Both the position numbers and the translations under genes were made by a program. A stretch of DNA of 35,486 nt, from the NCBI GenBank assembly GCA_018057015.1, contig JAGPES010000003.1:1-35486 (forward strand), given 5' to 3'. This DNA comes from Pseudomonadales bacterium. GTDB lineage: Bacteria; Pseudomonadota; Gammaproteobacteria; Pseudomonadales; UBA5518. The notes under the pieces are model-generated. The model made no database searches and had not been told where the DNA came from. It was given only the letters and a program-made list of their open reading frames with translations. This document shows, piece after piece, positions 1 to 35,486 of this stretch. Every line of letters begins with the position of its first letter. Position 1 is the stretch's first letter.

Positions 1-2
1 TG

Positions 3-1349
3 GATTTCGACACCGCGCAGAAGATCGAGGCCCGCTATTTCCTCAGCCTTCTGCTCGACCAGACCGCGCGCAACATGATGACGGCGTTCTTCGTGCAGAT
101 GAACGCGATCGGCAAGGGCGCCAGCCGTCCGGCCGGCATCGGGCGGCGCAAGGTGACGACGCTGGGCATCCTCGGCGCCGGCCAGATGGGCGCGGGCCTG
201 GCATTTGCCGCGGCGCGCAAGGGTATCGCGGTGTTCCTCAAGGACATGGACCTCGCGGCGGCCGAGCGCGGCAAGGATTACGCGCGCCAGGCCTGCGCGA
301 AGAACAAGCGCATGACGGATGCCGAACGCGAGGCGCTGCTGGCGCTGATCAGGCCGAGCGCGGACTACGCCGATCTCGCGACCTGCGATGCGGTGATCGA
401 GGCGGTGTTCGAGCGCCGCGACGTCAAGGCCGCCGTGGTGCGCGAGCTCGAGGCGGTGCTCGGACACCACGCGCTGATCGCCTCGAACACCTCCGCGCTG
501 CCGATCACCGAGCTTGCGGAAGCCTCGGTGCGGCCGGCCAATTTCATCGGCATGCACTTCTTCTCGCCGGCCGACAAGATGCCGCTGGTCGAGATCATCT
601 GCGGCGAGCAGACCGGCGACGAGGCACTCGCGGCGGCCTTCGACCTGGCGCAACAGCTCGGCAAGACGCCGATCGTGGTCAATGACGGGCCCGGCTTCTT
701 CACCACGCGCGTGATCGGCAAGACCGTGTCGCAGGGTGCGCAGATGGTGATGGAAGGCATCGACCCGGTGCTGATCGAGGCCGCGGCGCGCGCCAACGGT
801 TCGCCGGTGGGTCCGCTCGCCGCCATCGACGAGATCAGCCAGGAAACGGCCTACCGCAACGGCCTGCAGATGAAGCTCGACGCCGAGGCCCGCGGCGAGA
901 CCTGGCAGGAGCAGCCGGCCGGCGAGCTGGTGCGGCGCATGGTCGAGGAGTTCGGCCGCAAGGGCAGGCGCAGTGGTGGCGGCTACTACGAGTACCCGGA
1001 GGGCGGCAAGAAGCGCATCTGGCCGGGGCTGAAGCAGCACTTTGCCCCAAACGGTTTCAAGCAGGTACCGTTCGAGGACATCAAGGACCGCCTGGTCTTT
1101 TCCCAGTGCATCGAAGCGGTGCGTGCGATGCAGGAGGGCGTGATCACCAGCGTGGCCGACGGCAACATCGGCTCGATCATGGGCATCGGCTTCCCGCCGC
1201 ACACCGGTGGGGTGTTCCAGTGCATCAATGCCCGGGGCCTGAAGCGCTTCGTGGCGCGCGCGAAGGAGCTGGCGCAGGCTTACGGCGCGGATTTCGAGCC
1301 GCCGCGATTACTGCTGGAGCGCGCCGAAACGGGGGAGTTGTTCCGCTGA
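3..1349 (+). CDS. 3-hydroxyacyl-CoA dehydrogenase, C-terminal part of a FadJ/FadB-type multifunctional protein (5' end outside window)
   Basis: The reading frame is open from base 3, so the true start lies upstream; 448 residues are visible. After about 40 residues there is a Rossmann NAD-binding loop, LGILGAGQMGAG, followed by HFFSPADKMPLVEII, which carries the catalytic His of the L-3-hydroxyacyl-CoA dehydrogenase family, and then NDGPGFFTTRV. The rest matches the paired C-terminal helical dehydrogenase domains. In this family the missing N-terminus is normally an enoyl-CoA hydratase domain, so the full protein would catalyse two successive beta-oxidation steps. This is known for FadB and FadJ and is inferred here. 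No thiolase gene is visible downstream, so FadB and FadJ cannot be told apart. The frame ends in TGA with no clear terminator after it. Confidence 0.9.
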   Translation, partial: DFDTAQKIEARYFLSLLLDQTARNMMTAFFVQMNAIGKGASRPAGIGRRKVTTLGILGAGQMGAGLAFAAARKGIAVFLKDMDLAAAERGKDYARQACAKNKRMTDAEREALLALIRPSADYADLATCDAVIEAVFERRDVKAAVVRELEAVLGHHALIASNTSALPITELAEASVRPANFIGMHFFSPADKMPLVEIICGEQTGDEALAAAFDLAQQLGKTPIVVNDGPGFFTTRVIGKTVSQGAQMVMEGIDPVLIEAAARANGSPVGPLAAIDEISQETAYRNGLQMKLDAEARGETWQEQPAGELVRRMVEEFGRKGRRSGGGYYEYPEGGKKRIWPGLKQHFAPNGFKQVPFEDIKDRLVFSQCIEAVRAMQEGVITSVADGNIGSIMGIGFPPHTGGVFQCINARGLKRFVARAKELAQAYGADFEPPRLLLERAETGELFR

Positions 1350-1409
1350 CGCACATCATGGCGAAGAGGGATGGCGCGCGCCGTGGCTGTTCATTTGGGC
1401 TCGCCTGCC

Positions 1410-1415
1410 TATAAT
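1410..1415 (+). promoter_or_regulatory. Perfect -10 box TATAAT upstream of the small DRR-rich gene
   Basis: TATAAT is an exact sigma-70 -10 hexamer in otherwise G+C-rich DNA. The best -35 candidate, TGTTCA at 1388-1393 with a 16-base spacer, is weak. Transcription would start near 1422, leaving a leader of about 24 bases before the ATG at 1446. This argues against starting the downstream protein at the earlier in-frame ATG at 1371. Confidence 0.55.
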
Positions 1416-1445
1416 GCAAGCGAGTCAATTCCCCGGCAGCAGTGC

Positions 1446-1733
1446 ATGGTCAGGAAGGTTCCGGACAGCAAAGCGGGTGGTGCCGGCGGCAACCGGACGC
1501 CGCGCACGGACACCGAAGGGATATTCGGTGACAAGCGCAGCGGCCGCGACCGGCGCGAGGCGCAGGCCTCGGTGACGGAGAGCCGTCGCACGGTGAGCGA
1601 TCGCCGCAAGGCCGGTCGCGGCACGCAGGCGGCATGGTGGCTCGAGCGCGATTACGTCGAGAGCCATCATTTCGTGCAGAAATCCGCCAGCACCAAGTCG
1701 CGCAAGCGTGACGACACCCCGACGGGGGAGTGA
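1446..1733 (+). CDS. Small basic DRR-motif protein of unknown function
   Basis: Predicted protein of 95 residues; I do not recognise a named family. The sequence is hydrophilic and highly charged, with no signal peptide or membrane segment. It contains two related nine-residue stretches, KRSGRDRRE at residues 30-38 and RRTVSDRRK at 47-55, both ending in DRR plus a charged residue. An aromatic patch, AWWLERDYVESHHF, follows at about 63-76, and the C-terminal tail is Lys/Arg/Asp rich. Arg-rich RRxGxDRR-like tracts occur in some PilZ-type signalling proteins, but no PilZ fold can be seen, so I do not assign one. The start at 1446 fits the TATAAT at 1410-1415; an in-frame ATG at 1371 lies upstream of that promoter. 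No strong ribosome-binding site is visible. Confidence 0.55.
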   Translation: MVRKVPDSKAGGAGGNRTPRTDTEGIFGDKRSGRDRREAQASVTESRRTVSDRRKAGRGTQAAWWLERDYVESHHFVQKSASTKSRKRDDTPTGE

Positions 1734-1777
1734 GCTTCCCGGCCGCGCCGCCGCGTGCATTCCCGGCGCTTCGATCC

Positions 1778-1786
1778 TGATATGAT
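1778..1786 (+). promoter_or_regulatory. Extended -10 promoter for the thioredoxin-like genes
   Basis: TGA followed by TATGAT at 1781-1786 matches an extended -10 element (TGn plus a 5/6 hexamer). There is no convincing -35, as expected for extended -10 promoters. The start of transcription would be near 1793. The gene at 1814 has a GGAGG ribosome-binding site at 1802-1806, 7 bases before its ATG. Confidence 0.5.
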
Positions 1787-1813
1787 GCGCGCCGCTCGTC
1801 CGGAGGTTTTTCC

Positions 1814-2320
1814 ATGCATCCCGATACCAGGAGCCTGCTCGTTTGCAGCCGCGTCCTCCTGCTCGTGTCGCTCGTGGGCTGCGCGCTGTCGGCGCGGGCG
1901 GGGACCGGCGCGAAAGACGACTTCCGCCCCTACGATCGCAAGGCCGATGCCGCCGCGCAGATCGAGGCATTGATGGCCGATGGCGCTGCGGGCAAGCGCA
2001 TCCTGCTGACCTTCGGCTCCAACTGGTGCTCCGACTCGCGCAGCCTCGAGCGGCGCTACCGCACGCCGGAGCTCGGGGCACTGCTCGGGCGCGAATTTCG
2101 CGTGCTGCACGTCGATGTCGGCAGGTTCCGTCGCAACCTCGACGTCGTCGAGCGCTACGGCAACCCGATCGACAAGGGCATCCCCTCGGTGGTGCTGCTC
2201 GCGCCGGACGGCCAGGTGCTTTACACCGACCACGGCAGCCTGTCGTCGGCGGGGCGCATGAGCGACCCCGACCTGGTCGCGTTTTTCGAGCGTCTCGCGG
2301 CCGAGCACCCGGCGCCGTGA
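1814..2320 (+). CDS. Exported thioredoxin-fold protein with a single active-site cysteine
   Basis: Predicted protein of 168 residues. The N-terminus (residues 7-29) is a signal sequence. It offers both a lipobox, LVGC with Cys23, and a signal peptidase I-like ARA site at 27-29, so it could be a lipoprotein or a soluble periplasmic protein. The thioredoxin-like core includes RILLTFGSNWCSDSR at 62-76 and a cis-proline segment GIPS at 122-125. The canonical WCxxC motif is reduced to WCSDS, with Cys72 present and the resolving cysteine replaced by Ser75. It therefore cannot form the usual internal disulfide. It may bind or reduce partners by a monothiol route, or be a non-redox chaperone-like fold; this is inference. 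It lies 46 bases before a second thioredoxin-fold gene. Confidence 0.75.
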   Translation: MHPDTRSLLVCSRVLLLVSLVGCALSARAGTGAKDDFRPYDRKADAAAQIEALMADGAAGKRILLTFGSNWCSDSRSLERRYRTPELGALLGREFRVLHVDVGRFRRNLDVVERYGNPIDKGIPSVVLLAPDGQVLYTDHGSLSSAGRMSDPDLVAFFERLAAEHPAP

Positions 2321-2366
2321 GCCACGACTTTCACTTGCAGCAACCCAGAGGATGGCGGAGCGGAAC

Positions 2367-3221
2367 ATGGGCGAACTGATGGTCGAGATCACGCGCGAGA
2401 ACGCGCAGCGCATGCTCATCGAGGAGTCGCACACGCGGCCCGTGCTGATCGATTTCTGGGCCGACTGGTGCGCGCCGTGCAAGGCTCTCATGCCCATCCT
2501 GGACAAGCTGGTGCGCGAATGTGCCGGGCAGGTGATGCTGGCCAAGGTGAACTGCGACGAACTGCAGCCGATCGCGCAGCAGTTCGGGGTGCGCAGCCTG
2601 CCCACCGTGATCCTGATGAAGGACGGCCAGCCGGTCGACGGTTTCGTCGGCGCGCAGCCCGAATCGGCGGTGCGTCAGATGCTCGAGAAACACCTGCCCA
2701 AGTCGTGGGACATCCTGTTGCACCAGGCGCTGGAACTGCTCGGGACGGGCGATGCGGCCGGCGCGCTCGCGCCGGCGCGCAGCGCCTACGAGGAGTCGCG
2801 CCAGCGCGCCGACATCGCCAAGGTCTACGCCGACATCCTGATCGAGCTGAACCGCGTGGACGAAGCGCAGGTCGTGCTCGATTCGATCCCGATGGTCGAC
2901 CAGGATGCAGATTACGAGCGGCTGATTTCCGAACTGCAGCTGAAGAAGCAGGCGGCGGACACCCCCGAGATCCAGGCGCTGCTGCAGGCGCAGGAGAAGG
3001 ATCCCGGCAACATGGATATCGGCTACCAGCTGGCCGTGCAGTTCAGCCAGGCCGGGCGATCGCGCGAGGCGCTGGAGCTGCTGATCGGCATCCTCGGCCG
3101 CGACCGCGAGTTCCGCGGCGGCGAGGCACGCAAGACGCTGCTCGACATCATCCGCTCGCTCGGCAAGGGCGACCCGCTCGCGGCCGAATACCAGCGCAAG
3201 CTCTTCGCGCTGATGTACTGA
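2367..3221 (+). CDS. cnoX: Thioredoxin-TPR protein of the CnoX/YbbN family
   Basis: Predicted protein of 284 residues. The N-terminal third is a thioredoxin domain with a complete WCAPC redox motif at residues 34-38 and cis-proline Pro79 in VRSLPTV. The remaining two thirds are alpha-helical repeats that match the TPR-like tail of YbbN. In this family the protein acts as a cytosolic holdase or redox chaperone that protects substrates and passes them to GroEL and DnaK. E. coli YbbN lacks the full CxxC; here it is intact, so thiol reductase activity is plausible. I chose ATG 2367 because GGAG lies 6 bases upstream; in-frame ATGs at 2352 and 2379 are alternatives. There is no signal peptide, so it is cytosolic, unlike the upstream neighbour. 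Confidence 0.88.
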   Translation: MGELMVEITRENAQRMLIEESHTRPVLIDFWADWCAPCKALMPILDKLVRECAGQVMLAKVNCDELQPIAQQFGVRSLPTVILMKDGQPVDGFVGAQPESAVRQMLEKHLPKSWDILLHQALELLGTGDAAGALAPARSAYEESRQRADIAKVYADILIELNRVDEAQVVLDSIPMVDQDADYERLISELQLKKQAADTPEIQALLQAQEKDPGNMDIGYQLAVQFSQAGRSREALELLIGILGRDREFRGGEARKTLLDIIRSLGKGDPLAAEYQRKLFALMY

Positions 3222-3248
3222 TATCGGGCTTGCAGGTTGGGCTTGTGG

Positions 3249-3266
3249 GTCGGGCTTCAGCCCGAC
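3249..3266. repeat. Perfect 7-bp inverted repeat with TTCA loop
   Basis: GTCGGGC and GCCCGAC flank a four-base TTCA loop, 27 bases after the cnoX-like stop codon. The palindrome between the convergent genes at 34472-34489 has the same length, the same GTCGGG/CCCGAC arms and also a four-base loop. There is no run of T, so it is not a classic intrinsic terminator. Confidence 0.7.
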
Positions 3267-3268
3267 AA

Positions 3269-3289
3269 GGGTTCGGAGTAGCCGAACCC
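3269..3289. repeat. Perfect 8-bp inverted repeat with AGTAG loop
   Basis: GGGTTCGG at 3269-3276 and CCGAACCC at 3282-3289 flank a five-base loop. It follows the previous palindrome after only two bases, so the two hairpins form a tandem pair. Confidence 0.7.
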
Positions 3290-3361
3290 GCAAGGGATCG
3301 AGGCAGCCATTGGCGTGGATGCCGACCCGCAGACACGCCGTGAATCCCCCTCCGGGGCCCG

Positions 3362-3384
3362 GCCCGAAATCGTAGATTTCGGGC
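3362..3384. repeat. Perfect 10-bp inverted repeat with GTA loop
   Basis: GCCCGAAATC at 3362-3371 pairs with GATTTCGGGC at 3375-3384. This is the longest perfect stem in the cluster. No T-tract follows on either strand. Confidence 0.7.
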
Positions 3385-3393
3385 GCTCGGCCG

Positions 3394-3412
3394 GGCGAAG
3401 CAATGCTTCGCC
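3394..3412. repeat. Perfect 8-bp inverted repeat with AAT loop
   Basis: GGCGAAGC at 3394-3401 pairs with GCTTCGCC at 3405-3412. It begins nine bases after the 10-bp stem at 3362-3384. Confidence 0.65.
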
Positions 3413-3479
3413 AGAATCCGCCTCACCCCTGTAGGCTACCCGTCGCCGTCCTGGCCCGCTGCACCCGTGGGCGCTCGAG

Positions 3480-3513
3480 CCTGCAGGGACGTATTCACGG
3501 CGTCCCCCGCAGG
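3480..3513. repeat. Imperfect inverted repeat carrying the inverted 11-base word
   Basis: The arm at 3480-3491 (CCTGCAGGGACG) pairs with 3501-3513 (CGTCCCCCGCAGG) with one mismatch and one bulged base. The loop and right arm contain ATTCACGGCGT (3493-3503), the reverse complement of the word at 3335-3345. The two copies could be the outer ends of one composite element. Confidence 0.5.
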
Positions 3514-3566
3514 GCATGGGCGGGCAGCGCAGCCAGCGACGCTCCACGCGTGGCATGCACGGGCTA

Positions 3567-4901
3567 TCAGACGTAGCGTGCCACCATCGCGTAGCCCGGC
3601 CCGCGCAGTTCGCGCGCGGCTTCGGGGAGCGGGAACTTCACCACGTGCCCGGAACCAGGCGCCACCTCGCGGCGCTCGCCCGACTCGCTCGTGAGCTCGG
3701 TGAGAGTGAATTCGCAGTTGCCTTCCGGGGTCATCAGCTCCAGGCGGTCGCCCAGCTCGAAGCGGTTGTTGACCGAAACCGTGAGCATGCCGGCGTCGAG
3801 GTCCACGACCTCGCCCACGAACTGCTGGTAATCGCCCTTCGAGACGCCCTGCTCGTAGTTCTGGAACTCGCCCGGCGGATGGCGGCGGTAGAAGCCCTCG
3901 GTGTAGCCGCGGCTGGCGAGCTTCTCGAGCTCGTCCATCAGGCCGATGTCGAAATCACGGCCGGCGAGCGCGTCGTCGATGGCACGGCGGTAGGCCTGCG
4001 CGGTGCGCGCCACGTAGTAGTGCGACTTGGTGCGGCCCTCGATCTTCAGGCAGTCGACGCCGATGTCGATCAGCTGGCGCACGTGCTGGATCGCGCGCAG
4101 GTCCTTCGAGTTCATGATGTAGGTGCCGTGCTCGTCCTCGTAGGCGGGCATGTACTCGCCCGGACGGCCTTCCTCCTGCAGCAGGTAGATGCGATCCTCG
4201 ACGGGCGCGGGCGCAGGTTCGGGCGCCTGCAGTTGCACCGGCTCGTGGATCGCGACCACGTCGCCCGACGCGGTCTGCACCGCCTCGTGCGCCTGGTATT
4301 TCCAGCGGCAGGTGTTGGTGCAGGCGCCCTGGTTCGAGTCGCGGTGCGTGATGTAGCCCGACAGCAGGCAGCGGCCGGAATAGGCGATGCAGAGCGCACC
4401 GTGCACGAAGACCTCGAGCTCGATGTCGGGGCATTCCTGGCGGATCTCGGCGACTTCCTCCAGCGAGAGCTCGCGCGAGAGGATGATCCGCGTGAGCCCC
4501 ATGCGCTTCCAGAACTTCACCGTGGCCCAGTTCACCGCGTTGGCCTGCACCGAGAGGTGCACCGGCATGTCGGGCCAGCGCTCGCGCACCATCATGATCA
4601 GGCCCGGATCGGCCATGATCAGCGCGTCGGGCTTCATCGCGATCACCGGCTCCATGTCGCGCAGGTAGCTCCTCAGCTTGTCGTTGTGCGGCGAGACGTT
4701 GCTGGCGATGAAGAACTGCCGCCCCAGCCGGTGCGCGTACGCCACGCCCTCGGCCAGGCGCTCGATGCGGCTGAAGTCGTTGTTGCGCACGCGCAGGCTG
4801 TAGCGCGGCTGGCCCGCGTAGACGGCGTCCGCGCCGTACGCAAAGGCGTACTGCATGGCCTTGTAGGTGCCGGCCGGAGACAGCAATTCCGGTTTCCGCA
4901 T
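3567..4901 (-). CDS. trhP: tRNA U34 hydroxylase TrhP (YegQ), peptidase U32 family
   Basis: Predicted protein of 444 residues, closely resembling E. coli YegQ/TrhP along its length: KPELLSPAGT at the start, then AYGADAVYAGQPRYSLR, ALIMADPGLIMM and HLSVQANAVNWATVKFW. Cysteines at 171, 178, 194 and 198 (HGALC, SGRCLLSGY, GACTNTCRW) form the set expected to bind an iron-sulfur cluster in U32 proteins. TrhP acts in prephenate-dependent 5-hydroxylation of U34 in tRNA, the first step to mo5U or cmo5U. Despite the family name it is not expected to be a protease. ATG 4901 was chosen over a TTG at 4922 because it matches the conserved N-terminus. It is divergent from bolA and convergent with the cnoX-like gene. 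Confidence 0.93.
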   Translation of the reverse strand: MRKPELLSPAGTYKAMQYAFAYGADAVYAGQPRYSLRVRNNDFSRIERLAEGVAYAHRLGRQFFIASNVSPHNDKLRSYLRDMEPVIAMKPDALIMADPGLIMMVRERWPDMPVHLSVQANAVNWATVKFWKRMGLTRIILSRELSLEEVAEIRQECPDIELEVFVHGALCIAYSGRCLLSGYITHRDSNQGACTNTCRWKYQAHEAVQTASGDVVAIHEPVQLQAPEPAPAPVEDRIYLLQEEGRPGEYMPAYEDEHGTYIMNSKDLRAIQHVRQLIDIGVDCLKIEGRTKSHYYVARTAQAYRRAIDDALAGRDFDIGLMDELEKLASRGYTEGFYRRHPPGEFQNYEQGVSKGDYQQFVGEVVDLDAGMLTVSVNNRFELGDRLELMTPEGNCEFTLTELTSESGERREVAPGSGHVVKFPLPEAARELRGPGYAMVARYV

Positions 4902-4939
4902 GGTCTGGAACCTGCATCGCAATAAGGGGGGAGGGCGGG

Positions 4940-4946
4940 TATTATC
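4940..4946. promoter_or_regulatory. Possible overlapping -10 boxes in the trhP/bolA divergent region
   Basis: On the plus strand 4940-4945 reads TATTAT (5/6 to the -10 consensus). On the minus strand 4946-4941 reads GATAAT (5/6). Either could serve the gene on its own strand, with leaders of about 54 bases for bolA and 33 for trhP. No convincing -35 was found for either, so this is tentative. Confidence 0.3.
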
Positions 4947-5005
4947 CGGGATCGGCCCCGGGCGGGCCAGTGAATTACGGACACTACGCCGGAGGCAGAT
5001 GACGA

Positions 5006-5326
5006 ATGCGCATGCAGCGGACCATCGAACACAAGCTCGCCGAGGGCTTCACACCGCAGCACCTGGAAGTGCTCAACGAGAGCCACCAGCACAGCGTACC
5101 CCCGGGTTCCGAGAGTCATTTCAAGGTGGTGCTGGTCAGCGCGGCCTTCGAGGGCAAGCGCAGCGTGGCGCGCCACCAGCAGGTCTACAAGGTGCTGGCG
5201 CAGGAACTCGCGGGCGGCGTGCACGCGCTTTCCCTGCACACCTACACGCCCGCGGAGTGGGCGGAGCGCGCTGCGCAGGCGCCCGACTCACCCGCCTGCA
5301 TGGGCGGCAGCAAGCACGATCACTGA
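5006..5326 (+). CDS. bolA: BolA family protein
   Basis: Predicted protein of 106 residues. The sequence MQRTIEHKLAEGF, HLEVLNESHQH, SHFKVVLVSAAFEGKRSVARHQQVY and VHALSLHTYTP covers the whole BolA fold, including the conserved histidine region after FKVVLVS. BolA proteins partner with monothiol glutaredoxins in iron-sulfur trafficking and influence morphology and stress genes in E. coli. The ATG at 5006 has GGAGG at 4991-4995; the second in-frame ATG at 5012 is possible. Its last seven bases overlap the end of the convergent ppk1 gene. The C-terminal tail of about 20 residues is hydrophilic and not part of the fold. Confidence 0.93.
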   Translation: MRMQRTIEHKLAEGFTPQHLEVLNESHQHSVPPGSESHFKVVLVSAAFEGKRSVARHQQVYKVLAQELAGGVHALSLHTYTPAEWAERAAQAPDSPACMGGSKHDH

Positions 5327-7443
5327 GGCTTTGCCGGCCCGTCGCCTCCCGCTTCCGGCTGTTCCAGCGCGAGCGTCTCGCGGCGCTGGTCGTCGGCGTA
5401 ATAGCGCGCCAGCACTTCCTGCGAACGCAGCCGGCGCCTGGTGCCGCGATCGCGGTAGCTGTTGTCCTGGTCCGCGCTCAGCACGCGCGCCTTGACGTTG
5501 TCGGCCCATTGCGTGTCCAGCAGGCGTTGCAGCCGGCGCTGCGCCAGCTTGTCGTAGACCGGCGCGGTGACCTCGACGCGATGATCGAGGTTGCGCGTCA
5601 TCACGTCGGCCGAGGAAATGAAGTAGCGCGTCTCGCCGCCGTTCTCGAACACGTAGACGCGGCTGTGCTCCAGGAAGCGGTCGACGATGCTGATGACCTC
5701 GATGTTGTCGCTCACGCCCCCGGCCCCGGCGACCAGGGAACACATCCCGCGCACGATCACGCGGATCTTCACGCCCGCCTGGCTGGCCTCGTACAGGCGG
5801 TCGATCAGTTCCTCGTCGACCAGGTTGTTGCACTTGAGGAAGATCGCGGCCGGCCTGCCCGCGCGCGCGTTGACCACCTCGGTGTGGATCAGGCGCAGGA
5901 ACGTCGAGCGGTTCGTGAGCGGCGAGACCGCGAGGTGGCGGAACTTGTGGCGGCGGTAGGTGTGGCGGATGAAATCGAAGACGTGGCGCACGTCCTCGGC
6001 GATCTCCTGGTTCGCGGTGAACAGCGCGAGGTCGGTGTAGATGCGCGCGGTCTTCTCGTTGAAGTTGCCGGTGCCGATGTGCGCGTAGCGTCGCAGTTGC
6101 GTGCCCTCCTGGCGGCTGATGAGGATCAGCTTGGAGTGCACCTTGAGGCCCGGGATTCCGAAGACCACGTGCACGCCGGCCTCGGTCAGGCGCTTGGCCC
6201 AGTCGATGTTCGCGGCCTCGTCGAAGCGCGCGCGCAGCTCGACGATGGCGAACACCTCCTTGCCGTTCAGCGCCGCGCAGATCAGCGAGTTGCCGATATG
6301 CGAGTTGCGCGCCACCCGGTAGAGCGTGACCTGGATCGCGCGTACCGCGGGGTCTATCGCCGCCGCAGCGAGCAGCTGCTCGGTATAGCGGAACGAGTGG
6401 TAGGGGTAGTTCAGCAGGATGTCGCGCTCGGCGATCGCCGCGAAGATGTTCGCGTGCCGGTCGATGCGCGGCACCATCAGCGGGCCGATCGGCCGGTTCT
6501 CGAGCGAGCGGGCACCCAGGTTGGGGAAATCCATGAAGTCCTTGGAATTGTGGTAACGCGCGCCGGGCAGCACGTTGTCGTAGCTGCCGAGGCGAAAGCG
6601 CTTGACCATGATGTCGAGCATGTCGTTCGGCATGCGGCGGTCGTAGACCAGGCGAACGGGGTCGCCGAGCTTGCGCTTCTTCAGGCTGCTCGAGAGCGCG
6701 TCGACCAGGCTCTGCGTGATGCCCTCGCCGAGCTCGAGCTCCGCATCGCGCGTGATCTTGAAGGTGAACGCCTCCGCGCGCTCGATGTCGAAAACCCCCC
6801 GGAACACCTGGTGCAGGCAGGCGCGGATGATGTTGTCGAGCACCACGATCACCTGGCGGCTGGGCTGCCCGGCCGGCGAGGGCACGACGATGAAGCGCGG
6901 CAGGCGGTCCGAGGGAATGTTCACGATCGCGTAGCGGATCGCCTCGCTCCTCAACTGGATGCGCACCGCGAAGTAGATGGAGCCGTCCTCGAGCTGCGGC
7001 ATGGCGGTGGCATCGGAGATGATGATCGGCGCGAGCTCGGGCATCACGCGGCCGAAAAAGTACTGGCGCACGAAATCGCGCTGCTGCGCGTCGAGCTGGC
7101 GCTCGTCGACGAGGTAGATGTTGTTTGTCCGCAGCTGCGCCAGGCAGGTGCGGTAGACGCGGTCGAAACGCATCTGCAGGTCGCCGACCGCATCGCGGAT
7201 GTCGTCGAGCAACTTTTCCCAGCGCGCCTTCTCGCGCCCCTTCGCGAAAGCCGCCAGCCGACGCACCTCGGCGTAGCGCACGCGGTAGAACTCGTCGAGG
7301 TTGTTGGAGAAGATGCCCATGAAGCGCACGCGCTCGATCAGCGGCACCTCGGGATCCTCGGCCTCCTGCAGCACGCGCGCGTTGAACGAGAGCCAGCTCA
7401 GCTCCTTGGGGTAAAGCGGCAGGGTCTTGCGACGAATAGGCAT
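5320..7443 (-). CDS. ppk1: Polyphosphate kinase 1
   Basis: Predicted protein of 707 residues, the usual length for Ppk1. It polymerises the gamma-phosphate of ATP into long-chain polyphosphate. The N-terminal domain begins KELSWLSFNARVLQEA and contains FMGIFSNNLDEFYRVR. The phosphorylated histidine is His436 in GLKVHSKLIL, and the second conserved histidine is His593 in LEHSRVYVFEN. IGTGNFNEKTARIYTD (456-471) and SADVMTRNLDHRVEV (611-625) are the typical active-site segments of the two C-terminal phospholipase-D-like domains. It is divergent from ppx across a 154-base region holding a PHO-box match. Its 3' end overlaps bolA by seven bases. The ATG at 7443 gives the standard N-terminus. Confidence 0.97.
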   Translation of the reverse strand: MPIRRKTLPLYPKELSWLSFNARVLQEAEDPEVPLIERVRFMGIFSNNLDEFYRVRYAEVRRLAAFAKGREKARWEKLLDDIRDAVGDLQMRFDRVYRTCLAQLRTNNIYLVDERQLDAQQRDFVRQYFFGRVMPELAPIIISDATAMPQLEDGSIYFAVRIQLRSEAIRYAIVNIPSDRLPRFIVVPSPAGQPSRQVIVVLDNIIRACLHQVFRGVFDIERAEAFTFKITRDAELELGEGITQSLVDALSSSLKKRKLGDPVRLVYDRRMPNDMLDIMVKRFRLGSYDNVLPGARYHNSKDFMDFPNLGARSLENRPIGPLMVPRIDRHANIFAAIAERDILLNYPYHSFRYTEQLLAAAAIDPAVRAIQVTLYRVARNSHIGNSLICAALNGKEVFAIVELRARFDEAANIDWAKRLTEAGVHVVFGIPGLKVHSKLILISRQEGTQLRRYAHIGTGNFNEKTARIYTDLALFTANQEIAEDVRHVFDFIRHTYRRHKFRHLAVSPLTNRSTFLRLIHTEVVNARAGRPAAIFLKCNNLVDEELIDRLYEASQAGVKIRVIVRGMCSLVAGAGGVSDNIEVISIVDRFLEHSRVYVFENGGETRYFISSADVMTRNLDHRVEVTAPVYDKLAQRRLQRLLDTQWADNVKARVLSADQDNSYRDRGTRRRLRSQEVLARYYADDQRRETLALEQPEAGGDGPAKPQ

Positions 7444-7534
7444 GGACGATCCGTGACCGGCGTTCGGTAATTGAAAATGCCCGGGCAGCGATTAAACTGG
7501 CCGCCCATCGCAGCAGGCACAGGACGGGTGACTT

Positions 7535-7540
7535 ATTAAT
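7535..7540 (-). promoter_or_regulatory. Candidate -10 box for PhoB-activated ppk1 transcription
   Basis: ATTAAT on the minus strand lies eight bases downstream of the PHO box and matches the -10 consensus at four of six positions. In known Pho promoters the box replaces the -35 and is followed about 10 bases later by the -10. The leader to the ppk1 start would be about 85 bases. Confidence 0.4.
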
Positions 7541-7548
7541 GCGTCCTG

Positions 7549-7566
7549 ATGACATTTTTATTACAG
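7549..7566 (-). promoter_or_regulatory. PHO box (predicted PhoB site) upstream of ppk1
   Basis: Read on the minus strand, the 18 bases are two 7-mers, CTGTAAT and ATGTCAT, separated by AAAA. Compared with the E. coli PHO-box consensus (CTGTCAT, A-W-A-W, CTGTCAY), 16 of 18 positions match; both mismatches are C to A. The site ends 105 bases before the ppk1 start codon and 31 bases before ppx on the other strand. Orientation and the downstream -10-like sequence favour control of ppk1. Confidence 0.65.
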
Positions 7567-7597
7567 ACGGCGCCGAGATGCCACGGAAATACCGCAC

Positions 7598-9091
7598 ATG
7601 AATGAATCCTCCGGCCCCGTCTGTGCCGTGCTCGACCTCGGCTCGAACAGCTTCCACCTGCTGATCGGGCGACTGGCGAACGGACGCCTCGTGACGCTCG
7701 ACCGGCGCAAGGACATGGTGCGCCTCGCCCAGGGGCTCGAGGGCGACGGACAGCTGAGCGAGCCGGTGATGGGCCGCGCACTCGACAGCCTGACGGTTTT
7801 CGCGCAGCAGCTGCGCAACATCCCGCGCAGCAACGTGCGCGTGGTCGGCACCAACACGCTGCGCGCGGCGCACAACGCCGACGTCTTCCTCGAGCGCGCC
7901 GAGAAGATCATCGGCGCGCCGGTCGACGTGATCAGCGGCCAGGAGGAGGGGCGGCTCATCTTCCTCGGCGTGGCCAAGGGGCACGCGAGCAACGCCATCC
8001 GCCGCCTCGTCGTCGACATCGGCGGCGGCTCGACGGAGTTCATCGTCGGGCGGCGCAAGGCCAAGCGCGTCGAGAGCCTGTTCATCGGCTGCGTGTCGAT
8101 GAGCGAGAGATTCTTTCCCGAACGCCGCTTCACGCGCGAGGGCTACCGGCGCGCGCTGACGCTGGCGCGCGCCGAGATCCAGCACCTCGCCGACGGCTAC
8201 GGCGCCGCCCGCTGGGACGAGGCGGTGGGCACCTCGGGCACGATCCGCTACGTCGAGGCCGTGATCGACCGGCTGACGCCCTGCGATCACCTGGTCACGC
8301 GCGAGGGCATCGAGCGCGTCGTCGACCACCTCGTTCGCAGCAGGAAGCCCGACGCGATGCAATCGCTTGGACTCAGCCCCGAGCGGGTGCCTGTGTTCCC
8401 GGGCGGGCTGGCAATACTGCACGCGGCCTTCATCGAGCTCGGCATCGAGCGCATGCACGTCTCGGACTACGCGTTGAAGGAGGGCGTGCTCTACGAGCTC
8501 GCCGACCAGGGCGAGCACGAGGACACGCGCCGCCAGACCATGGATTACCTCACCAGGCAGTTCAACATCGATCGCCGCCAGGCCGCGCGGGTCGAGCGGC
8601 TCGCGAAGTCGCTGCTGCCGCAGGTGGCGCCCAAGCCCGGCGTCGAGCGCGATTTCGCGCAGCAGGTGCTGGTGGCCGCGGCGCGGCTGCACGAACTCGG
8701 GCTCGCGATCTCGCACAGCGGCTACCACAAGCACGGCGCCTACGTGCTGGAGAATGCCGACATGCCCGGCTTCTCGCGGCGCGAGCAGATGATGCTGAGC
8801 TTCCTGGTGCTGAACCAGCGGCGCAAGCTGCGCGCGCCCGAGGTGAGCAGCTACAGCTTCAGGGCCGACTGGGCGCTGGTGCTGGTGCTGCGGCTGGCGG
8901 CGCTGTTCAACCGCACGCGCATCGACCAGCGGATGCCCCCGATTCGCCTGGCGCCGGCGCGCAAGGGCTGGAGCATCGAGCTGCCGGCGAGCTGGCTGCG
9001 AAAGCACCCGCTGGTGGAGGAAGACCTGCGTGCGGAGAACGAGTTCCTCGCGGCGATCGGTTCCGGGCTGCTCGTGAAGACGCGGCGTTGA
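7598..9091 (+). CDS. ppx: Exopolyphosphatase (Ppx/GppA family)
   Basis: Predicted protein of 497 residues. The actin-like ATPase fold is marked by AVLDLGSNSFHLLIG (10-24), VVGTNTLRAA (82-91), VISGQEEGRLIFLG (111-124) with the catalytic Glu, and VVDIGGGSTEFIVG (138-151). The C-terminal part is the HD-like helical domain seen in full-length Ppx and GppA. Ppx removes terminal phosphates from polyphosphate; GppA converts pppGpp to ppGpp, and some homologues do both. The location opposite ppk1 favours Ppx. The same window also encodes RelA, so a pppGpp role remains possible. The start at ATG 7598 has only a weak ribosome-binding site. Its stop codon overlaps the truD start. Confidence 0.93.
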   Translation: MNESSGPVCAVLDLGSNSFHLLIGRLANGRLVTLDRRKDMVRLAQGLEGDGQLSEPVMGRALDSLTVFAQQLRNIPRSNVRVVGTNTLRAAHNADVFLERAEKIIGAPVDVISGQEEGRLIFLGVAKGHASNAIRRLVVDIGGGSTEFIVGRRKAKRVESLFIGCVSMSERFFPERRFTREGYRRALTLARAEIQHLADGYGAARWDEAVGTSGTIRYVEAVIDRLTPCDHLVTREGIERVVDHLVRSRKPDAMQSLGLSPERVPVFPGGLAILHAAFIELGIERMHVSDYALKEGVLYELADQGEHEDTRRQTMDYLTRQFNIDRRQAARVERLAKSLLPQVAPKPGVERDFAQQVLVAAARLHELGLAISHSGYHKHGAYVLENADMPGFSRREQMMLSFLVLNQRRKLRAPEVSSYSFRADWALVLVLRLAALFNRTRIDQRMPPIRLAPARKGWSIELPASWLRKHPLVEEDLRAENEFLAAIGSGLLVKTRR

Positions 9092-10167
9092 GGAGCCTGG
9101 CGCATCCCGAGGCCGCGCGCCCGCGTGCCGGTCGCGCCGCCGGGCAGTGCCTGATCCGGCAGCAGGCGGCCGATTTCGGGGTCGAGGAGCTGATCGATCT
9201 GCAGCCCGGGGAGGGCGGCGAGCACCTGTGGCTGCGCGTGCGCAAGACCGGCGAGAACACCGAACATGTCGCGCGGCTGCTGGCGCAGGCCGCCGGCATC
9301 AGGCCGCAGCAGGTGGGCTACGCCGGGCGCAAGGACCGTCACGCCGTGACCACGCAGTGGTTCAGCCTGCACCTGCCGGGACGGCCCGATCCGGCCGGCT
9401 TCACGCTCCCGCCCTCGGTGGAGATCCTCGAGATGGGCCGACGCCGGCGCAAGCTCGCCGTCGGCGGCCTGCGCGGCAACAGCTTCCGCCTGCTGCTGCG
9501 GGAGTTCGCGGGTGATGCCGCGCTGCTCGAGGTGCGCCTGCGCGAGACGGCCGCGCGCGGGGCGCCGAACTACTTCGGCGCGCAGCGCTTCGGGCGCGGC
9601 GGCGCCAACGTGGCCGAGGCGCTGGCCTGGATGCGCGGCGAGCGGCGGGTAGACGACCGCAGGCGGCGCGGCCTGCTGCTGTCGGCGGCGCGCTCGCGGC
9701 TGTTCAACGCGCTGCTGGCGCGCCGCGTCGCCGATGGTTCGTGGTGCGGTGCGCGCGCGGGCGATGCGCTGATGCTCGACGGTCGCGGCAGCTTCTTCCT
9801 CGCCGAAGAGATCGACGCGACCCTGCGCGAGCGCGTAGCCAACGGCGAGCTGCACGCGAGCGGCGCGCTGTGGGGCAGGGGCGAGTTGGCCACGCGGCAC
9901 GCGGTCGCCGCGCTGGAGCGCGCGGTTGCGGCGGACTGCGCGGAACTCGCGGCCGGGCTGGAGCGTGCCGGCCTGGAGCAGGAGCGGCGTGCGCTGCGCG
10001 TGATGCCGCGCGAGCTGGCCTGGGAATGGGTCGATGGCACCACGCTGGCGATCGCTTTCCGGCTGCCAGCGGGGTGCTTCGCGACCACCGTGCTCGACGA
10101 GGTGCTGGAGTGCCGCGACGCGGCGCAGGGGGTCGTCGAGCACACCGATGGCTGCGACCCGGCGTGA
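9088..10167 (+). CDS. truD: tRNA pseudouridine(13) synthase TruD
   Basis: Predicted protein of 359 residues, near the family length of about 350. TruD isomerises U13 of tRNA-Glu to pseudouridine. VGYAGRKDRHAVTTQWFS (76-93) carries the catalytic Asp83. GAPNYFGAQRFGRGG and LLLSAARSRLFNALL are the other family signatures, and the insertion domain lies between. The start is taken as the TTG at 9088, which overlaps the ppx stop codon by four bases; no other in-frame ATG or GTG exists before the conserved DFGVEEL segment. This suggests translational coupling to ppx. The gene converges on the HDOD gene, 73 bases away. Confidence 0.94.
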   Translation: MRSLAHPEAARPRAGRAAGQCLIRQQAADFGVEELIDLQPGEGGEHLWLRVRKTGENTEHVARLLAQAAGIRPQQVGYAGRKDRHAVTTQWFSLHLPGRPDPAGFTLPPSVEILEMGRRRRKLAVGGLRGNSFRLLLREFAGDAALLEVRLRETAARGAPNYFGAQRFGRGGANVAEALAWMRGERRVDDRRRRGLLLSAARSRLFNALLARRVADGSWCGARAGDALMLDGRGSFFLAEEIDATLRERVANGELHASGALWGRGELATRHAVAALERAVAADCAELAAGLERAGLEQERRALRVMPRELAWEWVDGTTLAIAFRLPAGCFATTVLDEVLECRDAAQGVVEHTDGCDPA

Positions 10168-10240
10168 CGAGGTACGATCCGCCCGACCCTCGCCACGCCT
10201 GCCCGTCGGCTTGCAGCGTGGGGGCAAGCGGCGCTCGCGG

Positions 10241-11077
10241 CTACTGCAGCGAGGCGATGCTCGCGGCTAGGGTTTCGCCGAGGTCTTCGACTTCCATCGC
10301 GTTGAAGTCCGGTTCGAGGCCGAGGCGCGTGAAGGCGCTGATGCCGTGCCAGTCCATGCGCGCCACCGGGTCGTCGGAGCCGATGCGGCTCTGCAGGTGC
10401 GCGACCATCACGACGTCGGCGTAGTCCGCCGCCGCGGGCTGGCGATCGAACTGCAGGTACTGCGTCGGCACGATCGCGAGTTCCGGCGGGAAATCCCAGG
10501 TCTCGAGGATCAGCTGGCCGATCTCGCCATGCAGGCCGGTGATCAGCTGGTCGAGTACCTCGGGAGTCTTGAGCAGCCGGCGCTGTTCCTCTGCGAAGCG
10601 CAGGATCGGCAGGGCGCCTATCTGGTGCACCAGGCCGGCCAGCGTCGCCTGGTCCGGCTTGAGCCTGGTATAGGTCTTGGCGAGCACCGCGCTGATGCCC
10701 GCGACCTCGGTGCTGCGCGCCCAGACCTCGCGCATGCGCCGGTCGACGGCGTCCGAAGTCGCCTGGAACATCTGTTCCATTGCCAGCCCGATCGACAGGT
10801 TGCAGGTGTACTGCATGCCGAGCCGGCTGATGGCCATGCGCAGGTCGAGGATCGGCGAGGCCGCGCGCAGCAGCGGGCTGTTGGCCACGCGGATGATGCG
10901 CGCCGACAACGCGGCATCGTTTGCGATCACGCGCGCGATGCCGCTCGAATCGGTGCGGGGATCTTCCGCCGCGTCGCGCACCTTCAGCGCGACTTCGGGG
11001 AGCGTGGGCAGCACGAGACGGTTGCTGCGGATCGCATCGATCAGCTCTTCGCGCACTTCCTCGATGACCTGCTCCAT
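10241..11077 (-). CDS. HDOD domain signalling protein
   Basis: Predicted protein of 278 residues made almost entirely of one HDOD domain. Signatures are LPTLPEVALKVRDAAEDP (24-41), IARVIANDAALSARIIRVANS with the hydrophobic helix typical of the family, ISRLGMQYTCNLSIGLAM and LAGLVHQIGALPIL. HDOD proteins are related to HD phosphohydrolases but lack the metal-binding HD pair. They act as scaffolds in stress, motility or cyclic-di-GMP signalling; no specific role can be read here. No other domain is attached. The gene follows ygfZ on the same strand with 27 bases between, so it is probably cotranscribed with it. Confidence 0.88.
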   Translation of the reverse strand: MEQVIEEVREELIDAIRSNRLVLPTLPEVALKVRDAAEDPRTDSSGIARVIANDAALSARIIRVANSPLLRAASPILDLRMAISRLGMQYTCNLSIGLAMEQMFQATSDAVDRRMREVWARSTEVAGISAVLAKTYTRLKPDQATLAGLVHQIGALPILRFAEEQRRLLKTPEVLDQLITGLHGEIGQLILETWDFPPELAIVPTQYLQFDRQPAAADYADVVMVAHLQSRIGSDDPVARMDWHGISAFTRLGLEPDFNAMEVEDLGETLAASIASLQ

Positions 11078-11104
11078 GCCCGCCTTCCTGTCAGCCAGCC
11101 AGTT

Positions 11105-12031
11105 TCAGCCGACAGTATAGGCAACCGGCAGCAGTTCGAGCGCCTCGCCCCGGGCGCTGATTGCGAGGCAGTTCGCACCGTCGAGCGCCTCGTCGGCCAG
11201 CACGGCGAGCAGTTCGAAACGCGAGTCGCCGGCCATCGCGCTCTCCACCACGCTGCCCACGGCGCGGCCGGTGTCGCGGTGCAGCAACTCGCTGCCGACC
11301 GCGGGACGGGCTGCCCCGGTGCCGCCCAGGCGCTGCAGGCGCCGCTTCACGCTGCCCTTGTAGTGGGTGCGCGCGATGATCTCCTGGCCGGTATAGCATC
11401 CCTTGCGGAAACTCACGGCGCCGCTGGCGTCGTAGCCGAGCATCTGGGGCAGGAACTGGTCCACGCTCGCGTGCTGGATCTCGGCCGCGCCGGCGCGCAC
11501 CAGTGCCAGGCGCCAGGGTTCGGCATCTGCGACGGGGAGTCGCGACGCCAGCGCGTTCCACAGCGCGTCGGCCTCGCTGCGCGGTGCCCAGACCTCGAAC
11601 TGCGCGGACTCGCCGTCGCGGCGCAGCAGGTGGCACGCGCCGCCGGTGCCGAGCGCGCGCGGGCGCGCGGGCCACTGCGGGAACAGCTCGTGCAGCTCCG
11701 TTTCCAGCCCCGCGCCCAGCAGTCCGATGCACGCCATGTCGGCGCGTGCGACGCGCACGCGCGACAGAGCGGCGTACTTGCCGAGCACGCTCGCCGTATC
11801 GTCGGCGATGTCGGCGCGCAGGCGCAGCAGCACGGATTCGGACGTGGCCGCCCACAGCAGGAAGCTGCTTATCACGCGCCCCCTGGACGTGCAGTAGGCG
11901 CCAGGGAGCACGAACGCGGGTGTCGCTTCCTGCACGTTGCAGGTCAGTTGCCCCTGCAGGAAGGGCAGGGCCTTTGCGCCCTCGACCTGCAGGAAGGCGT
12001 ACTCCTCGAGACGGATGGCGGCAGTATTCAT
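11105..12031 (-). CDS. ygfZ: Folate-binding protein YgfZ (Fe-S cluster maintenance)
   Basis: Predicted protein of 308 residues. It carries the YgfZ signature RKGCYTGQEIIARTHYKG, with Cys212 in the KGCYTGQE motif, and the GcvT-like fold seen in FLQGQLTCNV at the N-terminus and LRLRADI further on. YgfZ binds folate and supports assembly or repair of some iron-sulfur enzymes, including the tRNA thiolase MiaB. I chose ATG 12031 because it gives the normal N-terminus; the frame stays open for another 113 codons upstream but that stretch is low-complexity Arg/Pro/Ala and overlaps sdhE. It is divergent from sdhE-ygfX, a grouping also known in enterobacteria. The HDOD gene follows it. Confidence 0.92.
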   Translation of the reverse strand: MNTAAIRLEEYAFLQVEGAKALPFLQGQLTCNVQEATPAFVLPGAYCTSRGRVISSFLLWAATSESVLLRLRADIADDTASVLGKYAALSRVRVARADMACIGLLGAGLETELHELFPQWPARPRALGTGGACHLLRRDGESAQFEVWAPRSEADALWNALASRLPVADAEPWRLALVRAGAAEIQHASVDQFLPQMLGYDASGAVSFRKGCYTGQEIIARTHYKGSVKRRLQRLGGTGAARPAVGSELLHRDTGRAVGSVVESAMAGDSRFELLAVLADEALDGANCLAISARGEALELLPVAYTVG

Positions 12032-12111
12032 GGCTTCGCGGTTCCGGCAAGCGCTGCTGTGCGATGGCGGCGCGGGTCGGGCTGCGCGCGCCGGTGGCTG
12101 ACAGGCGGGAA

Positions 12112-12117
12112 ATAATA
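12112..12117 (-). promoter_or_regulatory. Possible -10 box for ygfZ in the ygfZ/sdhE divergent region
   Basis: TATTAT on the minus strand (5/6 to TATAAT) sits in the only A+T-rich patch of the 125-base intergenic region. No strong -35 was found. The same patch read on the plus strand (AATAAT at 12111-12116) could serve sdhE. Confidence 0.3.
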
Positions 12118-12156
12118 ACGCACACTGCCAGCGCCAGGAGCGGTTGCGGGTGGGCG

Positions 12157-12435
12157 ATGGACGAGGCGGCGGAAAACAGGCGGGTCTACTGGCACAGCCG
12201 GCGGGGGATGCTCGAGCTCGATCTCGTGCTGATGCCCTTCGCCGAACAGGTCTACCCCGGGCTGGACGCGGACATGCAGCGCCGCTACCGCGCGCTGCTC
12301 GAGTGCGAGGATGCCGACCTCTTCGCGTGGATCGTGCACCGCGGGGAACCGGATGATCCCGAACTTGCAATCGTCATCGCGAGGATAATGGGTAATGGAC
12401 TGCCCGCATCTCGAGCTGCGGCTGGCTCCGTCTAG
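12157..12435 (+). CDS. sdhE: FAD assembly factor SdhE
   Basis: Predicted protein of 92 residues. It contains the diagnostic RGMLELD motif (16-22), which provides the RGxxE surface that docks on the flavoprotein subunit, plus ALLECEDADLFAWIV (48-62). SdhE promotes covalent FAD attachment to succinate dehydrogenase and fumarate reductase. The frame is open much further upstream, but ATG 12157 gives the family's normal length and start. The 3' end overlaps ygfX by 41 bases. This sdhE-ygfX pair beside ygfZ is a conserved gammaproteobacterial arrangement. Confidence 0.92.
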   Translation: MDEAAENRRVYWHSRRGMLELDLVLMPFAEQVYPGLDADMQRRYRALLECEDADLFAWIVHRGEPDDPELAIVIARIMGNGLPASRAAAGSV

Positions 12436-12814
12436 GGGCCTGCTCGGCGCGCTCTGCGCGCTGCACTTCGCCGGTGTCGCCGGGCTCGCGGGCACGGCGC
12501 TGCCGGCAGCCGTAATGGTTCCCCTGTCCGTGCTCGTGCTCGCGAGCCTCGCCCGTCAGTGGCGCGCGCACGCCGCACTGGCGGCACGCGGCGGCACGCA
12601 GCTCGAGTTCCGCGGCGAGGCCTGGTGGGTGCACGCCGACGGCCTGGAGCAGCAGGTGCAGCTGCGCGCCGACAGCGTGGTGTTGCCGTTCATGATCGTG
12701 CTGCGATTGCAGCAGGCGGGGCGGGTGCGCTCCCTGGTGGTGCTCGCGGATTCGCTGCCGCGCGGCCAGTTGCGGCGCCTGCGGGTGATGTTGCGGCTGC
12801 GCGGCGCCGGCTGA
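12395..12814 (+). CDS. ygfX: YgfX (CptA) family membrane protein
   Basis: Predicted protein of 139 residues. The first 55 residues form two hydrophobic helices close together, GLLGALCALHFAGVAGL and PAAVMVPLSVLVLASLA, followed by a soluble domain with FRGEAWWVHADG. Length, topology and the position directly after sdhE identify it as YgfX. In E. coli YgfX has been described as an inner-membrane protein that affects cytoskeletal proteins and was proposed as a toxin paired with SdhE. That toxin role is disputed and cannot be tested here. The sequence is weakly conserved, so the call relies partly on context. It starts inside sdhE, suggesting coupled translation, and ends 12 bases from the convergent nadB. 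Confidence 0.78.
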   Translation: MDCPHLELRLAPSRGLLGALCALHFAGVAGLAGTALPAAVMVPLSVLVLASLARQWRAHAALAARGGTQLEFRGEAWWVHADGLEQQVQLRADSVVLPFMIVLRLQQAGRVRSLVVLADSLPRGQLRRLRVMLRLRGAG

Positions 12815-12826
12815 TACCGGTGCGGC

Positions 12827-14404
12827 TCAGCCGGGCGCGAGGATGGTGTCCTCGGCATCGGGAGCGAGCCCGGCGAAATCCAGCGTGTAGTGCAGGCCGC
12901 GGCTCTCGTGGCGGCCGAGCGCGCTGCGGATGATCAGTTCCGCCACCAGCGCGAGGTTACGCAACTCCACCAGGTCCGAGGTGACGCGGTAATTGCTGTA
13001 GTACTCGGCGATTTCCTGCTTCAGCAGGTGGGCGCGGTTCAGCGCGCGCTGCAGGCGCTTGGTGGTGCGCACGATTCCCACGTAGTCCCACATGAAACGG
13101 CGCAACTCGTCCCAGTTGTGCGAGATCACGACGTCCTCGTCGGAATCCCTGACCTGGGAGGCGTCCCAGTCCGGCAGGCCGGTGGCGATCGCGATGCTCT
13201 CGCCCTGCGCGAGGATGTGCTGCGCGGCGGCGCGCGCGAACACGAAGCACTCGAGCAGCGAGTTGCTCGCCAGGCGGTTCGCGCCGTGCAGCCCCGTGAA
13301 CGAGGTCTCGCCCACCGCGTAGAGACCCGCCAGGTCGGTCTGCCCGGCACGGTCGATCATCACGCCGCCACAGGTGTAGTGCGCGGCCGGCACCACGGGC
13401 AGCGGCTGGCGCGCCATGTCGAGTCCGAGCTCGAGGCAGCGGCTGTAGATCGTCGGGAAGTGCGAGCGGACGAAGTCCTCGCCCTTGTGGCTGATGTCTA
13501 GATAGACGCAATCGATGCCGAGGCGCTTCATCTCGTGGTCGATCGCGCGTGCCACGATGTCGCGGGGCGCCAGCTCGGCCTGGGGATGGAAGCGCGGCAT
13601 GAAGCGCTCGCCCCCCGGCAGCAGCAGTATGCCGCCCTCGCCGCGCACGGCTTCCGAGATCAGGAAGGATTTCGCGCTCGGGTGATAGAGGCAGGTCGGA
13701 TGGAACTGGTTGAATTCCATGTTCGCGACCCGGCATCCCGCGCGCCAGGCCATCGCGATACCGTCGCCGGTCGCGGTGTCCAGATTGGTCGTATAAAGGT
13801 AGGCCTTGCTGGCGCCGCCTGTGGCCAGCACCACGAAGCGCGCGCTGAAAAGGTCGACGCAGGCCGTGTCCTTGTTCAGCACGTAGGCTCCGCGACAACG
13901 TCCGGCCGTCGTGATCAGGTTGACCGCGATGTGGCGTTCGAACAGCTCTATGCCCGCGTGCCGCCGGGCCTGCTCTATCAGCGTGTCCGATACCGCGCGC
14001 CCGGTGGCGTCGGCGGCGTGGATGATGCGCCGGTGGCTGTGGCCACCCTCCATCGTGAGGTGGAACTCGCTGTCGCCTCCGGGCGTGACCAGCTTCGTGA
14101 AGCCGACGCCGAGGTCGACCAGCCACTGGATGCTCTCGCGGCTGTGCTCCACGGTGAAGCGCACCATGTCCTCGTGGCACAGGCCCGCTCCCGCGCGCAG
14201 CGTGTCCGCGACGTGTGAGTCGATCGTGTCCTCGTCGTCGAGCACGGCGGCGATGCCGCCCTGGGCCCAGGAGGTCGAGCCGTCACCGAGCTCGCCCTTG
14301 CAGATCACCGCGACCCGCGCCCGGTCGGCGACCTGGATCGCGACGCTGAGGCCGGCGGCGCCGCTGCCGATCACGAGCACATCATGCGTATAGCGTTGCG
14401 GCAT
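12827..14404 (-). CDS. nadB: L-aspartate oxidase
   Basis: Predicted protein of 525 residues, the standard length. It oxidises L-aspartate to iminoaspartate, the first step of NAD biosynthesis, using FAD. The Rossmann motif VLVIGSGAAGLSVAI (9-23) is followed by DGSTSWAQGGIAAVLDDEDT, a strong nadB signature. EFNQFHPTCLYHP, EAVRGEGGILL and VGETSFTGLHGANRLASNSLLEC complete the substrate and flavin-binding segments. ATG 14404 was preferred over a GTG at 14446, which would add a non-conserved Pro-rich extension. It is divergent from rpoE, the same arrangement as nadB-algU in Pseudomonas. Confidence 0.96.
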   Translation of the reverse strand: MPQRYTHDVLVIGSGAAGLSVAIQVADRARVAVICKGELGDGSTSWAQGGIAAVLDDEDTIDSHVADTLRAGAGLCHEDMVRFTVEHSRESIQWLVDLGVGFTKLVTPGGDSEFHLTMEGGHSHRRIIHAADATGRAVSDTLIEQARRHAGIELFERHIAVNLITTAGRCRGAYVLNKDTACVDLFSARFVVLATGGASKAYLYTTNLDTATGDGIAMAWRAGCRVANMEFNQFHPTCLYHPSAKSFLISEAVRGEGGILLLPGGERFMPRFHPQAELAPRDIVARAIDHEMKRLGIDCVYLDISHKGEDFVRSHFPTIYSRCLELGLDMARQPLPVVPAAHYTCGGVMIDRAGQTDLAGLYAVGETSFTGLHGANRLASNSLLECFVFARAAAQHILAQGESIAIATGLPDWDASQVRDSDEDVVISHNWDELRRFMWDYVGIVRTTKRLQRALNRAHLLKQEIAEYYSNYRVTSDLVELRNLALVAELIIRSALGRHESRGLHYTLDFAGLAPDAEDTILAPG

Positions 14405-14485
14405 CCAGGCGGGTCCGGGGGGCGGGGCGAGGCGGAAATATAGCACAGGGCCTCCCTGCGGCCGGATCGCGGCCGGATTGCGGCT

Positions 14486-14514
14486 TTGTCATGCGAGCCG
14501 CGAGCACGTATATT
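14486..14514 (+). promoter_or_regulatory. Sigma-70-type promoter for the rpoE operon
   Basis: TTGTCA at 14486-14491 (5/6 to the -35 consensus) and TATATT at 14509-14514 (5/6 to the -10) are separated by exactly 17 bases. Transcription would start near 14521, giving an untranslated leader of about 114 bases before rpoE. I looked for a sigma-E-type promoter (GAACTT with a TCTGA-like -10) in the same region and saw none. Confidence 0.6.
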
Positions 14515-14634
14515 TGGCGCCTTGAACGTCACGGCCCCTCGCGATGCCCCGCAAGCGCTGGCATTCGCACGGATCGCGAAGCCGCTGCGGCGCGTGGCGA
14601 ATGGACTGAAACCAGGGTCGAACGGAGTCCTTCG

Positions 14635-15219
14635 ATGTTATCCGGGGAGGAGGGTGACCAGCAGCTGGTCGAGCGCGTGCAGAAGGGCGACAAGCGCGCT
14701 TTCGACGTGCTGGTGCTGAAATACCAGCATCGCATCTACTCCCTGGTGACGCGCTTCGTCCGGGATCCCGACGAGGTGCAGGACGTCGTGCAGGAGGCGT
14801 TCATCAAGGCCTATCGCGCCCTGCCGGGTTTCCGCGGCGAGAGCGCCTTCTTCACCTGGCTCTACCGCATCGCGATCAATACCGCGAAGAACTACCTGGT
14901 GTCGCGCGCGCGCCGTCCGCCGGGCGCCGACGTCGACATCGAGGACGCCGAGTATCTCGAGAGCGCCGGCGCGCTGCGCGACCTCGCGGGCCCGGAGAAC
15001 CAGCTCATGACCGAGCAGCTGCGCGCCGTGATCGACAAGGCCATACGCGCCTTGCCGGAGGACCTGCGCACGGCGTTGACGCTGCGCGAGTTCGAGGGAC
15101 TCAGCTACGAGGAGATCGCCGAGGTGATGCGTTGCCCGGTGGGAACGGTGCGCTCGCGGATCTTCCGGGCGCGCGAGGCGGTGGACCATGAAATCCTGCC
15201 CCTGATCGAGGGGAACTAA
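14635..15219 (+). CDS. rpoE: RNA polymerase sigma factor RpoE (AlgU)
   Basis: Predicted protein of 194 residues, the usual size for sigma-E. Region 2 reads KGDKRAFDVLVLKYQHRIYS, VVQEAFIKAYRALPGF and FFTWLYRIAINTAKNYL. Region 4 reads ALPEDLRTALTLREFEGL, SYEEIAEVMRCPVGTVRSRI and FRAREAV. This ECF sigma factor directs transcription of envelope-stress genes and is held inactive by RseA. ATG 14635 has GGAG at 14624-14627, seven bases upstream; the frame is open to 14491 but the extra residues are not conserved. The regulators and the DegP-type protease follow on the same strand. Confidence 0.97.
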   Translation: MLSGEEGDQQLVERVQKGDKRAFDVLVLKYQHRIYSLVTRFVRDPDEVQDVVQEAFIKAYRALPGFRGESAFFTWLYRIAINTAKNYLVSRARRPPGADVDIEDAEYLESAGALRDLAGPENQLMTEQLRAVIDKAIRALPEDLRTALTLREFEGLSYEEIAEVMRCPVGTVRSRIFRAREAVDHEILPLIEGN

Positions 15220-15279
15220 TTTGTCTGCCAGGTATCGGAAGGGTTGCACGTATCCGCTTGGGGGTGGATTTTGAGCCAG

Positions 15280-15894
15280 GTGAATGGACCTTTGCGCGAG
15301 ATGATTTCCGCCGTGGTCGATGGCGAGGCCAGCGAATTCGAGTACCGGCGCGTGCTGGATGGCGTGGATGAGCCGGGGGTTTCGGCGCTGATTGGCCGGC
15401 ACTACGCGGTTCGCGCGGTGGCCCGCGGCGAAGTCCAGGCCTTGTGCCCGCCGGCGCTGACCGCGGGAATCCTCTCGGCGCTGGCGGCGGAGGCACCAGC
15501 CGCGGCGGCCTCGCGCTGGCGGATGCCGGTCGGCGGCGTGGCCGTGGCAGCCTCGGTGTGCATGGCGGCGGTGTTCGGCCTGCGCGCGCTCGCACCGGAG
15601 CAGCCGGGCATGCAGCAGGTTTCCGCGCTCGCACCGAGCGCCGCCGTGTCGCTGGGCGAGCTCGGACGTCCCGGCGGTTTGCCGGTGCCGGTCACGGGAC
15701 CGGCGTTGCCGGTGGGTTTCGGCTCTGCCTTGCCGGTGGCGGGCGGGGTTGTGCAGCCCGCGGGCGCCAGCGCCGATCAGCTCGCGGAGCAGCGCCTGCG
15801 GTTGTTCATGGTCGACCATGTCCAGAACGCCGCGCTGCACACCAACCAGGGGATGCTGCCCTACGCGCGCGTGGTTTCGCACGAGGCGCCCTGA
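15280..15894 (+). CDS. rseA: Anti-sigma-E factor RseA (MucA)
   Basis: Predicted protein of about 204 residues. The N-terminal anti-sigma domain, REMISAVVDGEASEFEYRRVLDG, matches the RseA family; a single membrane helix follows at about 82-104 (MPVGGVAVAASVCMAAVFGL). The C-terminal half is periplasmic, Pro/Val/Gly rich, ending in LRLFMVDHVQNAALHTNQGMLPYARVV, which is typical of MucA/RseA C-termini. It binds RpoE and is destroyed by regulated proteolysis during envelope stress. The start is uncertain: GTG 15280, TTG 15271 and TTG 15244 are all in frame, and none has an ideal ribosome-binding site. I used GTG 15280, which begins just before the conserved domain. Confidence 0.9.
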   Translation: MNGPLREMISAVVDGEASEFEYRRVLDGVDEPGVSALIGRHYAVRAVARGEVQALCPPALTAGILSALAAEAPAAAASRWRMPVGGVAVAASVCMAAVFGLRALAPEQPGMQQVSALAPSAAVSLGELGRPGGLPVPVTGPALPVGFGSALPVAGGVVQPAGASADQLAEQRLRLFMVDHVQNAALHTNQGMLPYARVVSHEAP

Positions 15895-15912
15895 GGCGAA
15901 AAGGCCCCTCCC

Positions 15913-16878
15913 ATGCGTCTTCCCGCCGTACTCGCCTGCCTGCTGCCGGGCTTTCTCTCGCTCTGTGTCGATGCGGGGGAGGCAGGTGATCCAGTTTCCC
16001 GCCTCGATGCGATGTCGCGCAGTTTCCGCTCCCTCGATTACCACGGCGTCTTCACCTACGAGCAGGGACAGTCGCTCAGCTCGGTGCGCATCGCGCACGC
16101 GGTGGTCGACGGCGTCGAGCAGGAGCGGCTGGTGCATCTCGACGGCGAACCGCGCGAGTTCGTGCGCCGCGGCCACAGGGTGGACTGCGAGCACGCCGGC
16201 GACCGGCTGATGCGGCTCGACCCGGCCGCTCGCTTCGCGCAGCGCGCGCCGGCCGCCGTCGCGGAAGGCGCCCGGCTGGCAGACCACTATGCCATCGAGT
16301 TCGACGGGGCCGAGCGGGTGGCCAATCACCAGGGACTGCGCATCAGCATCGTGCCGCGCGATCCCTATCGCTATGGCATGAACGTGGTGCTGGACGAGGC
16401 GAGCTCGCTGCTGCTGAAGTCCGAGACCACCGATGGCGCCGGCCGCGTGCTCGAGCGATTCCAGTTCGTGGAGTTGCATATCGGCGGCCCGGTCGCCGCG
16501 GGGGAACTGACGGCCGGGACGCCGGCGGCGCAGCATGCCGCGGCTCACGCCGCGGAGCAGCAGCCCGCACCGTTCGCGTGGACGGTCGCCTGGCTGCCGG
16601 AAGGATTCGTCGCGGCGGGGCGCGAGGCGCGCAGTGCTCCGACCGGCGGGGTGCCTGTCGAGATCCAGAGCTACACGGACGGGTTGACGATGTTCGCAGT
16701 CTTCGTCGAGCGCGCCGCCGAACGTCCGCCGCGCGCCGGGCAGGCCGCGCGCGGCGCGACCATTTCCTACGTCGTGCCGCGGGGCGAGGAGCACCTCGTC
16801 ACGGTGGTCGGTGAAATTCCCGTCGAGACGGCGCAGCTGATTGCCAACGCGGTCAATTTTCCGGACGCGGCGCCATGA
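15913..16878 (+). CDS. rseB: Sigma-E regulator RseB (MucB)
   Basis: Predicted protein of 321 residues with an N-terminal signal peptide of about 21 residues. The mature part starts with LDAMSRSFRSLDYHGVFTYEQG, a hallmark of the MucB/RseB lipoprotein-carrier-like domain, and also contains SIVPRDPYRYGMNVVLDEASSLLLKSE and a C-terminal domain with AWTVAWLPEGF. RseB is periplasmic, shields RseA from DegS-type cleavage, and senses mislocalised lipopolysaccharide or outer-membrane proteins. It starts 18 bases after rseA, and its stop codon overlaps the rseC start in ATGA. Confidence 0.95.
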   Translation: MRLPAVLACLLPGFLSLCVDAGEAGDPVSRLDAMSRSFRSLDYHGVFTYEQGQSLSSVRIAHAVVDGVEQERLVHLDGEPREFVRRGHRVDCEHAGDRLMRLDPAARFAQRAPAAVAEGARLADHYAIEFDGAERVANHQGLRISIVPRDPYRYGMNVVLDEASSLLLKSETTDGAGRVLERFQFVELHIGGPVAAGELTAGTPAAQHAAAHAAEQQPAPFAWTVAWLPEGFVAAGREARSAPTGGVPVEIQSYTDGLTMFAVFVERAAERPPRAGQAARGATISYVVPRGEEHLVTVVGEIPVETAQLIANAVNFPDAAP

Positions 16879-17336
16879 TGGTCGAGCGTGCACGTGTCGT
16901 CGCGCTGGAAGCCGACGCCTGCTGGGTGCAGACCATCGCCACGCCGGAGTGCGGCGCCTGCGCCGCGGGGCAGGGTTGCGGGGGTGGCGTGATCGGCAAG
17001 CTGCTCGGCGAGCGGCGCAATCACCTGCGCGTTGCTCTGCCGGCGAGCCTGCGCCCGGCGATCGATGACGAAGTGGAAATCGGGGTGCGCGAGCGCAGCG
17101 TGCTGCGCGCCTCCGCGCTGGCATACCTGCTGCCCCTGACCGGCATCGTGGCCGGGGCCGTGGCGGGCGAGCGCCTGGCGCCGCCGGGAGCTTCCGAGGC
17201 GTGGTCGATGGCCGCAGCTGCCGCGGGCTTCGTGCTCGCCGTGGTCGCGGCGCGCTCCCTCGCCCCTGCACCGCGTTCGGGGATCGTCGAGCCCGAGTTG
17301 CTCAGGATCTTTCCCGTGGTCCGTTCACGCGTTTGA
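16875..17336 (+). CDS. rseC: SoxR-reducing system protein RseC (MucC)
   Basis: Predicted protein of 153 residues. A cysteine cluster near the N-terminus (C16, C26, C29 and C35, in ATPECGACAAGQGCGGG) precedes two membrane helices at about 81-98 and 109-126, the standard RseC layout. In E. coli RseC works with the Rsx electron-transfer complex to keep SoxR reduced and modestly modulates sigma-E. No rsx genes are in the window. It overlaps rseB by four bases, so translation is likely coupled. Confidence 0.93.
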   Translation: MMVERARVVALEADACWVQTIATPECGACAAGQGCGGGVIGKLLGERRNHLRVALPASLRPAIDDEVEIGVRERSVLRASALAYLLPLTGIVAGAVAGERLAPPGASEAWSMAAAAAGFVLAVVAARSLAPAPRSGIVEPELLRIFPVVRSRV

Positions 17337-17368
17337 TCACTCGTTGCCATTTCCTTTCTGGAGAGCCT

Positions 17369-18778
17369 ATGAAGCGCAGCTGGATGTCGGTTTGGTGTGG
17401 ACTCGCATTGATGGTGGCGCTGGCCGGCCAGGCGTGGTCGGCGGCCCTGCCCGATTTCACCGGGATCGTCGAGAAGAATTCCGGTGCGGTGGTGAAGATC
17501 CTGAGCACGCAGGCGTCGACGGCAATGCAGGGGATGCCGCCGGACATCGATCCGCGCGCGCTCGAGCAGTTGCCGGAGATCTTCCGCCACCTGTTCGAAT
17601 ACGGCGGCCGGCAGCCGCAGCGCGAGCGCCAGTCGATGGGTTCGGGTTTCCTGATTTCGGCAGACGGCTACATCCTGACCAATCACCACGTCGTCGACGG
17701 CGCCGACAGCGTGACGGTGCGCCTGCTCGACCGCCGCGAGCTGGAGGCAAGGATCGTGGGCACCGACAAGCGCTCGGATCTCGCGCTGCTGAAGGTCGAT
17801 GCCACCGGCCTGCCGGTGGTGAGCTTCGGTGAGCCGGACGAACTGAAGGTCGGCGAATGGGTGGTGGCGATCGGCTCGCCCTTCGGCCTCGATTATTCGG
17901 TCACGGCGGGTATCGTCAGCGCACGCGGGCGCAGCCTGCCGAGCGACGGCGACACCGGCAACTACGTGCCGTTCATCCAGACGGACGTCGCGATCAACCC
18001 GGGCAACTCGGGCGGTCCGCTGTTCAATCTCGACGGCGAGGTCGTGGGCATCAACTCGCAGATCTACACGCGCAGCGGCGGCTCGATCGGCCTTTCGTTC
18101 GCGATCCCGATCTCGGTGGCCGTCGATGTCGTGGAACAGCTGAAGGCCTCGGGCCAGGTGGTGCGCGGCTGGCTGGGCGTGGGGATCCAGGACGTGGATC
18201 GTGCGCTGGCCGAGAGCTTCGGGCTGGACAAGCCCGCAGGGGCGCTGATCTCCCAGCTCGAGCCGGGAGGCCCCGCGGAGAAGGCCGGCGTGCGCATCGG
18301 CGACATCGTGGTCGAGTTCGACGGCCGCGGCATCGTCGAGTCCTCCGACCTGCCCCACGTCGTGGGCCTGGTCAAGCCGGGAACCCGTTCGCAGATGAAA
18401 GTCATCCGCGAGGGCAAGCCCGTGAAGCTGAACATCACCGTCGGCAAGCTCGGCGGTGACGAGCAAGGCGGCGCGGTGGCGCAGGCCGGAACCACTGGCG
18501 GGCGCATCGGCCTGGTGGTGGAGGATCTCGGCGAGCAGCAGAAGGCGCGCCTGCGCATCGACGGCGGCGTGGTGGTGCGCGAGGTGGCGCGCGGCAAGGC
18601 CGGTGAACGCGCCGGGCTGCGTCCCGGCGACGTGATCACGTTGATCGGCGGCGAACCGGTACGCGACGCGGCGTCGTTTCGCGCCATCGTCGACGGGCTG
18701 CCCTCCGGCACGCACGTGCCGGTACGCCTGCTGCGCGGCGGACAGGCGGGCTTCATCGCCATCCGCATCGAGGACTGA
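17369..18778 (+). CDS. degP: Periplasmic serine endoprotease DegP (MucD)
   Basis: Predicted protein of 469 residues with a cleavable signal peptide (MKRSWMSVWCGLALMVALAG, cut near residue 24). The protease domain has the catalytic triad His107 (TNHHVVDG), Asp137 (RSDLALLKV) and Ser214 (NPGNSGGPLF). Two PDZ domains follow, roughly 275-375 and 385-469 (the second with GERAGLRPGDVITLIGG). DegP/MucD degrades misfolded envelope proteins and is a classic sigma-E target. ATG 17369 has GGAG five bases upstream. It follows rseC by 32 bases, so it is most likely the last gene of the rpoE operon, as mucD is in Pseudomonas. Confidence 0.96.
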   Translation: MKRSWMSVWCGLALMVALAGQAWSAALPDFTGIVEKNSGAVVKILSTQASTAMQGMPPDIDPRALEQLPEIFRHLFEYGGRQPQRERQSMGSGFLISADGYILTNHHVVDGADSVTVRLLDRRELEARIVGTDKRSDLALLKVDATGLPVVSFGEPDELKVGEWVVAIGSPFGLDYSVTAGIVSARGRSLPSDGDTGNYVPFIQTDVAINPGNSGGPLFNLDGEVVGINSQIYTRSGGSIGLSFAIPISVAVDVVEQLKASGQVVRGWLGVGIQDVDRALAESFGLDKPAGALISQLEPGGPAEKAGVRIGDIVVEFDGRGIVESSDLPHVVGLVKPGTRSQMKVIREGKPVKLNITVGKLGGDEQGGAVAQAGTTGGRIGLVVEDLGEQQKARLRIDGGVVVREVARGKAGERAGLRPGDVITLIGGEPVRDAASFRAIVDGLPSGTHVPVRLLRGGQAGFIAIRIED

Positions 18779-18785
18779 GCCCGGA

Positions 18786-18812
18786 GGCCGGCGGCGCGTG
18801 CCGCCGCCGGCC
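18786..18812. other. Strong 11-bp G+C hairpin after degP
   Basis: GGCCGGCGGCG at 18786-18796 pairs perfectly with CGCCGCCGGCC at 18802-18812 around a five-base loop, starting eight bases after the degP stop. There is no T-tract, so it is not a textbook intrinsic terminator. It may stabilise the 3' end of the sigma-E operon mRNA or assist Rho-dependent ending. Confidence 0.5.
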
Positions 18813-18937
18813 GGAGCAGGCGGGTCGATCGGGTAGTATTGCGCGCTTTTGCGGGGGGCCAACGAGGTCCTCGTCACGTAAAGTACGCGGTCGTCAAAGA
18901 ACCCTCAGACCCTGGATCGGCACGTGGTAAAGCGCGG

Positions 18938-20740
18938 GTGACAGCCCTCAACCGAATACGCAATTTTTCCATCATCGCGCACATCGATCATGGCAAGTCG
19001 ACCCTCGCGGACCGTTTCATCCAGGTCTGCGGGGGGCTGAGCGGCCGCGAGATGCAGGAGCAGGTGCTCGACTCGATGGACATCGAGCGCGAGCGCGGCA
19101 TCACGATCAAGGCGCAGAGCGTCACGCTGGACTACCGGGCGCGGGACGGCGAGACCTACCAGCTCAACTTCATCGACACCCCGGGACACGTGGACTTCTC
19201 CTACGAGGTCTCGCGCTCGCTGGCGGCCTGCGAGGGCGCCCTGCTGGTAGTCGATGCCGGGCAGGGCGTCGAGGCGCAGTCGGTCGCCAACTGCTACACC
19301 GCGATCGAGCAGGGACTCGAGGTGCTGCCGGTCCTGAACAAGATGGACCTGCCGCAGGCCGATCCCGAGCGGGTGGCCAGCGAGATCGAGGACATCATCG
19401 GCATCGACGCCTCGAACGCCTGCCGCGTCAGCGCCAAGAGCGGTGCGGGCATCGACGATTTGCTCGAGGAACTGGTGCGGGTGATCCCGCCGCCCGCGGG
19501 CGACCCCGAGGCGCCGTTGCAGGCGCTGATCATCGACTCGTGGTTCGACCCCTACCTTGGCGTGGTGTCGCTGGTGCGGGTGGTGAACGGCCGGTTGCGC
19601 GTGCGCGACCGCGTCGTCACCAAGTCCATCGGCCGCGCCCACGAGGTGGACCAGGTCGGCGTGTTCACGCCCAAGCGCCTGGCGCGCGAGGCGCTGTCCG
19701 CGGGCGAGGTCGGCTTCGTAGTGGCCGGCATCAAGGACATCCACGGTGCGCCGGTCGGTGACACCATCACGCACCTCAAGACCGCCGACAGCGCGCCCGC
19801 GCTGCCCGGTTTCCAGAAGGTGAAGCCGCAGGTCTACGCCGGCCTGTTCACGGTCAATTCCGAGGACTACGAGAACTTCCGCGACGCGCTGGCCAAGCTC
19901 ACGCTGAACGACGCCTCGTTGTTCTACGAGCCCGAGACCTCGGACGCGCTGGGTTTCGGTTTCCGCTGCGGTTTCCTCGGCACGCTGCACATGGAGATCG
20001 TCCAGGAGCGGCTGGAGCGCGAGTACGACCTAGACCTGATCACCACGGCGCCCACCGTGATCTACGAGGTGCTCACGACGCGGGGCGAGACCGTCATGGT
20101 CGACAACCCCTCGCGGCTGCCCGACCCCGGGTACGTCGAGGAGATGCGCGAGCCGATCGTGCGCGCGAACATCCTCGTGCCCCAGGACTACGTCGGCGCG
20201 GCGATCAACCTCTGCGTCGAGAAGCGCGGCGTGCAGAAGGACATGCAGTTCCTCGGGCGCCAGGTCTCTCTCACCTGGGAGCTGCCGCTGTCGGAAGTGG
20301 TGCTGGACTTCTTCGACCGCCTGAAATCGATGACCCGAGGCTACGGATCGCTCGACTACAGCTTCGAGCGCTTCCAGGCCGCCAATCTCGTGCGGCTGGA
20401 CGTGCTGATCAACGGCGATCGCGTCGACGCGCTGGCGATCATCGTGCACCGTGACCAGGCGCAGCACCGCGGGCGGGTGCTGGTCGAGAAAATGCGCGAT
20501 CTCATCCCGCGGCAGATGTTCGACGTGGCGATACAGGCCGCGATCGGCGGACACATCATCGCGCGCCAGACAGTCAAGGCGCTGCGCAAGAACGTGATCG
20601 CCAAGTGCTACGGGGGCGACGTGACGCGCAAGAAGAAGCTGCTCGAGAAGCAGAAAGAAGGCAAGAAGCGCATGAAGCAGGTGGGTCGCGTCGAGATCCC
20701 GCAGGCCGCGTTCCTCGCGGTGCTCAAGGTCGACAGTTGA
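18938..20740 (+). CDS. lepA: Elongation factor 4 (LepA)
   Basis: Predicted protein of 600 residues (E. coli LepA has 599). The GTPase loop AHIDHGKST is at 14-22, followed by [31 protein letters not shown] and NKMDLP. The C-terminal LepA-specific domain ends with [20 protein letters not shown] and [21 protein letters not shown]. LepA is a ribosome-associated translational GTPase implicated in back-translocation and 30S biogenesis. The GTG at 18938 gives the family-standard N-terminus; the frame is open upstream to 18839, but those residues are not conserved. lepB follows 11 bases later, the ubiquitous lepA-lepB pairing. Confidence 0.97.
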
Positions 20741-20751
20741 CAGGTGGGACG

Positions 20752-21591
20752 ATGGACATCGATTTTCCGCTGATTCTGGTGGCGCTGACCTTCCTCGCCC
20801 TCGTGATATGGGCGCTCGATGTGCTGTGGCTGCGCCCGGGTCGCCGGCGCCGTGACGCCGGGCTGCGTGCGCGCTTCCCGCGCTGGTCCGAGGCCGGCAC
20901 CCCCGATGCGATCGGCTACGGCGCCGCGGCCGCCAGGGCGCTCAAGGAGCCGGTGCCCGTGGAGTACGCGCGCTCCTTCCTGCCGGTGCTGCTGGTCGTG
21001 CTGGTGCTGCGCAGCTTTCTCGTCGAGCCGTTCCAGATTCCGTCCTCGTCGATGGTGCCGACGCTGCTGGTCGGTGACTACATCCTGGTCAACAAGTTCG
21101 CCTACGGCATCCGGCTGCCGGTGCTGAACACCAAGGTCGTAGACGTCGGCTCGCCGCAGCGCGGCGACGTGATGGTGTTCTTCCCGCCCAACGACAAGCG
21201 CTACTTCATCAAGCGCGTGATCGGCCTGCCGGGCGACCGCATCGCCTACCGCGACAAGGTGCTGTACGTCAACGGCAGGCAGATGGCGCAGAACCTGATC
21301 GCGCAGCTGCCGCCGCTGCATCCGAGTTACCAGATCCTGGAAGAGGACCTGGCGGGCGTGCCGCACGTGGTGCGCAAGGAGTTGATGCGTCGCATCCCGG
21401 ACGACTTCGAGCACACGGTCACCCCGGGACACTATTTCATGATGGGCGACAACCGCGACAACAGCAGCGACAGCCGCGTCTGGGGCGAGGTGCCGGAGAG
21501 GAACATCGTCGGCAAGGCCTTCGCGATCTGGATGCACTGGGGCAGCTTCTTCACCATGCCGAGCTTCGATCGCGTGGGCACCATCCGCTAG
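20752..21591 (+). CDS. lepB: Signal peptidase I
   Basis: Predicted protein of 279 residues. Two membrane segments (about 5-27 and 76-92) precede the periplasmic catalytic domain. The nucleophile is Ser100 in QIPSSSMVPTLL and the general base is Lys154 in YFIKRVIGLPGD. HYFMMGDNRDNSSDSRVWG is the family's C-terminal signature. It removes signal peptides from exported proteins, which here would include DegP and RseB. ATG 20752 has a GGTGGGA ribosome-binding site. It lies 50 bases before the DUF4845 gene. Confidence 0.97.
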   Translation: MDIDFPLILVALTFLALVIWALDVLWLRPGRRRRDAGLRARFPRWSEAGTPDAIGYGAAAARALKEPVPVEYARSFLPVLLVVLVLRSFLVEPFQIPSSSMVPTLLVGDYILVNKFAYGIRLPVLNTKVVDVGSPQRGDVMVFFPPNDKRYFIKRVIGLPGDRIAYRDKVLYVNGRQMAQNLIAQLPPLHPSYQILEEDLAGVPHVVRKELMRRIPDDFEHTVTPGHYFMMGDNRDNSSDSRVWGEVPERNIVGKAFAIWMHWGSFFTMPSFDRVGTIR

Positions 21592-21641
21592 ATGCGTCTA
21601 CACTTGAGCGCGTTCCGGTCAGCCACGCGAGGCATGCGACG

Positions 21642-22055
21642 ATGAACAGTACCCCCAGGAGCCGCCAGTCGGGATTCACCATCTGGCAGTGGATGGTGAT
21701 AGTGCTCGTGGGCGGGTTCCTGCTCACCGTGGGTTTCAGCCTCGCTCCGCTCTACATCAACAATTACACCATCCGCGCCACCGTGCAGGCACTGCAGAAC
21801 GAGCCCGAGCTGGGACGCAAGTCGACGCAGGAAATCCGCCTGGCGGTGGAGCGCAAGTTCGACGTCAACCAGATCGAGGCCATCCAGGCCGTCTGCCGCG
21901 ACAAGCAGAAGCCGTGCATGAAAGTCGAGAAGACCAAGACCCACCTGATCATCGACGCCAACTACGAGGCCCGCGCGCACGTGATGGGCAACGTGGACGC
22001 CCTGGTGATGTTCAACGACAACCGCGTGGAGATCGTCATTCCCGGTGCCTCGTGA
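21642..22055 (+). CDS. DUF4845 family membrane protein
   Basis: Predicted protein of 137 residues with one N-terminal membrane helix at about 12-32 (FTIWQWMVIVLVGGFLLTVG), then a small, mostly extracytoplasmic domain with LAPLYINNYTI and VERKFDVNQI. The short basic start followed by the helix looks like a pilin-type or signal-anchor N-terminus. Proteins of this family sit between lepB and rnc in many Gammaproteobacteria and have no established function. It overlaps rnc by 11 bases, so it is translationally linked to it. I see no catalytic motif. Confidence 0.85.
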   Translation: MNSTPRSRQSGFTIWQWMVIVLVGGFLLTVGFSLAPLYINNYTIRATVQALQNEPELGRKSTQEIRLAVERKFDVNQIEAIQAVCRDKQKPCMKVEKTKTHLIIDANYEARAHVMGNVDALVMFNDNRVEIVIPGAS

Positions 22056-22740
22056 CCCCGGCTCCGACCTGTCGCGTCTGCAGTCCCGTATCGGGCACGA
22101 CTTCGCGCGCCGCGACCTGCTCGAACTGGCGCTGACGCACGCTAGCTTCGGCGCCGGCAACAACGAGCGCCTCGAGTTCCTCGGCGACGCGGTGCTGAAC
22201 CTCGGCATCGCGGCGGAGCTCTACCGGCGCTACCCCGCTCTGCGCGAAGGCCAGCTGCACCGGCTGCGGGTCAGCCTGGTGCGCGGCGAGACCCTGGCGG
22301 AGATCGCTCGCGAGCTGGGACTCGGCGCCGAGCTCAGGCTGGGCGCAGGCGAGGCCTCGAGCGGCGGACGCGAGCGCGATTCGATACTCGCCGATGCGGT
22401 CGAGGCCTTGCTCGGGGCCATCTCCCTCGATGCCGGCACCGATGCGGCGCTCGCCGTCGTGCGCGCGTGGTTCGCCACGCGCCTGGCCGGACTCGAACCC
22501 GGCGTCTCGCACAAGGATCCCAAGACCGAGCTGCAGGAGTACCTGCAGGCGCGGCGAGCGCCGCTGCCGCGCTATGAACTGGCCGCCACCAGCGACGTGC
22601 CCGGGCAGCAGCGCTTTCGCGTGCTGTGCCACGTGCGCGGTCTCGCGGGGCCGGTGGAGGCGCAAGCCGGCACCAAGCGTGTGGCGGAACAGCAGGCGGC
22701 GCGCGTGGCGCTTGCCCGCCTGCAAGGAGCGGAGGAATGA
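22045..22740 (+). CDS. rnc: Ribonuclease III
   Basis: Predicted protein of 231 residues. The metal-binding catalytic residues are Glu44 and Asp48 in [12 protein letters not shown] and Asp117 and Glu120 in [12 protein letters not shown]. The C-terminal double-stranded RNA-binding domain begins at KTELQEYLQ. RNase III processes rRNA precursors and structured mRNAs. The start is GTG 22045, inside the end of the DUF4845 gene. The stop overlaps the era start in ATGA. Confidence 0.97.
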
Positions 22741-23639
22741 CGATGGGCACCGAACGCTGTGGCATGGTCGCGATAGTGGGTCGCCCGAACGTGGGCAAAT
22801 CCACGCTGCTGAACCACCTGCTCGGGCAGAAGATCAGCATCACCTCGCGCAAGCCGCAGACCACGCGACATCGCATCCTCGGCGTGAGCACGCACGGCGA
22901 GGTGCAGATCGTCTACGTCGACACGCCGGGGCTGCACCAGGGCGAGGGCAAGGCGATCAATCGCGCGATGAACCGCGCCGCACTCGGCGCCGTGCGCGAC
23001 GTCGACCTGGTGCTGATGGTCGTGGACCGGCTGCAGTGGCTGGAGTCCGACGAGCAGGTGCTCGCCGCGGTGCGCGCCGCGGACAAGCCGGTGCTCCTGA
23101 TCATCAACAAGACCGACCAGATCGAGCACAAGGACGCGCTGCTGCCGCACATCGCGGCGCTGCAGGAGAAATGTCCCTTCGCGGCCATCGTGCCGGTCTC
23201 CGCGCTGAAGGGACACAACCTCGAGGCCCTCGAGCGCGAGATCGCGCAGCTGCTGCCGCAGGCGCCGCACCTGTTCCCGCCGGACCAGATCACCGACCGC
23301 AGCGAGCGTTTCATGGTGGCGGAGATCATCCGCGAGAAGCTGATGCGCCAGCTCGGCGAGGAGCTGCCCTACGCCAACGCGGTGCAGATCGAGGAGTTCC
23401 GCCAGGAAGGCCGGACGATTCACATCGGTGCCCTGATCCTGGTCGAGAAGGCGGGGCAGAAGGCGATCGTGATCGGCCGCGGCGGCGCGCGGCTCAAGCT
23501 CGTCGGCGCCGAGGCGCGCATGGACATGGAGCGCCTCCTCGGGAACAAGGTGATGCTGAAGCTCTGGGTCAAGGTGAAGAGCGGCTGGTCCGACGACGAG
23601 CGCGCGCTGAAGAGCCTCGGATACCAGGACGAAGGCTGA
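22737..23639 (+). CDS. era: GTPase Era
   Basis: Predicted protein of 300 residues. The G1 loop GRPNVGKS is at 15-22, with VDTPGLH (G3) and NKTDQI (G4) following, and a C-terminal KH domain including [15 protein letters not shown]. Era binds the 3' end of 16S rRNA and acts in 30S subunit assembly. Two starts are credible: ATG 22737 (overlapping the rnc stop, AAGGAG seven bases upstream) and ATG 22743 (GGAGGA about seven bases upstream). I used the first. recO follows 24 bases downstream. Confidence 0.97.
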
Positions 23640-23663
23640 TCGCGTCGCGGCGGGGATGTCACG

Positions 23664-24401
23664 GTGAGCGTCGCGGATCTGCGTGTCGACCGGCAGCCCG
23701 CCTTCGTGCTGCACCGGCGCGCCTGGCGCGAGACCAGCCTCCTGCTCGAACTGCTGACGCGCGACTTCGGTCGCGTCGGTGTCATCGCGCGCGGGGCGCG
23801 CGGCGGGCGGCGCGGCCCCGGAGCCTGCAGCCAGGCCTTCCAGCCGCTGCTGGTGTCCTGGTCCGGACGCACCGACCTGAAGACGCTGACCGCCGCCGAG
23901 GCCGTGTCCGCAGCACCGGCGATCGTCGGTGAACGCCTCTACACGGCGCTGTACGTGAACGAGCTGCTGGTGCGCCTGCTGCTGCAGCACGATGCCCATC
24001 GCGCCGTGTTCGACGCCTACGCGGGGCTGCTGCCGGCGCTGGCCACGGCCGTGGATCTCGAGCCGCTGCTGCGCCGCTTCGAGCTGCTGCTGCTGCGCGA
24101 ACTCGGCTACGGCATGGAGTTCGTGCACGACAGCGCGAACGGACAGCTGCTCGAGCCCGCCGGCCACTACCTGTTCAGTCCAGAGGGCGGATTCCGCGCC
24201 GCGCCGGCACCGGCCGACCCGCGTGCCTACCCGGGCCGCGTGCTGGCCGAGATCGGGCGCGGGGATTTTTCCGCGCCCGAGACGCGCCGCTACGCCAAGC
24301 GCCTGATGCGCGAGGCGCTGGCAGGGTTGCTGGGTCCGAAGCCCCTTCACAGCCGCGGTTATTTCCGGGCGCGCCACGCCTCGCCCGCCGGGGAGACATA
24401 G
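23664..24401 (+). CDS. recO: DNA repair protein RecO
   Basis: Predicted protein of 245 residues. The N-terminal OB fold is visible as PAFVLHRRAWRETSLLLELLT and RDFGRVGVIARGARG. The helical C-terminus with RFELLLLRELGYGMEF follows. RecO helps RecR load RecA onto SSB-coated single-stranded DNA in the RecF pathway. The zinc-binding cysteines known from some Gram-positive RecO proteins are absent, as is usual in Gammaproteobacteria. GTG 23664 is the start. In Pseudomonas recO is followed by pdxJ; here cysM follows after a promoter. Confidence 0.93.
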   Translation: MSVADLRVDRQPAFVLHRRAWRETSLLLELLTRDFGRVGVIARGARGGRRGPGACSQAFQPLLVSWSGRTDLKTLTAAEAVSAAPAIVGERLYTALYVNELLVRLLLQHDAHRAVFDAYAGLLPALATAVDLEPLLRRFELLLLRELGYGMEFVHDSANGQLLEPAGHYLFSPEGGFRAAPAPADPRAYPGRVLAEIGRGDFSAPETRRYAKRLMREALAGLLGPKPLHSRGYFRARHASPAGET

Positions 24402-24434
24402 CGGCGGGATCCGGGCTCGCCGGCCGCAGGGCGC

Positions 24435-24462
24435 TTGCCGGCGCGGAGCCGGCACGTATGAT
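24435..24462 (+). promoter_or_regulatory. Promoter for cysM
   Basis: TTGCCG at 24435-24440 and TATGAT at 24457-24462 (5/6 to the -10) are spaced by 16 bases. Transcription would start near 24469, so the in-frame ATGs at 24458 and 24461 within the box cannot be the start of the protein. Confidence 0.5.
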
Positions 24463-24493
24463 GTGCCCTTGTCCCGAGTGGATGCGATGCAGC

Positions 24494-25441
24494 ATGTACC
24501 GACACCGACACGACCCCGCGGCGCCCGATGCTGCCGGGCAGGCGCACCTCGAGTTCCCGACCGTGGAATCCACCGTGGGCGAGACGCCGCTGGTGCGCCT
24601 GCAACGCATGCGGGCCGGCGACAACAACACGATCCTGCTCAAGCTCGAGGGAAACAATCCCGCGGGATCCGTGAAGGACCGGCCCGCGCTCGGCATGATC
24701 CGCCGCGCCGAGGAGCGCGGCGAGATCCGCCCCGGCGACACGCTGATCGAGGCAACCAGCGGCAACACCGGCATCGCGCTCGCGATGGCCGCGGCGACCC
24801 GCGGCTACCGCATGGTGCTGATCATGCCCGCGCACATGAGCGAGGAGCGGCGCCAGGTCATGCGCGCTTTCGGCGCCGAGTTGATCGACGTGCCGCGCGA
24901 GGGCGGCATGGAGGCTGCGCGCGACCTGGCGCTGCGCATGCAGGCCGAGGGCAGGGGACGCGTGCTCGACCAGTTCGCCAACCCCGACAACCCGCTGGCG
25001 CACTACGAGACCACCGGCCCCGAGATCTGGCGCCAGAGCCACGGTCGCATCACGCACTTCGTGAGCTCCATGGGCACCACCGGCACGATCATGGGCGTCT
25101 CGCGCTACCTGAAACAGATGAACCCCGCGATACGCATCGTCGGCCTGCAGCCCGCTGACGGGTCCAGCATTCCCGGCATCCGCCGCTGGCCGCAGGAATA
25201 CCTGCCGCGCATCTTCGAGCGCGAGCGAGTCGACGACGTGCTCGACATCGCGCAGCACGAGGCCGAGCGCACCATGCGCGAGCTCGCGGGCCGCGAGGGC
25301 ATACTCTGCGGCGTGTCCTCGGGAGGCGCCGTCGCGGGCGCGCTGCGCGTCGCGGCGCACACGCGCGACGCCGTGATCGTCGCGATCGCCTGCGACCGCG
25401 GCGACCGCTACCTGTCTACCGGCGTGTTCGACGCGCGCTGA
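24494..25441 (+). CDS. cysM: Cysteine synthase B
   Basis: Predicted protein of 315 residues. The PLP-binding Lys61 is in NNPAGSVKDRPALGM, with the phosphate-binding loop EATSGNTGIA at 87-96. QPADGSSIPGIRRWPQEYLP and the C-terminal CDRGDRYLSTGVF distinguish CysM from CysK. CysM makes cysteine from O-acetylserine and sulfide or thiosulfate. The start could be ATG 24494 or ATG 24482; the first 20 residues are not conserved. It lies nine bases before relA. In Pseudomonas an rRNA methyltransferase gene (rlmD) lies between these two; it is missing here. Confidence 0.95.
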   Translation: MYRHRHDPAAPDAAGQAHLEFPTVESTVGETPLVRLQRMRAGDNNTILLKLEGNNPAGSVKDRPALGMIRRAEERGEIRPGDTLIEATSGNTGIALAMAAATRGYRMVLIMPAHMSEERRQVMRAFGAELIDVPREGGMEAARDLALRMQAEGRGRVLDQFANPDNPLAHYETTGPEIWRQSHGRITHFVSSMGTTGTIMGVSRYLKQMNPAIRIVGLQPADGSSIPGIRRWPQEYLPRIFERERVDDVLDIAQHEAERTMRELAGREGILCGVSSGGAVAGALRVAAHTRDAVIVAIACDRGDRYLSTGVFDAR

Positions 25442-25450
25442 GCGGCTGCC

Positions 25451-27676
25451 ATGGTCAAGATCCGCGACGCCCACTCGCTAGAGGGGCCGCTGCCCGATGA
25501 CGGCGCGAGCCTGCTGGCGCGCGTGCCGGCCGCGCAGGCGCTGAGCGGAGCGGAACGCGTCGCCGCGGCGCTCGATGCGGTGCTCGCAGCCTACGCCGCG
25601 GAGGAGGATGCCGCGGCGCGCCGCGAGCGCATTGCCGCCGCGCTGGACATCCTCGAGACGCTCGTCGTGCTCGGCCTCGACCGCGACGCTCTCTGCGCCG
25701 GGGTGCTGTGCGTGCCCGTGGCCGAGGGTCGTATCGATGCCGGGACTCTGGCGGCGGGCTTCGGCGAGGGCGTGGCAACCCTGATCGCCGGCGTGCAGCG
25801 CATGGATGCGCTGGGACTCGATCCGCACGACAACCCGCGCCGGCACAGTTTCGCCAACCGCCAGCGCCAGGGCGAGAACCTGCGCCGCATGCTGGTGTCG
25901 ATGATCGACGATCCGCGTGTCGCGCTGGTGAAACTCGCCGAACGCGTGCAGGCGCTGCGCGCGCTCGGCGCCCGCAGCGAGGTGCCCGGCGCGGGGCGGA
26001 TCGCGCGCGCCGCGATGGACATATTCGCCCCGCTCGCGCACCGCCTCGGCGTGGGCCAGATCAAGTGGGAGCTCGAGGATCTCGCGTTCCGCCACCTGCA
26101 GCCCGACGATTACCGCGCCATCGCGAAGCTGCTCGACGAGCGGCGCGGCGGTCGCGAGCAGTTCATCGCCGGCTCGATCGCGCGCCTGCGCGCGGCGCTG
26201 GATGCCGCAGGCGTGAAGGCCGAGCTCTCGGGCCGCCCCAAGCACCTCTACAGCATATGGCGCAAGATGCAGCGCAAGGGCATCGGCATCACCGAGGTCT
26301 ACGACGTGCGCGCGCTGCGCGTGCTGGTGGGTTCGGTGGCCGATTGCTACTCGACGCTGGGCATCGTGCACGGATTGTGGCGCAACCTTCCCGGGGAGTT
26401 CGACGACTACATCGCCAACCCCAAGCCCAACGGCTACCGCTCGCTGCACACCGCGGTGATCGGCGACGGCGGCAAGGTGCTGGAGGTGCAGATCCGCACC
26501 GTTGACATGCACCAGGAGGCCGAGCTCGGCATCTGCGCGCACTGGGTCTACAAGGGCGGCGAGCGTGCACCCGCGGGCAGCGGCTACGAGGACAAGATCG
26601 GCTGGTTGCGCCAGGTGCTCGGCTGGGGCGACGAGCTGGATGCGGGCGAACTGATCTCCGAGCACCTGCGCCGCGAAGTCGGTGCCGAGCGCGTCTACGT
26701 ACTGACTCCCGACGGCCATGTGGTGGACCTGCCGGCGGGCGCTACACCGGTGGATTTCGCCTACCAGGTGCACAGCGAACTCGGCCACCGTTGTCGCGGT
26801 GCACGCGTCGACGGGCGCATCGTCAGCCTCGACTACGCGCTCTCCACCGGCGAACGGGTCGAGATCATCCGTGGCAGGAACGCCGCGCCCAACCGCGACT
26901 GGCTGCGCGCCGGCAACGAGTTCGTGCACACCGCGCGAGCGCGCAGCAAGATCCGGCACTGGTTCCGCCAGCAGGACCGCGAGGCGCTGGTCGCGGCGGG
27001 GCGCGCACTGCTGGAGCGCGAGCTCAAGCGCGTGGCGCTGCCCGCGCCGCAGTTGCCGGCGCTCGCGCGGGGCCTCGGGTTCGCATCGGCCGAGGACCTG
27101 CTCGATTCACTCGGCAGCGGCGAGACCGGCATGGGCCAGGTCTTTGCCTTCCTCGCGCCGGAGGAGCAGGGCCTGCCCGCCGCCCCGCCCGGGCTGCCGC
27201 GCGCCGTGCCGCGCAAGCGCACGCGCGCGGCGGTGGCAGTGGACGGGATCGACAACCTGATGACGAGCTTCGCGGGCTGCTGCAGGCCGCTGCCGGGCGA
27301 GTCGATAGCGGGCTACATCACCGGCGGGCGCGGCGTCAGCGTGCACCGGCGTGAGTGCTCCAAGCTGCAGCGTCTCGCGCAGGAGAGCCCCGCGCGCATC
27401 ATCGATGTGCGCTGGCAGGACGCGCAGCCGCGCGCCCACGCGGTCGACCTGCGCGTGGTGGCGCACGACCGCGCCGGCCTGCTCAAGGAACTGGTCACGC
27501 TGCTCGGCAACGAGCGCGTCAACGTGCTCGATCTCGGCAGCACCGTCGATCGCGTGCGCCATGTCGCGACCGTGCGGCTCACCGTCGAGATCGGCTCTCT
27601 GGAGGCGCTGGCGCGCGTCCTCGAAAAGCTCGGGCGCGTGCGTGGCACGATCTCGGTACAGCGACATTCGGAATGA
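25451..27676 (+). CDS. relA: GTP pyrophosphokinase RelA
   Basis: Predicted protein of 741 residues. The N-terminal hydrolase-like region has lost the catalytic HD motif (CVPV at 87-90 is where SpoT has HDVIED), so this is a synthetase-only RelA. The synthetase domain contains TEVYDVRALRVLVG and GEFDDYIANPKPNGYRSLH, with the acidic EFDD motif (316-319) of the RelA group. TGS (VYVLTPDGHVVDLPAGAT), a Cys-containing RIS segment (SFAGCCRPLPGESIAGYITG) and a C-terminal ACT domain follow. RelA makes (p)ppGpp on ribosomes stalled by uncharged tRNA. A SpoT is expected elsewhere in the genome. The ATG is nine bases after cysM, and mazG follows. Confidence 0.96.
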   Translation: MVKIRDAHSLEGPLPDDGASLLARVPAAQALSGAERVAAALDAVLAAYAAEEDAAARRERIAAALDILETLVVLGLDRDALCAGVLCVPVAEGRIDAGTLAAGFGEGVATLIAGVQRMDALGLDPHDNPRRHSFANRQRQGENLRRMLVSMIDDPRVALVKLAERVQALRALGARSEVPGAGRIARAAMDIFAPLAHRLGVGQIKWELEDLAFRHLQPDDYRAIAKLLDERRGGREQFIAGSIARLRAALDAAGVKAELSGRPKHLYSIWRKMQRKGIGITEVYDVRALRVLVGSVADCYSTLGIVHGLWRNLPGEFDDYIANPKPNGYRSLHTAVIGDGGKVLEVQIRTVDMHQEAELGICAHWVYKGGERAPAGSGYEDKIGWLRQVLGWGDELDAGELISEHLRREVGAERVYVLTPDGHVVDLPAGATPVDFAYQVHSELGHRCRGARVDGRIVSLDYALSTGERVEIIRGRNAAPNRDWLRAGNEFVHTARARSKIRHWFRQQDREALVAAGRALLERELKRVALPAPQLPALARGLGFASAEDLLDSLGSGETGMGQVFAFLAPEEQGLPAAPPGLPRAVPRKRTRAAVAVDGIDNLMTSFAGCCRPLPGESIAGYITGGRGVSVHRRECSKLQRLAQESPARIIDVRWQDAQPRAHAVDLRVVAHDRAGLLKELVTLLGNERVNVLDLGSTVDRVRHVATVRLTVEIGSLEALARVLEKLGRVRGTISVQRHSE

Positions 27677-27690
27677 CAGCGGAGGGCGCC

Positions 27691-28509
27691 ATGCGGCGAT
27701 ACGACATCGGGGACCTGCTGGAGCTCATGCGCCGGTTGCGCGACCCGCAGACCGGCTGCCCCTGGGACCTGAAGCAGGATCACGCCTCGCTGCTGGAGCA
27801 CACGCTGGAGGAGGTCTACGAGCTTGCCGACGCGGTCGAGCGCGGGGATTGCGCGCAGATGCGCGACGAACTCGGCGACTACCTGTTCCAGGCCGTGTTC
27901 TACGCCCAGGTCGCCGCGGAGCAGGGTGCATTCGACTTCGACGACGTCACCGACGGCATTGTGCGCAAGCTGCTGCGCCGCCATCCGCACGTGTTTCCCG
28001 ATGGCACCCTCGCCAGTCGCCGCGATCCCGGCAGCGTGCCGCAGACGCACGAGATCAAGGCCACCTGGGAGCGGCTGAAGGAGGAGGACCGGCGCGGACG
28101 CGCGCTCGGCGGCATCCTCGACGACGTGCCGACGGCACTTCCCGCACTGCAGCGTGCCGAGAAGCTGCAGCGCCGCGCCGCGTCCGCGGGCTTCGACTGG
28201 GCGAGCTGGGAGGGTGTGGTAGGAAAACTCGCGGAGGAGCTCGACGAGGTGTGCGAGGCCGCGCGCGGCAACGATGCCTCGGCGCGCGAGGACGAACTCG
28301 GCGACCTGCTGTTCTGCTGCGTCAATCTCGCGCGTCACCTCGGCGTCAATGCCGAGAACGCGCTGCGTCGCGCCAATCGCAAGTTCGAGTCGCGCTTTCG
28401 CGCCGTCGAGCAGGAGATCCGGCGTCGCGGTCTCGCGATCGCCGACTGCGAGCTCGCGCTGCTCGACAGCGTGTGGGACGAGGTGAAGGCGCGTTCGCGC
28501 GGCGATTGA
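27691..28509 (+). CDS. mazG: Nucleoside triphosphate pyrophosphohydrolase MazG
   Basis: Predicted protein of 272 residues with two tandem MazG domains. The metal-binding motifs are LEEVYELADAVERGD with DELGDYLFQAVFYAQ (N-terminal) and EELDEVCEAARGND with EDELGDLLFCCVNLA (C-terminal). MazG hydrolyses NTPs to NMP and pyrophosphate and, in E. coli, lowers ppGpp-linked stress effects; its place directly after relA fits this. ATG 27691 has GGAGG five bases upstream. An in-frame ATG at 27673, overlapping the relA stop, is an alternative. Confidence 0.96.
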   Translation: MRRYDIGDLLELMRRLRDPQTGCPWDLKQDHASLLEHTLEEVYELADAVERGDCAQMRDELGDYLFQAVFYAQVAAEQGAFDFDDVTDGIVRKLLRRHPHVFPDGTLASRRDPGSVPQTHEIKATWERLKEEDRRGRALGGILDDVPTALPALQRAEKLQRRAASAGFDWASWEGVVGKLAEELDEVCEAARGNDASAREDELGDLLFCCVNLARHLGVNAENALRRANRKFESRFRAVEQEIRRRGLAIADCELALLDSVWDEVKARSRGD

Positions 28510-29268
<759 letters not shown>

Positions 29269-29288
29269 TCGCGCAGCGGCCCGCGACC

Positions 29289-30329
29289 TTGCACCCGACC
29301 CCGTCCGCAGCGGCGCCCGGCGACGGCGTGCCGGAATGGCATCCCTCCCGGGCCGTCATCCTCGTCAACCTCGGCTCGCCGCGCGCACCGACACCGCGTG
29401 CGGTGGGCGACTTCCTCGCCGAGTTCCTCTCCGACCGCCGTGTCGTCGAGCTGCCGCCGCTGCTGTGGCGGCCGATCCTGCGCGGCATCGTTATCCCGCT
29501 GCGCGCCAGGCGAGTGGCGCACGCCTACGCCTCGATCTGGGGCGCGGATTCGCCGCTGCGGGCCATTTCGCAGCGCCAGCAGCAGCTCCTGCAGCAGCAC
29601 CTGCGCGCCACGCACGGCGATGCCGCGCCGTGGGTGCGGCTCGCGATGACGTACCAGGGGCCGTCGATCGCGGACACGATCGCGGACTGCCAGCGCTGTG
29701 GCATCGAGCGCATCTGCGTGCTGCCGCTGTACCCGCAGTATTCGGCGACCACGACCGGCGCGGTGTTCGACCAGGTGAGCCGCTACCTGCTCGGTGTGCG
29801 GTCGCTGCCCGACATCCACCTCGTGCGCGACTACCACGATGCCCGCGGCTACATCGACGCGCTGGCCGCCAGCGTCCAGGATCACTGGCGCGAGCACGGG
29901 CGCGCCGAGCACCTGCTGCTCTCGTTCCACGGCATCCCGGAAGCGAACGTGCGCAAGGGCGATCCCTACGCGCGTCAATGCGAGCGCACCGCCGAACTGC
30001 TTGCCGCGCGGCTCGAACTGCCGGCGCACGCGTTCTCGCTCGCATACCAGTCGCGCTTCGGCCGCGCGAAGTGGCTGATGCCCTACACCAACGAAACGCT
30101 GCGCGGGCTGGCGCGTCGCGGCGTGCGCTCGGTCGACGTCATGTGCCCGGCGTTCGCGGCGGATTGCCTCGAAACGCTGGAGGAAATGGCGGTCGAGAAT
30201 CGCGCGGTGTTCCTCGAGAGCGGCGGCGGCGAGTACCGCTTCATTGCATGCCTCAATGATCGCGAAGATCATGTGCGCATGATGGGGCAGATTGCCTGCG
30301 GCACGGGACACATCGCATCGCGCGCGTGA
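29289..30329 (+). CDS. hemH: Ferrochelatase
   Basis: Predicted protein of 346 residues. It inserts ferrous iron into protoporphyrin IX, the last step of haem synthesis. VILVNLGSP, FLSDRRVVELPPLLW and VLPLYPQYSATTTGAVFD are family signatures. The metal-binding His214 lies in LLSFHGIPE and Glu295 in AADCLETLEEM. The first credible start is TTG 29289; GTG 29328, which would begin just before the conserved region, is equally plausible. Cysteines do not form an obvious Fe-S motif. It is unusual to see it between adk and tsaB, which are neighbours in Pseudomonas. Confidence 0.95.
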   Translation: MHPTPSAAAPGDGVPEWHPSRAVILVNLGSPRAPTPRAVGDFLAEFLSDRRVVELPPLLWRPILRGIVIPLRARRVAHAYASIWGADSPLRAISQRQQQLLQQHLRATHGDAAPWVRLAMTYQGPSIADTIADCQRCGIERICVLPLYPQYSATTTGAVFDQVSRYLLGVRSLPDIHLVRDYHDARGYIDALAASVQDHWREHGRAEHLLLSFHGIPEANVRKGDPYARQCERTAELLAARLELPAHAFSLAYQSRFGRAKWLMPYTNETLRGLARRGVRSVDVMCPAFAADCLETLEEMAVENRAVFLESGGGEYRFIACLNDREDHVRMMGQIACGTGHIASRA

Positions 30330-30340
30330 GCTTTCCGAAT

Positions 30341-30364
30341 CTTGTTTGCGCGAGAGCAAACAAG
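30341..30364. terminator. Hairpin after hemH, possible terminator
   Basis: CTTGTTTGC at 30341-30349 pairs perfectly with GCAAACAAG at 30356-30364 around a six-base loop, starting 12 bases after the hemH stop. It lacks a following T-run, so termination would be weak or Rho-dependent. Confidence 0.45.
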
Positions 30365-30382
30365 TACCGTTGATTGCACGTT

Positions 30383-30408
30383 GCATTTCTTGAACGGCAT
30401 TTGATGAA
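30383..30408 (+). repeat. Imperfect 12-base direct repeat at the -35 region of the H1-like gene
   Basis: GCATTTCTTGAA (30383-30394) and GCATTTGATGAA (30397-30408) match at 10 of 12 positions and are offset by 14 bases. The pair straddles the proposed -35 at 30390-30395 and could be an operator. Confidence 0.4.
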
Positions 30409-30418
30409 GTGCTATTTT
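30390..30418 (+). promoter_or_regulatory. Promoter for the histone-H1-like gene
   Basis: TTGAAC at 30390-30395 and TATTTT at 30413-30418 are spaced by exactly 17 bases; each hexamer matches the sigma-70 consensus at four of six positions. The 150-base region is clearly richer in A+T than its surroundings. The leader would be about 58 bases. Confidence 0.5.
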
Positions 30419-30482
30419 GCATGCGGGTTTGTTGTACGTTGATAAAGACGATCTCGATCCCCAGTCACCAAGGAGTGCAATG

Positions 30483-30863
30483 ATGGCAATCGCGAAGAAA
30501 GCAGCGGCAAAGAAAGCTCCCGCAGCGAAAGCGAAGAAGAAGCCGGCCGCCAAGCCGCGTGCGAAGAAGCAACGTCCGTCGCTTGCCGATCGCATCGTGC
30601 AACTCGAGAAGGATGCGGAAAAGCAGCTCAAGCAGCTGGCAAACGCACTCGAGAAGCGGGCCAAGGCGGATCTGCGCAAGGCAATCGACAAGTTCGAGAA
30701 GAAGTGGCTCAAGGAGCGCAAGAAGTCGCACGCCAAGCGCCTGACCACCGTGCAGAAGAAGGCGCAGGCCAGGCTCGCCGCGCTGAAGAAGAAGGCAACT
30801 GCCAAGCGCAAGGCAGGCGCGAAGAAGAAGCCTGCTCGCAAGGCGGCTCCCGCGGCCGCCTGA
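30483..30863 (+). CDS. Histone-H1-like lysine/alanine-rich protein
   Basis: Predicted protein of 126 residues with 35 Lys, 10 Arg and 34 Ala against nine acidic residues, so it is extremely basic. Two Lys/Ala/Pro tails (about 1-32 and 101-126, with AAKK, KKPAAKPRAKK and KKKPARKAAPAAA) flank a central helical segment (about 34-100) with coiled-coil spacing (LADRIVQLEKDAEKQLKQLA). There is no signal peptide, and no HU fold. The composition resembles bacterial H1-like and AlgP-type proteins, which bind DNA non-specifically; I infer a nucleoid role but cannot exclude RNA or polyphosphate binding. ATG 30483 has AAGGAG seven bases upstream; ATG 30480 is the alternative. It has its own promoter and strong terminator. 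Confidence 0.85.
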   Translation: MAIAKKAAAKKAPAAKAKKKPAAKPRAKKQRPSLADRIVQLEKDAEKQLKQLANALEKRAKADLRKAIDKFEKKWLKERKKSHAKRLTTVQKKAQARLAALKKKATAKRKAGAKKKPARKAAPAAA

Positions 30864-30882
30864 GCCCGGGCTCGCAGGCGCT

Positions 30883-30920
30883 AAAACCCGCCTCCCGCGC
30901 AAGCGGGGGTGCGGGTTTTT
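30883..30920 (+). terminator. Intrinsic terminator after the H1-like gene
   Basis: AAAACCCGC (30883-30891) pairs with GCGGGTTTT (30911-30919). Inside it CCCGC (30894-30898) pairs with GCGGG (30903-30907) around a GCAA loop. The outer arm runs into TTTTT at 30916-30920. This is the clearest intrinsic terminator in the window. Confidence 0.85.
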
Positions 30921-30971
30921 CGCTTTGTATATCCCGCATTTTCTCGTCGCGACCCGTGGAGAACGCCGCCG

Positions 30972-31676
30972 GTGCCACTGCTGCTCGGAATCGAAACCTC
31001 GACGTCGCGCTGCTCGGTCGCGCTCGGCGACGGCGACTCCGTGCAGGAGCGCGTCGACGAACGCCCGCGCGAGCACCACGCGATCGTCCTGCCGATGGTG
31101 CACGAACTGCTGCGTGGCGCGGGCGCTTCCCTGCGCGAGCTCGATGCGATCGCCTTCGGCCGCGGGCCGGGTTCCTTTACCGGATTGCGGATTGCCGCGA
31201 GCATCACGCAGGGGCTCGCATTCGGCGCCGGCCTGCCGGTGATTGCCGTTTCCTCGCTCGAGGCGCTCGCGGCCGATGCCGCGGTGCAGGCCGGCGCGGC
31301 GACCGGACTCGATCACGTGCTGGTCGCCACCGACGCGCACATGGGCGGGATCTACTGGGGCCTCTACCGTCGCGAGGCGCTGCGCCTGCGCGCGTTGCGC
31401 GACGATGCCCTCGCGCATGTCGATGCCTTCGACCCCGCGGAGCACTGCTTGGTTGCGGCCACGATCTTCGCCGGCGACGCGTGGCGCGCGTACCCGCAGT
31501 TGCTGCCGCCGGACGCGGCGTGGCTGGAGTCGGCCGTGCCCACCGCGCGCCAGGTCGTGCGCCTGGCCGCGCGCATGGAGCGTTCGACGTGGCGCTGCGC
31601 CGAGGAGGCGGAGCCGGTCTACGTGCGCGGCGCCTCGGTGTGGAAGAAGGTCGCCGAGCAACCCGCGCCGTTCTGA
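30972..31676 (+). CDS. tsaB: tRNA threonylcarbamoyladenosine biosynthesis protein TsaB
   Basis: Predicted protein of 234 residues. LLLGIETSTSRCSVALGDG at the start and FGRGPGSFTGLRIAASITQG (62-81) are the defining TsaB motifs of the ASKHA fold. With TsaC, TsaD and TsaE it makes t6A37 in tRNAs that read ANN codons; TsaB is the scaffold partner of TsaD. GTG 30972 was chosen because it places the conserved strand at the N-terminus. The frame is open to 30909, inside or next to the preceding terminator. A strong terminator follows directly. Confidence 0.95.
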   Translation: MPLLLGIETSTSRCSVALGDGDSVQERVDERPREHHAIVLPMVHELLRGAGASLRELDAIAFGRGPGSFTGLRIAASITQGLAFGAGLPVIAVSSLEALAADAAVQAGAATGLDHVLVATDAHMGGIYWGLYRREALRLRALRDDALAHVDAFDPAEHCLVAATIFAGDAWRAYPQLLPPDAAWLESAVPTARQVVRLAARMERSTWRCAEEAEPVYVRGASVWKKVAEQPAPF

Positions 31677-31701
31677 GCCCGCCGCGGCGGGCAGTTTCTT
31701 T
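31677..31701 (+). terminator. Intrinsic terminator after tsaB
   Basis: A perfect 16-base palindrome, GCCCGCCGCGGCGGGC (31677-31692), starts at the base after the tsaB stop and is followed by TTTCTTT at 31695-31701. Confidence 0.7.
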
Positions 31702-31715
31702 GGCGCGGGGGCGGT

Positions 31716-31724
31716 TGTTATACT
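31716..31724 (+). promoter_or_regulatory. Extended -10 promoter for the small gene at 31766
   Basis: TGT followed by TATACT (31719-31724) fits an extended -10 (TGn plus a 5/6 hexamer). It lies between the tsaB terminator and the next ATG and would give a leader of about 35 bases. Confidence 0.5.
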
Positions 31725-31765
31725 TCGCGCTGTCCTGAGGCAAGGCACGGTGCAGCAATCCAGGC

Positions 31766-32092
31766 ATGAAGATCCCTTCGGGTTCCATCGGCTCTTTCCA
31801 GCCATCATCCGTGGCCGAGGTGCGCCGCGCGCGCGAATCCCGGCCCCGCGAAACCGGCGGCGATGGCGATGCCAGCGAGCGCTCCTCCGCCGATGGCGCT
31901 TTTGCCACACGCGGTGAATCCCCGCGCCGGCGCGCCGATGTCGTCGTATCCAGCCGCGTGCAGCGAATCGACGAGCTCGACCCGTACGCCGGGCCGGGAC
32001 GGAGCGCCGTCGCGGCCTATCTCTCCGTGGCCAGGGATTCCGTCCAGGCCGGCGGCGGTGCGGAACTGGTCGGCATCGACGTCATCGTTTGA
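31766..32092 (+). CDS. Small hypothetical protein downstream of tsaB
   Basis: Predicted protein of 108 residues of unknown function. The first 60 residues are polar and low in complexity (Ser/Arg/Glu rich). The last 45, SSRVQRIDELDPYAGPGRSAVAAYLSVARDS..., are more structured and end in a short hydrophobic AELVGIDVIV. My impression is that short proteins with a similar C-terminal AYLSV-like helix and GIDV ending occur beside tsaB in pseudomonads, but I cannot confirm this. Support comes from an own promoter-like extended -10 and the separation from tsaB by a terminator. The ribosome-binding site is weak. It could also be a chance frame. Confidence 0.5.
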   Translation: MKIPSGSIGSFQPSSVAEVRRARESRPRETGGDGDASERSSADGAFATRGESPRRRADVVVSSRVQRIDELDPYAGPGRSAVAAYLSVARDSVQAGGGAELVGIDVIV

Positions 32093-32156
32093 GCGTCGCG
32101 CCCGCGCCGACTTGCCACTTCCACGGAAACAGCGCACCCCGGCAGAGAACAACGTC

Positions 32157-33038
32157 TTGCAAGCAGCATTCATCGGGCTCGGGGTGATGGGCTACCACAT
32201 GGCCGGGCATCTCGCGCGCGCGGGGCACGCAGTCACGGTGTTCAACCGCACGCGGGCCAAGGCGCTGCGGTGGTCCGCCGAGTTCGGCGGAACGGTCGCC
32301 GTGTCTCCTGCGCAGGCCGCCGCGGGCGCCGCTGCCGTGTTCTGCTGTCTCGGTGACGACGACAGCGTGCGCGCGATGGTGCTCGGCCCCGAGGGTGCGT
32401 TCGCGGCGATGCGTGCCGGCACCGTGCTGGTCGACCACACCACCGCTTCCGCGGGCCTGGCGCGCGAGCTCGCGACGCTCGCGCGCGAGCACGGCGCGGG
32501 CTTCGTCGATGCGCCGGTCTCGGGCGGCCAGGCGGGGGCGCAGCAGGGCGTGCTCACGGTGATGGCCGGGGGCGAGGAGGCCGATTTCGCGCGCGTTGAA
32601 CCGCTGATCCGCAGCTACGCTCGCGCGGCGCGGCTGCTCGGGCCCGCGGGCGCCGGCCAGCTGGGCAAGATGGTCAACCAGATCTGCGTCGCCGGCGTTC
32701 TGGCGGGGCTGGCGGAGGCGTTGCACTTCGCGCGCCGCGTCGGGCTCGACGCCGAGGCCGTCATCGAGGTGATTTCGAAGGGCGCGGCGCAGTCGTGGCA
32801 GATGGAGAACCGCCATCGCACGATGCTCGCCGGTGAATACGACCACGGTTTTGCCGTGGACTGGATGCGCAAGGATCTCGGCATCGTGCTTGACGAGGCG
32901 CGGCGCAACCGAGCCAGCCTGCCGGCGACGGCGCTGGTGGATCAGTTCTACGCAGACGTGCAGGCGATGGGCGGCGGGCGATGGGACACCTCGAGCCTGC
33001 TGGCCCGGCTGCAACGCGCAACGGAGGACAAGGCATGA
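32157..33038 (+). CDS. NAD(P)-dependent oxidoreductase, beta-hydroxyacid dehydrogenase family
   Basis: Predicted protein of 293 residues. The dinucleotide-binding loop [20 protein letters not shown] (5-24) is followed by NRT at the phosphate-binding position, which favours [18 protein letters not shown] (118-131) is the substrate-binding signature, and [10 protein letters not shown] holds the catalytic Lys171 and Asn174. It belongs with 3-hydroxyisobutyrate, tartronate semialdehyde and related reductases; the substrate cannot be named from sequence. The start is uncertain: TTG 32157 gives the family N-terminus, and TTG 32112 is also in frame. Its stop overlaps the downstream aminopeptidase start in ATGA. 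Confidence 0.88.
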
Positions 33039-34333
33039 ACCAGGGCGTGCGTGAATCGTTCAACCACGAGCTGTTGCGCTTCCTTGGCGCGTCGCCCACG
33101 CCGTTTCATGCCGTGCGCGCGCTGGCGGTGATGCTGGAGGAGGGCGGTTTCCGCGAGCTGCGTGAGCAGGATGCGTGGACCTGCGAGGCAGGTGGGCGCT
33201 ACTTCGTGCGCCGCAACGGCTCCTCGCTGATCGCCTTCGTCAGGGGTCGCGTTGCCGCCGAGGACGCGGGCCTGCGCATGGCCGGTGCGCACACCGACAG
33301 CCCCTGCCTGCGGCTGAAGCCGCGGCCGGAGCTGCGCCGCAGCGGTTATCTGCAGCTCGGTGTCGAGGTCTACGGCGGCGCGCTGCTCAATCCCTGGTTC
33401 GATCGCGACCTCTCGATCGCCGGGCGCGTCAGCTACGCCACGGCGGGCGGCGTGGCGCACGCCCTGATCGATTTCCGCGAGCCGGTCGCGGTCATTCCCA
33501 GCCTGGCGATCCACCTCGATCGGGAGGCCAACTCGGGTCGCGCGGTGAACGCGCAGAACCACCTGCCCGCGCTGCTTGCGCTGGCCGACAGCGAAGCGCG
33601 GGATTTCGCGACCATCGTGCTCGACCGTCTGCGCGAGGAGCATCCGGACTGCGGCGCGTTGCGCGTGCTGGACTGCGAGCTCTCGCTCCACGACACGCAG
33701 CCGCCCCGGCTGGTGGGCCTGCACCGGGAGTTCATCGCCGGCGCGCGCCTCGACAACCTGCTCAGCTGCTTCGCGGGCGTGCGTGCGCTGACGGAGTCGG
33801 ACGGCGACTTCGACGCGATCATGGTCTGCAACGACCACGAGGAGGTGGGCAGCGTATCCGCCGCCGGGGCGCAGGGTCCGATGCTGAACTCGCTGCTGGC
33901 GCGGTTGATTCCGGAACGGGAACGGCGCGAGCGCGCGCTGGCACTGTCGCTGATGATCTCCGCGGACAACGCGCACGGGGTGCACCCGAACTTCGCCGAC
34001 AAGCACGACGGCAACCACGGTCCGACGCTCAACGCCGGGCCAGTGATCAAGGTCAACGCCGGGCAGCGCTACGCGACCAACAGCGAGACGGCGGCGCTGT
34101 TCCGCTGGCTGTGCGAGGCCGAGGGCGTGCCGCTGCAGAGCTTCGCGGTGCGCAGCGACATGGCGTGCGGCAGCACCATCGGCCCGCTGACAGCGGCCAA
34201 CGTGGGCGTGCGCACGCTCGACGTGGGCGTGCCCACCTTCGCGATGCACTCGCCGCGCGAGCTGGCCGGCGCCAGCGACCTGCACGCGCTCGCGCGCGTG
34301 CTGTCGCGCTTCTTCCGCCAGCCGGCACTGTAG
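33035..34333 (+). CDS. apeB: M18 family aminopeptidase
   Basis: Predicted protein of 432 residues, typical of the M18 family of dodecameric zinc aminopeptidases that prefer acidic N-terminal residues. Metal and catalytic residues are visible: His86 ([13 protein letters not shown]), Asp240 ([10 protein letters not shown]), Glu269/Glu270 ([14 protein letters not shown]), Asp311 ([12 protein letters not shown]) and His405 ([10 protein letters not shown]). No signal peptide is present, so it is cytosolic. ATG 33035 has GGAGG at 33023-33027, seven bases upstream, and overlaps the preceding stop by four bases. It converges on the crotonase-family gene. Confidence 0.95.
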
Positions 34334-34471
34334 GAGCGCGCCATGCGCGCGATATCGCGGCCGTGGGCCGCTACACCCGAAAATCGACGTATGCGCGGGG
34401 CCGGAAGGCGTTTTGCGACACGTTCATCAGCCGAACATTACATTCCCTGCTTGCGCCACGCCTCAACCCGT

Positions 34472-34489
34472 GTCGGGTCGAAACCCGAC
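34472..34489. terminator. Perfect palindrome between convergent genes, possible bidirectional terminator
   Basis: GTCGGGT and ACCCGAC flank a CGAA loop. It ends directly at the stop codon of the minus-strand gene. It has the same 7-4-7 layout and GTCGGG/CCCGAC arms as the palindrome at 3249-3266. The rest of the 156-base gap (34334-34489) shows no gene. Confidence 0.45.
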
Positions 34490-35281
34490 CTAGATCCCGC
34501 CAAACACCGGTGCGCGCTTGCCGAGGAAGGCGGCGACGCCTTCCCGGCCGTCGCGCGAGATCGCGGCCGCGGCGATTGCTGCGCCCTCGAGCTCCATCTG
34601 CGTCTCGAGTGTCGAGTCGAAGGTCGAGGCCAGCAGTTTCTTCACCGCGCCGTAGGCGCCGGTGGGGCCGGCGGCGATCTGTGCGGCCAGCTTTTCCGCT
34701 TCCGCGCCGAGCTCGGCGTCCTCGACCACGCGCGTCAGCAGGCCCCACTCGAGCGCCTCCTCGGCGCTCAGGCGGCGGTTGGTGAGGATCAGTTCCTGTG
34801 CGCGTCGCAGGCCGACGATGCGCGGCAGGAAATAGCTGCCGCTGCCGTCGGGCACGAGGCCGGCGCCGGTGTAGGCCATCGAGAACTTCGCCGAGCGTGC
34901 CGCCAGCACCAGGTCGCCGCAGGCTGCGAGACTGAAACCCGCACCGGCCGCGGCGCCGTTGACCGCGATGACCAGCGGCGCGCGCATGTGCGCGAAATTG
35001 GCGATCGCCGCGTGCAGGTAGGTCGTGAGCTCCTTGATGAAGCCTTCCAGGTTGGCAGCGTTCTCGACGAAGCTGTTGAGATCCCCGCCGGCGCAGAACA
35101 TCCGCCCCTTGCCGGTCAGCAGAACCGCGCGCACCTGAGGGGAACAGCGGCAGGCAAGCGAAGCCTGCAGCAGTTCCTGCGCCAGCTGCATGCTGATACC
35201 GTTTGCGGAGTCGGGACGGTTGAGCGTGATGCGCGCGACGCCGGCTTCGATGCCGAAATCGAGGGTCGAGAAGGTTGCCAT
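34490..35281 (-). CDS. Enoyl-CoA hydratase/isomerase (crotonase) family protein
   Basis: Predicted protein of 263 residues. The CoA and oxyanion-hole segments are GRMFCAGGDLNSF (59-71) and VNGAAAGAGFSLAACGDLVLA (107-127). Aligned by eye to rat enoyl-CoA hydratase, the first catalytic Glu (Glu144) is replaced by Tyr137, while the second (Glu164) corresponds to Glu163. GLVPDGSGSYFLPRIVG (141-157) resembles PaaG-like isomerases, which have an Asp at this place (Asp145). I therefore expect isomerase or another crotonase activity rather than classical hydratase. ATG 35281 gives the family N-terminus; the frame is open to 35371 without conserved sequence. Confidence 0.88.
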   Translation of the reverse strand: MATFSTLDFGIEAGVARITLNRPDSANGISMQLAQELLQASLACRCSPQVRAVLLTGKGRMFCAGGDLNSFVENAANLEGFIKELTTYLHAAIANFAHMRAPLVIAVNGAAAGAGFSLAACGDLVLAARSAKFSMAYTGAGLVPDGSGSYFLPRIVGLRRAQELILTNRRLSAEEALEWGLLTRVVEDAELGAEAEKLAAQIAAGPTGAYGAVKKLLASTFDSTLETQMELEGAAIAAAAISRDGREGVAAFLGKRAPVFGGI

Positions 35282-35370
35282 GTCGTGGGGTCTCCGCAAT
35301 GGGGGCTGTAGATCGAGGACCGGCGCGAGCATAGGGAGCGTGCGCGGGCCGGTCAATCCGCGGCCGCGCA

Positions 35371-35400
35371 TTGGCGCATCGCGGCGTCGAAACGTATGAT
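35371..35400 (+). promoter_or_regulatory. Promoter for trpS
   Basis: TTGGCG at 35371-35376 (4/6) and TATGAT at 35395-35400 (5/6) are spaced by 18 bases. Transcription would start near 35407, giving a leader of about 21 bases. The TATGAT form is the same as upstream of cysM and the exported thioredoxin-like gene. Confidence 0.55.
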
Positions 35401-35427
35401 ACGCGGCCTCATCCAGGGCAGTCCCGC

Positions 35428-35486
35428 ATGAAAAAGCAGCGCGTTCTCACCGGCATCACCACCACCGGTACGCCGCACCTCGGCAA
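35428..35486 (+). CDS. trpS: Tryptophan-tRNA ligase, N-terminal fragment (continues past window)
   Basis: Only the first 19 codons and two bases are present: MKKQRVLTGITTTGTPHLG. RVLTG followed by TGTPHLG is the start of bacterial TrpS, where the HLG belongs to the class I HIGH-like ATP-binding motif. The enzyme charges tRNA-Trp. The ATG lies 28 bases after the promoter -10 box; no strong ribosome-binding site is evident. The call rests on a short but characteristic segment. Confidence 0.8.
   Translation, partial: MKKQRVLTGITTTGTPHLG

Follow-up and report, generated by a model that had tools for sequence, protein, structure and literature searches.

The 35,486-nucleotide stretch of DNA analysed here (the window) encodes, between hemH and tsaB, a small and extremely basic protein that an earlier note had described as H1-like. 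The locus raises the question of whether this gene is a transcription unit of its own, and whether its product belongs to a family that can be traced by more than its composition. The features of the locus are the following.

29289-30329, + strand: upstream neighbour hemH (ferrochelatase; TIGR00109, E 5e-91)
30390-30418, + strand: promoter-like element, with -35 TTGAAC (30390-30395), a 17-nt spacer and a TG-extended -10 TATTTT (30413-30418)
30470-30475, + strand: ribosome-binding site AAGGAG, kept in 5/6 genus members
30483-30863, + strand: H1-like protein ORF, 126 aa; the start is the second ATG, where the orthologues begin M-A
30483-30581, + strand: N-terminal basic Lys/Ala/Pro tail, predicted disordered (pLDDT < 50, residues 1-26)
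30576-30794, + strand: conserved helical core, L......a.aDL.kAi..Fe.kW.k.R; basis of profiles A2 and A4
30822-30860, + strand: C-terminal basic Lys/Ala tail, low AlphaFold2 confidence
30883-30919, + strand: intrinsic terminator, hairpin arms 30883-30896/30906-30919, ending in a T-run
30972-31676, + strand: downstream neighbour tsaB (TIGR03725, E 2e-54); GTG start at 30972 from orthologue comparison

The gene and its expression signals

The composition of the protein was recomputed as 35 Lys (27.8%), 34 Ala (27.0%), 10 Arg and 9 acidic residues, with a net charge of +36, and the 126 residues, 28% Lys and 27% Ala given by the earlier note were correct. An extra ATG at 30480 lies directly before the one at 30483; comparison within the genus showed that the orthologues use the second. 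The surroundings had been called less G+C rich, and local G+C is indeed 0.556 around the gene versus about 0.70, which we attribute to the AT-rich intergenic stretch and the Lys codons, not to foreign DNA. Positions 28000-33000 matched no RNA family in Rfam at E values up to 1. Elsewhere in the window, ARAGORN reports a 91-nt tRNA-Gly(gcc) at 22105-22195 (- strand); 91 nt is long for this tRNA.

The gene had also been claimed to be a self-contained unit outside the hemH and tsaB operons, and it is accompanied by a promoter-like element, a ribosome-binding site and a terminator of its own. L002, the nearest relative, has identical promoter hexamers at equal spacing (17 nt); in the remaining four genus members, an element resembling an extended -10, TGTGCTATGGT/TGTGATAAGGT, stands at a similar distance (both read by eye). 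The promoter is nevertheless termed putative, since a strict sigma-70 consensus scan reported none at the H1-like gene. Conservation of the direct repeat described over the -35 was not found, as the repeat is not kept in L002. The ribosome-binding site, likewise claimed, reads (A/G)AGGAGT in five of the six genus members and AAAGGAAC in L004. The terminator had been rated the best in the window, and it does have the most G-C pairs among 22 terminator-like sites (9 and 13 from two scans covering the window halves); since shuffled sequence yields about 7 such sites per half, many of the 22 are chance occurrences. After the stop codon, a fold 2-5 s.d. below mononucleotide shuffles is present in 6/6 genus members. 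Just past the hemH stop, at 30341-30364, the window also holds a perfect 9-bp inverted repeat, CTTGTTTGC/GCAAACAAG, without a T-run, and an apparent inverted repeat of other sequence follows hemH in L002 (by eye).

Conservation in the genus and across the order

When 55 genomes of the order were searched with the single sequence, six matches were obtained, all in the window's genus, and no orthologue was found in the 49 order genomes outside it. In all six genus genomes searched, hemH and tsaB flank the gene, and the row of genes reads relA-mazG-adk-hemH-H1-tsaB (relA and mazG being our own labels for window ORFs used as queries). Contig CAMAXE010000004.1 (L009) is titled Klebsiella pneumoniae; the label looks wrong, and the contig fits a member of the window's genus, G003. 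Over 15 genus pairs, dN/dS of the core ranged from 0.03 to 0.53, several pairs having dS > 1, and the H1-like core is under purifying selection; four of the six members carry another residue in place of the helix tryptophan. The gene had been described as inserted between hemH and tsaB. This part of the description was not upheld, because the gene occupies the same place throughout the genus and most placed relatives in the order lie upstream of tsaB; on the strength of the conserved tsaB-side position, an insertion or recent horizontal acquisition was rejected. A viral origin was tried and rejected as well: none of 200 pattern stretches examined in viral contigs encodes a relative, and a match to phrog_9511 (E 6e-4, residues 1-54) lies mostly in the low-complexity tail.

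More distant relatives were found with a profile of the 73-residue core from the genus (A2, with the window core as a founding row), which matched 30 of 194 order genomes, 24 of these lying beyond the genus. In 21 of these 24, tsaB lies downstream on the same strand. The non-genus matches also include L107, a false one whose sequence reads as an FtsB-type protein (by eye), L106, with no marker gene within the 6 kb examined, and L108, with adk and hemH present and no tsaB in the stretch. A core profile from 19 sequences (A4) matched 78 of the 194 genomes (about 40%) in 39 of 96 genera. Most of its 79 matches (65/79) share the strand of tsaB and lie no more than 5 kb upstream of it, at a median core-to-tsaB distance of 712 bases; eight are elsewhere (six on another contig, two distant on the same contig), and six are unplaced, the position of tsaB not being listed. 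Among genomes not used for A4, 46 of the 53 placed matches are upstream of tsaB. With A2, the cores of 14/14 relatives outscored every one of 300 shuffles made from their own residues; since these relatives had been chosen with the same profile, and residue shuffles also destroy the helical pattern, gene position is the more independent evidence. A relatives-only profile (A5) aligned with A2 in hhalign with probability 98.1 and E 7e-14, a comparison that is not fully independent, its relatives having been found with A2. In a class sample of 369 genomes, at least 5 of which belong to the order, A4 at E 0.001 matched two: the window's own and one outside the order, G353, where tsaB is beside the gene and the protein has N-terminal AT-hook-like motifs.

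The site upstream of tsaB was also read in 40 stretches, one from each of 35 families and 5 from further genomes, leaving out families with context already known or tsaB place not listed; four of the stretches spanned just 1.2-3.0 kb. A Lys-rich ORF (Lys >= 14% and Lys + Ala > 28%) was present in 13 of the 40, and in 11 of the 35 family representatives, indicating that the gene is common in the order, not universal. Against A2, only five of the 13 ORFs beat all shuffles, three were beaten by 7-18 of 300, and five were indistinguishable from shuffles; by coordinates, an A4 match falls inside the ORF in nine of the 13 genomes. It may be that the core has been lost from some of the Lys-rich ORFs at tsaB, or that these are not related. 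At this site, L060 and L059, from two families, encode proteins built almost purely of Lys-Ala(-Val) repeats, with 52% and 43% Lys, that end in an AT-hook-like GRP. In another genome (L071:1824-2996; G031, f27), an adenylate kinase-like ORF (by eye) has at its C-terminus an H1-like tail, rich in Lys/Ala and some 170 residues long; this ORF precedes the tsaB-side H1-like gene by about 1.1 kb.

Taken together, these comparisons point to the H1-like gene and its relatives being one traceable family in the order and not merely proteins of shared composition. We refer to it, by our own label, as the tsaB-linked H1-like family; the window protein has both its helical core and its gene position, upstream of tsaB on the same strand. 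Among the literature matches listed, the titles and abstract starts included no paper on this family, which is weak evidence of novelty as subscription journals are thinly covered.

The helical core and the basic tails

AlphaFold2, run with six sequences, predicted a single 80-residue helix (residues 34-113; pTM 0.37), with pLDDT block means of 93-96 over residues 41-100 and values below 50 for residues 1-26. The helix thus lies between low-confidence basic tails, in agreement with the claimed two basic tails around a helical core. AlphaFold2 tends to over-extend Lys/Ala helices. For the six aligned cores of the genus, hydrophobic periodicity peaked at 94-95.5 degrees. The 70-residue core of the window protein had its peak at 96 degrees, with 98.5 for the first half and 90.5 for the second; 11 of 14 relatives peaked at 95-96.5 degrees (the other three, 102, 116.5 and 117.5). 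The core period is nearer the hendecad (98.2 degrees) than the heptad (102.9); however, the peak of the window core is not significant, being reached by 7% of shuffles (P 0.07). A coiled-coil dimer had been suggested for this core: the helix is confidently predicted, but a hendecad-like period at this level of significance lends the dimer weak support overall.

The 14 relatives are longer (232-367 aa), with longer Lys/Ala-rich regions ahead of the core, and nine of them contain RGRP AT-hook cores; the window protein contains no GRP motif and hence no AT-hook. The AT-hook profile PF02178 matched one of five relatives scanned (L028, E 1e-8, 5 stretches) and gave no match at E 0.1 in the other four. 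AT-hooks are frequent and not universal in the family, and were therefore not used to define it. The window's genus, which is without the relatives' long N-terminal extension, has either lost AT-hooks or never had them, and the best reading of the window protein is that of a miniaturised family member without AT-hooks.

Candidate functions and known proteins

The gene, its separate transcription signals, the conserved core, synteny, purifying selection, the predicted helix and the AT-hook motifs of relatives form the computed basis for assigning a function. On this basis, the window protein is probably a small H1-like nucleoid protein of a position-conserved family spread over much of the order, made from its own promoter and compacting or bridging the chromosome. 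Weighing against this reading are the missing GRP motif of the window protein, the four relatives without a PF02178 match, the replaced helix tryptophan, the low pTM and the weak periodicity of the window core. Of the parts of the protein, only the long amphipathic helix is clearly conserved; it probably associates with itself or runs along a partner, and the Lys/Ala-rich disordered tails on both sides would bind DNA or other polyanions by charge, with no sequence preference; the AT-hooks of many relatives would favour AT-rich minor grooves. The expected result would be a chromosome-compacting or -bridging protein made from its own promoter. The earlier note had proposed an abundant, independently controlled nucleoid protein; independent control agrees with the gene's own signals, whereas DNA binding, self-association or bridging, and abundance are properties that we infer.

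A bolder version of the nucleoid reading, which we regard as conceivable though rather doubtful, is that of an unrecognised chromatin family in which a hendecad-type helix would self-assemble into a filament or bridge, and DNA-binding tails of varying kind, either pure Lys/Ala or with as many as ten AT-hooks, would be exchanged between lineages, all at one chromosomal place and in the role that AlgP has in Pseudomonadaceae.

The extreme basicity of the protein also fits binding to RNA or polyphosphate. As an AlgP-like organiser of polyphosphate granules, the protein would hold polyphosphate and DNA with its basic tails and so space granules along the nucleoid; according to the available text of PMC9239181, AlgP is needed for even granule spacing in Pseudomonas aeruginosa. 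Polyphosphate kinase is encoded in 6/6 genus genomes, and in the five with an algQ match no Lys/Ala-rich ORF was found beside algQ, so there is no AlgP at its usual site there. Such a role is nonetheless improbable, because the core is not AlgP-like, and the kinase is so widespread (7 of 14 control genomes have it too) that its presence in the genus says little. In the window, the kinase gene (5320-7443, - strand; match 6526-7086) and the H1-like gene are about 23 kb apart; the other five genus genomes have these two matches on separate contigs.

We give an equally low chance to a basic protein that associates with RNA or the ribosome, such as a factor linked to translation or to tRNA through its tsaB neighbour. 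The conserved position beside tsaB would suit such a factor, and Lys-rich tails in general bind RNA as well as DNA; however, the gene's own terminator separates it from tsaB, no ribosomal family was matched, and the AT-hook motifs of 9/14 relatives point to DNA. PhaF, a phasin, is built as a helix plus a basic tail. A PhaF-like protein tying polyhydroxyalkanoate granules to DNA would share this layout (PMC9239181, available text), but is scarcely credible here, since PHA synthase (PF07167) was found in 0/6 genus genomes, one of them 88% complete, and no phasin family matched the window protein.

H1-like bacterial proteins, the kind to which we assign the window protein, are known, and Lys/Ala-rich proteins of bacteria are usually lumped under this name by composition. 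Here a core and a fixed address trace one family, apparently unnamed and with no curated family model found, and this is where its interest lies. Its members place tails that have AT-hooks, and tails that have none, on a shared core, which makes them a series provided by nature, and a role in chromosome packing is testable in the culturable ones.

Against Pfam, NCBIfam and PDB, the window protein gave nothing above chance; in PDB the single protein had no match at E up to 1, and the best E of the profile, 0.066, is at chance level. No whole-protein family emerged for the five relatives scanned, which gave AT-hook hits and tail matches below threshold. A ribosomal or other known basic family had been named as evidence against an H1-like protein, and the profile searches found none. 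Chlamydial Hc2 (PF07382) and NF038053 (hist_H1_lk_Burk) share the Lys/Ala-rich basic composition of the window protein, yet the search proposed earlier against Hc1 and other H1-like families gave no match at E up to 1 to the Hc1/Hc2 and hist_H1_lk_Burk profiles. One relative, L020, touches PF07382 and NF038053 below their cut-offs (E 8e-5 and 9e-5), mostly through its C-terminal tail. AT-hook or HMGA-type proteins (PF02178) have RGRP cores in basic tails like many relatives and unlike the window protein; to our knowledge, HMGA proteins lack the conserved helical core.

AlgP (AlgR3) of Pseudomonas resembles the window protein in having an H1-like basic Lys/Ala(/Pro) disordered tail and a predicted helical domain, and DNA binding has been reported for fragments of its tail (PMC9239181, available text); it differs in the helical domain itself, its algQ-side locus, its C-terminal KPAA repeats and its length of 352 aa (PMC9239181). 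The comparison with AlgP proposed earlier led us to reject membership. With the core profile, 0/6 AlgP proteins scored above shuffles (36-237 of 300 reached the real score), the hhalign probabilities were 0.3 and 0.9, and the window protein has no KPAA tandem repeats and a hemH-tsaB locus, not an algQ one. AlgP lies beside algQ in 6/7 genomes of family f20, which we equate with Pseudomonadaceae because it has AlgP. The two sites were compared at L087, L088, L072, L094, L097, L099 and L101. No Lys-rich ORF was found at tsaB in AlgP genomes G097 and G190 (2/2 tsaB sites read), whereas G101 and five genus genomes have the tsaB-side gene and none beside algQ; in G032, a different Lys-rich ORF sits next to algQ, and the tsaB site has none. 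From these few cases, the algQ-side AlgP and the tsaB-side gene are possibly complementary.

A long helix with a Lys/Ala/Pro-rich tail, on one side only, is also the layout of HBHA of Mycobacterium tuberculosis. HBHA is a reported nucleoid-associated protein (PMC10665949, available text), and the window protein, with tails on both sides, is likened to it by layout alone, as a protein that would work alike.
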